In this document: positions 1 to 64,000 of the stretch, one piece after another | Layout: each line of letters begins with the position of its first letter | Numbering within the stretch: position 1 is the stretch's first letter | NCBI RefSeq assembly: GCF_000975135.1 | Contig: NZ_BBRF01000001.1 | Location: 932,380-996,379 of the forward strand | DNA from: Demequina aurantiaca | GTDB lineage: Bacteria > Actinomycetota > Actinomycetes > Actinomycetales > Demequinaceae | Length of the DNA stretch: 64,000 bases | Direction of reading: 5' to 3' | Position numbers and translations under genes: made by a program | The notes under the pieces: generated by a model | Told to the model about the DNA's origin: nothing | The model's database searches: none | Seen by the model: only the letters and a program-made list of their open reading frames with translations

Positions 1-1
1 G

Positions 2-262
2 TTCGGTCGCACGCGTCAGCAGATGATGGTGCTCGACCAGGCCTTCACCGATGAGGACAAGGCCCGCGACCTGCTGGCGACGATGCTCCACGCCACCATT
101 CACCGTGTGGAGATCCGCAAGGTTGACCTCGTGACGGACACCACCATCTGTGATGTGCGTTTCACGCGGCTGCCCGCAGTTGCCAAGACGTCACGCGCCG
201 ATGCTGACTTGGGTCAGGCCCGATCCGTCACCCGTGACGCCATGACGGTAGGCGCACGATGA
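2..262 (+). CDS. DUF4956 domain protein, C-terminal end (5' truncated by window)
   Basis: The reading frame is open from base 2, so the gene begins outside the window; only the last 86 codons are present. It ends by overlapping the next gene by four bases (ATGA), which indicates translational coupling. The visible part has no membrane segment and looks like the soluble tail of a DUF4956 protein, a family with N-terminal membrane helices that is usually encoded next to VTC-domain proteins. The assignment rests mainly on that neighbourhood, since the tail alone has few diagnostic residues. No enzymatic role is known to me. Confidence 0.6.
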   Translation, partial: FGRTRQQMMVLDQAFTDEDKARDLLATMLHATIHRVEIRKVDLVTDTTICDVRFTRLPAVAKTSRADADLGQARSVTRDAMTVGAR

Positions 263-1053
263 CCGCCCTCGTCACGAGGTCCGCTTGGGCGGCCACGGTG
301 GCGGACCTTGACCCCATCTCGCTCGAGTCGCTCAATGAGCAGGCAGCCCTGCAGACCCGTGTGGACCGCAAGTACATCGTCCCCGCAGACCAGTGGGCCA
401 CCGTATTCGCGTCGCTCGGCCAAGGGTTCAGGGTGCTCGAGGTGGACGGCCGCCGCGGCTTTGGCTACGAGTCCGACTACTTCGACACCGCCGACCTCGC
501 CGCGTATCACGACGCTGCGCGCCGTCGTCCTCGCCGTTACAAGGTGCGGACTCGTCACTACCTCGACTCCGGCCTCAGCGCTATTGAGGTCAAACTGCGC
601 AGCGCGCGTGGCGAGACCGTCAAGCATCGCGAGTGGCTTCCGCAGGAGGCCGCACGCAGCGTAAACCTGACGTTTGAGTCGCGGGTGTTCGTGGGCTCGT
701 TTGACCAGATCGGTCACGACGTGGATCTACTCACTCGCGTACTCACCACGTCATATGAACGCACCACGCTGACCGGCGATGATGCCCGCATCACCGTCGA
801 CAGCTCCGTGAGTGCCACCGCCGCAGGCGGGGCACAGACCGGATTTGGCAGCGCGCTCATCGTCGAGACCAAGTCCGCGTCGCGGGCCGGCTCGGTCGAC
901 CGCGCGCTGTGGGCGCACGGCATTCGCCCCGCACGCGTCAGCAAGTACTGCACGTCACTCGCGGCCCTGCGCCCCGAGCTTCCCTCCAACCGGTGGGCGC
1001 GAACCTTGCGCCGCCACATCGTCGACGCTCCGGCCACTCCGGCCGCCTTCTAG
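259..1053 (+). CDS. VTC-domain protein (polyphosphate polymerase-like, TTM fold)
   Basis: 264 aa, the usual size for a stand-alone bacterial VTC domain. Charged strands typical of the triphosphate tunnel fold are visible: VDRKY (35-39), SDYFDT (72-77), RRYKVRTRHY (92-101), EVKLR (110-114), KHRE (122-125) and a late VETKS strand, all contributing basic or acidic side chains to the tunnel. In yeast Vtc4 this domain makes polyphosphate from ATP; in bacteria the product is not generally established. It overlaps the DUF4956 gene by four bases and is followed 13 bp later by a lipoprotein gene, forming one operon that probably acts at the cell surface. Confidence 0.85.
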   Translation: MTALVTRSAWAATVADLDPISLESLNEQAALQTRVDRKYIVPADQWATVFASLGQGFRVLEVDGRRGFGYESDYFDTADLAAYHDAARRRPRRYKVRTRHYLDSGLSAIEVKLRSARGETVKHREWLPQEAARSVNLTFESRVFVGSFDQIGHDVDLLTRVLTTSYERTTLTGDDARITVDSSVSATAAGGAQTGFGSALIVETKSASRAGSVDRALWAHGIRPARVSKYCTSLAALRPELPSNRWARTLRRHIVDAPATPAAF

Positions 1054-1066
1054 AACGGACCTTCTC

Positions 1067-2962
1067 ATGAAAAACCCTGTGCTCGTCTTTACCGGCCTCG
1101 CTATGACCGGCGCCCTCGTCCTCACCGGCTGCTCCACTGAAGCGGAGGACACGACCGCCGGCGGTGCCGCCACCAGCACGTCTATCCAGGACGTTGCTGA
1201 CACCTCTGCCCAGACCGTTGGCACGATGTCGAGTGACGGCGAGGTTCAGTACGACGACCTCGACATCAAGGAGATGGATACCTCGGTGGACGCCTCCACT
1301 GCCGTCAAGGTGACGTTGGCGGACGGCGCGTCCTCAGGTGACTCCGGGGTGAGTGTTGACGGCAACATCGTCACCATCACCTCCGGCGGAACCTACCAGC
1401 TCAGTGGCTCACTGACTGCAGGCAGCATCGTGGTCGACGCTCCCGAGGAGGATGTCACCGTGATCCTCGACGGCGTGGACGTCACTGCGGCCGGGGTCGG
1501 CGCTTTCACTGTCGTGGAGGCCAAGAATGTGGTGGTTTATCTCGCCGACGGCTCCGAGAACTCGCTGTCCGACGCGCATGGCGCGGCGGTGGACGAAAAC
1601 GACGACGACGCCCCGAACGCGGCCGTCTTCTCGACCGCGGACCTGTGGGTCGCGGGGACGGGATCGTTGAGCGTCACGGGCGTCAACGATGGCATCACCT
1701 CCAAGGACTCGCTCGTCATTGCTTCTGGCTCCGTCTCGGTCACCGCAGGTGACGACGGAGTGCGCGGCAAGGATCACCTCGTGATTCGCGATGGCTCACT
1801 GACGGTGGATGCGGGAGGAGATGCGCTCAAGTCCGACAACGAGGGCAAGAGCGATGACCCCACCGCGGTCGTGGGCGTGATCTGGATCGACGGCGGCATC
1901 ATTGACCTGAAGGCCGGCTCCGACGCGGCCGATGCCGCCCGACAAGTCACCATCAACGGCGGCGACCTGACCATTGCCGCCGACGACGATGGGCTGCATT
2001 CCGATGGTGTTCTGCGCATTGACGGCGGCACGGTGAAGATCTCCGAGAGCTACGAGGGCATCGAGGGGGCGTACATGTATCTCTCCGGCGGTGACGTCGT
2101 TGTGGTCGCCAGCGATGACGGCATCAACGTCTCCGGCGGCACTGACTCGACGGCCGATGCCACGGCAGAGTCCGTCGCCGATGCTGCCGGCGCCGGTCAG
2201 GCGCCCGGCGGAGACTTGCCCGGCGGTGACGTGCCCGCCAACGATGCGCGCCCCGAGGGCATGCCTCAGCGAGGCGGCATGCCTGGCGATGGCACGCGTC
2301 CCGAACGCCCCGGTGGCGACTCCGCACTGCCTGGCGACCCGGGCCAGGCGACGAGCGGCTCCGGCTCGGGAGACCCCCGTGCAGCAGTCACCGTCGCGAC
2401 CGACCTGAGCTCGGTGACCGTGTCTGCGCTCGAGGACGGCGGCTTTGGTGGACCCGCTGAGGGTGACAACGGGGACCGCTTCCTCGAGATCAGTGGGGGC
2501 ACCTATGTCATCGACACCCAGAGCGACGGCATCGACGTCAACGGCTCAATGACCATGTCCGGTGGTGTGGTGGTGATCTCCAGCACCTCAGACAACGATC
2601 AGGGCGCACTCGACGTCGATGACGCCTTCACCATCACCGGTGGAACGCTCGCGGCCAACGGTGCGGCGGGGATGGCAGTGGGGCCCGAGGCCGGCGGTCA
2701 GGGCTCGCTGGGAATCATCTTCGATATGGCTCTGCCAGCGGAGACGGTCATCACCATCTCGGACGGTTCTGGAAACCCCGTGGGCTCCTTCACGACCACC
2801 AAGGTCTCACAGTCGCTGGTGTTCTCAACCGACCAGATCGTCGCGGGAGATGACTACACCGTGACCGTTGGCGGAAGCGCCACCGGCGACAGCATCGGCG
2901 GCTTGACCGTTGATGGCTCGGTCTCCGGCGGCGATGCCATCGGCACCATCACGGCCGAATAA
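1067..2962 (+). CDS. Secreted lipoprotein with repetitive carbohydrate-binding-like (DUF4353-type) domain
   Basis: 631 aa from the ATG at 1067, where a lipoprotein signal peptide begins; the lipobox LTGC puts the acylated cysteine at residue 22. The mature protein is acidic and built of repeating Asp/Gly-rich strands with a recurring ISGGT/INGGD-like turn and GDDGVRGKD/DDDGLHSDG-like segments, the pattern of a right-handed beta-helix. A Gly/Pro-rich linker lies around residues 370-450 and a further beta domain follows. Proteins of this type, annotated as carbohydrate-binding domain-containing, commonly follow VTC and DUF4956 genes. A frame upstream of 1067 stays open through the VTC gene but would hide the signal peptide, so it was not used. 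Confidence 0.82.
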   Translation: MKNPVLVFTGLAMTGALVLTGCSTEAEDTTAGGAATSTSIQDVADTSAQTVGTMSSDGEVQYDDLDIKEMDTSVDASTAVKVTLADGASSGDSGVSVDGNIVTITSGGTYQLSGSLTAGSIVVDAPEEDVTVILDGVDVTAAGVGAFTVVEAKNVVVYLADGSENSLSDAHGAAVDENDDDAPNAAVFSTADLWVAGTGSLSVTGVNDGITSKDSLVIASGSVSVTAGDDGVRGKDHLVIRDGSLTVDAGGDALKSDNEGKSDDPTAVVGVIWIDGGIIDLKAGSDAADAARQVTINGGDLTIAADDDGLHSDGVLRIDGGTVKISESYEGIEGAYMYLSGGDVVVVASDDGINVSGGTDSTADATAESVADAAGAGQAPGGDLPGGDVPANDARPEGMPQRGGMPGDGTRPERPGGDSALPGDPGQATSGSGSGDPRAAVTVATDLSSVTVSALEDGGFGGPAEGDNGDRFLEISGGTYVIDTQSDGIDVNGSMTMSGGVVVISSTSDNDQGALDVDDAFTITGGTLAANGAAGMAVGPEAGGQGSLGIIFDMALPAETVITISDGSGNPVGSFTTTKVSQSLVFSTDQIVAGDDYTVTVGGSATGDSIGGLTVDGSVSGGDAIGTITAE

Positions 2963-3060
2963 GGCGGTGACTGCCCAGTAGAACGTGGAGCGTCGGCCGT
3001 AGGCCGAGCGGCCCGCCCGCCGGTCGGCCGTCCCCCCCACGGCCGGCGCTCCTCGAACAC

Positions 3061-3113
3061 GTGGCCACCGAAGGGTTCCGTTTCCTGCCAGAGCGGAGGT
3101 CTTCGGTGGCCAC
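3061..3113. terminator. Perfect 13-bp stem with 27-nt loop; possible terminator
   Basis: GTGGCCACCGAAG (3061-3073) is exactly complementary to CTTCGGTGGCCAC (3101-3113). It lies about 100 bp after the lipoprotein stop and before the HNH gene. There is no T-run, so it may be a factor-dependent stop or another structured element. Bases 2963-3183 otherwise hold no gene that I can support. Confidence 0.45.
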
Positions 3114-3183
3114 ACTCGTGTCCGGCTGGCGTCACCCGCGCGCCCACGTCGGTTGCGCGCCCGTCGCTCGTAGGCTGGCACGC

Positions 3184-3624
3184 ATGGCAGTGAATCCGAG
3201 CCGGCGCGCGCGTCAGTCGCGTAAGCGCGCGCGTCGCGTCGCCGCCGCGGACAACGACCTCACCCCCGCCCAGTGGGCGCAAATTCTGGATGCCTGGGGC
3301 GGTTGCGCGTATTGCGGGGCGGGACCCACGGACGATGCGGTACTTCAGCGAGACTGCGTGCTGCCCATCTCCCGCGGGGGCCGCTACACCGTAGACAACG
3401 TGGTGCCGGCCTGTCGCTCGTGTAACGCGAGCAAATGCAACGAGGAAGTGACGCACTGGTTGCGCCGTAAGCGCCTCGATGAGAGCGCGTTCCTCGTGAA
3501 GCTCTACGAAGTGAACGCCACGTTGCGACCGCGGGCCCTCACGAACCCCAGCCAGCCCGTCTCCGAGCCCACCACGGAGACAGCCGCACCGATCAGCTCC
3601 ACCGCCGTGTCTGATTTCCGCTAG
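3184..3624 (+). CDS. HNH-type nuclease protein with Cys in place of the first catalytic His
   Basis: 146 aa starting at the ATG 3184, after which a short Arg-rich N-terminus begins. The core has two zinc-knuckle pairs, CAYC (41-44) and CRSC (77-80), around a beta-beta-alpha metal motif. The normal D-H-x-x-P of HNH enzymes reads D57-C58-V-L-P here, followed by ISRGG and the Asn-containing VDNVVP strand. From memory this Cys variant recurs in Micrococcales relatives, which suggests it is conserved rather than a mutation. The tail from about residue 120 is low-complexity. It is a single gene facing the ada gene. The DNA substrate is unknown, and loss of the general-base His makes catalysis uncertain. 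Confidence 0.75.
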   Translation: MAVNPSRRARQSRKRARRVAAADNDLTPAQWAQILDAWGGCAYCGAGPTDDAVLQRDCVLPISRGGRYTVDNVVPACRSCNASKCNEEVTHWLRRKRLDESAFLVKLYEVNATLRPRALTNPSQPVSEPTTETAAPISSTAVSDFR

Positions 3625-3657
3625 CGCCCAGCCGCGGTCGCAGGGCACAGTGGTGGC

Positions 3658-5187
3658 ATGACCACCGCGCCGCTGGACTTCGACACGTGCTACTCGGCAG
3701 TGGCGTCCCTCGACAAGCGCTTTGACGGCCAGTTCATCACGGCCGTCCGCTCGACCGGCATCTACTGCCGCCCCAGCTGCCCGGCGCGGACGCCAAAGCC
3801 AAGCAACTGCACGTTCTACCGCACGTCCGCCGCTGCCCACGCCGCGGGCTATCGCGCCTGCAAGCGTTGCCTGCCGGAGGCGGTTCCCGGTAGCTCCGAG
3901 TGGAATATGCGCGAGGACGTGGCCGCGCGTGCGATGCGACTCATCACGGACGGGACCGTGGACCGGGAAGGCGTCACCGGACTTGCCAGCAGGCTGGGCT
4001 ATTCGGAGCGGCAGCTCGGGCGCATCCTGACCGAGGAGCTGGGGGCCGGCCCTCTTCAGCTTGCCCGTGCCCAACGTGCTCAAAGCGCGCGACAGCTGCT
4101 GGTGTCCACCCCGATGCAGGCCAGTGAGGTTGCCTTCGCCGCCGGCTTCGCGAGCATCCGCCAGTTTAACGACACCATCGGCGAGGTGTTCGGCATGACG
4201 CCCACGGAGCTGCGCGGACGGGCACGCCTCAGCGAGCAACCGACCACACGCAACGTCCGCACCCTTGATCGACCGAGAGCTGGCGCGATCGCGCTCAAGC
4301 TGCGCACGCGGGAGCCATTCAATGGTGTGGATGTTCTGAGGTGGCTGGAAAGGCGCGCCGTCGCGGGACTCGAGCTGGTGGAGCACGGCGACAACGGCGA
4401 CCACGACATCGCGTACACCCGAACCGTGCGGCTGGCACGGGGGGCGGCGGTGATGACGGTTCGCGTGGAGGCGGGTGCGGTCCTCCTCACCGCGTCCCTC
4501 GAGCACCTCGACGACCTTCCCTCGCTGATCTCCCGCACCCGCAGACTGTTCGACCTGGACGCTGACCCGCTCGCAATCGACGAGGCTCTGGCGCGTGACC
4601 CGCGCCTCGCCCCGTCCATCGCGGCCCACCCCGGTACACGGATTCCCGGATCCATGGGCGCGACGGAGATGGCCGTTCGTGCGATCGTCGGCCAGCAGGT
4701 CTCGGTGGCCGCGGCCCGCACTGCCACGGAGCGCCTCGTGGCAACGGTGGGCGAGCCGCTGCCGCCAGCACTCGACAGCCTGGGTGTCGACACGCTCTTT
4801 CCCGCCGCCGATGCGCTCGCCGAGTCCGCGGTCGATGTCTTGACCGGTCAGCTCGCCCGCCGCGAGACTGTGGCCCGCCTCGCGCGCCACATCGCCGCCG
4901 GCTCCCTTCCGTTGGACGTGTCCCAGACCCGCGCGGACCTGACGGGAGCGCTGGAGGCGCTACGCGGCATCGGCCCGTGGACGTCGAACTACCTCGCCCT
5001 GCGACTGCTCGGTAGCCCCGACGTCCTGCTCACCGGTGACTCGGCGGTGCGCGCCGGCGCGGCCGCGCTCGGCCTGCCGTCAAAGCCAACTGACCTGGCC
5101 GATTCCGTGGCGGCTTTCGCGCCCTGGCGCAGCTACCTGATGACTCACCTGTGGCGCGCCGCGTCACTCCAGCGGAAGGACTCCTGA
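3658..5187 (+). CDS. Ada-type regulator fused to AlkA DNA-3-methyladenine glycosylase
   Basis: 509 aa with three modules. Residues 1-80 are the Ada metal-binding/methyl-phosphotriester domain, with Cys37, Cys41, Cys68 and Cys71 at the spacing of the four zinc ligands. Residues about 85-175 are an AraC-type helix-turn-helix. Residues about 190-505 are AlkA, with a helix-hairpin-helix (LRGIGPWTSNYLAL) followed by TGDSAV carrying the catalytic Asp. The protein should sense methylated phosphates, activate transcription, and excise alkylated purines. Its TGA overlaps the ATG of ogt by one base, so sensor, glycosylase and methyltransferase are made together, the classic adaptive response. The start at 3658 directly precedes the Ada domain. 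Confidence 0.93.
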   Translation: MTTAPLDFDTCYSAVASLDKRFDGQFITAVRSTGIYCRPSCPARTPKPSNCTFYRTSAAAHAAGYRACKRCLPEAVPGSSEWNMREDVAARAMRLITDGTVDREGVTGLASRLGYSERQLGRILTEELGAGPLQLARAQRAQSARQLLVSTPMQASEVAFAAGFASIRQFNDTIGEVFGMTPTELRGRARLSEQPTTRNVRTLDRPRAGAIALKLRTREPFNGVDVLRWLERRAVAGLELVEHGDNGDHDIAYTRTVRLARGAAVMTVRVEAGAVLLTASLEHLDDLPSLISRTRRLFDLDADPLAIDEALARDPRLAPSIAAHPGTRIPGSMGATEMAVRAIVGQQVSVAAARTATERLVATVGEPLPPALDSLGVDTLFPAADALAESAVDVLTGQLARRETVARLARHIAAGSLPLDVSQTRADLTGALEALRGIGPWTSNYLALRLLGSPDVLLTGDSAVRAGAAALGLPSKPTDLADSVAAFAPWRSYLMTHLWRAASLQRKDS

Positions 5188-5675
5188 TGCACGCATACGA
5201 GATTGTCGACACACCCGACGGGCCGTTCACCGTCATCGAACGACCCGATGGCGTGGTCGTGGCCGCGGGCTGGTCGGCCGACCCCGCCGCCGTCGCGAGC
5301 CGTTCCCGAATCAAACCGGGCGACATCGCCGCCCGAACCACGGCATCGGCCGATGCCGTACGAGCCTGGTACGCGGGTGACACACACGCTCTCGACGCGA
5401 TCACCGTGGAGCAGTCGGGCACCGCGTTTCAGTCGCGGGTGTGGGCGGCGCTGCGTGAGATACCGGCAGGCGAGGTGCGCCGGTACGGCGAGGTAGCCGA
5501 GTCCCTCGGCACCACGGGCGCGAGCCGCGCGGTCGGTGCCGCGTGCGGGCGCAACGCCGTCGCGCTGTTCGTGCCGTGCCACAGGGTGGTAGGCGCGAGC
5601 GGCAAGCTCACGGGATTCGCGTGGGGAGTCGACGTGAAGCGATCTCTTCTCACGCGCGAGGGCTCGGTCTTATAG
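5187..5675 (+). CDS. ogt: Methylated-DNA--protein-cysteine S-methyltransferase
   Basis: 162 aa. It transfers alkyl groups from O6-alkylguanine or O4-alkylthymine to its own cysteine in a suicide reaction. The active-site motif PCHRV is at 130-134, with Cys131 as acceptor, and the Arg finger region FQSRVWAALR precedes it. The start is the ATG at 5187 sharing a base with the ada stop and preceded by a GGAAGGA ribosome site; an upstream ATG at 5151 would lie inside the ada gene and adds unrelated residues. Length and motifs match the Ogt/MGMT C-terminal domain with a short N-terminal part. Confidence 0.93.
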   Translation: MHAYEIVDTPDGPFTVIERPDGVVVAAGWSADPAAVASRSRIKPGDIAARTTASADAVRAWYAGDTHALDAITVEQSGTAFQSRVWAALREIPAGEVRRYGEVAESLGTTGASRAVGAACGRNAVALFVPCHRVVGASGKLTGFAWGVDVKRSLLTREGSVL

Positions 5676-5730
5676 TCAGAGGAGAGCGGTCCGGTGGGTC
5701 GCCGCAACCACGAGACGGGGGTCACGAGAG

Positions 5731-6225
5731 ATGCAGGTACAGAGCAGGTTCGTTCCGCAGCGGGACATGGCCGTCATTGGCCGAGAGGTCCTCCAGCCCG
5801 AGCTAGAAGGCTTCATCCGCTGGGCTTTCACCGAGATATTTGACCGCCTCGCCGATGCCGGATATCGGACCAACGGCACCACGCGCGACGAACCAACGTA
5901 CGTCATCTTTCATGGGCCGGTGACGCCGGATCAGAGCGCGCTCGTGGAGGTATGTGTTCCATTCGTGGGCAACGTCGAGGATCAGGGCGAGATCACCACC
6001 AAGACCGAGCCGGAACACCACGAGGCCTACCTGACGGTGACCAAGGCCGGGCTCGACTTTCCCGCCATTCTGGAGTCGTACGATGCCGTGGCGGCCTGGG
6101 TCAACGAGCACGGCGAGATGCTGGAGGAGTTGCCGAGTCGCGAGGTCTACGTCACCGAGGTTCCGCAGGCGGGTCCGGACGATGAGGTGTGCGACATCAC
6201 GTTCCCTTACCGGCCGGCGGACTAA
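5731..6225 (+). CDS. GyrI-like effector-binding domain protein
   Basis: 164 aa with no DNA-binding domain, matching a stand-alone GyrI/AraC-effector (SHS2-type) domain. The order of strands, the central segment with YVIFHGP and EVCVPF, and the late REVYVTEVP strand resemble this fold, in which a Glu-lined pocket binds small amphiphilic ligands. Such proteins act as ligand-binding domains, and some hydrolyse or sequester drugs. It starts 55 bp after ogt and is probably a separate unit. The assignment is from fold-level pattern; the ligand is unknown. Confidence 0.7.
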   Translation: MQVQSRFVPQRDMAVIGREVLQPELEGFIRWAFTEIFDRLADAGYRTNGTTRDEPTYVIFHGPVTPDQSALVEVCVPFVGNVEDQGEITTKTEPEHHEAYLTVTKAGLDFPAILESYDAVAAWVNEHGEMLEELPSREVYVTEVPQAGPDDEVCDITFPYRPAD

Positions 6226-6300
6226 AAGTCGGGCTTGGGGGGTTGCTTCCTCTAATAGGCTCGACCCAACGCACCACCGCGAACTCTACGAGGAGCAACC

Positions 6301-6702
6301 ATGACTGACGCCAAGCACCCCACGATCACCCGCGACGCGAACGGCGCTCCCGCCGTTGACTTCGCCGGCGCCGAGCAGGTCGAGGGCCTGGCCGTCGTCG
6401 TCCTTGAGTCCGGTACAGGGGACGCTGTCATCGAGGGCCAGTCCATCACGGTCCATTACACGGGCTGGCTGTGGGACGGCAACAAGTTCGACTCGTCGTG
6501 GGACCGCGGCGAGCCCATCTCGTTCGGCATCGCGCGCGGGTCGCTCATCGATGGCTGGGTGGAGGGCATCGTCGGACAGCCCGTCGGCTCCAAACTACTG
6601 CTCGTGGTGCCCCCAGAGTTGGGCTACGGCTTCAGCGACATGGGTCCCATCCCCGCGGGATCGACGCTGGTCTTCGCAGTCGACGTCCTCGCCGCCAACT
6701 AG
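6301..6702 (+). CDS. FKBP-type peptidyl-prolyl cis-trans isomerase
   Basis: 133 aa, one FKBP domain with a short N-terminal extension and no signal peptide, so cytoplasmic. Typical pocket residues are present: VHYTG (51-55), FDSSW (63-67), the GWVEGI strand (85-90), PPELGYG (104-110) and the closing LVFAVDVL strand. It catalyses proline isomerisation during folding. A GAGGAG ribosome site lies seven bases before the ATG. The stop codon overlaps that of the convergent LysR gene by four bases. Confidence 0.93.
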   Translation: MTDAKHPTITRDANGAPAVDFAGAEQVEGLAVVVLESGTGDAVIEGQSITVHYTGWLWDGNKFDSSWDRGEPISFGIARGSLIDGWVEGIVGQPVGSKLLLVVPPELGYGFSDMGPIPAGSTLVFAVDVLAAN

Positions 6703-7577
6703 CGGCCGGCGACCAGCAGGCTCGCGAACGCCTGGGCGGCCGGCGCGGCATCGAGCGGCACGCTCAGGAACACCTCCCGGTAGCTCGCGGGCTTAGTGCG
6801 CGCGGTCACGATGCCGGGAACGGCCGGGCTGGCGCCGAGTGCCATGCTGGGCAAGATCGCGACGCCTAGGCCCTCGGCGATGAGCTTTTGCACCGTGACG
6901 TAGTCCTCCGTAACGAAGGCTACGTCGGGGCTGAAGCCAGCATCGGCCGCGTGGGCGGTGAGGTGAGCGCGGCAACGCGAGCAGCCGGAGATCCACCGCT
7001 CGCCGGCCAGTTCGGCGATGTCCACGCGTTTGCGCTTGGCCTGCTCGTGCGAGTCCGGCAGCACCACGAGGTACTCGTCGCGGTCGAGCGGGCGAACCGG
7101 CACGTCGGTGGGCGGTGGTGTGGCGTTGTCCGCAAAGCCAATGACGAGGTCCGCATCCCCGGCACGCATGAGGGCGAGGGCGTCGTCAGTCTCGGTCTCG
7201 ACTAGGCCCACCTCGATGCCCGGATACGTGCGTGCGAACTGTGCGAGTGGCCCAGGCAGCACCCCCGCGCAGTACGACTGGAAGGCCGCGATTCGTAGTC
7301 GTCCTACGTTCAGATCCGCGTGCCGGTGAAGCGTGCGCTCGGCGCCCTCAAGGCTCGCGGCGATCACGTTGGCGTGTTCGAGCAGGGCCTCGCCAGCGGA
7401 GGTCAACTTGGTAAACCTGCCAACCCGCCTGGTCAGCGGCACGCCGGCCCGTCGCTCGAGCGCGTTGAGGTGGTGTGCGACGGTAGGCTCGCTCAGTCCC
7501 ATGGCGCGCGCCGCGGCTGCCTTGGAGCCGGCGCGGGCAACCTCGCGGAGAATGAGAAGGCGTTCGACGTCTATCAT
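6699..7577 (-). CDS. LysR-family transcriptional regulator
   Basis: 292 aa from the ATG at 7577, where the helix-turn-helix starts directly (MIDVERLLILREVARAGS...). The HTH covers residues 1-60 with the usual AAARAMGLSEPTVAHHLN recognition region, then a linker helix and a periplasmic-binding-like effector domain (about 90-290). A longer frame upstream adds residues unlike the family. It is divergent from the PLP-dependent enzyme at 7657, with 79 bp between the starts, so that enzyme is its likely target along with itself. Confidence 0.9.
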   Translation of the reverse strand: MIDVERLLILREVARAGSKAAAARAMGLSEPTVAHHLNALERRAGVPLTRRVGRFTKLTSAGEALLEHANVIAASLEGAERTLHRHADLNVGRLRIAAFQSYCAGVLPGPLAQFARTYPGIEVGLVETETDDALALMRAGDADLVIGFADNATPPPTDVPVRPLDRDEYLVVLPDSHEQAKRKRVDIAELAGERWISGCSRCRAHLTAHAADAGFSPDVAFVTEDYVTVQKLIAEGLGVAILPSMALGASPAVPGIVTARTKPASYREVFLSVPLDAAPAAQAFASLLVAGR

Positions 7578-7656
7578 GAGACCATCATGCCATCGAGGTC
7601 TAGGTGTTGACAACCTCATCTTGTGCGGGTCTGTGAACTGACGGAAAATTGTTGAC

Positions 7657-8700
7657 ATGCTGAACACGACGATTTCCGCCAGTTTCCCGCACATCCCGGG
7701 CTACCTCGACACGGCCTCCTACGGGCTTCCCGCGCACGCCACCTCGGCCGCGTTGGCCCGCGCGGCTCACGACTGGTCGCTCGCCAAGACGGACCCCTAC
7801 GCGCTCGATGCCACCGTTGACCGCATGCGTGACGCATACGCGACCATCGTGGGCGCGCAGCCCACGGATGTGGCACTTGGGGGATCCGTCTCTCAGATGG
7901 TGGGCATGGTCGCCGCGTCCTTGCCCGATGGCGCCCGCGTCCTTGCCGTGGAGCGCGACTTCTCCTCCGTCGTCTACCCGTTCCTCGCGGACCCGCGCCT
8001 GAATGTCACCCTGGTGCCGCTTGAGAGCCTGGTCGACGAGATCCGCCCGGGGGTGGACCTCGTCGCGGTCAGCGCCGCGCAGTCGTGCGATGGTCGGGTC
8101 GTCGACCTGACCGCACTCGCGATGGCCGCCCACTCCGCAGGAGTGAAGACCTTGATCGACGTGAGTCAGTCCTCCGGCTGGCTCCCCATTCATGCGCGCG
8201 ACTTCGACGTGGTTGTCGCTGGCGCCTATAAGTGGCTGACCTGCCCGCGCGGCATCGCGCTCGCGGCCATCCACCCCAAGGCCACCTGGATCCGACCCGT
8301 GTGCGCCAGCTGGTACGGCTCGGATGACCCGTGGGGCTCGCTCTATGGTCCCGATCTCAAGCTCAGCACGCTGGGCCGACGCCTCGACACCTCGCCCCCG
8401 TGGCAGCTCGTCGAGGCTGGTGCCGTGGCGCTGGAGACCCTAGCCGCGCAGGACATCCACGCGTCGTACACCTACTGCACGGGCCTGGCCAACGACCTGC
8501 GTGCCGAGTTGGGGATGCCCGCGAGCAACAGCGCGATCCTGTCAGTGACCGGTGTCGACGCCCAGGCACTCGCCGATGCCGGGGTCAGGGCCTCCGCCCG
8601 TGACGGACGGGCACGCATGAGTTTCTACATCTACAACGATGCAGCGGATGTCGACCTCGCCGCTCGCACGCTCGCGAAGACTGCGCTGCAGCACGCCTAG
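7657..8700 (+). CDS. PLP-dependent aminotransferase class V-fold enzyme
   Basis: 347 aa, fold type I. PLP-site residues can be read: the Schiff-base Lys192 in AYKWL, an Asp168-x-x-Gln171 pair that would contact the cofactor ring, and the LGGSVSQM phosphate loop near 74-81. Members include cysteine desulfurase-like enzymes, kynureninase-like enzymes and serine aminotransferases; the missing mobile cysteine loop argues against cysteine desulfurase. The substrate cannot be read. It is divergent from a LysR regulator and probably controlled by it. Confidence 0.82.
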   Translation: MLNTTISASFPHIPGYLDTASYGLPAHATSAALARAAHDWSLAKTDPYALDATVDRMRDAYATIVGAQPTDVALGGSVSQMVGMVAASLPDGARVLAVERDFSSVVYPFLADPRLNVTLVPLESLVDEIRPGVDLVAVSAAQSCDGRVVDLTALAMAAHSAGVKTLIDVSQSSGWLPIHARDFDVVVAGAYKWLTCPRGIALAAIHPKATWIRPVCASWYGSDDPWGSLYGPDLKLSTLGRRLDTSPPWQLVEAGAVALETLAAQDIHASYTYCTGLANDLRAELGMPASNSAILSVTGVDAQALADAGVRASARDGRARMSFYIYNDAADVDLAARTLAKTALQHA

Positions 8701-8743
8701 GTCGCCCGCCCGCCCGCGACGTTGCGGAGTGAGCCGTGCGCGG

Positions 8744-10171
8744 TCAGTGCGTGCGTACCGATGGTCCGTCCTGGTCGGTGACAGCTGCGAGCGCGTGCAC
8801 GATGTTCTCGACCTGGGCTTTGGCGTCTCCAAAGAGCATCGCGGTGTTGTCTCGGAAGAACAGCGGGTTCTGCACGCCCGCGTAGCCGGTGGCCATCGAC
8901 CGCTTGAACACGACCACCTGCTTGGCGTCCCACACCTCCAGGACGGGCATGCCCGCGATGGGTGAGTGGGGGTCGTCCAGGGCGGCGGGGTTGACGGTGT
9001 CATTGGCGCCGATGACGAGCACGACGTCGGTGCTCGCAAAGTCGTCGTTGATCTCGTCCATCTCGAGCACGATGTCGTAGGGAACCTTGGCCTCCGCGAG
9101 AAGCACATTCATGTGTCCGGGGAGGCGACCAGCCACCGGGTGAACGCCAAACCGCACGTCCACGCCGGCGCCGCGCAAGCGCGCGACGAGGTCCGCGACC
9201 GGGTACTGCGCCTTGGCGACTGCCATGCCGTAACCAGGAGTGATGACGACTCGGCGCGCCTGCGAGAGCTGCTCCGCGACCTCGGCCGCGTGTGTCTCGT
9301 GGTGCTCGCCGTGCTCGCCGTCGGCTGCGACGACCGTCCCGCCCTCCGAGCCAAAGCCGCCCAGGATGACGGAGATGAACGACCGGTTCATCGCCTTGCA
9401 CATGATGTAGGACAGGATGGCTCCGGACGACCCCACCAATGCGCCGGTGACGATGAGCAGGTTGTTGTTGAGCACGAAGCCCGCCGCGGCGGCCGCCCAG
9501 CCGGAGTAGGAGTTCAGCATCGACACCACGACCGGCATGTCGCCGCCGCCAATCGACGCAACCAAGTGCCAGCCGAGCAGTAGCGCCATGAGCGTCATGA
9601 GGATCAAGGGCAGCAGCGACGGGCTGGCGAGGAACCAGGCGAGCAGACCGGCCGATGCGATGAGGGCGCCCAGATTGAGCAGGTTCCGTCCAGGCAGGGT
9701 CAGAGGCGCGGATTTGATGCGTGCGGACAGCTTCAGGTACGCGACGACGGACCCGGTGAACGTCACCGCGCCAATAAGGACGCCCAGGTAGACTTCCACG
9801 AGGTGGACCGCATCCGCGTGTGACTCGGTGAGGTACGAGTTGAAGCCAACGAGCACCGCCGCGAGGCCCACAAAGCTGTGCAGCATGGCGATCATCTCGG
9901 GCATCTGGGTCATTTCGACTCTGCGTGCACGCCAGGTGCCGACGGTCGCGCCGATTCCAAGCGCCAGGGCGATCAGCAGGAGTGTCACGAACCACTCACG
10001 CTGGCTCTGCTCGAGGCTCAGTAGCATGGTCGCCACCACGGCGAGTCCCATGCCAACCATGCCGAAGATGCTTCCCCGGCGGGCAGCATCGGGCCGGGAC
10101 AGGCCGGCGAGGCTCAGAACAAAGAGGATGGCCGCGAGCACGTACACGGCCTGCACGAAGGAAGTCATCAT
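8744..10171 (-). CDS. pntB: NAD(P) transhydrogenase subunit beta
   Basis: 475 aa integral membrane protein. The first ~290 residues hold about nine hydrophobic helices (domain II), and the remainder is the NADP(H)-binding domain III with [14 protein letters not shown] near 310 and [14 protein letters not shown] near 395. With PntA it couples hydride transfer from NADH to NADP+ to inward proton flow, supplying NADPH. The two genes lie one base apart (pntA stop 10173, pntB start 10171) and are co-translated. Length matches E. coli PntB. Confidence 0.96.
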
Positions 10172-10172
10172 G

Positions 10173-11723
10173 TCAGGCGTCCTTCCTAAACATCCCGATC
10201 ATTCGGAATGCGACGAGGAAGCCACCGAAGATGTTGATGCTCGCCAGGGTGGCGGCCACGACCGCCAGGATCGTCACCCACCACTGGTCACTGCCGATCT
10301 GCAGCATGGCACCCACGAGGATGATCCCGGAGATCGCGTTGGTCTGGGCCATGAGCGGGGTGTGGAGCGAGTGACTCACGTTGGAGATCACGTAGTAGCC
10401 CACGAATACCGCCAGGATGAACACGGTGAAGTGGCCGAGGAAGGCGGGCGGTGAGAACGTGATCGCCAACATGAGCAGCACGGCGGCGAGGCCGTAGCCT
10501 ACGAGTTGCTTCTGGCCTTTGCGGCGCTTCGCCTCGGCGGTGACTCGGGCCTGCTCGACGGGGTCCACCTGTGTCGGCTCGTCCACCACGGGGGCGGCTG
10601 AGACCTGAACGGGCGGCGGCGGCCACAGGATGTCACCGGCGTTGACGACGGTCATTCCGCGCTGGACGACGTCCTCCATGTCGAGGGCGACCTGGCCGTC
10701 CTTGCCTGGGGTCAGTAACTTCATCAGGTTGACGATGTTGGTGCCGAAGAGCTGCGAGGTGTGCTGCGGCATGCGGCTGCTGAGGTCGGTGTAGCCGATG
10801 ATGATCACGCCGTTGTCAGTGACGATCTTCTCGCCAGGAACCGTCAATTCGCAGTTGCCGCCGGCGGGAGCAGCGAGGTCGACGATGACGCTGCCGGGCC
10901 GCATGCGCGCGACCATGTCTGCGGTGATGGTGGTGGGTGCGTGGCCGCGGATGAGCGCAGTGGTGATGATGGCGTCGGCCTTTGCGGACTCCTGCGCGTA
11001 CATGTGCGCAGTGAGTTCTTCCTGCTCCGCAGTGAGTTCACTCGCGTAGCCGTCGGCGCTTACTTCCTGCTGGGCGGACTTGGCCTGCACGAACTGTGCG
11101 CCCATGGACTCGATCTGCTCGCCCACCTCGCTGCGAACGTCGTATGCGCGCACCTGGGCGCCTAGGCTGCCGGCCGCGCCAATTGCGGCGAGGCCGGCCA
11201 CGCCACCGCCGATCACGAACACGTGTGCAGGGTTGGTCTTGCCCGCGGCGGTGACCTGACCGGTGAACATGCCGCCGTACTCCTCGGCGGCCTCGATCAC
11301 AGCGCGATAGCCGGCCACGTTCGACATGGTGCTGAGGACGTCGAGCGCCTGAGCCCGGGAGATGCGTGGCACCGCGTCGAGCGCCATGGCACTCGCGCCA
11401 CGCTCGGCCAGCGCGTCCAACAGTTCGGGGCGAGAAGCGGGAGACAGCATCGACACCAGCAACGCGCCCTGGGGCAACGTCTCGATCTCGTCCTCGGTGG
11501 GCGCGTTGACCTTGGTGATGACGTCGGACGTCCAGACGTCGTGAAAGTCGCCGATCGTTGCGCCGGCGTCGACGTAGGCGGAATCGGGGAAGCTCGCGGC
11601 CAGGCCGGCGGTCGTCTCCACCACTACCTCGTAGCCCAGGGCGGTGAGTTGGGCAACCGTCTTGGGGGATGCGGCAACCAACCGCTCGCCGGAGCGAGAC
11701 TCCTTGGGGACTCCGATGCGCAT
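10173..11723 (-). CDS. pntA: Re/Si-specific NAD(P)+ transhydrogenase subunit alpha
   Basis: 516 aa. Residues 1-380 are the alanine-dehydrogenase-like NAD(H) domain I, starting with the MRIGVPKES signature and carrying [12 protein letters not shown] near 170 as the Rossmann loop. Residues about 405-510 contain four hydrophobic helices of domain II. This is the proteobacterial-type full-length alpha subunit, not the split PntAA/PntAB form. It is first gene of the pntAB operon. Confidence 0.96.
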
Positions 11724-11885
11724 CGTCTACTCCTCGGTTGGGGGCACTGCTCCGAGCCCAGTGTTGGGGTCCTCGGCGCGGTCAAGGGTCACACAAGCCA
11801 ATATAGGTGGAACTATGCGACCCACCGCGGGACCTTCTGCCCACTTGCCCAGCGGGAGCGTTCGAACCCGATAAACCTCGCAAGA

Positions 11886-11891
11886 TAGACT
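11886..11891 (+). promoter_or_regulatory. Putative -10 box of the teichoic-acid-type operon
   Basis: TAGACT fits the actinobacterial TANNNT -10 pattern and would start RNA near 11898, about 30 bases before the GTG at 11928. A weak -35 (TTCGAA, 11861-11866) is 19 bp upstream. It supports the shorter start of the first gene. Confidence 0.35.
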
Positions 11892-11927
11892 GTGCCGACT
11901 GCAGATTCCCCAGACTATGGAGTAATC

Positions 11928-12614
11928 GTGATTTCTCTGATCTTGCTCAACGGTGGGGTGGGTGCCCGTGCGCGCACCGCCGGACCAAAACAATTCGTGA
12001 AGATCAACGGCGTGCCGATCGTCGTCTATTCGTTGAAGGCCGCCGACGAGGTCGCTGAAATCACCGAGATTGTGCTCAACTTTCCTCCGGGGCACCGCGA
12101 CACTCTCGAGGCGTTGGTGCGCGACTACGCCATCCAGACCCCGGTCAAATATGCCGATGCTGGCCAGACGCGCCAGCAGTCTGTCGCTTTGCTTCTGGAT
12201 CAGGTCACCAACGACGACGTGCTGCTACACGAGAGCGCACGGCCGATCGTCACGGCCGACGATTTCCGCACGCTGATCAACTCGGATCACGCCAACGTGG
12301 GCTTCATGCGTGAAATCTCATTCACCGTTGCGCCTGTCGACCCCGACACGAGTCGCGTGACCGGTAGCCTCGAGCGCTCCCGTTTGCGCAACGTTCAGTT
12401 GCCGCAAAAGTTCAATCTCGATGATCTGCGTCGGGGCCACGAGTTTGCGAGCGCCTCCGGCACTCACTACACCGAGGACGCGACGATGTGCGCCGATGCT
12501 GGTATCGACGTGTTCTTTGTCGAAGGCTCGGAGCACAACCTGAAGGTCACCACGCCAGGCGACGTCAACCTCGCGACCATGCTGTTGCGCCGCGAGGGGG
12601 ACGAAAATGTCTAA
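11928..12614 (+). CDS. IspD/TarI-family cytidylyltransferase, probably making CDP-ribitol
   Basis: 228 aa. The nucleotide-binding loop NGGVGARA (residues 8-15) and K21-Q22-F23 are those of IspD/TarI enzymes, and the GTHYTEDA segment holds the conserved Thr/Asp near the active site. The GTG at 11928 has a GGAG ribosome site five bases upstream; an in-frame GTG at 11892 lacks one and sits on a likely -10 box. It overlaps the SDR gene by eight bases and is followed by a glycerophosphotransferase-like gene, so D-ribitol-5-phosphate is a more likely substrate than methylerythritol phosphate. IspD remains an alternative. Confidence 0.8.
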   Translation: MISLILLNGGVGARARTAGPKQFVKINGVPIVVYSLKAADEVAEITEIVLNFPPGHRDTLEALVRDYAIQTPVKYADAGQTRQQSVALLLDQVTNDDVLLHESARPIVTADDFRTLINSDHANVGFMREISFTVAPVDPDTSRVTGSLERSRLRNVQLPQKFNLDDLRRGHEFASASGTHYTEDATMCADAGIDVFFVEGSEHNLKVTTPGDVNLATMLLRREGDENV

Positions 12615-13314
12615 GACTGCTCTCATCACCGGTGCCTCCAAGGGCATCGGCCTGGAAACCGCCCACCGCCTTGCCGCATCCGACCTGGACATCACCACGG
12701 TCATCCTGATGGCTCGCCAGTCGGACGACTTCGACGCGAACTATGCGGCCCTCGAGGCCGAGGTAGGCGACGGCGTCACCCTGGTGCGCAGCATCGTGGA
12801 CGTGGGCGATCGCGACGCGCTCATTGTCGCCATCGGCGAGCTGTATGAGGCCCACGGCACCATCCACTACCTCGTGAACAATGCCGGGTATACCAACCCC
12901 GTGCCGATTCACCAGGTCGACTTCGCGGACTTCGAGCGCACCATGGCAGTCAACGTCTATGCGCCGTTCACCCTCGTACAGGAGCTCTTGCACCTCGGCA
13001 ACCGATTCGACGTCATCGTCAACATCGCCTCGACGGCCGGTATCAACGGCCGCTCGGGCTGGCTGACCTATTCAGCCTCCAAGGCAGCGGTCATCAACAT
13101 GTCCGAGGTCATGCGCGACGAGCTCAAGATCTACGGCACCCGCGTGGTGTGCCTCTCGCCCGGCCGCACCGCCACCGCGCTGCGCCGCGTGCTCGCCCCC
13201 GAGGAAGACCCGAGCACCATCATGCAGCCGCAACACGTGGCACAGGTGATCGAGACGATGCTCGGCCCCACAGGTCAGTACGTCGACCAGCAAAACGTCA
13301 TCGTCCGTCAGTAG
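12607..13314 (+). CDS. SDR-family reductase (candidate ribulose-5-phosphate reductase)
   Basis: 235 aa classical short-chain dehydrogenase: TGASKGIG (8-15), NNAG (91-94), catalytic Ser142, Tyr155 and Lys159 (YSASK). It uses NAD(P)H. Its start lies inside the preceding cytidylyltransferase gene, so the pair is tightly coupled. In Haemophilus influenzae Acs1/Bcs1 an IspD-like domain is fused to an SDR domain that reduces ribulose 5-phosphate to ribitol 5-phosphate before CDP transfer. The gene pair here is arranged like that protein cut in two, which is the basis for the proposed substrate; it is an inference. Confidence 0.85.
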   Translation: MSKTALITGASKGIGLETAHRLAASDLDITTVILMARQSDDFDANYAALEAEVGDGVTLVRSIVDVGDRDALIVAIGELYEAHGTIHYLVNNAGYTNPVPIHQVDFADFERTMAVNVYAPFTLVQELLHLGNRFDVIVNIASTAGINGRSGWLTYSASKAAVINMSEVMRDELKIYGTRVVCLSPGRTATALRRVLAPEEDPSTIMQPQHVAQVIETMLGPTGQYVDQQNVIVRQ

Positions 13315-13320
13315 TCGCCG

Positions 13321-15039
13321 GTGTTTGGTTCGCTGACTTCCCTCGTGAAGCCGCGGCGCGTGGCTCCGCTCGTCATGGGCGGCGTTGTCGTTGTCGCGGC
13401 CGCCATCGACGCGGAATGGCTCGATTGGGCCGTGATCGCCCTCGTCGTGCTGCTCATTGCGACGTCTCTGGCGACCCCTGTGTCCAAGCGGATGCACTCG
13501 CGCTTCCCCAATATCGGTCCGGTGGGCCGCCTGGCTGCTGGCGCCGCAGACGGCGCGGCGGCGAAGTGGTTCGCCCTGGGCGCGCTCGCGGTGTATGCCG
13601 AGCGTGAAGGCGGTGACCTGTCATGGCAAGCTGCTGCGATCGTCGCCGTGGGCGTCGCCGCGGTGGCATTGGCCACCGTGGCACTGAAGCCGGCGACCCG
13701 CGGTGACCTGCGGCTCAACCTCGATTCGGTACGTGTCTCTCGATCCCTTCCGTGGGCGCTTGCCGCGCTGTCGCTGTCCGCCAGCTCGTCCATCCTGGCG
13801 CTCGGCACGTGGCCCGGCATTCCCGCACGGATTCTCGCGACCATCGCGGCGGTGCTGTTCCTCCTGGGGGCCTTCTATGTGCTGCGGCGCATCGTCAATC
13901 GGAATGTTTACCGCGAGCGCACTCGACTGCGTATTGAGGGTATCGGCGCACGTTTCGCGATTCATATCTCGGGCCCAGCCAACTCCTCGTACCAGCTCAA
14001 CACGTGGTTGCCCCTCTTCGACAAGCTTGACGAGCGCTTTGTCATCATGGTGCGCGAGGAGTCGCTGTACGCGGAGATCTGCGAGCTCACGGATCAACCG
14101 GTGGTCTACTCCAGTACCCTGCGTGCCGTCGATGACGTGTTAGCCATGGGAATCGGCACGGTGTTCTACGTGAATAACGCCGCCGCCAATACGCACCTGA
14201 TTCGCCGCGGTCAACTTCACCACGTCCAGCTGCTGCACGGAGACAGCGACAAGCCGTCCAGCCGAAACCCGGTGAGCGCGATGTACGACGAGTTGTTCGT
14301 CGCGGGCCAGGCAGCAATCGATCGTTACTGGGACAACGGGATCGAGATCCCGCGCAACAAGTTCCGTATTGTGGGCCGCCCGCAAGTGGCAGAGATCTCC
14401 GGTCCCATGCCCGTGACCGGACCCAAGACTGTGGTGTACGCGCCCACATGGAATGGCTTTTTCAACGATGCCAATTACTCGTCGCTACCCCGCGGAGTCG
14501 AGATCGTGACGGCGCTGCTCGACCAGGGTGCCACCGTGATCTTCAGGGAGCACCCGTACTCGAACAAGTCGGCCGAGCTCGCGCAGAATGTTCAAGAGAT
14601 TCAGGACCTGCTGGCGGCCGATGCCGCCGCGACGGGTCGTGCGCATCGCTTTGGCCCTCAGATGTTTGCGGAGATGACGCTCGTCGACTGCTTCAACGCG
14701 TCCGACGCCGCAGTCACTGACATCTCTGCGGTCCCGATTGACTATCTCTTCAGCGCCAAACCCATCGCGATCATGGAGATGCGCCCCGATGTGTTGGTAC
14801 GCATTGACGGCCGGCCCACTCTCGCATCGGCGTCCTACATCGCCCAGCCTGACGACGACGTGGCCCCGTGGATCGCACGCCTCCTTGCGGACAAGGAACT
14901 ACCGGGCGAGCGCGAAGCGGCGCGCGAGTACTACTTGGGGCCCTTCGGCCACGAGGGCTACGAGGCGCACTTTGTCGATGCGTTGCACGAGGTCATTCAG
15001 AACCACGAGTTCGTGGGCGAACTCGACCTCGAGTCGTAG
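13321..15039 (+). CDS. CDP-glycerol glycerophosphotransferase-family membrane protein (TagF/TarL-like)
   Basis: 572 aa, GTG start. The N-terminal ~190 residues contain five or six hydrophobic helices, unlike the soluble Bacillus enzymes. The rest is the polymerase fold: HHVQLLHGDSDKP corresponds to the catalytic His region of TagF, VVYAPTWNGFF and FREHPYS to the nucleotide-binding strands, and ASDAAVTDISAVPIDYLF to the D-x-x-x-T-D-x-S-S motif. It should add polyol-phosphate units from CDP-alcohol to a wall polymer. It is the last gene of the operon, seven bases after the SDR stop. Confidence 0.85.
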   Translation: MFGSLTSLVKPRRVAPLVMGGVVVVAAAIDAEWLDWAVIALVVLLIATSLATPVSKRMHSRFPNIGPVGRLAAGAADGAAAKWFALGALAVYAEREGGDLSWQAAAIVAVGVAAVALATVALKPATRGDLRLNLDSVRVSRSLPWALAALSLSASSSILALGTWPGIPARILATIAAVLFLLGAFYVLRRIVNRNVYRERTRLRIEGIGARFAIHISGPANSSYQLNTWLPLFDKLDERFVIMVREESLYAEICELTDQPVVYSSTLRAVDDVLAMGIGTVFYVNNAAANTHLIRRGQLHHVQLLHGDSDKPSSRNPVSAMYDELFVAGQAAIDRYWDNGIEIPRNKFRIVGRPQVAEISGPMPVTGPKTVVYAPTWNGFFNDANYSSLPRGVEIVTALLDQGATVIFREHPYSNKSAELAQNVQEIQDLLAADAAATGRAHRFGPQMFAEMTLVDCFNASDAAVTDISAVPIDYLFSAKPIAIMEMRPDVLVRIDGRPTLASASYIAQPDDDVAPWIARLLADKELPGEREAAREYYLGPFGHEGYEAHFVDALHEVIQNHEFVGELDLES

Positions 15040-15042
15040 CGC

Positions 15043-15891
15043 TTAGTCCTGGCTGAGTTCCACGCCGAGCGCTCGTGAGCGAGCCACTGCGGCATTCGCG
15101 CCAGCGGCAACTACGCCCTGCAAGCCGGCGTTCTCCATGGCCTCGAGCGCCGCAATCGTGATTCCCTTGGGGGAACTGACGCGCCTACGTAGTTCCTGTG
15201 GCTCGTCGCCCGTCTCCTGGAGGAGATGTGCGGCGCCAATGAAGGTCTGGGCAGCGAGTGCGACGGCGAGCTCTCGGTCGAGTCCCTGAGCCACGCCCGC
15301 CTCGGTGAGTGCCTCGACCATTGCGTAGAAATATGCGGGTCCCGAGCCGGACACTGAGGACAGCGCATCCATCTGTGCCTCCTCGATGCCCACCACCATG
15401 CCGGTGGCGCTGAGCATTCCGGCGACGAGGTCCAGGTGAGCCTGGTCAGCGTGCGCGCCGGCGGCAATGCCGGTCACTCCGCGGGCCACGATCGACGGAG
15501 TATTGGGCATCGCGCGTACCACCGGCGTGCCCTCGGGCAGGCGCTGCTCGTAGTACTCGCAGGACAGTCCGGCAGCAACGGTGATGACGAGTGCGCCGTC
15601 GCGGAGGTTGTCCGCGATGTCGCCCATAATGTCGCCCGCCTGCTGAGGCTTGACGGCGATGACCACGATGTCGGCACCGTCGACCGCGGGGGCGATCTCC
15701 TGGGTGGTATCGATGCCGTGCGCCTCCTGTAGTGCTGCGGCGCGCACCGAACCGCGGTCGGCGACGACGATCTTGTCCGCCGGCCAGCCGGCCACGCGCA
15801 GTGCGGTGATGATGGTGCCGCCCATGACGCCGCCGCCAAGAATGGCAATCCGGGGTGCGTTGGGCGCGGTGTTGGTCGCAGTGTCGCTCAT
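15043..15891 (-). CDS. proC: Pyrroline-5-carboxylate reductase
   Basis: 282 aa. It reduces 1-pyrroline-5-carboxylate to proline with NAD(P)H. The Rossmann loop AILGGGVMGGTI is near residues 15-26, and the C-terminal signature region SSVSGSGPAYFYAMVEAL is near 170. The length is slightly above the family norm because of a short N-terminal extension. The gene is convergent with the teichoic-acid-type operon, with three bases between stops. Confidence 0.95.
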   Translation of the reverse strand: MSDTATNTAPNAPRIAILGGGVMGGTIITALRVAGWPADKIVVADRGSVRAAALQEAHGIDTTQEIAPAVDGADIVVIAVKPQQAGDIMGDIADNLRDGALVITVAAGLSCEYYEQRLPEGTPVVRAMPNTPSIVARGVTGIAAGAHADQAHLDLVAGMLSATGMVVGIEEAQMDALSSVSGSGPAYFYAMVEALTEAGVAQGLDRELAVALAAQTFIGAAHLLQETGDEPQELRRRVSSPKGITIAALEAMENAGLQGVVAAGANAAVARSRALGVELSQD

Positions 15892-15914
15892 AGCAACCAG
15901 GCTACCCGCGCTGG

Positions 15915-17501
15915 CTAGAAACCAAACCCATCAACAAAGCCGGCCACAGCATCGGCGGGACCTACGGCGGTGAAGACCGCGGTGCCGTTGATCCACAGGA
16001 TCGTGGAGTCCGCGCCATTGGCGATCGTGACCTGGCTGCCAACCTCGGCGCCATCGACCACGACGGGTTCGGGGTCGGTGCCGCCCACATTCAGAGCCTC
16101 GAAGGTCGTCTGCGCTGCACCCACGTCGTAGTGCTGCCACGCGGTGACGACAATCTCGATGGTGCCATCCGAGTAGGTCAGCGTGTCGCTCTCCGCGACG
16201 CCACTCTCGTCGGGCCCCTCGTCCGGATCCGCGAGGGTCGCGACCGAGTTCGTCAGCGCGTACGCACCCACCGTCGTGGGCATGGCCGCGAGGAAGTCGG
16301 AGGGATCCGTGGGGGCCACGGGTTCGATGGTGGGGGTGGCCTCCGTCGTCACCGTCACCTCGACGGGTTCCATCGGTTCGGACGACTTGAAGAAGAGTGC
16401 CCACACCGCGACGCCGACTCCCAGCAACACCACGATTCCGGCAATAATGAGGAACGCCGGAGACTTCCAGATCGGTCCGGATCCATCGCTGCCATCGTCA
16501 TCACCACTGACAGGCGGGACCACGGGGAGTCCACTGTCGCCATCGTCCTCACCAGTTTCTGGCTCCGGCTCCTCGGCAGATTCTGCTTGGGCGGATGGAT
16601 CCTCGTCGGGATCTGGGGATACTGCCGTGGTGTCGGCGTCGGTGGGGGTTGGCCCATCGGTGATGGGCTCCGTCTGGGGGTTCGGCTGGTCGCCCGCTGT
16701 TCCCTCTGCTGGCATGTCTGTCGTGGCGTCGTCGTCGTGTGATGCGGTAGCCATGGTGTCCTCCGGAGTGGATGCAGTAGGGGTTTCGTGAGACGTCTGG
16801 GACTCGAGATCCTGGGGCACGACGATGGGCGTAGGCACGGACGGCGGCGCGGCAACTGCCGGCTCGTAGGCGGGCTCATTGGATTCCACCAGAGTCGTGT
16901 GCGCGAGAGGCGATTCGGCATCCTCCACATCGCCGGCCGGGGAGGGCTCGTAGAGCGGAACGAATGCCGGTTCGTCGTCAAAGGTGGGGAGCTCGCCGAT
17001 CGCCAACAGGGTGGCAGCGGAAGGTGCCAGCTTGCGCACGGTGCCAGTTCGAGGAGCCGGGGGCTCGGTTGGCGCTGTCGTGGAGACGTCCGCAGCGACG
17101 CTGTCCTCGTTGGGCTGCGCAGTCTCGATTCCCGCCCCGGGTGTGAACGGGGCGAGGTATGGCGAGGTCGCGGCGGGGCCGGCCGATGCATCGTCCCTGC
17201 TGGGGGCATTGACAGCGATTTCGGTCGTGACGGCGGCCGTGGGAAACGTCTCCGCGGCATCGGGCAGCGTGACGGCCGGGACTAGTTCGGCGGCGTCCGC
17301 ATCGATGGGCGTGGGCACTCCGGTGCGCTTAGCGACGCTAGGGAGGGGTGGCTTCACGGGGGTGAGGCCGTGTGCATCTGAGATGGATCGCGGTTGCTCA
17401 CCCGAGTCCTCGTCCGATGCTTGCCGAGCGGCGGGCTCCTCGCCCGGGGAGACGCGGTGCCACGGCGAAGCGCGACGGGGCGTCTCGGACTCGGTTGACA
17501 T
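15915..17501 (-). CDS. Single-span membrane protein with long Pro/Thr/acidic cytoplasmic part, unknown function
   Basis: 528 aa. Residues 1-345 are low-complexity and rich in Pro, Thr, Ala, Asp and Glu with no visible domain. One hydrophobic helix (about 348-371) follows, then a Thr/Pro linker and a C-terminal ~120-residue extracytoplasmic domain whose alternating strands end in VDGFGF. Lack of a signal sequence and the position of the helix suggest N-in, C-out. I do not recognise the family. It is divergent from radA and lies 23 bp upstream of the proC start on the same strand, so the two may be cotranscribed. Confidence 0.7.
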   Translation of the reverse strand: MSTESETPRRASPWHRVSPGEEPAARQASDEDSGEQPRSISDAHGLTPVKPPLPSVAKRTGVPTPIDADAAELVPAVTLPDAAETFPTAAVTTEIAVNAPSRDDASAGPAATSPYLAPFTPGAGIETAQPNEDSVAADVSTTAPTEPPAPRTGTVRKLAPSAATLLAIGELPTFDDEPAFVPLYEPSPAGDVEDAESPLAHTTLVESNEPAYEPAVAAPPSVPTPIVVPQDLESQTSHETPTASTPEDTMATASHDDDATTDMPAEGTAGDQPNPQTEPITDGPTPTDADTTAVSPDPDEDPSAQAESAEEPEPETGEDDGDSGLPVVPPVSGDDDGSDGSGPIWKSPAFLIIAGIVVLLGVGVAVWALFFKSSEPMEPVEVTVTTEATPTIEPVAPTDPSDFLAAMPTTVGAYALTNSVATLADPDEGPDESGVAESDTLTYSDGTIEIVVTAWQHYDVGAAQTTFEALNVGGTDPEPVVVDGAEVGSQVTIANGADSTILWINGTAVFTAVGPADAVAGFVDGFGF

Positions 17502-17583
17502 AGCGCCAGCCTACGGCGAAAACTGCCGAGTTGACCTCGTTCCTTGCCGGTGTGTGTCTGATCCCTCGGCTACCGTGAACCCC

Positions 17584-18969
17584 ATGGCAACCAGCACCCG
17601 CAAGTCCACTCCGGCCTACCGCTGCACCGAGTGCGGCTGGATGGCCGTGAAGTGGGTGGGACGCTGCGGCGAGTGCCAAGCGTGGGGAACTGTCGTGGAA
17701 AACGGGTCGACCCCGTCGGGGCCCGCCACCAAAGCCACCGCCGCCTCTCAGCCGGCCGTGCCCATCTCCCAGGTGTCGGAGGCTGCCTCCGAGCGGCTGC
17801 CCACCGGCGTGGGGGAGTTTGACCGCGTCCTGGGTGGAGGCCTCGTGCCAGGAGCAGTCATTTTGCTCGCGGGAGAGCCCGGTGTCGGCAAGTCGACTCT
17901 GCTGCTCGATGTCGCCGCCCGCGCCGCACGCAGCGGACGCACAGTGCTCTATGTCACTGGCGAGGAGTCGGCCGGCCAGGTGCGACTGCGGGCCGAGCGC
18001 ATCGGTGCCTTGGAGCCCAATCTGTTGTTGGCCGCGGAGACTGACCTTGGTGCAGTGCTCGCGCACTTGGACGCCCAGCAGCCGGACTTGGTGATGGTGG
18101 ACTCGATTCAGACCATCGCCTCGGCTCAGATTGAGGGCACTCCGGGAGGCGTGGGCCAGGTCCGCGAGGTCGCGTCCGCGCTCATTCAGGCGGCCAAGAC
18201 ACGCGGGTTCCCGATGGTGCTCGTGGGCCACGTCACCAAGGATGGATCCGTCGCGGGACCGCGCATTGTGGAGCACTTGGTCGACGTCGTGTGTCAGTTC
18301 GAGGGCGAGCAGCACTCCCAACTGCGGCTGTTGCGCGCCATCAAGAATCGCTTCGGCTCCGTGGACGAGGTGGGCTGCTTCCAGCTAGTCGATGCTGGGA
18401 TCGAGGGAGTGAGTGACCCTTCCGGCCTATTTCTCTCTCGCGAAACCACGCCGGTGCCGGGCACCTGCGCCACCATCACGATCGATGGCAAGCGACCGCT
18501 ACCAGCGGAGATCCAAGCTCTGGTGGCCCCGAGTGCCCTGGCAAACCCCCGCCGGGCAACGTCGGGGATGGACTCGTCGCGGGTCTCGATGATTCTGGCG
18601 GTGCTGCATCGGCGCGTCGGCGTCGCCGTCGCGGCGGACGACGTTTATGTGTCGACCATCGGAGGTGCGCGGGTGACCGAACCCGCAGCGGACGTGGCGC
18701 TGGCCCTCGCCCTAGCATCGGCGCGCTCCGACCGACCGGTGCGTGACGGCTGGGTGGCCGTGGGAGAGGTAGCACTGTCCGGCGCCCTCCGGCCAGTGTC
18801 GGGCACGGCGCAACGCGTGGCCGAGGCCGCTCGGCTCGGGTTCACCGACATCGTGGTGCCGACGTCGACCGGTGGCTCGTCGCGAGACAAGTCACCCGTG
18901 AGTATCAGGGTTCATCACGCGTCGACGCTTGCCGAGGCGGTGTCCCTCGCGCTTCCCGCCAGCAGTTAG
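17584..18969 (+). CDS. radA: DNA repair protein RadA (branch-migration ATPase)
   Basis: 461 aa. An N-terminal zinc finger has Cys14, Cys17, Cys28 and Cys31; the RecA-like core has Walker A GEPGVGKST (97-105), the KNRFG motif characteristic of RadA and a Lon-protease-like C-terminal domain (from about 330). It promotes branch migration during recombination. The start is the ATG at 17584 right before the zinc finger; the frame is open much further upstream but that stretch overlaps the divergent gene. A single-copy housekeeping gene. Confidence 0.96.
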   Translation: MATSTRKSTPAYRCTECGWMAVKWVGRCGECQAWGTVVENGSTPSGPATKATAASQPAVPISQVSEAASERLPTGVGEFDRVLGGGLVPGAVILLAGEPGVGKSTLLLDVAARAARSGRTVLYVTGEESAGQVRLRAERIGALEPNLLLAAETDLGAVLAHLDAQQPDLVMVDSIQTIASAQIEGTPGGVGQVREVASALIQAAKTRGFPMVLVGHVTKDGSVAGPRIVEHLVDVVCQFEGEQHSQLRLLRAIKNRFGSVDEVGCFQLVDAGIEGVSDPSGLFLSRETTPVPGTCATITIDGKRPLPAEIQALVAPSALANPRRATSGMDSSRVSMILAVLHRRVGVAVAADDVYVSTIGGARVTEPAADVALALALASARSDRPVRDGWVAVGEVALSGALRPVSGTAQRVAEAARLGFTDIVVPTSTGGSSRDKSPVSIRVHHASTLAEAVSLALPASS

Positions 18970-18984
18970 CGGTTGGCCGCGGAG

Positions 18985-19623
18985 TTATTGGAGGCGGAAG
19001 ACGGCCGAGTCGCTCTCGATACCCTGCACCGTGAGCGCCGCGTTGTACGTGCCGGCACGGGGAGAGGCGCTGACCTCCTCACAGTCGGGAGCTGAACGCT
19101 TGCCGTTCCAGGTGACCGCGACGGTGTCCTCGGTGCCAGGCTCCAGCACCAGTTGCGTGGCGGCGACGGCCTCGTCCGCGGGGCAGTCGGTGGAGCTGTA
19201 GATGCGGTCCGAACCCGAGGTGATCAGCAACTCGGTGCCGTCGGCGGTGGTGTCGAGCAGGCATGGGCTCGAGCCATCCTGAGCCAGATCCACATCGAAC
19301 GTGACGGGCGAGCCGGCGGCTACATCAGCGGGATTTGCGGTGGTGGTGATGGTGAGGTCCTCGGGGCCGCACGCACGTGACGCGGCGGCTGCGTTCGCAG
19401 AAGCACTTGGATCCGGCGACGTTGTCGCGCCTGACGTGGGCGCGGGCGAGGTGGTGGCTGCATCAGAGGGCGTGGCCGCAGGGTCATTACTGCCGTCGGT
19501 CGCCTTGGCGACAATGAACCACACGAGGGCGATCAGAACCACAATTCCGATGCCCACGATGAGGCGTCGTTTCCAGTAGACCTCGGGCGGTTCCTCGCCG
19601 ATAGGGTTTCGCAGTCCGTCCAC
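18985..19623 (-). CDS. Single-span membrane protein with extracytoplasmic beta domain, unknown function
   Basis: 212 aa from a GTG at 19623 with GAGGAGGAG just upstream. It has a short cytoplasmic N-terminus, one membrane helix (21-39), a Ser/Thr/Pro/Ala linker to about residue 80 and a C-terminal ~130-residue domain with several strands and cysteines (CGPEDL, SPCLLD, TDCPAD, PDCEE) that could form disulfides outside the cell. The frame stays open upstream over mutY, which was not taken as coding. It resembles DUF4232-like secreted domains only in general character. It is convergent with radA and divergent from mutY. Confidence 0.75.
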   Translation of the reverse strand: MDGLRNPIGEEPPEVYWKRRLIVGIGIVVLIALVWFIVAKATDGSNDPAATPSDAATTSPAPTSGATTSPDPSASANAAAASRACGPEDLTITTTANPADVAAGSPVTFDVDLAQDGSSPCLLDTTADGTELLITSGSDRIYSSTDCPADEAVAATQLVLEPGTEDTVAVTWNGKRSAPDCEEVSASPRAGTYNAALTVQGIESDSAVFRLQ

Positions 19624-19680
19624 GACTCCTCCTCGCTCTCTCACTAACGGTAACCCGCGTGCGGCTGGAACAATGAAGCC

Positions 19681-20619
19681 ATGCCGAAGCCTCCGCAAGC
19701 CGCACCGCTCACCCGGGTGGCCCCACACGACGAGGCGATGGTTGAGGCCGTCATCGATTGGTTCGTGGCCGAGGCGCGCGACTTGCCCTGGCGGCGCGCC
19801 GACTGCACGCCATGGGGGGTGTTGGTCAGCGAGATTATGCTCCAGCAGACCCCCGTGGCACGGGTCGAGCCCGTATGGCGCGAGTGGATGCTGCGGTGGC
19901 CGACGCCAGCCGCACTCGCCGAGTCCACGCAGGCCGATGCCGTTCGGGCCTGGGGACGGCTGGGCTACCCCCGGCGCGCTCAGCGGCTGTGGGAATGCGC
20001 TCGCGTCATCGTCGAACGTCACGGCGGCGACGTGCCGGGCGCCGACCCTGACCTGGGTGAGGCCGAGCTGCTCGCCCTTCCCGGCATCGGCGACTACACG
20101 GCAGCCGCAGTGCGAGCCTTCGCGTTTGGCGAGCGAGCGGTGGTGCTGGATACGAATATTCGACGGGTCATCGGGCGCGCGTGGCACGGGCAGGCGCTCC
20201 CGGCTGCGCACCTGACCAAGCGGGAGCGGGATTTCGCCGCGGCGTTGGTTCCGGAGGTCGCGACAGAAGCGGTGGCTTGGAGTGCCGGGTCGATGGAACT
20301 CGGAGCCCTGGTGTGCACCGCGCGGGTTGCCCGTTGCGAGGAGTGCCCGCTGGCCACGGAGTGTGTGTGGCTGGCCGCGGGGAAGCCAGGTCTCGAGGAG
20401 GCACCCAAGCGCACCCAGGCGTGGCACGGCTCCGACCGCCAGGTTAGGGGGCGCGTGCTTGCGGTGCTGCGTGAGGCATCGGCGCCGGTGAACGTGACAG
20501 GGCTGGCCGTGCTGGAAGACGTCGAACCGGGACAACTCGACCGATGCATCGGCTCGCTGGTCGACGACCGTCTGATTGCCCTGGTAGACGAGCAAAAAGG
20601 CGCGTACGCCCTCGGGTGA
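19681..20619 (+). CDS. mutY: A/G-specific adenine glycosylase
   Basis: 312 aa. It removes adenine paired with 8-oxoguanine. Catalytic Glu51 lies in SEIMLQQTPVARV, the helix-hairpin-helix is LPGIGDYTAAAV (133-144), Asp157 is in LDTNIRRV, and the [4Fe-4S] cluster cysteines are C212, C219, C222 and C228 (C-x6-C-x2-C-x5-C). Start ATG 19681 fits the family length. The 3' end carries one arm of a terminator used by the convergent aldo/keto reductase gene. Confidence 0.95.
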   Translation: MPKPPQAAPLTRVAPHDEAMVEAVIDWFVAEARDLPWRRADCTPWGVLVSEIMLQQTPVARVEPVWREWMLRWPTPAALAESTQADAVRAWGRLGYPRRAQRLWECARVIVERHGGDVPGADPDLGEAELLALPGIGDYTAAAVRAFAFGERAVVLDTNIRRVIGRAWHGQALPAAHLTKRERDFAAALVPEVATEAVAWSAGSMELGALVCTARVARCEECPLATECVWLAAGKPGLEEAPKRTQAWHGSDRQVRGRVLAVLREASAPVNVTGLAVLEDVEPGQLDRCIGSLVDDRLIALVDEQKGAYALG

Positions 20620-20634
20620 GGGCGCACGCGCCTT
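20597..20634 (-). terminator. Rho-independent terminator of the aldo/keto reductase, embedded in the mutY 3' end
   Basis: A 17-bp stem (20597-20613 with 20618-20634, one wobble pair) and a 4-nt loop. On the minus strand it is followed by five Ts, as expected for a terminator of the gene ending at 20650. One arm is coding sequence of the last codons of mutY. Confidence 0.75.
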
Positions 20635-20649
20635 GAGGCTTGCTCTGGG

Positions 20650-21663
20650 TTAGCCGCGCTGCGTGCCGTGGACGGCGTACGGCTCGATGGCGGCGATCTC
20701 GTCGTCGGTGAGCGGGTCGAATGACAGTGCGCCAACGGTGTCGCGCAGCTGAGCGACGGAGGACGCGCCCACCAGAGCCGATGTCACGCGGTCGCCGCGT
20801 AGCACCCACTGAACGGCCATCTGCGCGAGCGTCTGACCGCGGCCCTCCGCGATCTCGTTGAGCGCACGGGTGCGCTCGAGGTACGTCTCGCTGATCTGCT
20901 TCTCGGATAGGAACTGCGAGTGAGTCGCACGCGAGCCTTCGGGGACGCCCTTCAGGTAGCGGTTGGTCAGCATGCCCTGCGCGAGCGGGGAGAACACGAT
21001 CGATCCCACGCCCTCCGCCTCGAGTACATCGAGCAGGCCCTTGTCCGGGGTGCGCTCGTACATGTTGTACGGGAACTGGTGGATCAGCATCGGCGTGCCG
21101 AGGTGACGCAGGATCCGGATGGCCTCGAGGGTGTCCTCGGGACCGTAGTTCGAGATGCCCGCGTAGAGGGCCTTGCCCGACCGCACCGCGGCGTCGAGCG
21201 CCATCATCGACTCCTCGATGGGGGTGTCGGGGTCTGGGCGGTGGTGGTAGAAAATGTCGACGTAGTCGAGCCCCATGCGGGTCAGCGACTGGTCGAGTGA
21301 GGCGAGTAGCGACTTGCGCGAGCCCCACTCGCCGTAAGGGCCGGGCCACATGTAGTAGCCGGCCTTGGTGCTGACCAGGATCTCGTCCCTGTATGGCTTG
21401 AGGTCTGACGCGAACACACGGCCAAAGTTCTCCTCGGCGCTGCCCGCCGGAGGGCCGTAGTTGTTGGCCAGGTCGATGTGCGTGATGCCCTGGTCGAATG
21501 CGTCCAGGATGATATCGCGTTGGGTGTCTAGAGCGTTGGCTCCCCCGAAGTTCTGCCACAGGCCCAGGCTCACGCCGGGAAGGCGGATTCCGGACTTGCC
21601 GCAGCGGCGGTAGCTCATGGTGTCGTAGCGGGCCTCGCTGGCCACATGGGGTGTGTGAGTCAT
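20650..21663 (-). CDS. Aldo/keto reductase (YghZ/L-glyceraldehyde-3-phosphate reductase type)
   Basis: 337 aa TIM-barrel reductase. It begins with the ARYDTMSYRRCGKSGIRLPG segment typical of this group; the catalytic tetrad is visible as D60-region ITHIDLANNYGPP (Asp and Tyr), a Lys in VSTKAG and His in DIFYHHRPD. NADPH is the expected cofactor. E. coli YghZ reduces L-glyceraldehyde 3-phosphate and methylglyoxal; the physiological substrate here is not known. Single gene with its own terminator. Confidence 0.9.
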   Translation of the reverse strand: MTHTPHVASEARYDTMSYRRCGKSGIRLPGVSLGLWQNFGGANALDTQRDIILDAFDQGITHIDLANNYGPPAGSAEENFGRVFASDLKPYRDEILVSTKAGYYMWPGPYGEWGSRKSLLASLDQSLTRMGLDYVDIFYHHRPDPDTPIEESMMALDAAVRSGKALYAGISNYGPEDTLEAIRILRHLGTPMLIHQFPYNMYERTPDKGLLDVLEAEGVGSIVFSPLAQGMLTNRYLKGVPEGSRATHSQFLSEKQISETYLERTRALNEIAEGRGQTLAQMAVQWVLRGDRVTSALVGASSVAQLRDTVGALSFDPLTDDEIAAIEPYAVHGTQRG

Positions 21664-21798
21664 GTTGCCCAGCCTATTGTGTCGAAGATTTGATCGCTAA
21701 CCACCTGGTAGGAAACGCGACTCGGCGAAGGGGAATTCTGCGTCCGTGACTGCGTTGGACATTAGGTGAGACGACACTTCAATAGGGATGGATGCTGA

Positions 21799-22176
21799 AT
21801 GAATATCGCACTTTGGATCGCCGCCGCTCTCGTGGCCGTAGCGTTCGTCATGGCCGGCGCCATGAAACTGTCTAAGGGAAAGAAGTCCGAAGGCGAGATG
21901 GCCTGGATGAGGCACTTCTCTGACGCGCAGGTACGAGGCATTGGCGCGGTTGAGATCCTCGGTGGATTGGGGCTGATCCTGCCGGCTGTGACAGGAATTG
22001 CCGTGATCCTGGTGCCTATCGCAGCGACCGGACTGCTCATCACAATGATCGGTGCTGTAGTTGTACATGCGAAGGATGGCGACCCCCTCAAGGCCTTCGC
22101 GCCCAGCATCGTGCTTGGTGCCCTCGCCTTGTTTGTGGCCGTAGGTCGCTTCTGGATTGTCCTCTTCGGAGGCTAG
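21799..22176 (+). CDS. DoxX-family small membrane protein
   Basis: 125 aa with four hydrophobic helices, starting at residue 1, about 50, 70 and 100. The AAALVAVAFVMAGAMKLSKGK start and the later GAVEILGGLGLILP segment are typical of the DoxX/DoxX-like group. The function of these proteins is poorly defined (quinone-linked or redox roles in some). It stands alone, 135 bp from the aldo/keto reductase start, and its stop is just upstream of the first inverted-repeat element. Confidence 0.85.
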   Translation: MNIALWIAAALVAVAFVMAGAMKLSKGKKSEGEMAWMRHFSDAQVRGIGAVEILGGLGLILPAVTGIAVILVPIAATGLLITMIGAVVVHAKDGDPLKAFAPSIVLGALALFVAVGRFWIVLFGG

Positions 22177-22197
22177 CCCGGCTACCCCCTATCTCCC

Positions 22198-22249
22198 GCG
22201 CTTACATCTGGGCCCAAAATCGAGGGATTCTGGGCCCAAATGTAAGCGC
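22198..22249. repeat. Hairpin element A (19-bp stem, 14-nt loop) upstream of the DUF559 gene
   Basis: Arm 22198-22216 pairs with 22231-22249 with a single wobble; the core word GCTTACATCTGG is shared with element B at 23255. It begins 22 bp after the DoxX stop and could also act as its terminator. Confidence 0.8.
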
Positions 22250-22323
22250 AGGAGTTGGTGGGGCTATCCACAGATTGATGTGCAGCCGCATCGCACGTGA
22301 CTTCCACGTGGTGGAGTCGTGGC

Positions 22324-23247
22324 ATGGCACTACCTCTTCACCTTGACGAGCCGACGACGGTGAGCGAGTATCTCGACCGCGTACGCGCTCCTTGTCGACG
22401 ATCAGATCTCGAGAGCGAGTGGTCTAAGCACCGCGTGAGAGCTGCGTTGCACAGTGGCGACGCCGTAGCCCTGCTGCCTGGTCTGATCGTTGCACGAGCA
22501 CACGTGCAAAATCCCACCGTGAGAGCCCAGGCGATCAGCGCTTGGTGCCACCGCGCCGTCGTGACGGGGCAACTGGCACTGCACCTTGAACGGTCCGAGT
22601 TGGCTGCACCCGAGATTGCGGATGTCCTGATCGAGCGGCCCTATACCGTGAGAGCCCCGGATTGGATCCGCGTGCGGTCGGTCGCCGAACTACCGCCAAG
22701 TCGTGTTCGCAACCTGGTGCGCCTGGCCACGCCCGCCCATGCGCTGGTTGACGCGTGGCGTGCCGCGCATCCGCGTGATCGCAGGTCAACCTTCTACGAG
22801 GCGATGTGGGAGCGATGCTGCTCTGTCGCTCGTCTGTTCGAAGCACTCGAATGGGCACCACGAGTCCCCGAACGAAGGACGCTTCTACACCTCGTCGCAC
22901 ACTTTGCGCGGGGTGCGACGTCACCGCTTGAGGTGCTCGCACGGAACGAGGTGTTCACAGGTGCTGATTTTGCGAAGCTTGAGTGGCAAGCAGAGATCAC
23001 TACCAGTGGCCGACGTCGAGTCGCGGACGCCCTTCATCGAGAAGCACGTGTCTTGATCGAACTCGATGGCGAGGCCTTTCATGGCTCGGCAAAGGCGCGT
23101 CGGGCGGATCGTGAGCGCGACGTCGAGCTCGCCGCAGCCGGCTATCTCACTTTGCGCTTTGGTTGGCGTGACCTTCACGACAGGCCCTCGTGGTGCCGCG
23201 ACAGGGTTCGCCGAGTCCTCAAGACCCGTCTCGACGATGCTCGCTAA
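22324..23247 (+). CDS. DUF559 (Vsr-like PD-(D/E)xK) protein with AbiEi-like N-terminal region
   Basis: 307 aa from the ATG at 22324 with GGAG seven bases upstream. The N-terminal part (about 10-110) resembles the helical/winged region of AbiEi-type antitoxin-domain proteins. The C-terminal 110 residues match DUF559, a relative of very-short-patch repair nucleases: S200-P-L-E203, VADAL with Asp235, IELDG with Glu247 and Asp249, then the R-A-D-x-x-R-D helix and RFGWRDL. The catalytic set looks intact. The gene reads noticeably less GC-rich than its neighbours and is bracketed by two related hairpins, which hints at a mobile or selfish unit. Substrate and partner are unknown; no separate toxin gene is adjacent. 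Confidence 0.8.
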   Translation: MALPLHLDEPTTVSEYLDRVRAPCRRSDLESEWSKHRVRAALHSGDAVALLPGLIVARAHVQNPTVRAQAISAWCHRAVVTGQLALHLERSELAAPEIADVLIERPYTVRAPDWIRVRSVAELPPSRVRNLVRLATPAHALVDAWRAAHPRDRRSTFYEAMWERCCSVARLFEALEWAPRVPERRTLLHLVAHFARGATSPLEVLARNEVFTGADFAKLEWQAEITTSGRRRVADALHREARVLIELDGEAFHGSAKARRADRERDVELAAAGYLTLRFGWRDLHDRPSWCRDRVRRVLKTRLDDAR

Positions 23248-23254
23248 CCCCTGC

Positions 23255-23302
23255 GCTTACATCTGGTCGCAAAACTCGTCAGTTTTTCGCCCAGATGTAA
23301 GC
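23255..23302. repeat. Hairpin element B (21-bp stem, 2 mismatches, 6-nt loop) downstream of the DUF559 gene
   Basis: Arm 23255-23275 pairs with 23282-23302. The outer 12 bp GCTTACATCTGG are perfect and identical to element A, and the inner parts differ. It begins seven bases after the DUF559 stop. Bases 23303-23444 contain no gene that I can support. Confidence 0.8.
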
Positions 23303-23444
23303 ATAGGAGGAGAGCTGGTGGGGGGCGTCTCACCGATGGGGGCGCGGGCGCGGAAGTTGGCGCGGGCTCCGGCGCGGAACGGCAAGTCTCGCCACCAGAA
23401 TCGGCCAGGTCTACCGCCAGACGGCCGATGCCGTCGCCCGGCAA

Positions 23445-23486
23445 CGCGAAGGGCCCCACCTCCGTCTGGAGATGGGGCCCTTCGCG
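23445..23486 (-). terminator. Terminator hairpin of clpC
   Basis: A 19-bp stem (23445-23463 with 23468-23486, one wobble) and loop GTCT, starting 14 bp after the clpC stop. The T-tract is weak. Confidence 0.65.
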
Positions 23487-23499
23487 GAACTAAGACTTG

Positions 23500-26070
23500 C
23501 TATTCGCCGGTGCCCTTGGGAACGTCTTCACCTTCGTGAGGACCGTCGCCCGCGAGCTCCGAGGACGCTCCGACCGGAGCGTGCTCGATCGTCATGGGGC
23601 CACCCGTGATGTCGTCCTTGTCGAGGCCCTCGAACGTGAACTCCGCGGTGGAACCCTCGCCCTTGACGTCGACGCGCACGATCTGCCCTGCAGTGAGTTC
23701 GCCGAACAGGATCTTCTCCGACAGGGCATCCTCGAGCTCGCGCTGCAAGGCGCGGCGCAGGGGTCGAGCACCGAGGACGGGGTCGTAACCCTTCACCGCG
23801 AGCAACTGCTTTGCGGCGTCCGTGAGCTCGATACCCATGTCCTTGTCTTGCATGCGGATGTCCAACTTGGCGACCATGAGGTCGACGATCTGCACGATCT
23901 CCTGCTGTGTGAGCTGCGGGAAGACCACCACGTTGTCCACGCGGTTGAGGAACTCAGGCTTGAAGTGATCCTTCAGCTTGGTGTTCACCAGCTTGGTCAT
24001 CTCTTCGTAGCTCTGTCCACCCTCTGTCGCGACCGAGAATCCCGTGGCCTGACGACGCGAGATCGCGTCGGCACCGAGGTTGGTGGTCATGATGATGATG
24101 GTGTTCTTGAAGTTGACCTCGCGACCCTGAGCATCGGTCAACTTGCCGTCTTCCAGGATCTGGAGAAGTGAGTTGAAGATGTCCGGGTGGGCCTTCTCGA
24201 CCTCGTCGAACAGGACCACGGAGAACGGCTTGCGGCGGACCTTCTCGGTCAGCTGGCCACCCTCTTCGAAGCCCACGTATCCGGGAGGGGCACCGAACAG
24301 TCGAGCGACCGTGTGCTTCTCTCCGTACTCGGACATATCGAGGCTGATGAGCGAGCTCTCGTCGCCGAACAGGAACTCGGCGAGCGCCTTGGCCAACTCC
24401 GTCTTACCGACACCGGTAGGACCGGCGAAGATGAACGAGCCACCGGGACGCTTGGGGTCCTTCAGGCCTGCACGAGTACGACGAATGGCCTGAGACAGCA
24501 CCTTGACGGCCTGGCTCTGGCCGATGACGCGCTTGCCCAGTTCGCCTTCCATCTGGAGGAGACGCGAGGACTCGTCGGAGGAGACGCGGGCCACGGGAAC
24601 ACCCGTGGACATGGCGAGCACCTCGGCAATGAGCTCTTCGTCAACGACTGCGGCGACGTCGAGGTCGCCTGACTTCCAGGCCTCCTCCTTCTCGGAGCGC
24701 TCCTCGGTGAGGCGGCGCTCCACGTCACGCAGCGACGCTGCCTTCTCGAAGTCCTGCTCGTCGATCGCGGATTCCTTGTCGCGGCGGACGTTGGCGATCT
24801 TGTCGTCAAGGTCTCGCAGCTCGGGAGGTGACGTCATGCGACGGATGCGCAGGCGCGCGCCCGCCTCATCGATGAGGTCGATCGCCTTGTCTGGCAGGAA
24901 GCGGTCGGAGATGTAGCGGTCTGCCATCTGAGCCGCGGCCACGATCGCGTCGTCCGTGATCGTGACGCGGTGGAACGCTTCGTAGCGATCGCGCAGCCCC
25001 TTGAGGATCTCGATCGCGTGAGCGAGCTCCGGCTCGGGAACCTGGATCGGCTGGAAGCGACGCTCGAGTGCGGCATCCTTCTCGATGTGCTTGCGGTACT
25101 CGTCGAGCGTGGTGGCGCCAATGGTCTGGAGTTCACCTCGTGCCAGCATCGGCTTCAAAATCGAGGCTGCGTCAATCGCGCCCTCGGCGGCACCCGCACC
25201 CACCAGGGTGTGGATCTCGTCAATGAACAGGATGATGTCCCCGCGAGTGCGGATCTCCTTGAGGACCTTCTTGAGGCGCTCCTCGAAGTCACCGCGGTAG
25301 CGCGAACCAGCCACGAGCGAACCGAGGTCGAGCGTGTAGAGGTGCTTGTCCTTCAGCGTCTCCGGCACGTCGCCGCGCACGATCGCCTGGGCCAGACCCT
25401 CGACCACGGCGGTCTTGCCGACACCGGGCTCGCCAATCAAAACAGGGTTGTTCTTGGTACGGCGCGACAGCACCTGCATCACGCGCTCCATGATGAGCTC
25501 GCGGCCCACGACGGGGTCGAGCTTGCCCTCGCGCGCGGCCTGCGTGTAGTTGCGGCCAAACTGGTCGAGGACCGTCGAGCCGGCAGGGGTGCCCTCCGCT
25601 GGGCCGCCACCGGCGGTCGCGGGCTCCTTGCCCTCGTAGCCGGACAGCAGCTGGATGACCTGCTGACGCACGCCACCGAGGTCTGCTCCAAGCTTGCCGA
25701 GCACCTGGGCTGCGACGCCCTCACCCTCGCGGATGAGACCGAGCAGAATGTGCTCGGTTCCGATGTAGTTGTGGCCGAGCTGCAGCGCCTCGCGCAGTGA
25801 CAACTCGAGTACCTTCTTGGCGCGAGGCGTAAAGGGGATGTGACCGGAGGGAGCGTGTGAGCCCTCGCCGATGATCTCCTGCACCTGCTCGCGCACGCCG
25901 TTGAGGCTGATGTCCATGGCCTCGAGTGCCTTGGCTGCGACGCCTTCGCCCTCGCGGACGAGGCCGAGCAGGATGTGCTCCGTGCCGATGTAGTTGTGGT
26001 TGAGCATGCGCGCCTCTTCTTGGGCGAGCACCACTACACGTCGGGCCCGATCGGTAAACCGTTCGAACAT
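23500..26070 (-). CDS. clpC: ATP-dependent Clp protease ATP-binding subunit ClpC
   Basis: 856 aa AAA+ unfoldase. Two N-terminal Clp_N repeats (about 1-145) bind adaptors and substrates; the first ATPase has GEPGVGKTA, a UVR-type middle coiled coil follows near 420-460, and the second ATPase has GPTGVGKTE. It feeds substrates to ClpP. The start is the ATG at 26070, six bases after AAGGAGG; the ATG two codons upstream touches the ribosome site and is less likely. A ClgR-like box lies about 100 bp upstream. Confidence 0.96.
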
Positions 26071-26167
26071 TTTCATCCTCCTTCGTCGTCCGGCGGGTGC
26101 CGGGGTCTCCACAGTCACCTGTGGTGTTGCAACCAGGCTAACCACGGTCAGGGGGTGGTTATTGCGA

Positions 26168-26186
26168 TGTTCGCCAGGGGCGTGAC
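26168..26186. promoter_or_regulatory. Possible ClgR-type operator upstream of clpC
   Basis: An imperfect palindrome centred on CGCC-AGG-GGCG (26172-26182) resembles the CGC-N5-6-GCG pattern bound by ClgR in corynebacteria and mycobacteria, the known activator of clpC. The match to the outer positions is partial. Bases 26071-26293 otherwise hold only the clpC leader. Confidence 0.3.
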
Positions 26187-26293
26187 AACCGTGACCTGGC
26201 CGACACACTGCCGCTCAGCCCCTTGACATCGCTGCAGCGCGCCGATGCTCGCGCGGGGGCTTCCTGAAAGGCCGCCTGCTGGCCGCCACGCGA

Positions 26294-26896
26294 TTAGAAG
26301 CCGAGCTCCTTGCGCTTGTCGCGTACATCGTTGCCTTGGCGCCGGACAAAGCCTTTCCAAAACCCCAGGTGCAGGCGCTTGGTGGACGCGACGATTTTCT
26401 CCCATTCGGCACGCTCCGCATTTGACGCGAAGGGCTGAGGGGACTCGCGAGCAATGGCTTGTGGATCCTCTGCCAGTAAAGCAAAGAGTGAACTCCTGAG
26501 CTGTCTAGGACTCACCCGCAATGCGTTGAGCAGCGTGAGAACTGCTGGATCGGACGTCGCGAGACTGGCCACTGCTAAATGGCCAGTACAGATGTCCTGA
26601 TGCCCACTGAAGGCGGCTTCTTCCAGAGCCGAGTAGAGAACTTTCCGCAGCGGCTTGCTGAAGGCCATTGGAGGATGGATTTCGTGACATTCACCAGCGT
26701 CAATGCCCAGAAGGGGGCGGAAAGCTGGGTATTCGACGCCGAAAGTAGCGAATGCGCGAGCCGCGACGTAATGCGGTTCGCGCGCGCTGGCCGCGAGCAA
26801 GTGCACGGGTTGAATAGTGTCAGCATTGCTGTGCACAGCAATGGCTCTGGCGACCTCTAGTGACTCCAGCGCGGACTGCGTGTAGCGATTGATCAT
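26294..26896 (-). CDS. Free-standing Clp N-terminal domain protein
   Basis: 200 aa from the ATG at 26896, consisting of two Clp_N-type repeats (about 1-75 and 76-145, each with an LLA/HLAVASL motif) and a charged C-terminal tail, with no ATPase. The segment YTQSALESLEVARAIAVHSN parallels the start of ClpC. It lies upstream of clpC on the same strand and may be cotranscribed. By analogy such proteins could compete for ClpC adaptors or substrates. Its composition is less GC-rich than clpC, so recent transfer or relaxed constraint is possible. Confidence 0.7.
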   Translation of the reverse strand: MINRYTQSALESLEVARAIAVHSNADTIQPVHLLAASAREPHYVAARAFATFGVEYPAFRPLLGIDAGECHEIHPPMAFSKPLRKVLYSALEEAAFSGHQDICTGHLAVASLATSDPAVLTLLNALRVSPRQLRSSLFALLAEDPQAIARESPQPFASNAERAEWEKIVASTKRLHLGFWKGFVRRQGNDVRDKRKELGF

Positions 26897-26958
26897 GCTC
26901 CAACCCTCGTCGCTGGTAGGCCCCCACAATAGCCGGGAGGGAGGGGGTGAGCGGCGCC

Positions 26959-27069
26959 CTACGCGTGGTGCCGGCGGGCGCGTCGGGTGCGCAGCTTCTG
27001 GCGCCAAGGCTCGGGAAACAGAAATCCAGCGATGGCGTCGGAGACGCTCGCCAGTGCCTCAAGGATCAT
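26959..27069 (-). CDS. Small protein, 36 aa, translationally coupled to dtd
   Basis: An ATG one base after the dtd stop, with GGAGG six bases upstream lying in the last dtd codons. The predicted peptide begins MILEALASVSDAIAGFLFPE and ends in a very basic stretch (RQKLRTRRARRHH), a short amphipathic or hydrophobic helix plus a cationic tail. The good ribosome site and exact coupling are the only support; I do not recognise a family. Confidence 0.4.
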   Translation of the reverse strand: MILEALASVSDAIAGFLFPEPWRQKLRTRRARRHHA

Positions 27070-27070
27070 G

Positions 27071-27496
27071 TCAGGCCTCCACGATGATGGTGATGGGTCC
27101 GTCGTTGACGAGCTCCACATCCATGTGGGCACCAAACACACCCGTGCCTACACACAGACTACGCTCGCGCAGCGCATTCGTCACGGCTTCCACCAGTGGT
27201 TCAGCCACGGGACCGGGTGCGGCGCCGTTCCACGAAGGCCGACGGCCCTTCCTCACGTCGGCGTACAGCGTGAACTGACTCACCACGATGATGGGCGCGT
27301 TAACGTCGGTCGCGGACTTTTCGTCGTCCAAGATGCGCAGTTCGGCGATCTTGCGCGCGATCACCTCGACCTGCTCGGGACCGTCTCCGTGAGTCACGCC
27401 CACGAGGGCGACGATTCCCTGCCGGGTGAACTGTGCGGTGACTGCGCCATCGACGGTCACCGATGCGCGAGACGCCCGCTGTAGCACGGCCTTCAC
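27071..27496 (-). CDS. dtd: D-aminoacyl-tRNA deacylase
   Basis: 141 aa, standard length. It hydrolyses D-amino acids (and glycine) from mischarged tRNAs. The N-terminal RASRASVTVDG, the active-site strand VVSQFTLYADVRKGRRPSW and the Gly-Pro motif NDGPITI near the C-terminus are all present. Confidence 0.95.
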   Translation of the reverse strand: MKAVLQRASRASVTVDGAVTAQFTRQGIVALVGVTHGDGPEQVEVIARKIAELRILDDEKSATDVNAPIIVVSQFTLYADVRKGRRPSWNGAAPGPVAEPLVEAVTNALRERSLCVGTGVFGAHMDVELVNDGPITIIVEA

Positions 27497-27558
27497 GAGC
27501 GGCCGATGCTGGGGCGGGATGCGTGCGGATTAGTCACGTGGGGCGGGGGACCAGGGGG

Positions 27559-27900
27559 TTACCAGGTGCCGCGGTTGTTGTTGCGGGGGCCACTGGGGCC
27601 GCCGGAATAGCCGGACACCTTGGGCTTGACGTCTACGAGGTAGAAGATCACCGCGCCCAAGGAAATGATTCCGAGCAGGCCCACAGTGCCGGAGCCGTTG
27701 CCGAGTGGCCAGGGCAGGCTGACGAACGCGATGGCGGTGGCGGCGATCATGAGGACCAGCCACAGCGCTTTGCTCTGCTTGCCGGCGGCCTTGAAGGCGC
27801 CGTCGGAGGTCTTGGCGGCGTGCACTACTGCGAAGATCGCGGCGATGAAGGCCGCAACGGAGATCGCCAGAATGATGGCGGCTTGGAGGAATGCGAACAT
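27559..27900 (-). CDS. DUF2516-family membrane protein
   Basis: 113 aa. Three hydrophobic helices (about 5-27, 45-62, 72-90) and a Gly/Asn-rich C-terminus. The pattern of a first helix followed by AAKTSDGAFKAAGKQSKALWL is that of the actinobacterial DUF2516 family. Function unknown. It lies four bases downstream of the VapC-like gene on the same strand. Confidence 0.85.
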   Translation of the reverse strand: MFAFLQAAIILAISVAAFIAAIFAVVHAAKTSDGAFKAAGKQSKALWLVLMIAATAIAFVSLPWPLGNGSGTVGLLGIISLGAVIFYLVDVKPKVSGYSGGPSGPRNNNRGTW

Positions 27901-27904
27901 GCCC

Positions 27905-28336
27905 CTACGCTAACGCAGGCGGCAGGACGAGCAGTCCTTCGGCGCTCGCCGCGCTCGCGAGACGACGGTCCCACGCGGCAAAAACTGGCTTCGCCTCGGC
28001 CAGCACCAGCGCGCTGGCGAGGTGAATCGCGTCGCCAGCCCGTAGCGGCCGGCGGTCCGTGAGGGCGCCCGATGCATCGGCTACGGCCGCCGTCACCTCC
28101 ACTTTGTGCAGGCAGGGCCATAGCTCGTTCCAGCGCTCGCGAGCCTGCGCGGCGGGAGCCGCGTCAATACGGCCGATGCGCTCGGCAGACGCTAGTACGG
28201 AACGAACCTCCGAGTCGGCGATACGGGAGGTAATCAGCGCATCGGCGTGCTTCCAGAGGCCCACCACCAGCGGCGTTCCAGTCTCGAGCACGCACAGCTT
28301 GACGAGCGCGGACGTGTCAAAGTAGACCAGCGACAT
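27905..28336 (-). CDS. VapC-type PIN-domain toxin
   Basis: 143 aa. PIN domains are Mg2+-dependent RNases; acidic residues are at Asp7 (VYFDTSALVK), Glu42 region (SRIADSEV), and Asp in LRAGDAIHLASAL near 115, with a final Asp in FAAWDRRLA. It follows the antitoxin gene with three bases between. VapC toxins typically cut initiator tRNA or rRNA loops; the target here is unknown. Confidence 0.9.
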   Translation of the reverse strand: MSLVYFDTSALVKLCVLETGTPLVVGLWKHADALITSRIADSEVRSVLASAERIGRIDAAPAAQARERWNELWPCLHKVEVTAAVADASGALTDRRPLRAGDAIHLASALVLAEAKPVFAAWDRRLASAASAEGLLVLPPALA

Positions 28337-28339
28337 GGG

Positions 28340-28600
28340 TTACCTGCGCAGCCGACCGAGCAGGCTCGATAGGGCGTCCTTCGCGGCCTCGGCCTGGGGC
28401 AGACGCGGCACTGCGCGATCCTCCGCGGGCGGCGTGATCAGGCCCTCGGCCTCGAGCTTGGCGAGCAGCGAGGCACCATCGACTCCGCTGAGCCGTGCGA
28501 CGGGCACGCCGTCCTCGGTAATCACGACGTCTTCGCCCGCACGGGCGCTCGCGAGCGCCTCGGTCAGGCCCGAACTGAGTTCTTTCGCGGTAATGTCCAC
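28340..28600 (-). CDS. Phd/YefM-type antitoxin of the VapBC-like pair
   Basis: 86 aa from the GTG at 28600. The N-terminal DITAKELSSGLTEALASARAG followed by EDVVITEDGVPVARL is the Phd/YefM DNA-binding fold; the C-terminal half is disordered-looking and would wrap the toxin. It precedes the PIN-domain gene by three bases. An upstream ATG at 28642 adds residues unlike the family. Confidence 0.88.
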   Translation of the reverse strand: MDITAKELSSGLTEALASARAGEDVVITEDGVPVARLSGVDGASLLAKLEAEGLITPPAEDRAVPRLPQAEAAKDALSSLLGRLRR

Positions 28601-28645
28601 GCGTTCACCGTACTCCCGCCAGCTCCAATGCGCGGGGAACAACGC

Positions 28646-29809
28646 CTACTCTTCTGGCAGGTCGCCGCCGTTGGCGGCGCATCCCTTCCCCATCATCAGT
28701 CCGCGCATGGTGGGGCCGGGCTTGGCGGGGCGGTCCGCGGAGAAGCCATCCGCATTCACAATCAGCTCCTGCGCAGCAGCGACGTCGCCACCGTCCGTGG
28801 GGATGTTGAGCTGAGCGGAGGGGTCGGTTGCGCGCTTGATCATGGCGAGGGCGATGGGACCATACTCGTAGTGGCGGCCCACGGAGGTGATACGGCCCGC
28901 CTGCTTCGCGTCCTCACCCTCACCGATGAGCACGGCGGCCCCGAGTTCGGGAATCGCGTGGTTGGAGCCGTCCAGGTGCAGCATGGTGAGCCGGCGCGGG
29001 GGCCGTCCCACGTTGTGCACCTTCGCGACGGTTTCCTGGCCGCGGTAGCAACCCTTGTGTAGGTGCACCGCGGTCCGAAGCCAATCGAGCTCGTGGGGAA
29101 GCGTGGTCTCGTCCACCTCGTGCGATGCCCGTGGGCGGTAGGCCGCGATGCGGGAGGCCTCGCTGGCCCAGGTGCCGGCGAGCGACCAGCCGGACTCCAG
29201 GCGTGCGTCAATCTCGGATTCCAGGACGGCGCGGGGCACGAGGACCAGGCGCCAGGCGCGTTCGGTTCCCGGGTGGGTGCTGGTGTCGGCCGCGTAGGTA
29301 GTGCCGCCGACGGCGATGTTGGGCCATGGGTCCACCCAGGTCACCGGCTCACCCTGCGCAGCCGGGGCCGAGATGGCTTCGCCGAGCGCCGCCCAATCGG
29401 ACGTCGCGTCGGTGACTTCGACGCGCAGCATGAACTTCATGCGGTCCAGGAAGGTGGCGAGGCCAGCGGGGGTCTCGGTAATGAGCCACGCGGTTTCGCC
29501 ATCGTCCACGACGCTCGCGACGTGTTCGATGCGACCCTGAGGGCTGAGGATCATGAACTCGGTGCTGACGCCGGGGGCGAGGGCCGCGACCTCCTGCGTA
29601 GTGAGCGAGTTCAGCCACGTGAGGCGGTCAGGGCCGGACACCGAGACGACGCCGAGGTGAGACTGGTCCACCACCGCGCGACCTGCGGCCAAGGCGCGCT
29701 GCTCGGCAGCCGGGTCGCCGTAGTGCCAGGCGACCCCTGCATCGGCTCCCGCGTCGGGGACGGCACCGTGACGCATGAGCATCGGCGAGGTAAGTGTGGG
29801 GGAAGTCAT
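28646..29809 (-). CDS. ygfZ: Folate-binding YgfZ-like protein (Fe-S cluster assembly/repair factor)
   Basis: 387 aa, GcvT-like fold. The family signature K-G-C-Y-x-G-Q-E is present as KGCYRGQETVAKVHNVGRPP near residue 265, with the conserved Cys. YgfZ acts with tetrahydrofolate in maintaining certain Fe-S enzymes. The start chosen is ATG 29809, in line with homologues; the upstream open frame runs over the nitrobindin gene. It follows that gene on the same strand with 34 bp between. Confidence 0.9.
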   Translation of the reverse strand: MTSPTLTSPMLMRHGAVPDAGADAGVAWHYGDPAAEQRALAAGRAVVDQSHLGVVSVSGPDRLTWLNSLTTQEVAALAPGVSTEFMILSPQGRIEHVASVVDDGETAWLITETPAGLATFLDRMKFMLRVEVTDATSDWAALGEAISAPAAQGEPVTWVDPWPNIAVGGTTYAADTSTHPGTERAWRLVLVPRAVLESEIDARLESGWSLAGTWASEASRIAAYRPRASHEVDETTLPHELDWLRTAVHLHKGCYRGQETVAKVHNVGRPPRRLTMLHLDGSNHAIPELGAAVLIGEGEDAKQAGRITSVGRHYEYGPIALAMIKRATDPSAQLNIPTDGGDVAAAQELIVNADGFSADRPAKPGPTMRGLMMGKGCAANGGDLPEE

Positions 29810-29843
29810 GTGGGGTGAACGCGCCTGGGGCGCGTGCGATTCC

Positions 29844-30473
29844 TTAGGAGTTGGTATCGGCGTCGCCGCCGGGAGGGGTGGAGTGTGACTCGTCCGCGGC
29901 ATCGGCCGTGGAAGCGGAGCCGTCGACGCGGGCGCCGGTCGCATCGGTGACGCGGGACAGGCGGGCTGACGCGTAGGACTGGAGCTCGTGGCCGAATGCA
30001 GCCAAGTCCCAGGCCCACATGAGTTCGCCCTGAACGTTTCCGTAGAGACGAGTCGCGCCGTTGACCTCGGCGGCGGATTCGGTGCGTGCCATGAGGTCGG
30101 TCGCGAGGTCGATGCGGCCATTGCCCACGGCGCCGACGTAGACGGCGACAAGGCCCGCGGCATCGGCCATGACTACCTCAAGCGGGTGCTGGAACTCCTT
30201 GAGCTCGATGCCGTCGGGAGTCGTGGGTGCCACGCGCCAGAAGCCAGATTCGACCGACCACACCTGGCCAACCTCGCCATCCATGCCGATGGTCGTGATG
30301 GTCGACGTGTAGTTCAGATAGGGGCCGCCGTCGTGCGTGAAGGACATTTCCTGGCGGAAGTCCGCTGCGGGGATGTCGGGGTAGTCGATTACGCCATGCC
30401 CGGCCCAGGTGCCTACCAACCAAGCGAGCGGGTAGACCTCGGGGGCGAGGTCCTCGGGGATGGCGAAGGTCAT
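29844..30473 (-). CDS. Nitrobindin/FABP-family beta-barrel protein, Tyr at the proximal heme position
   Basis: 209 aa from ATG 30473, which overlaps the stop of a 36-aa upstream gene (ATGA). The barrel motif GTWAGHG is at 21-27 and the rest of the fold is intact. In nitrobindins the proximal heme ligand is the His in a segment reading P-L-x-x-H-x-S-A; here it reads ELQSYASARL, with Tyr167 at that place. Nitrobindins isomerise peroxynitrite to nitrate on ferric heme. A Tyr-ligated or heme-free version is possible. A Ser/Thr/Asp-rich tail of ~35 residues follows the barrel. Confidence 0.85.
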   Translation of the reverse strand: MTFAIPEDLAPEVYPLAWLVGTWAGHGVIDYPDIPAADFRQEMSFTHDGGPYLNYTSTITTIGMDGEVGQVWSVESGFWRVAPTTPDGIELKEFQHPLEVVMADAAGLVAVYVGAVGNGRIDLATDLMARTESAAEVNGATRLYGNVQGELMWAWDLAAFGHELQSYASARLSRVTDATGARVDGSASTADAADESHSTPPGGDADTNS

Positions 30474-30580
30474 CGCTTGGAAACCTTGAGCAGACGCCAC
30501 GCGACCACGCCAGTAATCCAGGTCACTGCGAGGAACGCGGCCACGGCGAGGGCGATGAAGGTGACTTCGAGTGCGGTCAT
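30470..30580 (-). CDS. 36-aa single-helix membrane peptide
   Basis: ATG at 30580; the peptide reads as one hydrophobic helix (residues 5-30) with a basic end RLLKVSKR, and its TGA overlaps the nitrobindin ATG by four bases. GGAGG lies 13 bases upstream, rather far. The tight coupling and clean membrane profile support it. The topology rule predicts the C-terminus inside. Function unknown. Confidence 0.55.
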   Translation of the reverse strand: MTALEVTFIALAVAAFLAVTWITGVVAWRLLKVSKR

Positions 30581-30623
30581 GCGACGAGTCTAACCTCCGC
30601 CTGTGGCACGCCCAAAGGCTCGC

Positions 30624-31100
30624 TTAGGCGTTGCGGGTGGAAAGGCGCTTGGTGAGGAGGTAGATCTCGCAACCCAAGCAGAAATTGAACACAGAATTGA
30701 GGAACGATGCCACGGCGACAAACCCGGCGAAGATAAAGAACCCGACGCCCGAGCCGAGTGCACCAAAGACGACCGCCAGAATGGAGAAGGCAAGCCCCAC
30801 CTGCTGGGCGAATCGCGGGGCGCGGAACGACTCCGTCTCCGTGGGCGCCGCGAGCTTGGGACGAACGAAGCGCTTGAACAACGCCGCCTGGACGGTGGCC
30901 TGCGGCCCTACGACGGCACCGGGAACGAACAGCAATGCGAGCACGGCCATGATGACGACACCGATGATGTTGGCGCCAACGACGAGCGCGGCGATCGCGA
31001 GTACTAACGTGATGGCCGCGCCAAAGCGCGGGCCACGGGGATCGATCTGCAGATCGCCCGATGCTGGTGCGGGCTTGGTTGCGGGGGTCTCGCTGGTCAT
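30624..31100 (-). CDS. DUF4395 membrane protein with CxxC
   Basis: 158 aa with four hydrophobic helices (about 27-47, 48-65, 100-118, 119-140) and a Cys141-x-x-Cys144 pair (FNFCLGCEIY) at the end of the last helix, typical of DUF4395. The position of the cysteines at the membrane face and a neighbouring membrane-anchored thioredoxin (51 bp upstream, same strand) suggest a disulfide relay across the membrane. This is inference; the family has no assigned activity. Confidence 0.88.
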   Translation of the reverse strand: MTSETPATKPAPASGDLQIDPRGPRFGAAITLVLAIAALVVGANIIGVVIMAVLALLFVPGAVVGPQATVQAALFKRFVRPKLAAPTETESFRAPRFAQQVGLAFSILAVVFGALGSGVGFFIFAGFVAVASFLNSVFNFCLGCEIYLLTKRLSTRNA

Positions 31101-31151
31101 GGTGGTCCTCCTGGAGTGACTTCTATTTTAAGCGCCGTTGTGTTGCCGCTT

Positions 31152-31586
31152 CTAGATTGAATACGGCGCGGACTCCGGCGGGGCCGCGTCGAGGGCCTCG
31201 CGCGCCTGCGCAATGCTGGGCGGGCCGGACATCCTCGCCACCACCACGCCATCGGTGTTGAGTACGAGGATCGTGGGAGTACGCATGACGTCGAAACGCC
31301 GTGCCAGGTCCAGACGCTCAGTCGCGTCAATCTCGATGTGAACCACGTCCTTGTACTCGCTCGCGACCTGCTTGAGAAGCACGGCAGTTCCGGGGCATTT
31401 GGCGCACATGGGGGTGGAGAACTGGACAAAAGTGGCCCGGAATCCGCGAGGTGTGCCCAACGATTCGCTCGACAGCGTTCCGGGTAGCTCGACGTGGCGC
31501 ACGACGCCGTTGCGGCGCGACCACCAAAGAAAGGCGAGCGACGCCACGGCCAGCAGGCCGACGATGACGATAATCCGGATGAGCAT
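31152..31586 (-). CDS. Membrane-anchored thioredoxin-fold protein
   Basis: 144 aa. An N-terminal membrane helix (residues 3-21) anchors a thioredoxin domain with active site CAKC (61-64) in FSTPMCAKCPG and the cis-Pro strand RTPTILVL (102-109). The ATG 31586 marks the start of the anchor; longer frames run over the neighbouring gene. It is upstream of the DUF4395 gene and probably its partner. The short dipeptide (Ala-Lys) differs from cytosolic CGPC thioredoxin. Confidence 0.88.
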   Translation of the reverse strand: MLIRIIVIVGLLAVASLAFLWWSRRNGVVRHVELPGTLSSESLGTPRGFRATFVQFSTPMCAKCPGTAVLLKQVASEYKDVVHIEIDATERLDLARRFDVMRTPTILVLNTDGVVVARMSGPPSIAQAREALDAAPPESAPYSI

Positions 31587-31645
31587 TTCTTGATCCAAGC
31601 AGAATTGAGGGGACGCTACGCGGTGCGCAGGCGTGGGATGGGGGC

Positions 31646-32380
31646 CTAGCCCACGAGCAGACGCCCGCCTAGGTAGACCAGCATTCCCGCTACCAGAACA
31701 GGCGTGATGCCCGATGCTATTCCCGCCATGTGTGTGCGGGGGCGCGGCTCGCGTCGGTACAGCTCGTTGGTGAGCACCACGGTGACCGCGCATGAGAGCC
31801 CCACGAGGGCTCCGCCCCACCAACTCATCGATGGCAGGAGCTGGCCCATGCCCGAGCCCGCACCTGTGCCGAGCACGATGGTGAGTACGGCGTTGACGTT
31901 GCCGTTTGAGGTAAGTACCGCAGCAACGGCCGCGACAGCGAGGACGGTTCCACCAGCCACCACGAGGTCCTCGGCTCCCACGGTGCGGTTTGCCGCCAAC
32001 CAGGCAGCTCCCGACGTGGCGATCGCGCCTCCCGCGGCTGTGCCTGCGACCGACGTCACGGCATGGCCCCGCTGAGACGCGAAGAAGATCTCCGAGGCAA
32101 GCGCCGCGATCGTGACCGCGGCGACGGCGATCACCATGTAGCGGAGGTACGGCTCGCTGCGGCCCAGAGCCACGGCGAAGATGGCGAGCGCGCCACCGCC
32201 CGCGATGACGAGCGAGCTGACCATGGTGCGCGACACGTGCGCGAGGTGCGGCCATCCCCAGGCGAGCGCGAGCACGCACAGGAGAATGCCACCAGCCAGG
32301 TACTTCGTGCCCAAATAACCCGTCGCGGCGATGACGGCAGCCGCTGAAGCGGTGATAGTCGCCCGCGTGGTGGGAATCAT
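31646..32380 (-). CDS. Polytopic membrane protein, unknown function
   Basis: 244 aa, about seven to eight hydrophobic helices rich in Ala, Gly and Val, with no recognisable transporter motif. The start is ATG 32380 ([12 protein letters not shown]). It is divergent from glnR with 55 bp between starts, a compact two-way promoter. I do not recognise the family; a link to nitrogen control is suggested only by position. Confidence 0.7.
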
Positions 32381-32409
32381 GGTGGTTAGTCTCTCACTAC
32401 TCGCGCCGG

Positions 32410-32415
32410 TAAAGT
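32410..32415 (+). promoter_or_regulatory. Putative -10 box of glnR
   Basis: TAAAGT, 20 bases upstream of the glnR ATG and just before the GGAGG ribosome site (32426-32430). It fits TANNNT. No clear -35 was seen. Confidence 0.35.
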
Positions 32416-32435
32416 GTTGCCATTCGGAGGTGCCT

Positions 32436-33155
32436 ATGGCCGACCTGTTAGTACTCACACCGTCCACTGACGGCCCCTTCGAGGTTTTGCCCGCCCTTGC
32501 ACTGCTTTCTCACCGTGCCCGTGTGGTGGCTCCCGAACCATCGGCGATGCTTGAGGCGATGGATGCGGACGTGCTCATCGTGGACGCGCGTGATGATCTT
32601 GCGGAGGCGCGCAATAACTGCAAGTTGATTCAGGTCACCGGTGTGACGGTTCCCCTGCTCCTGGTGCTTCACGAGGGTGGCATGTCCATCGTCAACGCCG
32701 AGTGGGGCGCGGATGACGTGGTGCTCGCGGGAGCGAGTCCAGCCGAGGTCGAGGCGCGGATCCGGCTGCTGAGCGGACGCGCCAATCAGGCAGACCCCCT
32801 CGCCAAGGCCTCAGAGTTCTCCTCCGGTGACCTCACCGTTGACGTGGGTGGCTATACGGCGCGCCTCAAGGGTGTGCCGCTCGATCTCACCTTCAAGGAG
32901 TTCGAGCTCATCAAGTATTTGATGCAGCACCCTGGCCGCGTGTATACCCGCGACCAACTTCTCCAGGAGGTCTGGGGTTTCGACTATTACGGTGGTACCC
33001 GCACCGTCGACGTGCATGTCCGACGCCTGCGCGCCAAGTTGGGCTCCGAACACGAGCACCTCATCGGAACCGTACGCAACGTCGGCTATCGATTTGACCC
33101 GCCCACGCCCAAGGTGACTACGCCGACTGGAGCGGTTTCCACTCCTTCCCAGTAG
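32436..33155 (+). CDS. glnR: GlnR-type orphan response regulator of nitrogen metabolism
   Basis: 239 aa OmpR-family protein. The receiver part is atypical, lacking the full acidic pocket and the switch Lys, but keeps Asp50 in [11 protein letters not shown] as in Streptomyces and Mycobacterium GlnR. The C-terminal winged helix ([18 protein letters not shown] to [13 protein letters not shown]) is very close to those proteins. GlnR activates glnA, amtB and other nitrogen genes as a dimer, with no known kinase. The start ATG 32436 has GGAGG six bases upstream. Confidence 0.9.
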
Positions 33156-33200
33156 GTAGGCTGGTAGCCACCGCACGCACCGCTACCTAAGGACGACATT

Positions 33201-34556
33201 TTGGCCCGCACTGCCGCCGGACGGCTCTTCTCGAAGCTGACGCCGTCGAGCGAGCGCAACCTCGCTGACATGCTGCGCACTGAGCGCGCGGGCGGAGTCC
33301 TGCTCCTCATCGGAACCATCATCGCGCTGATCTGGGCGAACTCAGCGTGGGCGGAGTCGTACGACAAACTGCGCGAGTTTCACATTGGGCCAGAGGCGCT
33401 GCACCTGAATCTGTCGCTCGAGGCATGGGCCCAGGACGGGCTGCTCGCCATCTTCTTCTTTGTGATTGGCCTGGAACTCAAGCGCGAGATCGTCGCGGGA
33501 GAATTGCGCCGCCCGTCGACCGCCATTGTGCCCATCGTCGCCGCGATCGGCGGTATGGCTGTGCCGGCATTGCTGTACGTCTTGGTGAACGTGCTTCAGG
33601 ACGGCGGCTCCACCGATGGCTGGGCGGTTCCGACGGCCACGGACATCGCGTTCGCCGTCGCCGTGCTCGCGGTGGTGGGCCGCTGGTTGCCCAACGCCCT
33701 GCGTGCCTTCCTGCTCACGCTCGCGGTGGTCGACGACCTGCTCGCCATCATCATCATCGCGGTGTTCTTCACGGATGAGGTTCACTTCCAGTGGCTGGCA
33801 GCGTCGCTTGCCTGCATCGTCGTCTTTGGACTGTTGGCGCGCAAGGGATTCACCAACCCGTTCATCCTGATCCCCCTCGGCTTTGTGGCCTGGGCGTTCA
33901 TGCACGCATCTGGCGTTCACGCCACGATCGCGGGAGTCGCCCTTGGCCTGTCCGTGCCTGCGATTGTCCGCAACGGCAAGAAGTCCTCCCTCGCGGAGCA
34001 CTGGGAGCACCTGTGGCGTCCAGTTTCGGCTGGCTTCGCGGTTCCCGTCTTCGCGCTGCTCTCTGCCGGCGTCGTCGTCTCCAGCGCGACACTGCTCACC
34101 GCCGCCCAGGACCCCGTCGCTCAGGGCGTGGTCATCGGCCTGGTGCTCGGCAAGCCGCTCGGCATTGTGCTCGCCACCTTCCTCGTCGCGACCTTCACCA
34201 AGGCGCAACTCGATCGCGGGCTGTCGTGGTGGGACGTCATCGGCATGGGCTTCCTGGCCGGAATCGGCTTCACCGTCTCGCTTCTCATCGGCGACCTGGC
34301 CTTTAACGGCGAGCGTGTTGAGGAGGTCAAGGTCTCCGTGCTGATCGCCTCGCTCACCGCGGCGATCATCGGTGCCCTCTTGCTGATCTGGCGCGACCGG
34401 CACTACCGCAAGCTGTACACGGTGCGCTCGACCCCGCTGCCCGACAACAGGTTGGCGGATCGTGCCGAGCTAGCGAAGGAACTCAAGAAGCGCGGCGCCG
34501 ATCTCCATGAGGACGACGCGGAACTGATTGCCGAGGACCAAAAGTCCGCGAACTAG
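33201..34556 (+). CDS. nhaA: Na+/H+ antiporter NhaA
   Basis: 451 aa with eleven to twelve hydrophobic helices. The adjacent aspartates of the ion site are in AVVDDLLAIIII, and PTATDIAFAVAVLAVVG is the conserved discontinuous helix. It exports sodium in exchange for protons. The start is TTG 33201 with AAGGA eight bases upstream, followed by ARTAAGRLF. A charged C-terminal tail of about 60 residues exceeds the E. coli protein, as is common in actinobacteria. Confidence 0.95.
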   Translation: MARTAAGRLFSKLTPSSERNLADMLRTERAGGVLLLIGTIIALIWANSAWAESYDKLREFHIGPEALHLNLSLEAWAQDGLLAIFFFVIGLELKREIVAGELRRPSTAIVPIVAAIGGMAVPALLYVLVNVLQDGGSTDGWAVPTATDIAFAVAVLAVVGRWLPNALRAFLLTLAVVDDLLAIIIIAVFFTDEVHFQWLAASLACIVVFGLLARKGFTNPFILIPLGFVAWAFMHASGVHATIAGVALGLSVPAIVRNGKKSSLAEHWEHLWRPVSAGFAVPVFALLSAGVVVSSATLLTAAQDPVAQGVVIGLVLGKPLGIVLATFLVATFTKAQLDRGLSWWDVIGMGFLAGIGFTVSLLIGDLAFNGERVEEVKVSVLIASLTAAIIGALLLIWRDRHYRKLYTVRSTPLPDNRLADRAELAKELKKRGADLHEDDAELIAEDQKSAN

Positions 34557-34572
34557 CGACGGCGACGTGCGA

Positions 34573-35271
34573 CTAGGCGCGCACCTTGGCGCCGGGCGCA
34601 CTGGGACATAACGCGGCGATCTCGCACGCTCCACATTCGGGCTTGCGAGCCTTGCAGCGCCGGCGCCCGTGGAAGATGATGCGGTGCGACCACAGGGTCC
34701 ACTCGCGCCTCTCGATGAGCGCCATGAGGTCGCGCTCGACCGCCACGGGGTCCTCGTTCACCGTGAGCCCCAGGCGGCGGGCCAGCCGGCCCATGTGGGT
34801 GTCGACGGTGATGCCGGGGACACCGAAAGCGTTGCCGAGCACCACATTGGCGGTCTTGCGACCCACGCCGCGCAGCGTGACCAGATCCTTGAGGCGCCCG
34901 GGTACCTCGCCGTCGAACTTGGTAACGATGTCGTGGCTCAGTCCCAGCAGTGACTCCGACTTGGAGCGGTAGAAGCCGGTCGACTTGATGAGCGCCTCCA
35001 ACTCGTCACGGTCTGCGCTCGCCATCGCCTCGGGATCGGGAAAACGGGCGAACAGCGCTGGGGTGACGATGTTGACGCGCACGTCCGTGCACTGGGCGCT
35101 CAATACGGTCGCGACCAGCAACTGAAACGGAGTCTGGTAGTCGAGTTCGCAGTGCGCATCGGGGTATACGAGGGCTAACTCGCGATTCGCGGCGCGCGCT
35201 CGGCGCACCAGAGCGACAGGCGGGGTGTCCTGATCGGAGCGGGCGACGGTCAGGGCTGTTCGGGTTGCCAT
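34573..35271 (-). CDS. nth: Endonuclease III
   Basis: 232 aa bifunctional glycosylase/AP lyase for oxidised pyrimidines. The HhH is [18 protein letters not shown] with catalytic Lys, followed by VDTHMGRL with catalytic Asp; the Fe-S cysteines are in [17 protein letters not shown] (C-x6-C-x2-C-x5-C). The start at ATG 35271 gives a family-like length; the ribosome site is weak. The frame is open far upstream but lacks coding character. Confidence 0.94.
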
Positions 35272-35383
35272 CCCGCCACTGTAGGCGATGCTCAAGCCAC
35301 GCCTATGGTGCGCCGATACTTTCACTACGGGGCCTCTCGGCTCTCCCGACGCAAGTCGGCCCAACCGGTGACGAGGAGTGCGT

Positions 35384-35815
35384 GTGAGCCAAACGGCGAC
35401 AGCCTCCTTGGTAGCCGACTTGACGCATCGGCGACGCGCGATGAGGCGCGAACTCGCGCGCGTGCGCTGGTGGCGGCGGCTCGCGCAGGCGCGCAAGGAA
35501 TTGGTCGTCGCCCAGCTCTCCTGCCCGGATCCCCTTGCCGCTGGTGGCATGGACGTCACCCTCGAGGCTCTCGCGGCCGATGCGCCGACCTCCAAAGAAT
35601 TGGCCGAGACCATTTGGCCGCGGGGAAGCGGCGCAACGGCCTGCGATCTCGACGAACTTTCTGATCTCGACAAGCGTCTTGAGTCGTATGAAGCCCGAGT
35701 CAGTGAGACCCTAGATACCGTGACCACGCAAATGGTGAAGGCAATGGGCGATGCCCGTGACGGCGGAGTGCGCCTGCAGAGCGGGCGATACTCCTCGGAA
35801 GGCAGCAATGCCTGA
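35384..35815 (+). CDS. Small conserved hypothetical protein upstream of crp
   Basis: 143 aa from the GTG at 35384, five bases after GAGGAG; a GTG two codons earlier overlaps that site. It is Arg/Ala-rich at the N-terminus ([20 protein letters not shown]) and mostly helical after that, without a recognisable motif. It overlaps crp by eight bases and so is coupled to it. Possibly a DNA-or membrane-contacting accessory, but nothing in the sequence shows that. Confidence 0.7.
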
Positions 35816-36500
35816 GGCCTCTCGCGAAGAACAACTCCTACGCTCGTCCCCGCTTTTTGGCGGCATGGACAGTGACAGTGCCCGCTCGCTCATCTCGATG
35901 ATGACGCGTATGGAGCTGTCCCGTGGAGAGACGATCTTCAACGAGGGCGATGAGGGTCAGGCGCTGTACATCGTGGTGCGCGGCAAGGTGAAGCTGGCCC
36001 GCACTGCACGCGACGGGCGGGAGAACCTGCTCGCATTGCTGGGCGTGGGAGACATGCTCGGCGAGCTCTCCGTGTTTGACCCGGGCCCGCGTCTGTCACG
36101 AGCCCACGCCGTCGAAGATTCCATCGTCTACGAGCTGCCCAAGTCTGTCTTGGACCCGTGGCTAGACGATCACCTCGAGATGTCGCGACACATGCTGCGC
36201 GCGCTCGCCCAGCGCATCAGGCGTACCTCGAACACGATGGCCGACCTAGTGTTCTCAGATGTGCCGGGGCGTGTAGCGAAGGCGATCCTGGACCTTGGCC
36301 ACCGTTTTGGACGCATGGAACGCGGCCACGTGACGGTGCGGCATGGGCTGACGCAGGAGGAACTCGCTCAGCTCGTTGGTGCCTCGCGAGAGACCGTGAA
36401 TAAGGCGCTCGCTGACTTTGCGGCGCGGGGATGGATCGACGTGCGCATCGGCTCCGTCGAGGTGTACGAGCCGGAGAAGTTGCGCGCCCGGTCCCGCTAG
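35808..36500 (+). CDS. crp: Crp/Fnr-family regulator (Crp/GlxR type)
   Basis: 230 aa. A cyclic-nucleotide-binding barrel (about 20-120; [20 protein letters not shown] is the phosphate-binding cassette with Glu and Arg) is followed by a dimer helix and winged helix ([23 protein letters not shown]). This is the general cAMP-responsive regulator GlxR/Crp of actinobacteria. The start ATG 35808 lies inside the end of the preceding gene. The stop overlaps that of ridA (convergent) by four bases. Confidence 0.92.
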
Positions 36501-36970
36501 CTGGCGACGGCCACCGTGAGTTCGACCTCGACAGGCGCTCCCACGGGAAGCGAGGCGACACCCACCGCTGATCGCGCGTGGCGTCCGGCATCGCCGAAAA
36601 CCTCACCGATAAGCGACGAAGCCCCATTGATGACGGCCGGCTGCGCCGTGAAGCCCGGCGCCGATGCGACAAAGCCGTTCACGCGGATAACGCGGACGAT
36701 GTTGTCGAGGCCCCCCGCAGCATCGGCCGCGGCGGCGATTGCGTTCAGGGCGGCGATGCGAGCGCACTCGTTGGCACGTTCGGGCGTGACGTCCTCGTCG
36801 CGGTGACCCACCAGGCCCGTGGCCAGCAGATCGCCGTCGACAAGGGGTAACTGGCCCGACGTGTAGACCATGTCCGCGTGGCGCAATGCGGGCACGTAGA
36901 CCCCCAGCGGCGTGGCCACGGCGGGAAGCTCAAGACCCAGCCGTGCGAGTCGCTCGGTTGCCGTCGTCAT
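36497..36970 (-). CDS. ridA: RidA-family enamine/imine deaminase-like protein
   Basis: 157 aa, single RidA/YjgF domain. It binds reactive imines; the TSGQLPLVDGDLLATG strand and ECARIAALNAIAAA helix are typical. The conserved Arg of active RidA near the C-terminus is not obvious, so it may belong to a non-deaminase subgroup. The ATG shares one base with the stop of the DUF4177 gene (TGATG). The same pair occurs beside crp in mycobacteria. Confidence 0.88.
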   Translation of the reverse strand: MTTATERLARLGLELPAVATPLGVYVPALRHADMVYTSGQLPLVDGDLLATGLVGHRDEDVTPERANECARIAALNAIAAAADAAGGLDNIVRVIRVNGFVASAPGFTAQPAVINGASSLIGEVFGDAGRHARSAVGVASLPVGAPVEVELTVAVAS

Positions 36971-37128
36971 CACTGGCCCTCGCGTGGACGCTTCAGATAA
37001 GCGACGAGCCCACCGGTGGGGCCAGTCACCACCTGAACGAGTTCCCAGCCATCCTCGCCCCACTGGTCGAGAATCTGCTTGGTAACATGGTCGATGAGCG
37101 GCACGGTTGCGTATTCCCACGTAGTCAT
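36970..37128 (-). CDS. DUF4177-family small protein
   Basis: 52 aa. The sequence starts MTTWEYATVPLID and contains the QWGEDGWELVQVV core diagnostic of DUF4177, ending in VAYLKRPREGQ. It overlaps ridA by one base. In mycobacteria an equivalent gene lies beside ridA near crp. Function unknown. Confidence 0.88.
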   Translation of the reverse strand: MTTWEYATVPLIDHVTKQILDQWGEDGWELVQVVTGPTGGLVAYLKRPREGQ

Positions 37129-37204
37129 GGATTGAGCCTATCTCTCCTCGCGTCGCAACGTATCTGTTATGCCAATCGTTAGGCATGAGACGTAAGGTTG
37201 GTAC

Positions 37205-39817
37205 ATGGGTTTATTCACATCTGATCGCGCGCGCCAAGATGGCCGCGTGACTCTTGTTCAGCTCCTCACGGGGCTATTGCTGTTCGTGGCGTTCTCCGTC
37301 ATGGGCGGTTTTTTGATTGCCGGACTGGCGCTTCCCGCTGTCACCGTCGCGGGCTCGGCAGCCAACGGCACCTCGGAGCTCTTCGAGGAACTGCCCACCG
37401 AGCTGGAGTTCACTGACCTCCCGCAGCAGTCGAACATCTACGACCGCTCAGGCAAGGTGCTCCTCGCGACGTTCTATTCGCAGAACCGCGTAGTCGAGCC
37501 ACTCGAGAACATCTCCCCATGGATCCAGAAGGCCGTGGTGTCCGTCGAGGACAAGCGATTCTGGGAACACAACGGCGTCGACGGTGAGGGTGTGCTGAGT
37601 GCCGCCGTTAAGAACCTGACCTCTGACTCGTCTCCGGGTGCGTCCACCCTGACCCAGCAGCTCATTAAGAACACGCTCCTTCAGAACGCGGAATCCGCGG
37701 GTGACGAGGAGGCCAAGAAGGCCGCCGTCGAGACGTCGCTGGCGCGCAAGATTCGTGAGTGGAGCCTGGCGCTGGCCTATGAGGACAGCCTCGATGCCAC
37801 GAAGGGCACGATCTGCACCGACGATCCCAAGGTCGACTGTGGCAAGGAGCAGGTTCTCGAGCAGTACCTGAACATTGCTCAGTTCGGTATCAACATCTAC
37901 GGCGTGGAGGCGGCGTCACAGTTCTACTTTGGCAAGTCGGCCGCTGAGGTCAATGCCATTGAGGCTGCCACCATCGCGGGCATCACACAGAACCCCTCCA
38001 AGTGGGACCCTGACCGTCACCCCGAGAACGGTACCGAGCGCCGCAATTTGGTGCTGGACCGCATGCACGAGCAAGGCATGATCACCGACGACGAGTACGA
38101 CGAGTACGTCGCGACGCCGATCGAGGACTACCTCGACATCCACCACCCCAAGGTCTCCTGCGCCGCCGCAACTGACGCGCCGTTCTTCTGTGACTACGTC
38201 ACCAAGATCATTGCGAAGGACCCCATCTTCAACTCGGACGACCTCTCGCTCAAGGGTGACGACCTGCTTCGCAAGGGTGGCCTGAACATCATCACCACTC
38301 TTGACGTGTCGAAGCAGAAAATCGCGAACGAGGAACTACGCAAGTCGATTCCAGCGGATGACCCCAGCGGATTCGCCATGGCGTTGGTTGCTTTGGAGCC
38401 GACGTCTGGTGAAATCCTGACGATGGCACAGAACCGTGACTTCGACCCCTCCGCGAAGGAGCCAAACTCGACGGCCATCAACTACGCGGTTGACCGCGAG
38501 TATGGCGGATCACGAGGCTTCTCCCCGGGCTCGACCTTCAAGCCGATCATCCTCGCTGACTGGTTGTCTACCGGCCACGCCCTCAACCAGGTGGTGAGTG
38601 GAAACATCCGTGCTTGGGAAGCTGACAGTTGGCGCGCCGAATGCTTGGGTGACACACCCTTTAAGGGCCAGCCGGACTGGAAGCCGGCAAACTCGGGTGA
38701 GAGCTCGACGTCGCAGACGGTGTTGCGCGCGACGCAGAACTCGGTGAATACCGCGTACGTGGCGATGACGAACCAACTCGATCTCTGCGGTGTCAAGGAC
38801 ATGGCTCAACTGCTTGGTTTCCACCGTGCTGATGGTGCGGACATCGAGATCGTGCCGTCGATGGCGCTCGGTACTCAGAACGCCTCTCCGCTCACCATGG
38901 CCAATGTCGCGCAGACTATCGCGAATCACGGCGTGCGTTGCGACCCCATCGCGATCCTCAGCATCACAGATGCGGAGGGCAACGACGTCGCAGTGCCACC
39001 GAAGAACTGCGTGGAGGCCATCCCGGCCGAGATCGCAGACGGCGTGTCGTACGGCATGCAGCAGGTGATTCAGCAGGGCACGGGACGCTTCGTCCAGCTC
39101 GCCGACGGCCGCCCAGCAGCGGGCAAGACCGGTACCTCGAACGAGAACACTCACCTGTGGTTCATGGGCTTCACCCCTCAGCTGGTCACGACGGTGTGGA
39201 TGGGTAACCCTGATAAGGATGTCCCTGCTCAGTTCATGACCATTGGTGGCCAGTGGCAGCGCTACTTCTTTGGCGCCACCATCTCTGGTCCCACCTGGAA
39301 GAACTTCATGGACCGCGCGCTCGACGGCGAGGAGAAGCTCCCGTTGGCCACCCCCGTAGACACCGTTCTCAATGGCGTGCCACAGACGGTACCTTCGGTG
39401 ATCGGCCAGGGCGAGAATTCTTCGCGCTACATCATCATCGATGCTGGATTCCAGACCTCTGCGAACCCCAGTACGCGCTACGACCCGAGTGTCTCAGCCG
39501 GAACGATCATCGGCCAGAGCCCGCGCGCTGGAAGCAAGGCGTTGCCAGGCACGACGGTTCAGATCATCGTGGCCACCGATCAGCGTCCTGACTGGTGGAC
39601 CAATTGGCCCTCCGGCTGGGACCCGCTGAAGGCACCCGACGACTACTGGGGCTCGGCATGGCCGCCCGCTGAGTTCTCGTCCAACCCGCCCAACGGTTGG
39701 GCACTACCCGAGCCGGACCCCATCGTGACGCCGACCCCCGACCCGGACTTCCCGGTGCCGGGTGACGGCGGAGAGAACGGCAACGGTAACGGCAAGAAGA
39801 ACCGGGACAACGACTAA
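37205..39817 (+). CDS. Bifunctional class A penicillin-binding protein with PASTA domain (PonA2-like)
   Basis: 870 aa. A membrane anchor (about 17-45) precedes a GT51 glycosyltransferase domain (catalytic Glu115 in VEDKRFWEHNGVD) and a transpeptidase with S443-T-F-K446, S513-V-N515 and K641-T-G. One PASTA domain (about 715-795) and a Pro/Asn-rich tail follow. It polymerises and cross-links peptidoglycan outside the membrane. AAGG lies seven bases before the ATG. In other actinobacteria a whiB gene usually sits between DUF4177 and this gene; none is present in the 76-bp gap. Confidence 0.93.
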   Translation: MGLFTSDRARQDGRVTLVQLLTGLLLFVAFSVMGGFLIAGLALPAVTVAGSAANGTSELFEELPTELEFTDLPQQSNIYDRSGKVLLATFYSQNRVVEPLENISPWIQKAVVSVEDKRFWEHNGVDGEGVLSAAVKNLTSDSSPGASTLTQQLIKNTLLQNAESAGDEEAKKAAVETSLARKIREWSLALAYEDSLDATKGTICTDDPKVDCGKEQVLEQYLNIAQFGINIYGVEAASQFYFGKSAAEVNAIEAATIAGITQNPSKWDPDRHPENGTERRNLVLDRMHEQGMITDDEYDEYVATPIEDYLDIHHPKVSCAAATDAPFFCDYVTKIIAKDPIFNSDDLSLKGDDLLRKGGLNIITTLDVSKQKIANEELRKSIPADDPSGFAMALVALEPTSGEILTMAQNRDFDPSAKEPNSTAINYAVDREYGGSRGFSPGSTFKPIILADWLSTGHALNQVVSGNIRAWEADSWRAECLGDTPFKGQPDWKPANSGESSTSQTVLRATQNSVNTAYVAMTNQLDLCGVKDMAQLLGFHRADGADIEIVPSMALGTQNASPLTMANVAQTIANHGVRCDPIAILSITDAEGNDVAVPPKNCVEAIPAEIADGVSYGMQQVIQQGTGRFVQLADGRPAAGKTGTSNENTHLWFMGFTPQLVTTVWMGNPDKDVPAQFMTIGGQWQRYFFGATISGPTWKNFMDRALDGEEKLPLATPVDTVLNGVPQTVPSVIGQGENSSRYIIIDAGFQTSANPSTRYDPSVSAGTIIGQSPRAGSKALPGTTVQIIVATDQRPDWWTNWPSGWDPLKAPDDYWGSAWPPAEFSSNPPNGWALPEPDPIVTPTPDPDFPVPGDGGENGNGNGKKNRDND

Positions 39818-39820
39818 GCG

Positions 39821-40726
39821 GTGCCATACGCGAGAAATGTGCTCGCGGTCGCGGGAGCGGCCGCGGCCGCCGGTCTGGCCTGGGGGCTTGCTGAGGCTCA
39901 CGCGTACACGACCCGACGGGTCGCAGTTCCGCTGCTGCCACCCGGTTCCGCGCCCGTGCGAATCCTCCACCTCTCGGATCTTCACCTGACTCCCGCTCAG
40001 GAGCGTCGCATCGACTGGGTGAGGTCGCTTGCTCGCGAGGAGGTTGACCTAGTAGTCACCACGGGCGACAACCTCGCGCACGCCGATGCCGTGCCAGCGG
40101 TCGCTCGCGCGTTGACGCCACTCTTCGAGTTGCCCGGAGCGTTCGTGTACGGCTCGAACGACTACTACGCGCCCACGCCCATCAACCCCTTCAAGTACTT
40201 CAAGGCACCATCGGGCTTGGAGTCCACGCGCCCGCTTCTGCCTACGGACTCGCTCACCACGGTGCTGGAGGGGGTGGGCTGGACCAACCTCAACAATGCT
40301 CGCGGGGTGGTCTCCGTGGCGGGACATGAGATTTCGTTCGTCGGCATGGACGACCCGCATATTCAGCGGGACTCGATGCCGTCTGATGACGGGGTGCGCG
40401 GCGATTTGCATGTTGGCGTGGTGCACGCCCCCTACCGCCGTGCCCTCGACGCGCTCCAGGCGGATGGTGTGGCACTCACCCTCGCGGGCCACACTCACGG
40501 TGGCCAGGTGTGCGTCCCAGGAATGGGTGCGCTGGTCACTAACTGCGACATCGATCGAGCACGCGCGAAGGGACTGCACGGCTATCCCGGGCTGCGGCCG
40601 GACGAGGGGGATCCGGCGTCAATGTGGCTGCACGTGTCGGCCGGCGTCGGCACCTCGCCGTACGCACGAGTGCGTTTTGCGTGTCGGCCGGAAGCAACCG
40701 TCTTGACGCTCGTTCCTCGCGGCTAG
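39821..40726 (+). CDS. Membrane-anchored metallophosphoesterase
   Basis: 301 aa, GTG start three bases after the PBP stop. An N-terminal hydrophobic helix (about 3-22) anchors a calcineurin-like domain with HLSDLHL, TTGDNLAHADA, GSNDYY (for the usual GNHD) and AGHTHGGQ, supplying the two-metal site. This is the YkuE/Rv3683-like group, which follows PonA2-type proteins in actinobacteria. Possible substrates are UDP-linked or lipid-linked precursors; not determined. Confidence 0.92.
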   Translation: MPYARNVLAVAGAAAAAGLAWGLAEAHAYTTRRVAVPLLPPGSAPVRILHLSDLHLTPAQERRIDWVRSLAREEVDLVVTTGDNLAHADAVPAVARALTPLFELPGAFVYGSNDYYAPTPINPFKYFKAPSGLESTRPLLPTDSLTTVLEGVGWTNLNNARGVVSVAGHEISFVGMDDPHIQRDSMPSDDGVRGDLHVGVVHAPYRRALDALQADGVALTLAGHTHGGQVCVPGMGALVTNCDIDRARAKGLHGYPGLRPDEGDPASMWLHVSAGVGTSPYARVRFACRPEATVLTLVPRG

Positions 40727-40777
40727 GCGGCAGTTCGCTTTCCGTCGTTGGGTCGGATATTCTAGGCAGGCTTCAAT

Positions 40778-42095
<1,318 letters not shown>

Positions 42096-42179
42096 TCCTC
42101 ATCGTGGACGGGTGTGAACGATGTCGCGACACATGTGTGAAGGATGTCGTGAAACCAAACACTGTCACCCCGACCACAT

Positions 42180-42216
42180 GACTAAGGACCGCCCGGAGGG
42201 CGGTCCCTAGTCATTT
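42180..42216 (+). terminator. Original terminator of tRNA-Pro
   Basis: 15-bp stem (42180-42194 with 42198-42212, one wobble), GGA loop and ATTTTT after it. It stands beyond the insertion, so transcripts from tRNA-Pro must now pass the element to reach it. Confidence 0.8.
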
Positions 42217-42248
42217 TTGCTGTGGTGTACCGCAGGATGTGGGAGGAA

Positions 42249-42267
42249 GGAGCCCCGGTGGGGCTCC
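42249..42267 (-). terminator. Candidate terminator hairpin after the MFS gene
   Basis: GGAGCCCC-GGT-GGGGCTCC, a perfect 8-bp stem, ~100 bp downstream of the MFS stop on the minus strand. The following bases contain only a short T-rich stretch. The rest of 42217-42367 holds nothing I can assign. Confidence 0.5.
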
Positions 42268-42367
42268 GACGGTTCCTGTCGCCCCAACAGAGAGAGTCGA
42301 TAGGGAGGCGGGTCGGCACAAGCCGGCACACACACTTCTTCTTGTGCGGGCACGAATGCTGGGCGAC

Positions 42368-44029
42368 TCAAACAGTGTCGGCGTCGATCGCCTGCTGGCC
42401 AGCGCTGTCCTTGGACTTCGCGCGCAGCCGCAGCGACCCGAGCACGCCTACGCCCAGGAATCCGGCGGCGGTCCACAGGGCCCAACGTGAAGCGTCGGCC
42501 ATGCCCGCAGAAAGGGCCTCCACCACCGCCGGCCCATCGGCACCGAGTTGGCCGTCCGTGCCGGAGTCGCGAATCTGGGTGATAGAACTTCCCGCGGACT
42601 GCTCAGTGGCGGCTTCAATCTGTGTGGCCGCTGAGGTGGACAGCCCGTCAACGGTGTCGAGCTGCGTAGGCAGGTAGAAGGCGAGTCCAGCGGCGAGCAT
42701 CGCACCCACGACTGCCGTGCCCATGGCTGATCCGACCTGTCGCGACGTGCTCTGGGTGGCGGATCCCTGTCCCGACTCTTCCATTGGCACGTCCACGAGG
42801 ACTGTGCCGGCGAGCTGAGCAGAGGCGAGGCCGAGGCCGAGGCCGTAGAACGTGAGCACAGCGGCGAGCAGCCAGCCGGATACCGCAGGGGCGAGCAGGA
42901 ACGACACCAGTAGCGCGCCCAATACCTCGATGGATACGCCGATGACCACCACGGTGGGGGCACCAAATCTCGCAGAAAGGTGACGTGCGCTGGCGCCGGA
43001 GATGAAGGCGCCGATTCCCATGGCGGCCAGGATGAAGCCCGCCGTGAGCGTCGACAGCCCCATGGCGTTGATGATGAAGAGCGGCAGGACAAAAAGGATC
43101 CCGAATTCGCCGATGGCGATGCAGAAGGCAACCAGGTTTCCCCACCGGAACGTGGCAAACCTGAACAGTGTGAGGTCGAGGATGGCCGACTTGCCGACGG
43201 CCGCGCGGTGGCGCTCCCAGGGGACAAACAGAGCCAGGCACAGGATGCCGATGCCGAGGCCGATTGGGACGGGCGACATCGCCCAGTCGGTGGGCCAAGT
43301 GAAGCCGAGAATCTCGAACTCCTTGATGGGTGTCCACCACCCAAGCGATCCGCCTTCGATGAGACCAAAAACCAGGGCGCCAAACCCGATGCTGGAAAGC
43401 AGGAGGCCGAGGATGTCCAGGCCAGGGGCGATAACTTTCGCACGGGTCTCGGGGACAACCAGGAACGTGGCGATCAGGATCGCGATGCCGAACGGCAGGT
43501 TGATGAGGAAGATCCATTCCCAGTTGAAGTTCTGGGTCAGCCAGCCACCCAGGAGGGGCCCTAGCGCGGCAACTCCGGAAATCACCGCGCCCCACACCCC
43601 AAAGGCCACCGCACGATCGCGACCGCGGAACGAGGCATTGACCGTCGACAGCGTGGTCGGCAGGATGAAGGCGCCGCCGATTCCCTGGACGAACCGGGCG
43701 ATGATCAGCTGGTCGCCGTCTGCGGCGGTAGAGGCGATGATGCTTCCTGCCACGAACAGCACGACACCCGCAACCATCAGATTTCGGCGACCAAGCCGAT
43801 CACCCATGCGACCGGTGGTCAGAAGCAACGCAGCGAAGATCACCGAGTAGATTCCATTGACCCACTGGGCCTCACTGAAGTCGAGGCTCAGATCCGTAAT
43901 CATGGTCGGCAGCGCGACGCTCACGACGGTGCCGTCCAGCACAATCATCGACAACGCCGCGGCGAGCACGATGAGCGATAGCCACTGCTTCCGGCCAGCA
44001 CGGATCGGAATGTCGGCGGTGTCGCTCAC
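42368..44029 (-). CDS. MFS drug exporter, DHA2 (EmrB/QacA) family
   Basis: 553 aa with 14 hydrophobic helices, the DHA2 layout. Motif A reads GRMGDRLGRRNLM, motif B region RFVQGIGGAFILPTTLS, and the family motif C-like GPLLGGWLTQNFNW is present. GTG start with AGGGAG five bases upstream. It exports hydrophobic or cationic compounds with protons; the drug is unknown. A 12-bp palindrome lies 54 bp upstream of the start and could be an operator, but no regulator gene is adjacent. Confidence 0.92.
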   Translation of the reverse strand: MSDTADIPIRAGRKQWLSLIVLAAALSMIVLDGTVVSVALPTMITDLSLDFSEAQWVNGIYSVIFAALLLTTGRMGDRLGRRNLMVAGVVLFVAGSIIASTAADGDQLIIARFVQGIGGAFILPTTLSTVNASFRGRDRAVAFGVWGAVISGVAALGPLLGGWLTQNFNWEWIFLINLPFGIAILIATFLVVPETRAKVIAPGLDILGLLLSSIGFGALVFGLIEGGSLGWWTPIKEFEILGFTWPTDWAMSPVPIGLGIGILCLALFVPWERHRAAVGKSAILDLTLFRFATFRWGNLVAFCIAIGEFGILFVLPLFIINAMGLSTLTAGFILAAMGIGAFISGASARHLSARFGAPTVVVIGVSIEVLGALLVSFLLAPAVSGWLLAAVLTFYGLGLGLASAQLAGTVLVDVPMEESGQGSATQSTSRQVGSAMGTAVVGAMLAAGLAFYLPTQLDTVDGLSTSAATQIEAATEQSAGSSITQIRDSGTDGQLGADGPAVVEALSAGMADASRWALWTAAGFLGVGVLGSLRLRAKSKDSAGQQAIDADTV

Positions 44030-44082
44030 GGTGCTCCCTGGTAGATCCTGCTCAGGAGACTCAACCTACAGCGGAACCAACG

Positions 44083-44094
44083 CTGACGCGTCAG
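44083..44094. promoter_or_regulatory. 12-bp palindrome upstream of the MFS gene, possible operator
   Basis: CTGACGCGTCAG is perfectly self-complementary, 54 bp before the MFS GTG. A TTGACT overlapping its edge on the minus strand could be a -35. Between 44030 and 44117 no gene is seen. Confidence 0.4.
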
Positions 44095-44117
44095 TCAAAC
44101 GATTGAATTGGGGTGCG

Positions 44118-45536
44118 TCACGCCTTGGTTTGCGCCGCGCGGTACTGCTCGCGGATCACCGGCTCCGACTCAATCCCTGTTACCTCGACGGCGTCGACGC
44201 TCCATGAGGGGCGCGTGCCGGTCAGCGACCATCCCGCCTGCACTGCGGCTCCCATGGCCACGTACTCGCCGGGGGTGGGGACGGAAACGGGGATGCCCAG
44301 TACCTGTGCCGCGATGGTTGACACGGCAGAGTTCTGGGCCGCGCCACCAATAAGCAATGCGCGGTCCGCCTTGACGCCCAGCGACTGGATGGCTTCAAGA
44401 CCATCTGCGAGGCCGCACAGCATGCCCTCGATTGCCGCGCGAGCAAGGTTGGGACGTGTCGTGGAAGCCAGCGTCAACCCGGAAAGCCCTGCCGTGGCAT
44501 CGGGAAGGTTCGGCGTACGTTCGCCCTCAAAGTAGGGGACCAGGACGGCGCCCTGCGCGCCGGGCCCCGCCTCAAGCGCCATTGAGCCCAGCTCGTCGTG
44601 GTTGACGCCGAGCACACGAGTGAAAGCGTCCAGCACTCGCGCGGCATTCAGAGTTGCGATGAGGGGCAGGTACGCGCCCGAGGCGTCGGCGAAGCCAGCG
44701 ACGGTTCCGGACGTGTCCCGCACTACTGAGTCCGTCACGGCGAAGACCGTGCCGGACGTGCCGATCGAGATCACCACGTCGCCCTCGCGGGCGCCAAGCC
44801 CGAGGCCAGCCGCCGCGTTGTCTCCCGCGCCCACGCCGATCACGATGCTGTCCAGGTCAATGCCGCTGGCCTGGGTATCGACCACGTCGCCAGGAGCGAG
44901 GACGCGCGGAAGGATCACATCGTGCCCCAGCGCTTGGATCAGCAACCCGCGGTCGTAGTCGCCGGTGGCGGGGCTCCAGTATCCAGTTCCGGAGGCGTCG
45001 GATCGATCCGTCGTCAGCGCGTTCAGGTCAGGCCCCAAGGGCGATTCATCCGCGGGACCGTAGCCACGCAATCGCCACGTGAGCCAATCGTGTGGCAGCG
45101 CCACCGCCGCGACGCGCTCGGCGTTCGCGGGCTCGTTGTCGCGGAGCCAGCGCAACTTAGTAATGGTGAACGATGCGACAGGAACGAGCCCCGTGCGTTC
45201 GGCGAGCTGCTCGGCGCCAACCTCGGAGATCAAGTCCACGGCGGCATCGGCCGAACGGGTGTCGTTCCACAGCAGCGCGTCGCGGATGACGCGGCCATCC
45301 TTGTCGAGCGCGACCATGCCGTGCTGCTGTCCGCCCACTGAGACGGCGTCAACGTCGGAAAGCCCGCCAGCATCGGCGATGGCCTCGCGCAGTGCGTCCC
45401 ACCAAGCGGCCGGTGGGACCTCGCTGCTATCGGGGTGTGAGGCACGCCCTGAACGGACCACCGCACCGGACTCGAGGTCGCGCACGACCACCTTGCAACT
45501 CTGCGTGGACGAGTCCACTCCTGCTACGAGCGTCAT
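44118..45536 (-). CDS. xylB: Xylulokinase
   Basis: 472 aa FGGY kinase. It phosphorylates D-xylulose with ATP. The N-terminal phosphate loop region [13 protein letters not shown], the catalytic Asp region and [12 protein letters not shown] are typical of xylulokinase, and [11 protein letters not shown] marks the sugar/ATP interface. It lies 111 bp downstream of xylA on the same strand, separated by a stem-loop. The start ATG 45536 is the first in the conserved N-terminus. Confidence 0.93.
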
Positions 45537-45585
45537 TGCGCGATTCTCCGGTCCTGTTGTGAGTGATGCGGGGGTTGAAGAGGTG

Positions 45586-45635
45586 CGCCCCGCTCGGATG
45601 CGCCGCCAAGGAGGGCGGCACACCCCAGCGGGGCG
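45586..45635 (-). other. Intercistronic stem-loop between xylA and xylB
   Basis: Outer arms CGCCCCGCT (45586-45594) and AGCGGGGCG (45627-45635) enclose a second stem GCCGCC/GGCGGC (45602-45607 with 45614-45619). No T-run, so it may stabilise xylA mRNA or attenuate xylB rather than terminate. Confidence 0.55.
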
Positions 45636-45647
45636 ACTTGGGAGGTG

Positions 45648-46841
45648 CTAGCTACGGAAGCCGAGCAGGTGCTCGGACGCGAGTTGCTGAAGGCGAACGA
45701 AGCCGAAGCCGTTGCCGCCAAAGTACGCGTCGGCGTCAAAGTCCTCATACGAGGCGCGGTCTGCGATCAGGTCGTCGTAGTCCTCGCCCTCGCCCAGGGT
45801 GGTCTGGCCTAGCTCGTAGACCTTGGCGGCCTCGAGAGCCTCCTGGACCTCGGGGTCCGCACGGAACGCCAGTGCGCGCTCCTTGAGCATCAGGTACATG
45901 CCCATGTTTGCCTTGACGGAGTCCCAGACGCCGTTCTCGTCCTCGGTGCGCGAGGGCTTGTAGTCGAAGTGACGCGGGCCGTCGTACGTCGGGCCGCCGT
46001 TGGGGCTGCCGTTCTCGAGCAGGTCAACCGTCGAGAATGCGTTGTGCAGGTCGCCGTGACCGAAGACCAGGTCCTGGTCGTACTTGATGCCGCGCTGGCC
46101 ATTGAGGTCGATGTGGAAGAGCTTGCCGCAGTCAAGTGCTTGCGCGAGTCCAGCCGTGTAGTTCAAGCCCGCCATCTGCTCGTGGCCGGTCTCGGGGTTA
46201 AGCCCCACAAGTTCCGGGCGCTCGAGCGTGTTGATGAATGCGATCGCGTGGCCGATGGTCGGCAGCAGGATGTCTCCGCGCGGCTCGTTGGGCTTGGGCT
46301 CGATGGCGAACTTGATGTCGTAGCCCTTGTCGGTGACGTAGTCACCCAGCACGTTGACGGCCTCGCGGTAACGCTCGAGTGCAGCGCCGATGTCCTTGGC
46401 GCTGTCGTACTCGGCGCCCTCGCGGCCGCCCCACATGACGAAGGTCTTGGCGCCCAGCTCTGCGGCGAGGTCGATGTTGCGAATGACCTTGCGCATGGCG
46501 AAGCGGCGCACGCCGCGGTCGTTGGAGGTGAAGCCACCGTCCTTAAACACGGGGTGGCTGAACAGGTTGGTGGTCACCATTTCGACCACGATGCCCGTGT
46601 CGTCGCACGCGCCCTTCAGGTCGTCGATCGCCTTCTGGCGGTCGGCGTCCGAGGAGCCGAACGGGAAGACGTCGTCATCGTGGAACGTGATGCCCCAAGC
46701 GCCGGCTTCCTTGAGGCCGTGGATGGCCTTGACGGTGTCGAGACGCGGGCGGGTCGCGGGACCGAACGGGTCCTGTGCCTCCCATCCGAGGGTCCATAGA
46801 CCAAAGGAGAAGCGATCTTCGGGGGTGGGCGTAAGAGCCAT
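45648..46841 (-). CDS. xylA: Xylose isomerase
   Basis: 397 aa, the short class I form found in actinobacteria. It converts D-xylose to D-xylulose with two divalent metals. The start [16 protein letters not shown], the HDDDVFPF strand with active-site His, [14 protein letters not shown] and the metal ligands in the KPNEPR and [14 protein letters not shown] strands can be read. The ATG 46841 has AGGA upstream. A strong promoter lies 40 bases before it. Confidence 0.95.
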
Positions 46842-46887
46842 GGTGAGTCCTGTTCCTGGTCGACGGCGACCAAACGTTGTAGGCACC

Positions 46888-46917
46888 AACATAACCATGC
46901 CGCGGGCGCGGTGTCAA
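46888..46917 (-). promoter_or_regulatory. Promoter of xylA
   Basis: On the minus strand TTGACA (46917-46912) and TATGTT (46893-46888) are 18 bp apart, near consensus. Transcription would begin near 46881, 40 bases before the ATG. A CAAACGTTG motif at 46871-46879 lies just after the start site and might be a weaker regulator half-site. Confidence 0.6.
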
Positions 46918-46930
46918 CGCGAAACAACAA

Positions 46931-46960
46931 TTGCCCTGGTGGGTGTCCGTAGGTTATGTT
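46931..46960 (+). promoter_or_regulatory. Promoter of the ROK regulator gene
   Basis: TTGCCC (46931-46936) and TATGTT (46955-46960) with 18 bp between, back to back with the xylA promoter. The same -10 hexamer is used on both sides. Confidence 0.5.
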
Positions 46961-46979
46961 CGTTTCGACCACAAACGAA
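46959..46979. promoter_or_regulatory. Likely ROK/XylR operator
   Basis: Perfect inverted repeat TTCGTTT-N7-AAACGAA. It overlaps the -10 and predicted start of the ROK gene, which fits autoregulation, and lies ~40 bp behind the xylA -35. Confidence 0.6.
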
Positions 46980-46995
46980 GGCGAGGCCGATCCCG

Positions 46996-48204
46996 GTGAA
47001 TGTCCCCACCCCTGGTTCGCACCTCACAGCGAGTGCAGGTTCCCGTAACGAACAGACGCGACGCCACAATCTCTCCACGCTCCTCACGTTGGTACATCAC
47101 CACGGTGCGTTGTCCCGTGCCGAGCTCACTAAACTCACCGGCCTCAATCGCTCCACCATTGGGGCGCTCAACACCGAACTCGCTTCAGCGGGACTCGTGT
47201 TCGAGTCCGCCGCGCAGGAGTCGGGGACCGTCGGTCGGCCAAGCCCCATGGTCAACCCGAGCGCTGACATCGTGGCGCTGGCGATCAACCCGGACATCGA
47301 CGCCATCGAGGTCGGAGCGGTCGGCCTCGGCGGAGAGGTGCTCTCGCGCGCACGTCGCGCCACCGCCAGCGTTCCGACGCCCAGCGAGGCCCTCGAGATC
47401 GCACTCGAACTGATTGAGGACGTTCGTTCACAGCTTGCGTCTGGCACCACGATCGTTGGCGTCGGGGTGGCGGTGCCGGGCCTCGTGGAGGCGGACTCCG
47501 GCACGGTGACACGCGCCCCGCACCTGGGCTGGGAAGACGTCGCTTGGGGCGAACAGTTGTCCGACGCGCTGGGCCTACCCGTGCAGGTGGGGAACGATGC
47601 CGCGGTCGCCGTGGTCGCGGTGGCCGTCTTTGGTGCGGGGCAAGGCGCCGCCAACCTGATGTACCTGAATGGCTCGGCCTCAGGGATTGGTGGTGGCGTC
47701 ATCGCTGGCGGCACCAGGCTAGTGGGCGCGAACGGCTTCGCGGGCGAGCTCGGCCACACGCTCGTCAACAGTGAGGGGGACGCCTGCTACTGCGGTCGCA
47801 AGGGTTGCCTCGAGACCGAGGTGAACCTCAATCGTCTGCACGCCGCCGCCGAGGCGTCGGGCATTGCCGCGGCCGATGCCGTGGCTCAGTTGGCTGCGAC
47901 CTCGTCGGGGCCATTTGCGGCTGAGGTGGACCGTGAGGCCGACGTGCTCGCCCACGGCATCGCCAACCTCATCTCCGTGTTCAACCCCGAGGCTGTCGTT
48001 CTTGGTGGTTTCCTCGGCGACTTGTACGGTGCCCGCCAAGAACGAATCCGCACCGGCGTCCTCGCCGATGCGTTCGCTCCGTTAGGCGACAACGTGCGCA
48101 TCGAGCGCGCACAGCTGGGTGACGAGCTGCTGTTGGTGGGTGCCGCGGAGCTCGCGTTCGGGCCGCTGCTGCATGACCCGAGCGGGTGGAAGGCCAAGTC
48201 CTAG
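46996..48204 (+). CDS. ROK-family transcriptional regulator (XylR-like)
   Basis: 402 aa from the GTG at 46996. An N-terminal winged helix (about 20-75: LSRAELTKLTGLNRSTIGALNTEL) is followed by a sugar-kinase-like ROK domain with VGVGVAVPGLVE, the sugar-binding ANGFAGELGHTLV and the zinc motif CYCGRKGCLE. Divergent to xylA, it is the expected xylose-responsive repressor. The ATP site is partly degenerate, in keeping with a regulator rather than a kinase. Short inverted bases after the stop may serve as a terminator. Confidence 0.9.
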   Translation: MNVPTPGSHLTASAGSRNEQTRRHNLSTLLTLVHHHGALSRAELTKLTGLNRSTIGALNTELASAGLVFESAAQESGTVGRPSPMVNPSADIVALAINPDIDAIEVGAVGLGGEVLSRARRATASVPTPSEALEIALELIEDVRSQLASGTTIVGVGVAVPGLVEADSGTVTRAPHLGWEDVAWGEQLSDALGLPVQVGNDAAVAVVAVAVFGAGQGAANLMYLNGSASGIGGGVIAGGTRLVGANGFAGELGHTLVNSEGDACYCGRKGCLETEVNLNRLHAAAEASGIAAADAVAQLAATSSGPFAAEVDREADVLAHGIANLISVFNPEAVVLGGFLGDLYGARQERIRTGVLADAFAPLGDNVRIERAQLGDELLLVGAAELAFGPLLHDPSGWKAKS

Positions 48205-48305
48205 CTCGGCCTTCTTGTGGGGTGACGGTGTGCCGCACGCCGCGGGCCGTGGCAAAGTTGGGCTATGAGGTCCAATCGCCCTGGTAGCCCAGTCAAGAGC
48301 CACAC

Positions 48306-49928
48306 GTGCTAACCGCGGTCGCGGCAATCCCCATCGTGGCCGTGCTGCTACTGATGGTCGTCGCGAAGTGGTCGGCCGTCGCAGCGGGGGCCGTCGCAGC
48401 CGTAGGTGCCATGGTGCTTGCCCTCACCGCCTTCGACTTTGGGGGCGAGGACTGGGGGTTCACATCGGTCGAGGGCGTGATTGGGATAGTCGCGCGTGCC
48501 GCATGGACCGCGCTCACCGTGATGCTGATTATTGGACCGGCGCTGGGCATTCACCACCTGCAGCAGCGGACGGGTGCCACCAACGTTCTTGAACGGGGCC
48601 TCTCCCGGATCACGCCTGACCCCCGGGTCGCCGCACTTCTTATCGTATGGTTCTTCACGATGTTCATCGAGGGCGCGGCCGGCTTTGGTACCCCGGTGGC
48701 CCTCGCCGCACCATTCCTCGTGGCGGCCGGCTTCAAGCCGGTGACCGCCGTGGTGGGTGCACTCATCGGACACGCGACCGCGGTGCCATTCGCCGCCGTC
48801 GGTACACCGACGCTCGCACAAGGCGCGCTTACCGACTACAGCCTCGGCGACCTGTCCTGGGCCGTGGCTCCGTACCAACTGATCGTGGGAGCCGTGCTCG
48901 CGGTCTTCATCGCGCGACTGCTGGGCACCATGTCGACCGAGCAGGGGCCGCCGTGGAGGTGGATGGCCATCGCCTACGTGGCTTTCTTCATCCCATTCCT
49001 CTTGCTCGCCAAGTTCGTCGGCCCGGAGCTGCCCTCACTCGCGGGGTCACTGGTGGGTGCGCTGGTGTTCATCGGCGTCATTCGCTGGGTCGCCAAGCGT
49101 CGAGCGAGCACGCCCGTGCCGGCCCTCGTCGGCAGCGGGGGTGAGTACGTCGAGATTCCAGATGCGATTGCTGACCCGGCGCTCGAGTTGGGTGCGAGCG
49201 ACTCTCACATCGAGCCGGCACCAAAAGAGTCGACGGCCTCCCGTGCTCCCGAGATGAGCATGCTCGCCGCCGGCGCTCCCTACCTGCTACTGGTGGCGCT
49301 GGTTCTCGTGACGCGTTTGGTTCCGCCGGTGCGGGACGCCGCCCGATCTGTCACCTGGAGTTGGGAGCTGTTTGGTGCGTTCGGCGAGAGCATCGAGCCT
49401 TTCTACCACCCGGGCATCCTGCTCGCGCTCGCGTTTGTGGGAGGCGGGCTGATCCAGCGCTCGGGTGCGCGCAACATGGGCCAGGCGTTCGTGGATGCCA
49501 CGCTCCAGTTGCGCCCGGTCTTCCTCGCGCTAGTGGCCATGGTTACGGTGGCGTTCACCATGTCCGAGTCCGGCATGACGGCGCAATTGGCCCTCGCCGC
49601 AGCCGGCGTGGGAGCCGCGTGGCCGTTCCTTGCTCCCGCCGTGGGTGCCCTGGGAACGTTCATGACCGGCTCCGCCACCGCATCGAACTTCCTGTTCACC
49701 GAGTTCCAGGATCAGACCGCACAGTCGGCCGGTCTGAACCCGCTGCCATTGCTGGGCGCACAAAACTCCGGCGCGGCTGTCGGCAACATCATCTGCCCGC
49801 ACAACGTAGTTGCCGCGGCGGCCACGGTGGGATTGAGTGGTCGCGAGGGCGAGGTGCTCAAGCGCACCTTGCCGGCGGCGTTGATTGCGATCGCGCTGGT
49901 GGGAGTAGCCGCCTACTTCGTCAGCTAG
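48306..49928 (+). CDS. lldP: L-lactate permease
   Basis: 540 aa with 13-14 hydrophobic helices, GTG start. The FTMFIEGAAGFGTPVALAAPFLV segment and the late GTFMTGSATASNFLF and LLGAQNSGAAVGNIICPHN strands are signatures of the LctP/LldP family, which imports lactate or glycolate with protons. No lactate dehydrogenase gene is in the immediate neighbourhood. Confidence 0.93.
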   Translation: MLTAVAAIPIVAVLLLMVVAKWSAVAAGAVAAVGAMVLALTAFDFGGEDWGFTSVEGVIGIVARAAWTALTVMLIIGPALGIHHLQQRTGATNVLERGLSRITPDPRVAALLIVWFFTMFIEGAAGFGTPVALAAPFLVAAGFKPVTAVVGALIGHATAVPFAAVGTPTLAQGALTDYSLGDLSWAVAPYQLIVGAVLAVFIARLLGTMSTEQGPPWRWMAIAYVAFFIPFLLLAKFVGPELPSLAGSLVGALVFIGVIRWVAKRRASTPVPALVGSGGEYVEIPDAIADPALELGASDSHIEPAPKESTASRAPEMSMLAAGAPYLLLVALVLVTRLVPPVRDAARSVTWSWELFGAFGESIEPFYHPGILLALAFVGGGLIQRSGARNMGQAFVDATLQLRPVFLALVAMVTVAFTMSESGMTAQLALAAAGVGAAWPFLAPAVGALGTFMTGSATASNFLFTEFQDQTAQSAGLNPLPLLGAQNSGAAVGNIICPHNVVAAAATVGLSGREGEVLKRTLPAALIAIALVGVAAYFVS

Positions 49929-49942
49929 GACTTCAGGGGCGG

Positions 49943-52150
49943 CTAACGCACCCCGAGAACAAACGGAAAGACCGCAGTCGCACCGTACTCGCGTAGCAGG
50001 CGCGAGGCAACGGTGAGGGTCCAGCCCGAGTCGGTGTAGTCGTCGACCAGCAGTATGGTGCGCCCCTCGAGGCTGCCCTCGGCGGCCTCGGACAGGTGAA
50101 GTCGGAGCCGCTTCTCGACGCTCGCGAGCCGCATGGCCGAGTTCACGTCGTGCCTGGCGGGGGCCTCGAGGCCCAATGCAGATCCAAAGGAACCCAGCAC
50201 GGGAACGCCCAGGTAGCGTGCAAGCCCAGTCGCGAGGTGGCCCGTCAGGATAGGTCGCGTGAAGGAGCTCACGCCGACGACGCCGTCGATGATCAGGACA
50301 TCGGCCGACCGAAGCGGCTCCCAGTCGTCCAGTACCTGCACCGCCGCCTCGCGCAGCGGGATCGGAATCTCTCCGTCAGTGCTGCTGCGCTCGCCACCGT
50401 CCTCGCTGGGCACCGTCGCGAACAGGTCCCGCAGCGCACCTGACCAGCCGAGTCCATCGAGACGAGCGATAGCCCGACCCGGCTCGGCCTGCAACGACGG
50501 CGCGATGCGACCGCGCAGGTTCACCCCGAGCGTGTACATACCGCTGGGCCATTGGCGCCGCGCGGTGACGTCGACGCCCACCCGATCCATGTCGGCCCGT
50601 GATCGTGCAATGTCCTCGGCCCCAGGTGCAGCGGGGAGTTCGATGCCGCCGCAGCCGTCGCATCGTCCGCATCGCCAGCCTAGAGAGAGGTCTGGGTCGT
50701 CGAGTGCGGAACGCAGATAGGCCATGCGGCACCCGTCAGACGCGATGTAGTCGAGCATTGACTGCTGCTCGTCGAGGCGCGTCTGGGCGACGCGGGCGTA
50801 GCGTTCCTGGTCATACTCCCAGTCGGCGCCGGTGGAGATCCACCCACCCTTGACGCGGCGTACCGCACCGTCGACGTCGAGGACCTTGAGCATGGACTCG
50901 AGCCGGGTTCGCTTGAGGTCCACGCTGGTCTCGAGCTTCGCCACGGACTGGACCTCGGAGATGCTGAGAGCGCCGAGCGCTACCCGCACTTGGTCCTCGG
51001 CAGGGAAGGCCTGGGCTCCGAACCACTCCCACACGGCCTTGTCTTCCTGGCCGGGCAGCAGCACCACCAGGGCCTTGTCGACCCCGCGTCCCGCACGCCC
51101 CACCTGCTGGTAGTAGGCGATGGGTGAGGACGGGGCGCCAAGGTGAACCACGAACCCGAGGTCGGGCTTGTCGAAACCCATGCCGAGCGCTGATGTCGCG
51201 ATCAGCGCCTTGACTCGGTTGTACTTGAGGTCAGCCTCGAGCTGTTCGCGCTCGGCGGGGTCGGTCTGGCCGGTGTAGGACGAAACAGCAAGACCCGCAG
51301 CGCGCAACTGTGAGGCCACCTGCTCGGCAGCCGACACGGTGAGGCAGTAGACGATCCCTGAGCCGTCAATCTCTCTGAGCGCTTTGGAGAGCCACGCAAC
51401 CCTGGTCGCCTGATCCGGCAACCGAAGCACGGCGAGGTGAAGTGACGCTCGGTCGAGCGCTCCGCGCAGGACCAGAACTTCCTTGGCGACGCTTTCGAGT
51501 CCGGCAACCCGTGAGACACCCAACTGTTCCGCGACGTCGGCGGTCACGCGTTTGTTGGCTGTGGCGGTGGTCGCGAGCACGGGGATGCCCTCGGGGAGGT
51601 CACCGAGCAGGGTGCGGATACGGCGGTAGTCAGGGCGGAAGTCGTGGCCCCAGTCGGAGATACAGTGGGCCTCGTCGATGACCACCAGGCCGGCACTCGC
51701 GGCGAGACGCGGCAGGACCTGGTCGCGGAAGTCGGGGTTGTTGAGCCGCTCGGGCGAGCACAGCAGCACGTCGACGCTGCCAGCAGCGATGTCCGCGTGG
51801 ATTGAGTCCCAGTCGGTCATGTTGGAGGAATTGATGGAGACCGCACGGATGCCTGCGCGCTGGGCGGCGGCCACCTGGTCGCGCATCAACGCGAGCAGCG
51901 GGGACACGATGACAGTGGGCCCGGCCCCTTGTGCGCGGAGCAAGGCGGTGGCGACAAAGTAGACCGCTGACTTTCCCCAGCCGGTGCGCTGCACCACGAG
52001 CGCGCGCGCATGGCGGCTCACCAGCGCCTCGATCGCGGTCCACTGGTCATCCCGGAGCGTGGCGTCGTCACGTCCGACCAGCGCGCGCAGCGCGGACTCG
52101 GCCTGCTCGCGCAGGGAGGTGGACACGGCCGGGTCAGGTGAGGAAGTCAT
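49943..52150 (-). CDS. recQ: RecQ-family DNA helicase with C-terminal phosphoribosyltransferase-like domain
   Basis: 735 aa. Helicase motifs: QRTGWGKS (54-61), DEAH (159-162) in VVIDEAHCISDWGHDFRP, and motif VI region QQVGRAGRG. A RecQ zinc-binding segment with cysteines follows (GCRMAYLR to CGRCDGCGG, about 495-525). The last ~130 residues (about 600-735) are not RQC/HRDC but look like a type I PRTase, with VDDYTDSGWT (702-711) matching the PRPP-binding loop and an earlier VLIIDGVVG strand. Start ATG 52150; an in-frame TTG ten codons upstream is possible. The role of the PRTase-like part in unwinding is unknown. Confidence 0.88.
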   Translation of the reverse strand: MTSSPDPAVSTSLREQAESALRALVGRDDATLRDDQWTAIEALVSRHARALVVQRTGWGKSAVYFVATALLRAQGAGPTVIVSPLLALMRDQVAAAQRAGIRAVSINSSNMTDWDSIHADIAAGSVDVLLCSPERLNNPDFRDQVLPRLAASAGLVVIDEAHCISDWGHDFRPDYRRIRTLLGDLPEGIPVLATTATANKRVTADVAEQLGVSRVAGLESVAKEVLVLRGALDRASLHLAVLRLPDQATRVAWLSKALREIDGSGIVYCLTVSAAEQVASQLRAAGLAVSSYTGQTDPAEREQLEADLKYNRVKALIATSALGMGFDKPDLGFVVHLGAPSSPIAYYQQVGRAGRGVDKALVVLLPGQEDKAVWEWFGAQAFPAEDQVRVALGALSISEVQSVAKLETSVDLKRTRLESMLKVLDVDGAVRRVKGGWISTGADWEYDQERYARVAQTRLDEQQSMLDYIASDGCRMAYLRSALDDPDLSLGWRCGRCDGCGGIELPAAPGAEDIARSRADMDRVGVDVTARRQWPSGMYTLGVNLRGRIAPSLQAEPGRAIARLDGLGWSGALRDLFATVPSEDGGERSSTDGEIPIPLREAAVQVLDDWEPLRSADVLIIDGVVGVSSFTRPILTGHLATGLARYLGVPVLGSFGSALGLEAPARHDVNSAMRLASVEKRLRLHLSEAAEGSLEGRTILLVDDYTDSGWTLTVASRLLREYGATAVFPFVLGVR

Positions 52151-52210
52151 CGTGTCGATCGTAGGCCCGACCGCCGACAACCCGATGCGCCGGTGGCCGG
52201 CGCACCGCGA

Positions 52211-54516
<2,306 letters not shown>

Positions 54517-54620
54517 GCGAAATCTCCGAGATAAAAAGGGGGTGTGCGCCTACGCGGGGCACGGTGCCCCATTCTAGACGGAAGCATGCGTGGGGCCGAA
54601 ACCGCGCTGTGAGGCCGCGA

Positions 54621-55196
54621 TTACTGAGTCTTGGTGTTCTCGACCCAGCGGCGCAGGTGAGCCGCCTCGCGCTCGATCGGTGCCGTAGTGCCGAGTGTGT
54701 GCGACAGTGCCGCGCCCCCCTCGAAGCCGGCGACCAGGTGCATGGCGCGCGCGCCCGCCGCCTCGGTGGAGAACCCGAGTTGCTCGAATTGGCCCGCCGC
54801 CCAGTCGATGAGTTCTTGCAGGACAGCCGATGCTGCGACGCCCAGGTCGTCGCTGTGGCGGCGCAGGTCTGCGGCGAGCACCGTGGCAGGGCTGCCGTAG
54901 GCAACCAGGGCCTCGGTAGCACCGGCGGAACTGTCGATGTAAGCCAACAGGCGCTCACGCGGGCCGGACCCGCCGTCCCATTCCGCCATGAGGGTGCGGT
55001 TCTCCGCGAGCAGTGCATCGATGATCGCGTTGCCCACGTCCTCCTTGGTCTTGAAGTAGTAGTAGACCGAGCCGGAGGGGACGTCCGCGGAGCGCGCGAT
55101 GTCCGCGATGGATGTGCGCTCGAATCCCTGGGTTAGCGTCAGCGTGGTCGCTGCGGTGGTGAGTCGTTGCTTCTTGTCGCTGGCGGGGCGGGGCAT
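54621..55196 (-). CDS. TetR/AcrR-family regulator
   Basis: 191 aa. An N-terminal HTH (about 10-55: TSIADIARSADVPSGSVYYYFKTKEDV) and a helical ligand domain. It is divergent from the ABC export genes at 55388, 191 bp apart, the common arrangement for a repressor of an exporter. The ATG 55196 is at the family start. Ligand unknown. Confidence 0.92.
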   Translation of the reverse strand: MPRPASDKKQRLTTAATTLTLTQGFERTSIADIARSADVPSGSVYYYFKTKEDVGNAIIDALLAENRTLMAEWDGGSGPRERLLAYIDSSAGATEALVAYGSPATVLAADLRRHSDDLGVAASAVLQELIDWAAGQFEQLGFSTEAAGARAMHLVAGFEGGAALSHTLGTTAPIEREAAHLRRWVENTKTQ

Positions 55197-55344
55197 GGCG
55201 TCTCCTGGCTGGTCTCGGTATTGGTAATAGTAAGTTATCCCGCTACGTGTCTAGGCGCAAGGGGTGGACGCGTAGAAATCAGGGTGGATATCGGGGGATT
55301 ACCCGATGGCATGGTCCCGGAGAACGGGCAAGACTCGATAGCGC

Positions 55345-55366
55345 AGCATCACGCGAAAGTGATGCT
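55345..55366. promoter_or_regulatory. Inverted repeat upstream of the ABC genes, possible TetR operator
   Basis: AGCATCAC-N6-GTGATGCT (55345-55352 with 55359-55366), perfect 8-bp arms, just ahead of TTGACT and a TAAGGT box (55375-55380). The ATG follows that box by seven bases, so the message may be leaderless; AAGG at 55376-55379 could instead be a ribosome site. The rest of 55197-55344 holds only the TetR leader. Confidence 0.5.
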
Positions 55367-55387
55367 TGACTCACTAAGGTCAGGTAC

Positions 55388-56341
55388 ATGGAGAAACTAG
55401 ACGAAAAGTCGGGTGCCACATTGGTGGCTCTGCCACCCGTGATGAGTGCCCATGGGGTGCGGCGATCGTTTGGCGCGGTTCACGCGGTCGTGGACGCCAA
55501 CCTTGAGGTTGCGCCGGGTACGGTGACTGCGCTCATCGGTCCCAACGGGTGCGGCAAGACCACGCTGATGCTGATGCTCGCGGGGCTGCTGCTACCCGAC
55601 GACGGCGAGATCTCCGTCGGGGGAGCGGACCCACGGAAAGACTCTGCCGCGGTGCGCAACGCCATCGGCTGGATGCCCGATCAGCTGGGCGCGTGGGACA
55701 ACCTCACGTGTCTGCAGACGCTCACCCTCGTAGGTCGCGCCTACCGGCTGCCCAAGGCCGTCGCGCGTGAGCGTGGTGCCGAGGTGCTGGGCACGGTGCA
55801 CCTCAGTGAGTTTGCCGACAGGCCGGCGCGGGTGCTGTCGCGTGGCCAGAAGCAACGACTCTCACTGGCGCGAGCTCTGATGAATGACCCTCAAGTCCTC
55901 ATGCTCGACGAGCCGGCCAACGGACTCGATCCCCGCTCGCGGGTTGAGCTGCGCCAGCTGGTGCGCGGCTTCGCTGCGCAGGGACGTGCCGTCCTGGTGT
56001 CCAGCCACGTGCTGAGCGAGCTCGACGAGATGGTCGACGAGGCCGTGTTCATGTCCAAGGGCAAGACGCTGGGTGCGGACACCGATGCCATGGTGGCCGA
56101 TGCCCGCACCCGGTACCGAATCGAGTCGCTCGACGACAGCGTGCTTCGTGACGCGTTTGCTCACTGGGACATGCCCTTCGAGGAGGTGGACGGCGGACTC
56201 GTGATTCGTGCGCAGAACAAGGAGCACGCGGCGTCGATCCTCGAGGCGCTCGTCAAGGGCGGGGCCAAGGTTCACCGCTTTGGACCCTTCGGCAGTGCGC
56301 TCGAACAGACGTACATGGCAATGAACGAGGAGCGACGATGA
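55388..56341 (+). CDS. ABC transporter ATPase
   Basis: 317 aa. Walker A GPNGCGKTT (51-59), signature LSRGQ (151-155, for the usual LSGGQ), Walker B with DEPANG (175-180) and a switch His in VLVSSHVLSELDEM. The C-terminal ~100 residues form the dimerisation part typical of ABC-2 exporter ATPases. Four-base overlap with the permease gene. Confidence 0.93.
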   Translation: MEKLDEKSGATLVALPPVMSAHGVRRSFGAVHAVVDANLEVAPGTVTALIGPNGCGKTTLMLMLAGLLLPDDGEISVGGADPRKDSAAVRNAIGWMPDQLGAWDNLTCLQTLTLVGRAYRLPKAVARERGAEVLGTVHLSEFADRPARVLSRGQKQRLSLARALMNDPQVLMLDEPANGLDPRSRVELRQLVRGFAAQGRAVLVSSHVLSELDEMVDEAVFMSKGKTLGADTDAMVADARTRYRIESLDDSVLRDAFAHWDMPFEEVDGGLVIRAQNKEHAASILEALVKGGAKVHRFGPFGSALEQTYMAMNEERR

Positions 56342-57501
56342 CCACCACGGCGGAACGCGCAACACCGACAACTTCTGCGGCGCCTCGCGGCAACCCTTGG
56401 TGGCCCTCGTGGCGTGGCGTGGGCCTGGTGACCCGGATCGAGCTCACGCGCCGCCGCCCCACCACCAAGGGCTACATCTTCTACGGAATCCTGGTGGCCG
56501 CAATTCTCGGTCTGGGGATACTGGTCGCGGCGTTGGCGCCACCAGGAAAGACCTCCACCCCCATGGAGCTCGTGCTGATCCTTGTGTTGGGCGCGGGGCT
56601 TCTCATCGCCCCGTCGCTGTCATCAACCTCCATCAATGGCGACTCCAGCGAAGGAGTCCTCGCGCCGATGCAGATGACCCGGCTCACCGCCGGTGATCTC
56701 GCGTTGGGGAAACTGCTTGCCTCGTGGCTGTTTGCGGTTGCGGTGCTGATCACCACGACCCCATTGCTGGTCTATGCCTTCTCACGTTCCGGCTGGCATT
56801 GGTACGAACTGATTGCTGTGCTTGGCGCCATCTTGTTCGCGGTATTGACGTTCACGGCCATTGGATTGGCGTGGTCGGCTCTTGCCGCTCGCGCAGTCGC
56901 GTCGGTGTCATTGGCGCACCTTACGACCGGCTTCTTGGTGCTTGGCACGCTGGTGATCTACGCGTTCGCGATGCCGCTGGTCTCTGAAAATGTGACGGTG
57001 ACCGATCGCTATGTGGATTACGGCACGCTGACACCTGACGAGCAAGAGGCGTACGAAGCGGGAGAGCTCGACTACTCCACCGTGCAGTGCACCGAACAGA
57101 CCTATGAGACCTCCGTGGTGCACACCGACACGATCGCGTGGCTGTTGCTTCTGAACCCTGTGGTGGTCATTGGTGAAGCAGCGCCAGTGGTGAACCCGAA
57201 CACGTACGAGGAGGATGACCGCGCCGCCCCAGGCGCCTTCGCGCTCATGCATCAGGCGGTGGGGGGCGCGCAACTGGGGTCACAGGGTGCGCCGCTGGGC
57301 TATGACGAGTGCGGTGATCCCAATAGCCAGGCATGGTCGGACCAGTGGGACCAGCAGCAGGAGGAGCAGGCGCTGTTCCCCCGCAACCCGTGGCTGGGTC
57401 TCGCGCTCCAGGCGGTGCTGCTCGTTGGCGCGATGGGAATCGTCATACGCCGACTCCGCGTGCCCTACAAGAAGCTTCGCGCGGGAACCCGCGTGGCCTA
57501 G
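56338..57501 (+). CDS. ABC-2 type exporter permease
   Basis: 387 aa with six hydrophobic helices. An insertion of about 110 mostly acidic residues between helices 5 and 6 (VTVTDRYVDYGTLTPDEQEA onward) would lie outside the membrane. It pairs with the preceding ATPase; together a one-ATPase, one-permease exporter, probably used as dimers. Substrate unknown; the TetR neighbour suggests induction by a toxic compound. Confidence 0.88.
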   Translation: MTTTAERATPTTSAAPRGNPWWPSWRGVGLVTRIELTRRRPTTKGYIFYGILVAAILGLGILVAALAPPGKTSTPMELVLILVLGAGLLIAPSLSSTSINGDSSEGVLAPMQMTRLTAGDLALGKLLASWLFAVAVLITTTPLLVYAFSRSGWHWYELIAVLGAILFAVLTFTAIGLAWSALAARAVASVSLAHLTTGFLVLGTLVIYAFAMPLVSENVTVTDRYVDYGTLTPDEQEAYEAGELDYSTVQCTEQTYETSVVHTDTIAWLLLLNPVVVIGEAAPVVNPNTYEEDDRAAPGAFALMHQAVGGAQLGSQGAPLGYDECGDPNSQAWSDQWDQQQEEQALFPRNPWLGLALQAVLLVGAMGIVIRRLRVPYKKLRAGTRVA

Positions 57502-57506
57502 AGGTC

Positions 57507-57607
57507 GCGAGGCGCCACTTTCGCAACGCCCCCACGGTCCACGTTCGTGCCGGGCAACGCTCCGGAGTCAGATCCCGGCAGCCCGCGTTGCGAGAGAGGC
57601 GCCTCGC
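57507..57607. repeat. Nested long palindrome between convergent genes
   Basis: Outer arms of 23 bp (57507-57529 with 57585-57607, two mismatches) enclose a second stem TGCCGGG/CCCGGCA (57548-57554 with 57574-57580) and a central palindrome CTCCGGAG (57560-57567). It fills most of the gap between the permease and recR stops and could be a bidirectional terminator or a small structured repeat element. Confidence 0.7.
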
Positions 57608-57632
57608 ACCGCTGTTCAATGGTCGCGGGGTT

Positions 57633-58229
57633 CTAGGAGACCTTGCGGCGTCCCTCGAAGGCGCGGCCCAGGGTGACCTCGTCGGCGTACTCCAGGTCGC
57701 CGCCCACGGGCAGGCCCGAGGCAAGCCGTGAAACAGTCAGCCCCATCGGTGACAGCATGCGGGCAAGGTAGGTCGCGGTGGCCTCGCCCTCGATGTTGGG
57801 GTCCGTCGCGATGATGACCTCCTCGATCGTGCCGTCGCCCAGGCGGGTGAGGAGCTCGCGGATGCGCAGGTCGTCGGGTCCCACGCCATTCATGGGATCG
57901 ATAGCGCCGCCCAGCACGTGGTAGCGGCCACGGTACTCTCGGGTGCGCTCCACGGCCATGACGTCCTTGGGCTCCTCGACCACGCAGATGACGTCGTCAC
58001 TACGGCGAGGGTCGGCACAGATGCGGCATTGGTCGGACTCCGCGACGTTGCCACAGGTCGCACAGAAGCGGACCTTGTCCTTGACTGTCCGCAGTGCGTC
58101 CGCGAGACGCGAGATGTCCGACGGGTCAGCTGCGAGCACGTGGAACGCGATGCGCTGGGCGCTCTTGGGGCCGACCCCGGGCAGGTGCCCGAGTTCGTCG
58201 ATGAGGTCTTGAATGGCGCCGTCGTACAT
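57633..58229 (-). CDS. recR: Recombination mediator RecR
   Basis: 198 aa, exactly the usual length. HhH at the N-terminus ([14 protein letters not shown]), zinc finger CATC-x10-CRIC (with spacing as in RecR) and a Toprim domain with [13 protein letters not shown]. It loads RecA with RecF/RecO. The ATG 58229 follows the family start; the open frame upstream is noise. It is separated from dnaX by the XRE/MetAP pair. Confidence 0.95.
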
Positions 58230-58233
58230 GGGG

Positions 58234-58557
58234 TCAAGCGTAAGCGTGCGCGCCAGCGACTGATGCCATTGCGCCGTCCGGGTCGCCCTCACGTGGAATC
58301 CCCATGGGAGGGTCGGTCTGACTGATCTGCGCCCAGACGGTGTCAAGGGACAAGTCGAGTACCTGCGCAATCGCGGCAATGGTGGGGAAGGACGGCGTGG
58401 CCACCCGTCCGGACTCGATTTTGCGTAGCGTTTCTGGCGAGATGCCTGCCTCAAGCGCGGTCGCCAGCATCGGCCGCTGTCCGCGAGCTTGGCGAAGGAG
58501 GGCGCCCAGTCGCTGGCCACGCTCCAGATCTTCTTCAGTGAGGGGCAATCTAACCAT
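58234..58557 (-). CDS. XRE-family helix-turn-helix regulator paired with MetAP
   Basis: 107 aa. The HTH (about 18-75) has [30 protein letters not shown] and an unusually short tail. It is divergent from the methionine aminopeptidase gene, with 67 bp between starts containing repeated TACCGGGATA boxes, so it should control both genes. Five bases separate its stop from the recR start, so recR may be partly under the same promoter. Confidence 0.85.
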
Positions 58558-58571
58558 GCTGCCTATTGTAA

Positions 58572-58602
58572 TACCGGGATACTATTACCGGGATAGTTAT
58601 CC
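58572..58602. promoter_or_regulatory. Putative operator of the XRE/MetAP divergent pair
   Basis: Two direct copies of TACCGGGATA (58572-58581 and 58586-58595), 14 bp apart, the second forming a short inverted repeat GGATA-GT-TATCC with the next bases. The spacing is close to one and a half helical turns. Confidence 0.5.
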
Positions 58603-58624
58603 GTGATTTGAGAATTGGAAGCAC

Positions 58625-59407
58625 ATGATCGAGATTCTGAACCCCACCGAACTGGGCCGAGCAAAGCTTTCTGGCACTTTGGTGGGCACCATCCTGCACA
58701 CGATCAAGAAGCGCGTGACGGTGGGGACCAACCTCCTGGAAATTGATCAGTGGGCGAAGGAGATGATCCTCGATGCCGACGCAGAGTCTTGCTACGTCGA
58801 CTACGCGCCTTCGTTTGGTAGTGGCCCGTTCGGGCATTACATCTGTACCGCGGTCAACGACGCAGTCCTGCACGCCCTTCCGCGTGACTATGCCCTGGTC
58901 GATGGCGACCTACTGACCTTAGATTTGGCAGTGGCCAAGCAAGGGATCGCTGCGGACTCGGCTATCAGTTTCATCGTTGGCGATGCGCGACCCGCGCAAA
59001 GCGTTGCAATGATCGAGGCGACGGAGCGCGCCCTGTCCGCGGGAATAGCCGCGGCCAAGCCCGGTGCCCGAATCGGCGACATTGCGCACGCGATCGGTAC
59101 GGTTTTGAGCGGGGCGGGGTATTCGATCAACACTGAGTTCGGTGGGCACGGTATCGGGTCCACGATGCACCAGGACCCGCATGTACCCAACACTGGTCGC
59201 CCAGGCCGCGGATATCAGTTGCGTCCGGGTTTGTTGCTCGCCATCGAGCCCTGGGTCATGGCGGATACGTCCGTCCTGGTGACCGACTCGGATGGTTGGA
59301 CGCTTCGCAGTGAGACCGGATGCCGCACCGCCCACAGTGAGCACACCATCGCGATCACGCCCAAAGGAGCAGAAATCCTTACGCTCGCACCACGGTCGTT
59401 GCGCTAG
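58625..59407 (+). CDS. map: Type I methionine aminopeptidase (probably second copy)
   Basis: 260 aa. Metal ligands are complete: Asp100 (LTLDLAV), Asp111 (AADSAI), His175 (FGGHGIG), Glu208 (AIEPW) and Glu239 (SEHTIAI); His84 and His182 fit the substrate-side positions. It removes N-terminal Met. The VLHALPRD loop replaces the usual VCHGIP. Housekeeping map in actinobacteria lies elsewhere with ribosomal genes, so this is likely an extra copy under the XRE regulator. Confidence 0.9.
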   Translation: MIEILNPTELGRAKLSGTLVGTILHTIKKRVTVGTNLLEIDQWAKEMILDADAESCYVDYAPSFGSGPFGHYICTAVNDAVLHALPRDYALVDGDLLTLDLAVAKQGIAADSAISFIVGDARPAQSVAMIEATERALSAGIAAAKPGARIGDIAHAIGTVLSGAGYSINTEFGGHGIGSTMHQDPHVPNTGRPGRGYQLRPGLLLAIEPWVMADTSVLVTDSDGWTLRSETGCRTAHSEHTIAITPKGAEILTLAPRSLR

Positions 59408-59416
59408 CCGGAGCGC

Positions 59417-61570
59417 TTACTCGTCGATGATCTTGCCGCCGAGCATCTTGGCGACCATGTCCGCGCCGCTGAGTCCGGCGTCAGGTGCAGCGGCGTCGTG
59501 TTCGCTGACCTCCTCGTCGTCGTCCCACGGCGCGGAACCTCCTGCGGCCTGCGCCGCGGGAGCCGATGCAGATGGTGGTGCCGATTGACGGCTGACGGGT
59601 GCAGCGGCGCCGGTCTCGGGCTTGGAGGGAGCGCGCCCGGAGGGCTCACGGGGCGGTTCGTCGTCCTCCGGTGGTGCGTCATCCCACGGCGGTACATCTG
59701 ATGCTGGAGGCTGGGGGATCGCACTCGTCGCGGGTTGGGTGGGAATCGATTCCGTGGGTGGCGACTGGTCCGAGTCCTGAGCAGAGGCGACGGGCGCCGA
59801 TGCGGCAGGGCGTGCCGTAGCCGCGGCCGGGAACGCGCCGGCTGGGCCGACGATGCCCTCGACGCGCACGTGCAGCCCCAAGGTCTCGCGCACCGCGAGG
59901 CCCACGTTCTCCGCGTGATTGCCGGTCGCAAAGCGGGAGGCCAATGGAGCGCCATCGAAGGCGAGCTTGAGCACGCCGTTGTCGACCTCGGCTACCTGGG
60001 CACTCTGCTTGACGAGTACCCACGTCACGCGACGGCGCTCGAGCGTGCCGAGGACCTCGTCCCAGCGTCGACGCACCAGCTCGGAGTCCTCGGGGCCACC
60101 GGCGGTATCGCCCGCACCCGTGTTGGAGTCGGGAGTGGCGGTCGGGGTCGACGTGACGGGGGAAGGAGGGGTGGACGGGACCGGTGTTGGCGCGGGAGCA
60201 GGTGCCACGGGGGCGGCAGTTTCGGTAGCAGGCTTGGCCACCGCAGCCCGCGCGGCCGCAGCACCGGTGGGCGCGCCCTGAGCTGGGGCCGCCGCAGGCG
60301 GGGTCGAGTCAGACTGAGTGGACTCTGCGGCGGCGGAGCGCGTGGAAGAGGCGGGATCGTGCGCAGCGGCAGTGGTGGGGGCAGGTCGCGACGGGGCCGC
60401 GGCCTGAGCCACGGGTGCGTTGCCCTCTGGAGCCGACGCGGCCTCGCGTGTGACACCGGGGGCACCCGCACCATCGGCCGCGATGAGCCTGGCGCAAAGA
60501 AGTTCCAGGTGAAGGCGGGGTGACGTCGCTCCCACCATGTTTGTCAGCGCGTCGTTCACCAGGTCTCCTGCGCGTGAGGCACGCGCGAGTCCCAAGTGGC
60601 GGGCTTGGTCCTTCATGCGCTCGAGTTGGTCCTCGGGCACTTCGCCCAGGGCCTTCGCGCCGGCCTCACCGGACGCGGTGAGTACGAGGATGTCACGCAA
60701 GCGCTCCAGCAGGTCCTCGACAAACCGGCGCGGCTCGTGGCCGATGCCAATCACGCGGCCCACGACCTCGAATAGCGAGGCGCCGTCGGCCGCAGCGATC
60801 GCGTCGATCGCGTCGTCGAGGAGAGTCGCATCGGTGAAGCCCAGGAGGGAAATGGCTCGGTCATACGTCACGCCGTCGACGCCGGAACCGGCCATGAGTT
60901 GATCCAGAACCGACAGGGAGTCCCGCACCGAACCTCCGCCCGCGCGGACGACCAAGGGCAGTACTCCCGCAGCGACGGTTACGCCTTCGGCCTCGCAAAG
61001 GCTCTGAAGGTAGTCAGTGAGAACGCCGGGGGGAACGAGGCGGAACGGGTAGTGGTGCGTACGGGAGCGGATGGTGCCGATGACCTTCTCCGGCTCCGTG
61101 GTCGCGAAGATGAACCGCACGTGGGGTGGCGGCTCCTCTACTAGCTTCAGAAGCGCATTGAAGCCCTGCGGAGTGACCATGTGGGCCTCGTCCAGGATGA
61201 AGATCTTGTAGCGGTCGCGAGCGGGAGCAAAGGCGGCGCGCTCGCGCAGTTCACGAGCATCGTCGACGCCGTTGTGGGAGGCCGCGTCAATCTCCACCAC
61301 GTCGACCGAGCCAGTGCCTCCACGGGCGAGCTCGGTGCACGAGTCGCAGACCCCACAGGGGGTGTCCGTGGGGCCCTCGGCGCAGTTGAGGCAGCGCGCG
61401 AGGATACGGGCGGACGTGGTCTTGCCGCAGCCACGGGGGCCGGAGAACAAATAGGCATGGTTGACCTTGTCGGCCCGCAGTGCCTGCATGAGCGGCGTCG
61501 TCACGTGTTCCTGCCCCACGACGTCTGCGAAGGTGTCGGGGCGGTATCGGCGGTACAAGGCGGCAGTCAC
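59417..61570 (-). CDS. dnaX: DNA polymerase III subunit gamma/tau
   Basis: 717 aa. The AAA+ clamp-loader core (1-365) has GPRGCGKTT, a four-Cys zinc module (CLNCAEGPTDTPCGVCDSC), DEAH and the SRC-like arginine region. A long Pro/Ala/Ser-rich tail follows, interrupted by a folded segment (about 490-575) that probably binds polymerase alpha. The GTG at 61570 begins TAALYRRYRPDTF, the family start; an ATG at 61606 is an alternative. SRP RNA lies directly upstream. Confidence 0.95.
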   Translation of the reverse strand: MTAALYRRYRPDTFADVVGQEHVTTPLMQALRADKVNHAYLFSGPRGCGKTTSARILARCLNCAEGPTDTPCGVCDSCTELARGGTGSVDVVEIDAASHNGVDDARELRERAAFAPARDRYKIFILDEAHMVTPQGFNALLKLVEEPPPHVRFIFATTEPEKVIGTIRSRTHHYPFRLVPPGVLTDYLQSLCEAEGVTVAAGVLPLVVRAGGGSVRDSLSVLDQLMAGSGVDGVTYDRAISLLGFTDATLLDDAIDAIAAADGASLFEVVGRVIGIGHEPRRFVEDLLERLRDILVLTASGEAGAKALGEVPEDQLERMKDQARHLGLARASRAGDLVNDALTNMVGATSPRLHLELLCARLIAADGAGAPGVTREAASAPEGNAPVAQAAAPSRPAPTTAAAHDPASSTRSAAAESTQSDSTPPAAAPAQGAPTGAAAARAAVAKPATETAAPVAPAPAPTPVPSTPPSPVTSTPTATPDSNTGAGDTAGGPEDSELVRRRWDEVLGTLERRRVTWVLVKQSAQVAEVDNGVLKLAFDGAPLASRFATGNHAENVGLAVRETLGLHVRVEGIVGPAGAFPAAATARPAASAPVASAQDSDQSPPTESIPTQPATSAIPQPPASDVPPWDDAPPEDDEPPREPSGRAPSKPETGAAAPVSRQSAPPSASAPAAQAAGGSAPWDDDEEVSEHDAAAPDAGLSGADMVAKMLGGKIIDE

Positions 61571-61636
61571 AGAGACGACTCTAGTGCCGCCCTGCGACAG
61601 TCGCATCGGCCGGTGGAAAAGCATCGGGACATAAAA

Positions 61637-61729
61637 GGACCCCTCACGCACCCGCTAGAGCCCACCTACCCTTGCTGCATTCCTGCCCTGGGGGAGTTAA
61701 GCGAGATGGCGCCACGTGAGGGGCCGGGC
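61637..61729 (-). ncRNA. ffs: Small signal recognition particle RNA
   Basis: On the minus strand the complementary ends GGCCCCTCACG and CGTGAGGGGTCC close a long hairpin whose tip contains GGGCAGGAATGCAGCAAGGG, resembling the SRP loop bound by Ffh. A T-rich stretch follows the 3' end. Position just upstream of dnaX is as in other actinobacteria. Ends are approximate. Confidence 0.8.
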
Positions 61730-61793
61730 TCAAGTTTAACCAGAACCGCGTGATTCGTTATAACGCCGCCGCTCGGGTACCATTCATGAGCCT

Positions 61794-61881
61794 GGAGGAT
61801 TCGCCTAGTGGCCTATGGCGCACGCTTGGAAAGCGTGTTGGGTGCAAGCCCTCAGGGGTTCGAATCCCCTATCCTCCGCCA
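61794..61881 (+). tRNA. tRNA-Ser (anticodon GGA)
   Basis: 88 nt including an encoded CCA. Acceptor GGAGGAT pairs with ATCCTCC, the anticodon loop TTGGAAA has GGA at 61828-61830, and the long variable arm is typical of Ser. Its last 17 bases occur again 101 bp downstream. Confidence 0.95.
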
Positions 61882-62047
61882 TAGCATCTTGGACCTCAGC
61901 GCTTTTTGCTGGGGTCCAAAGTGCTTTTACGGGTGCTGCGATTCGAGGAGGAGCCTGCGACGGACTCCCCTATCCTCCGCCATAGCATCTTGGACCTCAG
62001 CGCTTTTTGCTGGGGTCCAAAGTGCTTTTACGGGTGTTGCGATTCGA
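61865..62047 (+). repeat. 101-bp tandem duplication of the tRNA-Ser 3' end and terminator
   Basis: Bases 61865-61946 and 61966-62047 are 82 bp long and differ at one position (61936/62037). Each has the last 17 bases of the tRNA, the terminator and 27 more bases. The 19 bases between are unique. The second terminator is at 61990-62020. Confidence 0.85.
61889..61919 (+). terminator. Terminator of tRNA-Ser (copy 1)
   Basis: 12-bp stem (61889-61900 with 61908-61919, one wobble) and 7-nt loop, followed by a short T-run. It is part of the 101-bp repeat. Confidence 0.75.
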
Positions 62048-62133
62048 ACTGGAGCGCGTGGTCACCATTGTTCGTTGTAGGTGCGGACAACCGTACTCAG
62101 CGCGCTTCGTTCCGTGAAGAACTGTCTCTCTAC

Positions 62134-62139
62134 TAAAGT
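62134..62139 (+). promoter_or_regulatory. Putative -10 box for a leaderless transcript of the LytR_C gene
   Basis: TAAAGT ends eight bases before the GTG at 62147, which would be at or next to the transcription start; no ribosome site is seen before that GTG. Confidence 0.4.
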
Positions 62140-62146
62140 GGTGCCC

Positions 62147-62857
62147 GTGACTCAGCCCCCGATGGACCCAACCGCCAGCAAGCGCGCGACCGTGCGCCGG
62201 CATCGGCGCGAGCGTCAGATCCTGCTGTTTGGGTTACTCCTCATCGGCATGGCGGTCGCCGGAGTGTTTTTTGCCTCCGTCTATAAGGGCGACACCGAAG
62301 GTCCCTTCGCCGAACCGTTCGTCACTCCCGCCAGCGAGTTTGAGACTGAGGTCAACGTCGCGTGTCCTCCCGGTGGCGCCCTGCCCATGGAGCCCACCGA
62401 GATCCCGATCCGGGTGCTGAACGCTACGGACAAGTCCGGTCTAGCCGGCACGACGGCGGCCGACCTCAAGGGTCGTGGCTTTGTGGTGACCGGAGCAGGC
62501 AACTATCCGCGCCCCTACGACGGCAGCGTGCGCATCATCTACGGCGAAGAGGGGCTGGTTGAGGCGTACACGCTGTCGAACTACTTCACGGAGTTTGAGA
62601 TGGTTCTGGACACTCGCGATAGCGCCGTGTCTGACCTTGTGATCGGTGACGCCTACGACCCCGCAACCACCTTGCGCGCGCAGGGTGCGCCCGAGCTCGA
62701 CCCCGAGACGCCCTTCGTTCGTCCCCAGCAGTGTGTGCCAGTCGAGCTAGTCGCGCCTGAGCCGGCGCCTCGCGTGATCCCAGACAACCCCTTGGTTGAA
62801 GCGAGCTCCAGCCCCAGCGCAGAGGCGAGCGACGTGCCCCAGGAGGGCGACAACTAA
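62147..62857 (+). CDS. LytR_C-domain membrane protein
   Basis: 236 aa from GTG 62147 (an in-frame GTG at 62141 and an ATG at 62162 are alternatives). A basic N-terminus and one membrane helix (25-44) lead to an extracytoplasmic LytR C-terminal-type domain (about 80-180), with IPIRVLNATDKSGLAGTTAADLKGRGFVV as its first strands, and a Pro/Ser-rich tail. Such stand-alone LytR_C proteins are associated with envelope integrity in actinobacteria (e.g. near LCP ligases). Its stop overlaps the convergent FUSC gene by four bases. Confidence 0.85.
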   Translation: MTQPPMDPTASKRATVRRHRRERQILLFGLLLIGMAVAGVFFASVYKGDTEGPFAEPFVTPASEFETEVNVACPPGGALPMEPTEIPIRVLNATDKSGLAGTTAADLKGRGFVVTGAGNYPRPYDGSVRIIYGEEGLVEAYTLSNYFTEFEMVLDTRDSAVSDLVIGDAYDPATTLRAQGAPELDPETPFVRPQQCVPVELVAPEPAPRVIPDNPLVEASSSPSAEASDVPQEGDN

Positions 62858-63933
62858 CGCGCGTGTGGCCGGTGTAGCAACCCGGTCAGGGTGCCCAGCA
62901 GTGCACCGATCACGGTATCTACAACCCGCTCCGTGAGGGTTGAGAATGAGCCGATGGTGCCCGTGGCGGCACCTGTCAACAGCAGGACCATCGGCGTGAT
63001 GAAGAGCAGCGCGAGCGCGTAGTTGCGCACCGTGACGAGTTGCGTGACGAACTGCAGCGACCCCAGTACTACCGCAAGGGCGAGAGGCGCCAGGTCGAGC
63101 GAGCCGAAGGCCAAGAAGATGAGCGCACCGGCGACAGTGCCGACGATGCGGTGGAGTCCGCGGCGTGCTGCATCGCCGCGCCCCGCCCGGGTGCCGATGA
63201 CCGCTATGCCCGCTCCCACGGTCCAGTACGCGCGCTCCGGATCGATGGCCGTGACGCTGATAGCCGTGCCCACCACAGCTACGATCGCGACGCGCATCAA
63301 CAGGGTGCGACCGTCGCGGCCCAGGTTGAACACGGACAAGATCTGACGCAGCGGACGCGCGGGGAGGTGGCGATTGCGCGCCAGCAGGATCGGGGACGCC
63401 GCGACCGCGAGCGCGAACAGCATGCCGGCCGCTACCGCCATGATCAGCGAGGCCGGAGCGATGGCCCTCTCGCCGTCGACCACCGCGGTCACGCGTGCGG
63501 ACAGACCATAGGCGAGGGCGACAAAGAGCGGTCCCGGGGCGCCCATGCGATACCCGAAGGACAGCGCCGCCCCGGCGACCGTCACCACCACGAGGCCCAC
63601 GGAAGCCGCCAGGGGGTATGGCGCGAGCACGGTCGCAAGAGTAGAGGCGAAAAGCAGGAAGGCCGCGACTAGGGGGAGGACCCGGATCCGTTCGAGGACG
63701 TTGAGGTTGGTGACGTGAAGCACCGTGAATCCGCCGGTGGCGGCCAAGATGCCCAGTGTCTCCGAGCCAAGCGCCGCGCCAACCGCGATGGGCACCGCCA
63801 TGACCAGGGCCGCCTGCAGCCCCAAGTGCCATCGAGGGCCGGTGTACGGCTGAAAGGTCCGCAGGCTCTTCACCGCCCGGTGCGTTCCATGCGTCCAGCG
63901 GTCACGGCGCTCGCGAGCGGCGCTGTGACTCAT
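62854..63933 (-). CDS. FUSC-family (aromatic acid exporter-like) membrane protein
   Basis: 359 aa in two hydrophobic blocks of about five to six helices each (30-170 and 205-345). The second repeats features of the first (RAYWTVGAGIAVIGTRAGRGDAARRGLHRIVGT is the typical post-helix motif), as in the FUSC/ArAE group. Members export aromatic acids or are of unknown function. The ATG is at 63933; the 67 bases after it to the window end show no gene. Confidence 0.85.
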   Translation of the reverse strand: MSHSAARERRDRWTHGTHRAVKSLRTFQPYTGPRWHLGLQAALVMAVPIAVGAALGSETLGILAATGGFTVLHVTNLNVLERIRVLPLVAAFLLFASTLATVLAPYPLAASVGLVVVTVAGAALSFGYRMGAPGPLFVALAYGLSARVTAVVDGERAIAPASLIMAVAAGMLFALAVAASPILLARNRHLPARPLRQILSVFNLGRDGRTLLMRVAIVAVVGTAISVTAIDPERAYWTVGAGIAVIGTRAGRGDAARRGLHRIVGTVAGALIFLAFGSLDLAPLALAVVLGSLQFVTQLVTVRNYALALLFITPMVLLLTGAATGTIGSFSTLTERVVDTVIGALLGTLTGLLHRPHAR

Positions 63934-64000
63934 CGGTGCTCCCCTCGCGAGGCACGCTGACGGCCCCTGTCTCCCATTATTGCCAGAGTGCGCCGCGTTA

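Follow-up and report, generated by a model that had tools for sequence, protein, structure and literature searches.

Genes encoding RAYTs are flanked by two palindromes, which co-diversify with the enzyme and whose abundance is tied to the presence of the cognate gene (PMC2817692). The palindromes of this system, the REPs, measure 20-40 bp (PMC3733652). Among nucleases, I-Bth0305I, a homing enzyme of the EDxHD group, forms a dimer on its target, which spans nearly 60 bp (PMC3943268). A report on Caulobacter VsrA assigns its DUF559 domain to the Vsr-like PD-(D/E)XK group, and proposes a role in mismatch repair, linked to cytosine methylation, for DUF559 proteins of the VsrA type (PMC12907096). 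No paper linking DUF559 to palindromes was found in the literature searched, which covered titles, abstracts and terms, with subscription journals outside the coverage.

We analysed a stretch of 64,000 nucleotides (hereafter the window; G000:C6:932380-996379) from the 2.57-Mb genome of Demequina aurantiaca (G000). It contains a DUF559 gene of ~0.9 kb between two palindromes, a unit of ~1.1-1.2 kb in total whose neighbours, by reading of the open reading frames, are a DoxX-like gene and clpC (Table 1). The two palindromes share GCTTACATCTGG, and the 12-mer described as a common arm in the initial annotation is exact in three of the four arms and carries one mismatch in the fourth. Both palindromes are imperfect (arms 84-85% complementary) and fold with z-scores of -7.8 to -11.3 relative to shuffled sequences. 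The 5' palindrome ends 67 bp before the ATG of the gene, or 40 bp before the alternative GTG, and the arm of the 3' palindrome begins 7 bp past the stop codon (23247). The same annotation had placed the hairpins in the same orientation, a statement that carries no information since the elements are palindromic. It had also called the unit less GC-rich than its surroundings, which is a weak distinction, as the GC content is ~0.60-0.65 versus 0.65-0.70 upstream but equally low in the adjoining clpC.

Table 1. Features of the DUF559 locus, in window coordinates
Feature	Position	Strand	Remarks
5' flanking palindrome	22191..22256	.	66 bp; family consensus CTCCTGCGCTTACATCTGG-N28-CCAGATGTAAGCGCAGGAG; covariance model R1 match G000:C6:954570-954635; orthologous copy in D. 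oxidasica
DUF559 / MTES_1575 (Vsr-like) nuclease gene	22324..23247	+	307 aa; alternative GTG start at 22297 gives 316 aa
N-terminal region of DUF559 protein, AbiEi-like winged-helix, candidate palindrome reader	22345..22590	+	weak profile matches of homologues; boundaries approximate
DUF559 catalytic domain core	23017..23178	+	aa 232-285
3' flanking palindrome	23246..23311	.	66 bp; arm as in 5' palindrome, centre differs; R1 match G000:C6:955625-955690
clpC terminator-like hairpin	23445..23486	-	distinct from flanking palindromes
clpC	23500..26208	-	flanking gene; marks orthologous insertion site

The window protein belongs to the DUF559 nucleases, as its score against Pfam DUF559 (PF04480) exceeds the cut-off (26.3 bits; cut-off 20.6) and its catalytic residues are intact. 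Its score against MTES_1575 (PF18741) is below the cut-off (25.6; cut-off 38.2), and all homologues match both DUF559 and MTES_1575. Residues E203, D235, E246, D248 and H253 (307-aa numbering) are invariant in 25 homologues. The core initially given as Asp235, Glu247 and Asp249 is therefore intact, with the numbering of the last two residues off by one. The gene is under purifying selection, with a dN/dS of 0.15 relative to the orthologue in D. oxidasica (G042). At the N-terminus, AbiEi_4 (PF13338) is matched by 7 of the 25 homologues (best E 0.0034) and the PADLOC AbiEi models reach 9e-13 at best among homologues; the window protein itself gave no significant match to either. The homologues also match candidate anti-phage profiles weakly. 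Relatives in the PDB, as identified by profile, are 3hrl (E 0.008) and the mobile intron protein 3r3p (E 0.68, a weak match), which we take to be I-Bth0305I. An AlphaFold2 prediction from two sequences had a pLDDT of 39.

DUF559 homologues occur throughout the genus, with up to eight per Demequina genome, and most are 35-45% identical to the window protein. We read 62 DUF559 loci over 12-20 kb each, 51 of which were counted as close. Long palindromes (span of 48 or more) have a density of 2.1-2.3 per kb within 200 bp of the DUF559 genes at the 62 loci, versus ~0.03 per kb beyond 2 kb. A matched pair, defined as an upstream and a downstream palindrome with at least 16 of 20 arm bases alike, is present at 30 of the 51 close loci and at none of 184 control genes from the same stretches. 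Between different loci the arms share a mean of only 7.7 of these bases. Where both sides carry a palindrome (38 loci), the within-locus arm matches sum to 588, versus a maximum of 396 in 10,000 permutations. Matched pairs are a general feature of close DUF559 loci in Demequina, and DUF559 is the sole gene between the palindromes at the usual loci. Homologues lacking flanking hairpins, named beforehand as a refuting observation, do occur: 21 of the 51 close loci (about 40%) have no matched pair, including two genes at the clpC site (L144 and L151), and most of the more distant DUF559 paralogues of these genomes likewise lack one.

Ungapped alignments of the flanking palindromes (68 and 69 columns) revealed a common plan: GCGC-CCTGG on the outside, then a mid-arm of ~8 bp that is specific to the locus, a TGAGTGC-like block further in and a variable centre, followed by the mirror image. 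The elements are symmetric and 66-69 bp long, and in many loci, that of the window included, CAT lies 31-32 bases from its mirror ATG. The description of a shared outer and a diverged inner part is right for the window's own family; when loci are compared with one another, specificity lies in the mid-arm and the centre varies most. Among the arm columns the mid-arm varies most, yet it almost always pairs. Its covariation score is 0.70; shuffles give 0.22, and sliding the partner gives 0.08-0.19. An RNA helix is expected to tolerate G-U pairs. Such pairs are nearly absent from the mid-arm while it varies, which argues for a symmetry of duplex DNA rather than for RNA pairing, and we interpret the palindrome as two half-sites of a dimeric protein.

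Arm similarity follows that of the proteins (Mantel r 0.43, versus at most 0.21 in permutations), and subclades of the protein tree have arms in common, forming GAGGTGCT, GGGACAT, GACACAT and ATCGCAT groups. Taken together, the sequences strongly suggest that DUF559 proteins recognize their palindromes. Candidate specificity segments were sought in the protein; the best windows, near residues 37-56 and 125-141, gave a signal too weak for a claim.

The window's palindromes belong to a dispersed family. A genome-wide pattern consisting of both arms and a fixed 30-base centre matched 14 places in D. aurantiaca, compared with 0 for the reversed pattern over the whole genome, more than chance would give; the two hairpins around the DUF559 gene are real. 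Covariance model R1 recovered the same 14 copies, with no tail of weak members. It also detected 7 copies in D. oxidasica and had no match in 42 further Demequina. All 14 D. aurantiaca copies are identical in length, with constant arms and a varying centre. Two flank the DUF559 gene and the remaining 12 lie away from any DUF559 gene. This distribution, and four other DUF559 genes of the genome without GCTTACAT, at first appeared to refute the association; that objection was overturned by the finding that DUF559 genes of other species carry palindromes of other sequence. A search of Rfam returned no match, and pattern matches in Aliifodinibius were rejected as chance, with neither the centre nor the outer arm shared.

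Two further arrangements were observed in D. aurantiaca. A second palindrome pair of the window's family surrounds an excalibur-domain-like gene beside a tRNA-Tyr (G000:C6:1102297-1103627; L084 12297-13627), and the second palindrome of this pair is only a half remnant in D. oxidasica. Beside the TTACAT family there is a second family of about 11 TGAGTGC-type palindromes (among them C5:31328-31396, C6:109160-109228, C6:1288717-1288785 and C6:397982-398050), one copy of which lies at another DUF559 gene (C6:108287).

The D. oxidasica orthologue of the bracketed gene is 92% identical over 307 aa and has both palindromes. Comparison of the elements in the two species gave six shared, one decayed, one half remnant and two cleanly absent in D. 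oxidasica. At the six orthologous sites the arms diverge exactly as the flanks do (both 0.111), which does not support selection on the arms, whereas the centre diverges 1.8 times faster than the flanks (p=0.002). Target-site duplications were sought at the copies specific to one of the two species and none was clean at such divergence. The initial annotation had called the unit self-spreading; we also infer spreading, and no transposition event with a target duplication was resolved.

Solo copies, as anticipated, occur widely. Covariance model R2, built from the flanking palindromes and counted on both strands, detected copies in 39 of 41 Demequina, at 0 to ~29 per genome, some of the genomes compared being drafts. 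We read about 40 solo sites for their arm sequence. In most genomes tested the solo arm is that of the genome's own DUF559 gene (9/9 in G034, 4/4 in G027, and most in G022 and G014), with a mean match to the own genome's DUF559 flanks of 12.8/15 versus 9.3, a value reached by none of 5000 permutations. Two genomes, G020 and G037, have solo families with no cognate DUF559 gene among the loci read, so the pattern named beforehand as damaging to the association, hairpins in a genome with no DUF559 gene, occurs in part. These orphan families and the DUF559 genes without pairs look like losses in a strongly associated system. Copies are fewer in genomes with only weak DUF559 homologues (Mann-Whitney p=0.0014), and over all genomes the rank correlation between element number and DUF559 similarity is not significant (Spearman p=0.12).

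Within one contig (G038:C14; L226 1968-2067 and 8966-9065), two solo copies 7 kb apart match at 99% over 100 bp, including 32 bp of flank, which indicates a recent copying event. In one of the two copies, and not in the other, this shared flank overlaps a terminator-like hairpin. The 7-kb stretch between them encodes a LacI-type regulator, a sugar ABC transporter and a glycosidase, and the arrangement may reflect either the copying of an element or the insertion of a cassette.

The palindromes might instead be sites useful to the host, kept by selection, with DUF559 acting as a regulator, a chromosome-organising protein or a reader of self/non-self marks, for example against phages. The purifying selection on the gene and the weak AbiEi and anti-phage profile matches of its homologues are consistent with such a role, as is the retention of several solo copies at orthologous places since D. 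aurantiaca and D. oxidasica split. We nevertheless consider it very unlikely, given that copies differ between these sister species to the point of clean absence or decay, that their number varies so widely among genomes, that the arms of shared copies are conserved no better than their flanks, and that arm sequence turns over between species.

A second possibility is that the palindromes are the ends of an ordinary insertion sequence moved by another transposase, with DUF559 as a passenger. The size of the unit, its two matching ends and the spread of copies resemble such an element. Against this, the arms co-diversify with the DUF559 protein, solo arms match the DUF559 gene of their genome and no further gene lies between the palindromes at the usual loci. 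In addition, Y1 transposase (PF01797) had 0 matches in D. aurantiaca and D. oxidasica, and control genomes do give matches. We therefore attach hardly any weight to this explanation.

By crude gene calling, solo copies are intergenic and lean towards gene 3' ends, being enriched in convergent gaps (17/47 versus 57/305, p=0.01) and scarce in divergent ones (3/47, p=0.04). This bias, together with the strength of the hairpins, would suit bidirectional transcription terminators or stabilizers of mRNA 3' ends that surround the gene by chance. Inserted repeats would be expected to show it as well, since insertions into promoters are removed. Intrinsic terminators are GC-rich hairpins with a U-run and tolerate G-U pairs, whereas the palindromes have no U-run by our reading and almost no G-U pairs in the mid-arm despite complete turnover of the arms. 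Terminators also need neither matching, locus-specific arms nor tracking of a DUF559 lineage. Furthermore, clpC has a separate terminator-like hairpin at empty and filled sites alike: at the majority of the empty or solo sites inspected, one comparable to that in the window lies 3' of clpC. A terminator function is thus a highly improbable account of the palindromes.

The site between clpC and akr differs in content from species to species, as the syntenic comparison proposed in the initial annotation brought out. The region 3' of clpC is empty in G034, G032 and G027, and holds a solo palindrome in G014, G035 and G038. A DUF559 gene with palindromes is found there in D. aurantiaca, D. oxidasica, G024, G015, G001 and G006, and one with no detected palindromes in G020 and G037. 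In G012 and G028 two palindromes surround another gene. The DUF559 genes at this site occur in both orientations, and a single clade is rejected for their proteins (AU p=1.3e-6; tree with five changes). The gene enclosed in G012 (L347 546-1260) and G028 (L350 687-2935) is polyketide-cyclase/SRPBCC-like, with further genes also enclosed in G028; it appears as if genes other than DUF559 can sit between two palindrome copies.

A homing-type gene drive would also produce a site whose state differs between solo and occupied from one species to another. Solo palindromes would then be targets, and the nuclease would cut chromosomes that bear a solo copy, or foreign DNA without the gene; repair from the flanking palindromes would insert the gene, and solo copies would be either empty targets or scars of recombination between the two palindromes that flank the gene. 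The enzyme superfamily does include Vsr-like homing endonucleases (PMC3943268), and the faster divergence of the palindrome centre is expected if it is cut and repaired. Classical homing insertion, however, destroys the recognition site, which here is intact on both sides of the gene. Solo copies also outnumber occupied sites several-fold and lie at unrelated places, which indicates that the palindromes themselves spread. We regard a homing drive as unlikely, although less so than the explanations weighed above.

On direct reading of flanks, matched palindrome pairs, each of its own sequence, were also seen around DUF559 relatives from other families of the Micrococcales. One locus (L281) has palindromes with TCCGGTGGGCAGGTTGAGTTCC on both sides, L283 likewise has a matched pair, and L288 and L290 have near-perfect palindromes of 49-53 bp on both sides. 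The last two are seemingly identical DUF559 units in opposite orientation, about 20 kb apart (G077:C54:16608 and 36177), an arrangement that is either a large inverted duplication or an effect of the assembly. Outside Demequina, R2 gave borderline matches only. No close relatives were found in plasmids and viral contigs; 19 viral contigs from IMG/VR (L292-L310) encode distant relatives of the nuclease domain.

Given the pairs, the cognate solo copies and the variable clpC-akr site, the locus is probably one unit of a dispersed two-part element, consisting of a DUF559 gene between palindromes and of intergenic solo palindromes, copied by means of the enzyme. Binding, dimerization, cutting and a role of the enzyme as the driver of copying are activities that we infer from the sequence comparisons. 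The protein would bind the palindrome as a dimer, each subunit using its N-terminal AbiEi-like domain to read one mid-arm half-site of ~8 bp, and the Vsr-like domain would cut within or beside the palindrome. Repair of the cut from another copy could then place palindromes, or now and then an entire unit, at new intergenic positions, and such cut-and-repair would let arms and enzyme co-diversify.

These observations point to a self-spreading DNA element of a kind not described before. A broader proposal, which we favour with some reserve, is that some actinobacterial DUF559/MTES_1575 nucleases are the active half of an undescribed class of mobile palindromic elements. An AbiEi-type winged-helix plus Vsr-like nuclease would read two mirrored half-sites of ~8 bp, spread palindromes of ~66 bp by cut-and-repair and change its specificity along with them, as a convergent counterpart of REP/RAYT in several Micrococcales families. 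These genomes are rich in DUF559 genes, and if each had a cognate DNA target, they would have a function open to direct testing. The proposal would also add a second, independent nuclease-plus-palindrome life style to that of the Y1 transposases, and account for intergenic palindromes in actinobacteria. It would further provide naturally occurring pairs of nuclease and target, with specificities legible in the genome sequence, from which the recognition of DNA by such proteins could be learned.

The described systems each share part of this arrangement. VsrA-type proteins have the DUF559 domain in common with the proteins studied here, which differ in their flanking palindromes, none being described for the VsrA type in the available part of that report (PMC12907096). 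AbiEi antitoxins of type IV toxin-antitoxin systems resemble the N-terminal region of the homologues by profile; the protein here has a nuclease domain, and no AbiEii toxin gene was seen among the adjoining open reading frames. The EDxHD, Vsr-like homing endonuclease I-Bth0305I has a related catalytic domain, as suggested by the weak profile match to 3r3p. Unlike a homing gene, the DUF559 gene lies outside any intron or intein and does not interrupt its own target, since the presumed site, if the palindrome is the target, is intact on both sides and present in many copies.

The arrangement also resembles REP/RAYT. As there, a nuclease gene sits between two palindromes, dispersed intergenic copies follow the genome's own enzyme (with G020 and G037 as exceptions), the palindromes co-diversify with the enzyme and their abundance is linked to its presence. 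The comparison of the nuclease-plus-hairpin unit with REP/RAYT made at the outset is thus supported, with qualifications. The RAYT enzyme is a Y1/HUH transposase (IS200/IS605-like), whereas the enzyme here is DUF559/MTES_1575 (Vsr-like); and a GTAG/CGTC-type head with a palindrome of 20-40 bp contrasts with an element of ~66-69 bp without a head. The Demequina elements also differ in their duplex mirror symmetry with half-sites and in numbering tens of copies rather than hundreds. Since the Y1 enzyme and the head motif were both looked for and neither was found, we consider the system REP/RAYT-like in its working rather than a member of that group. From the RAYT-like arrangement and the absence of Y1 transposase matches in D. 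aurantiaca and D. oxidasica, we propose a convergent system that may work like REP/RAYT with an unrelated, PD-(D/E)xK-type enzyme, in which a DUF559 dimer would cut the palindrome and repair would spread it.
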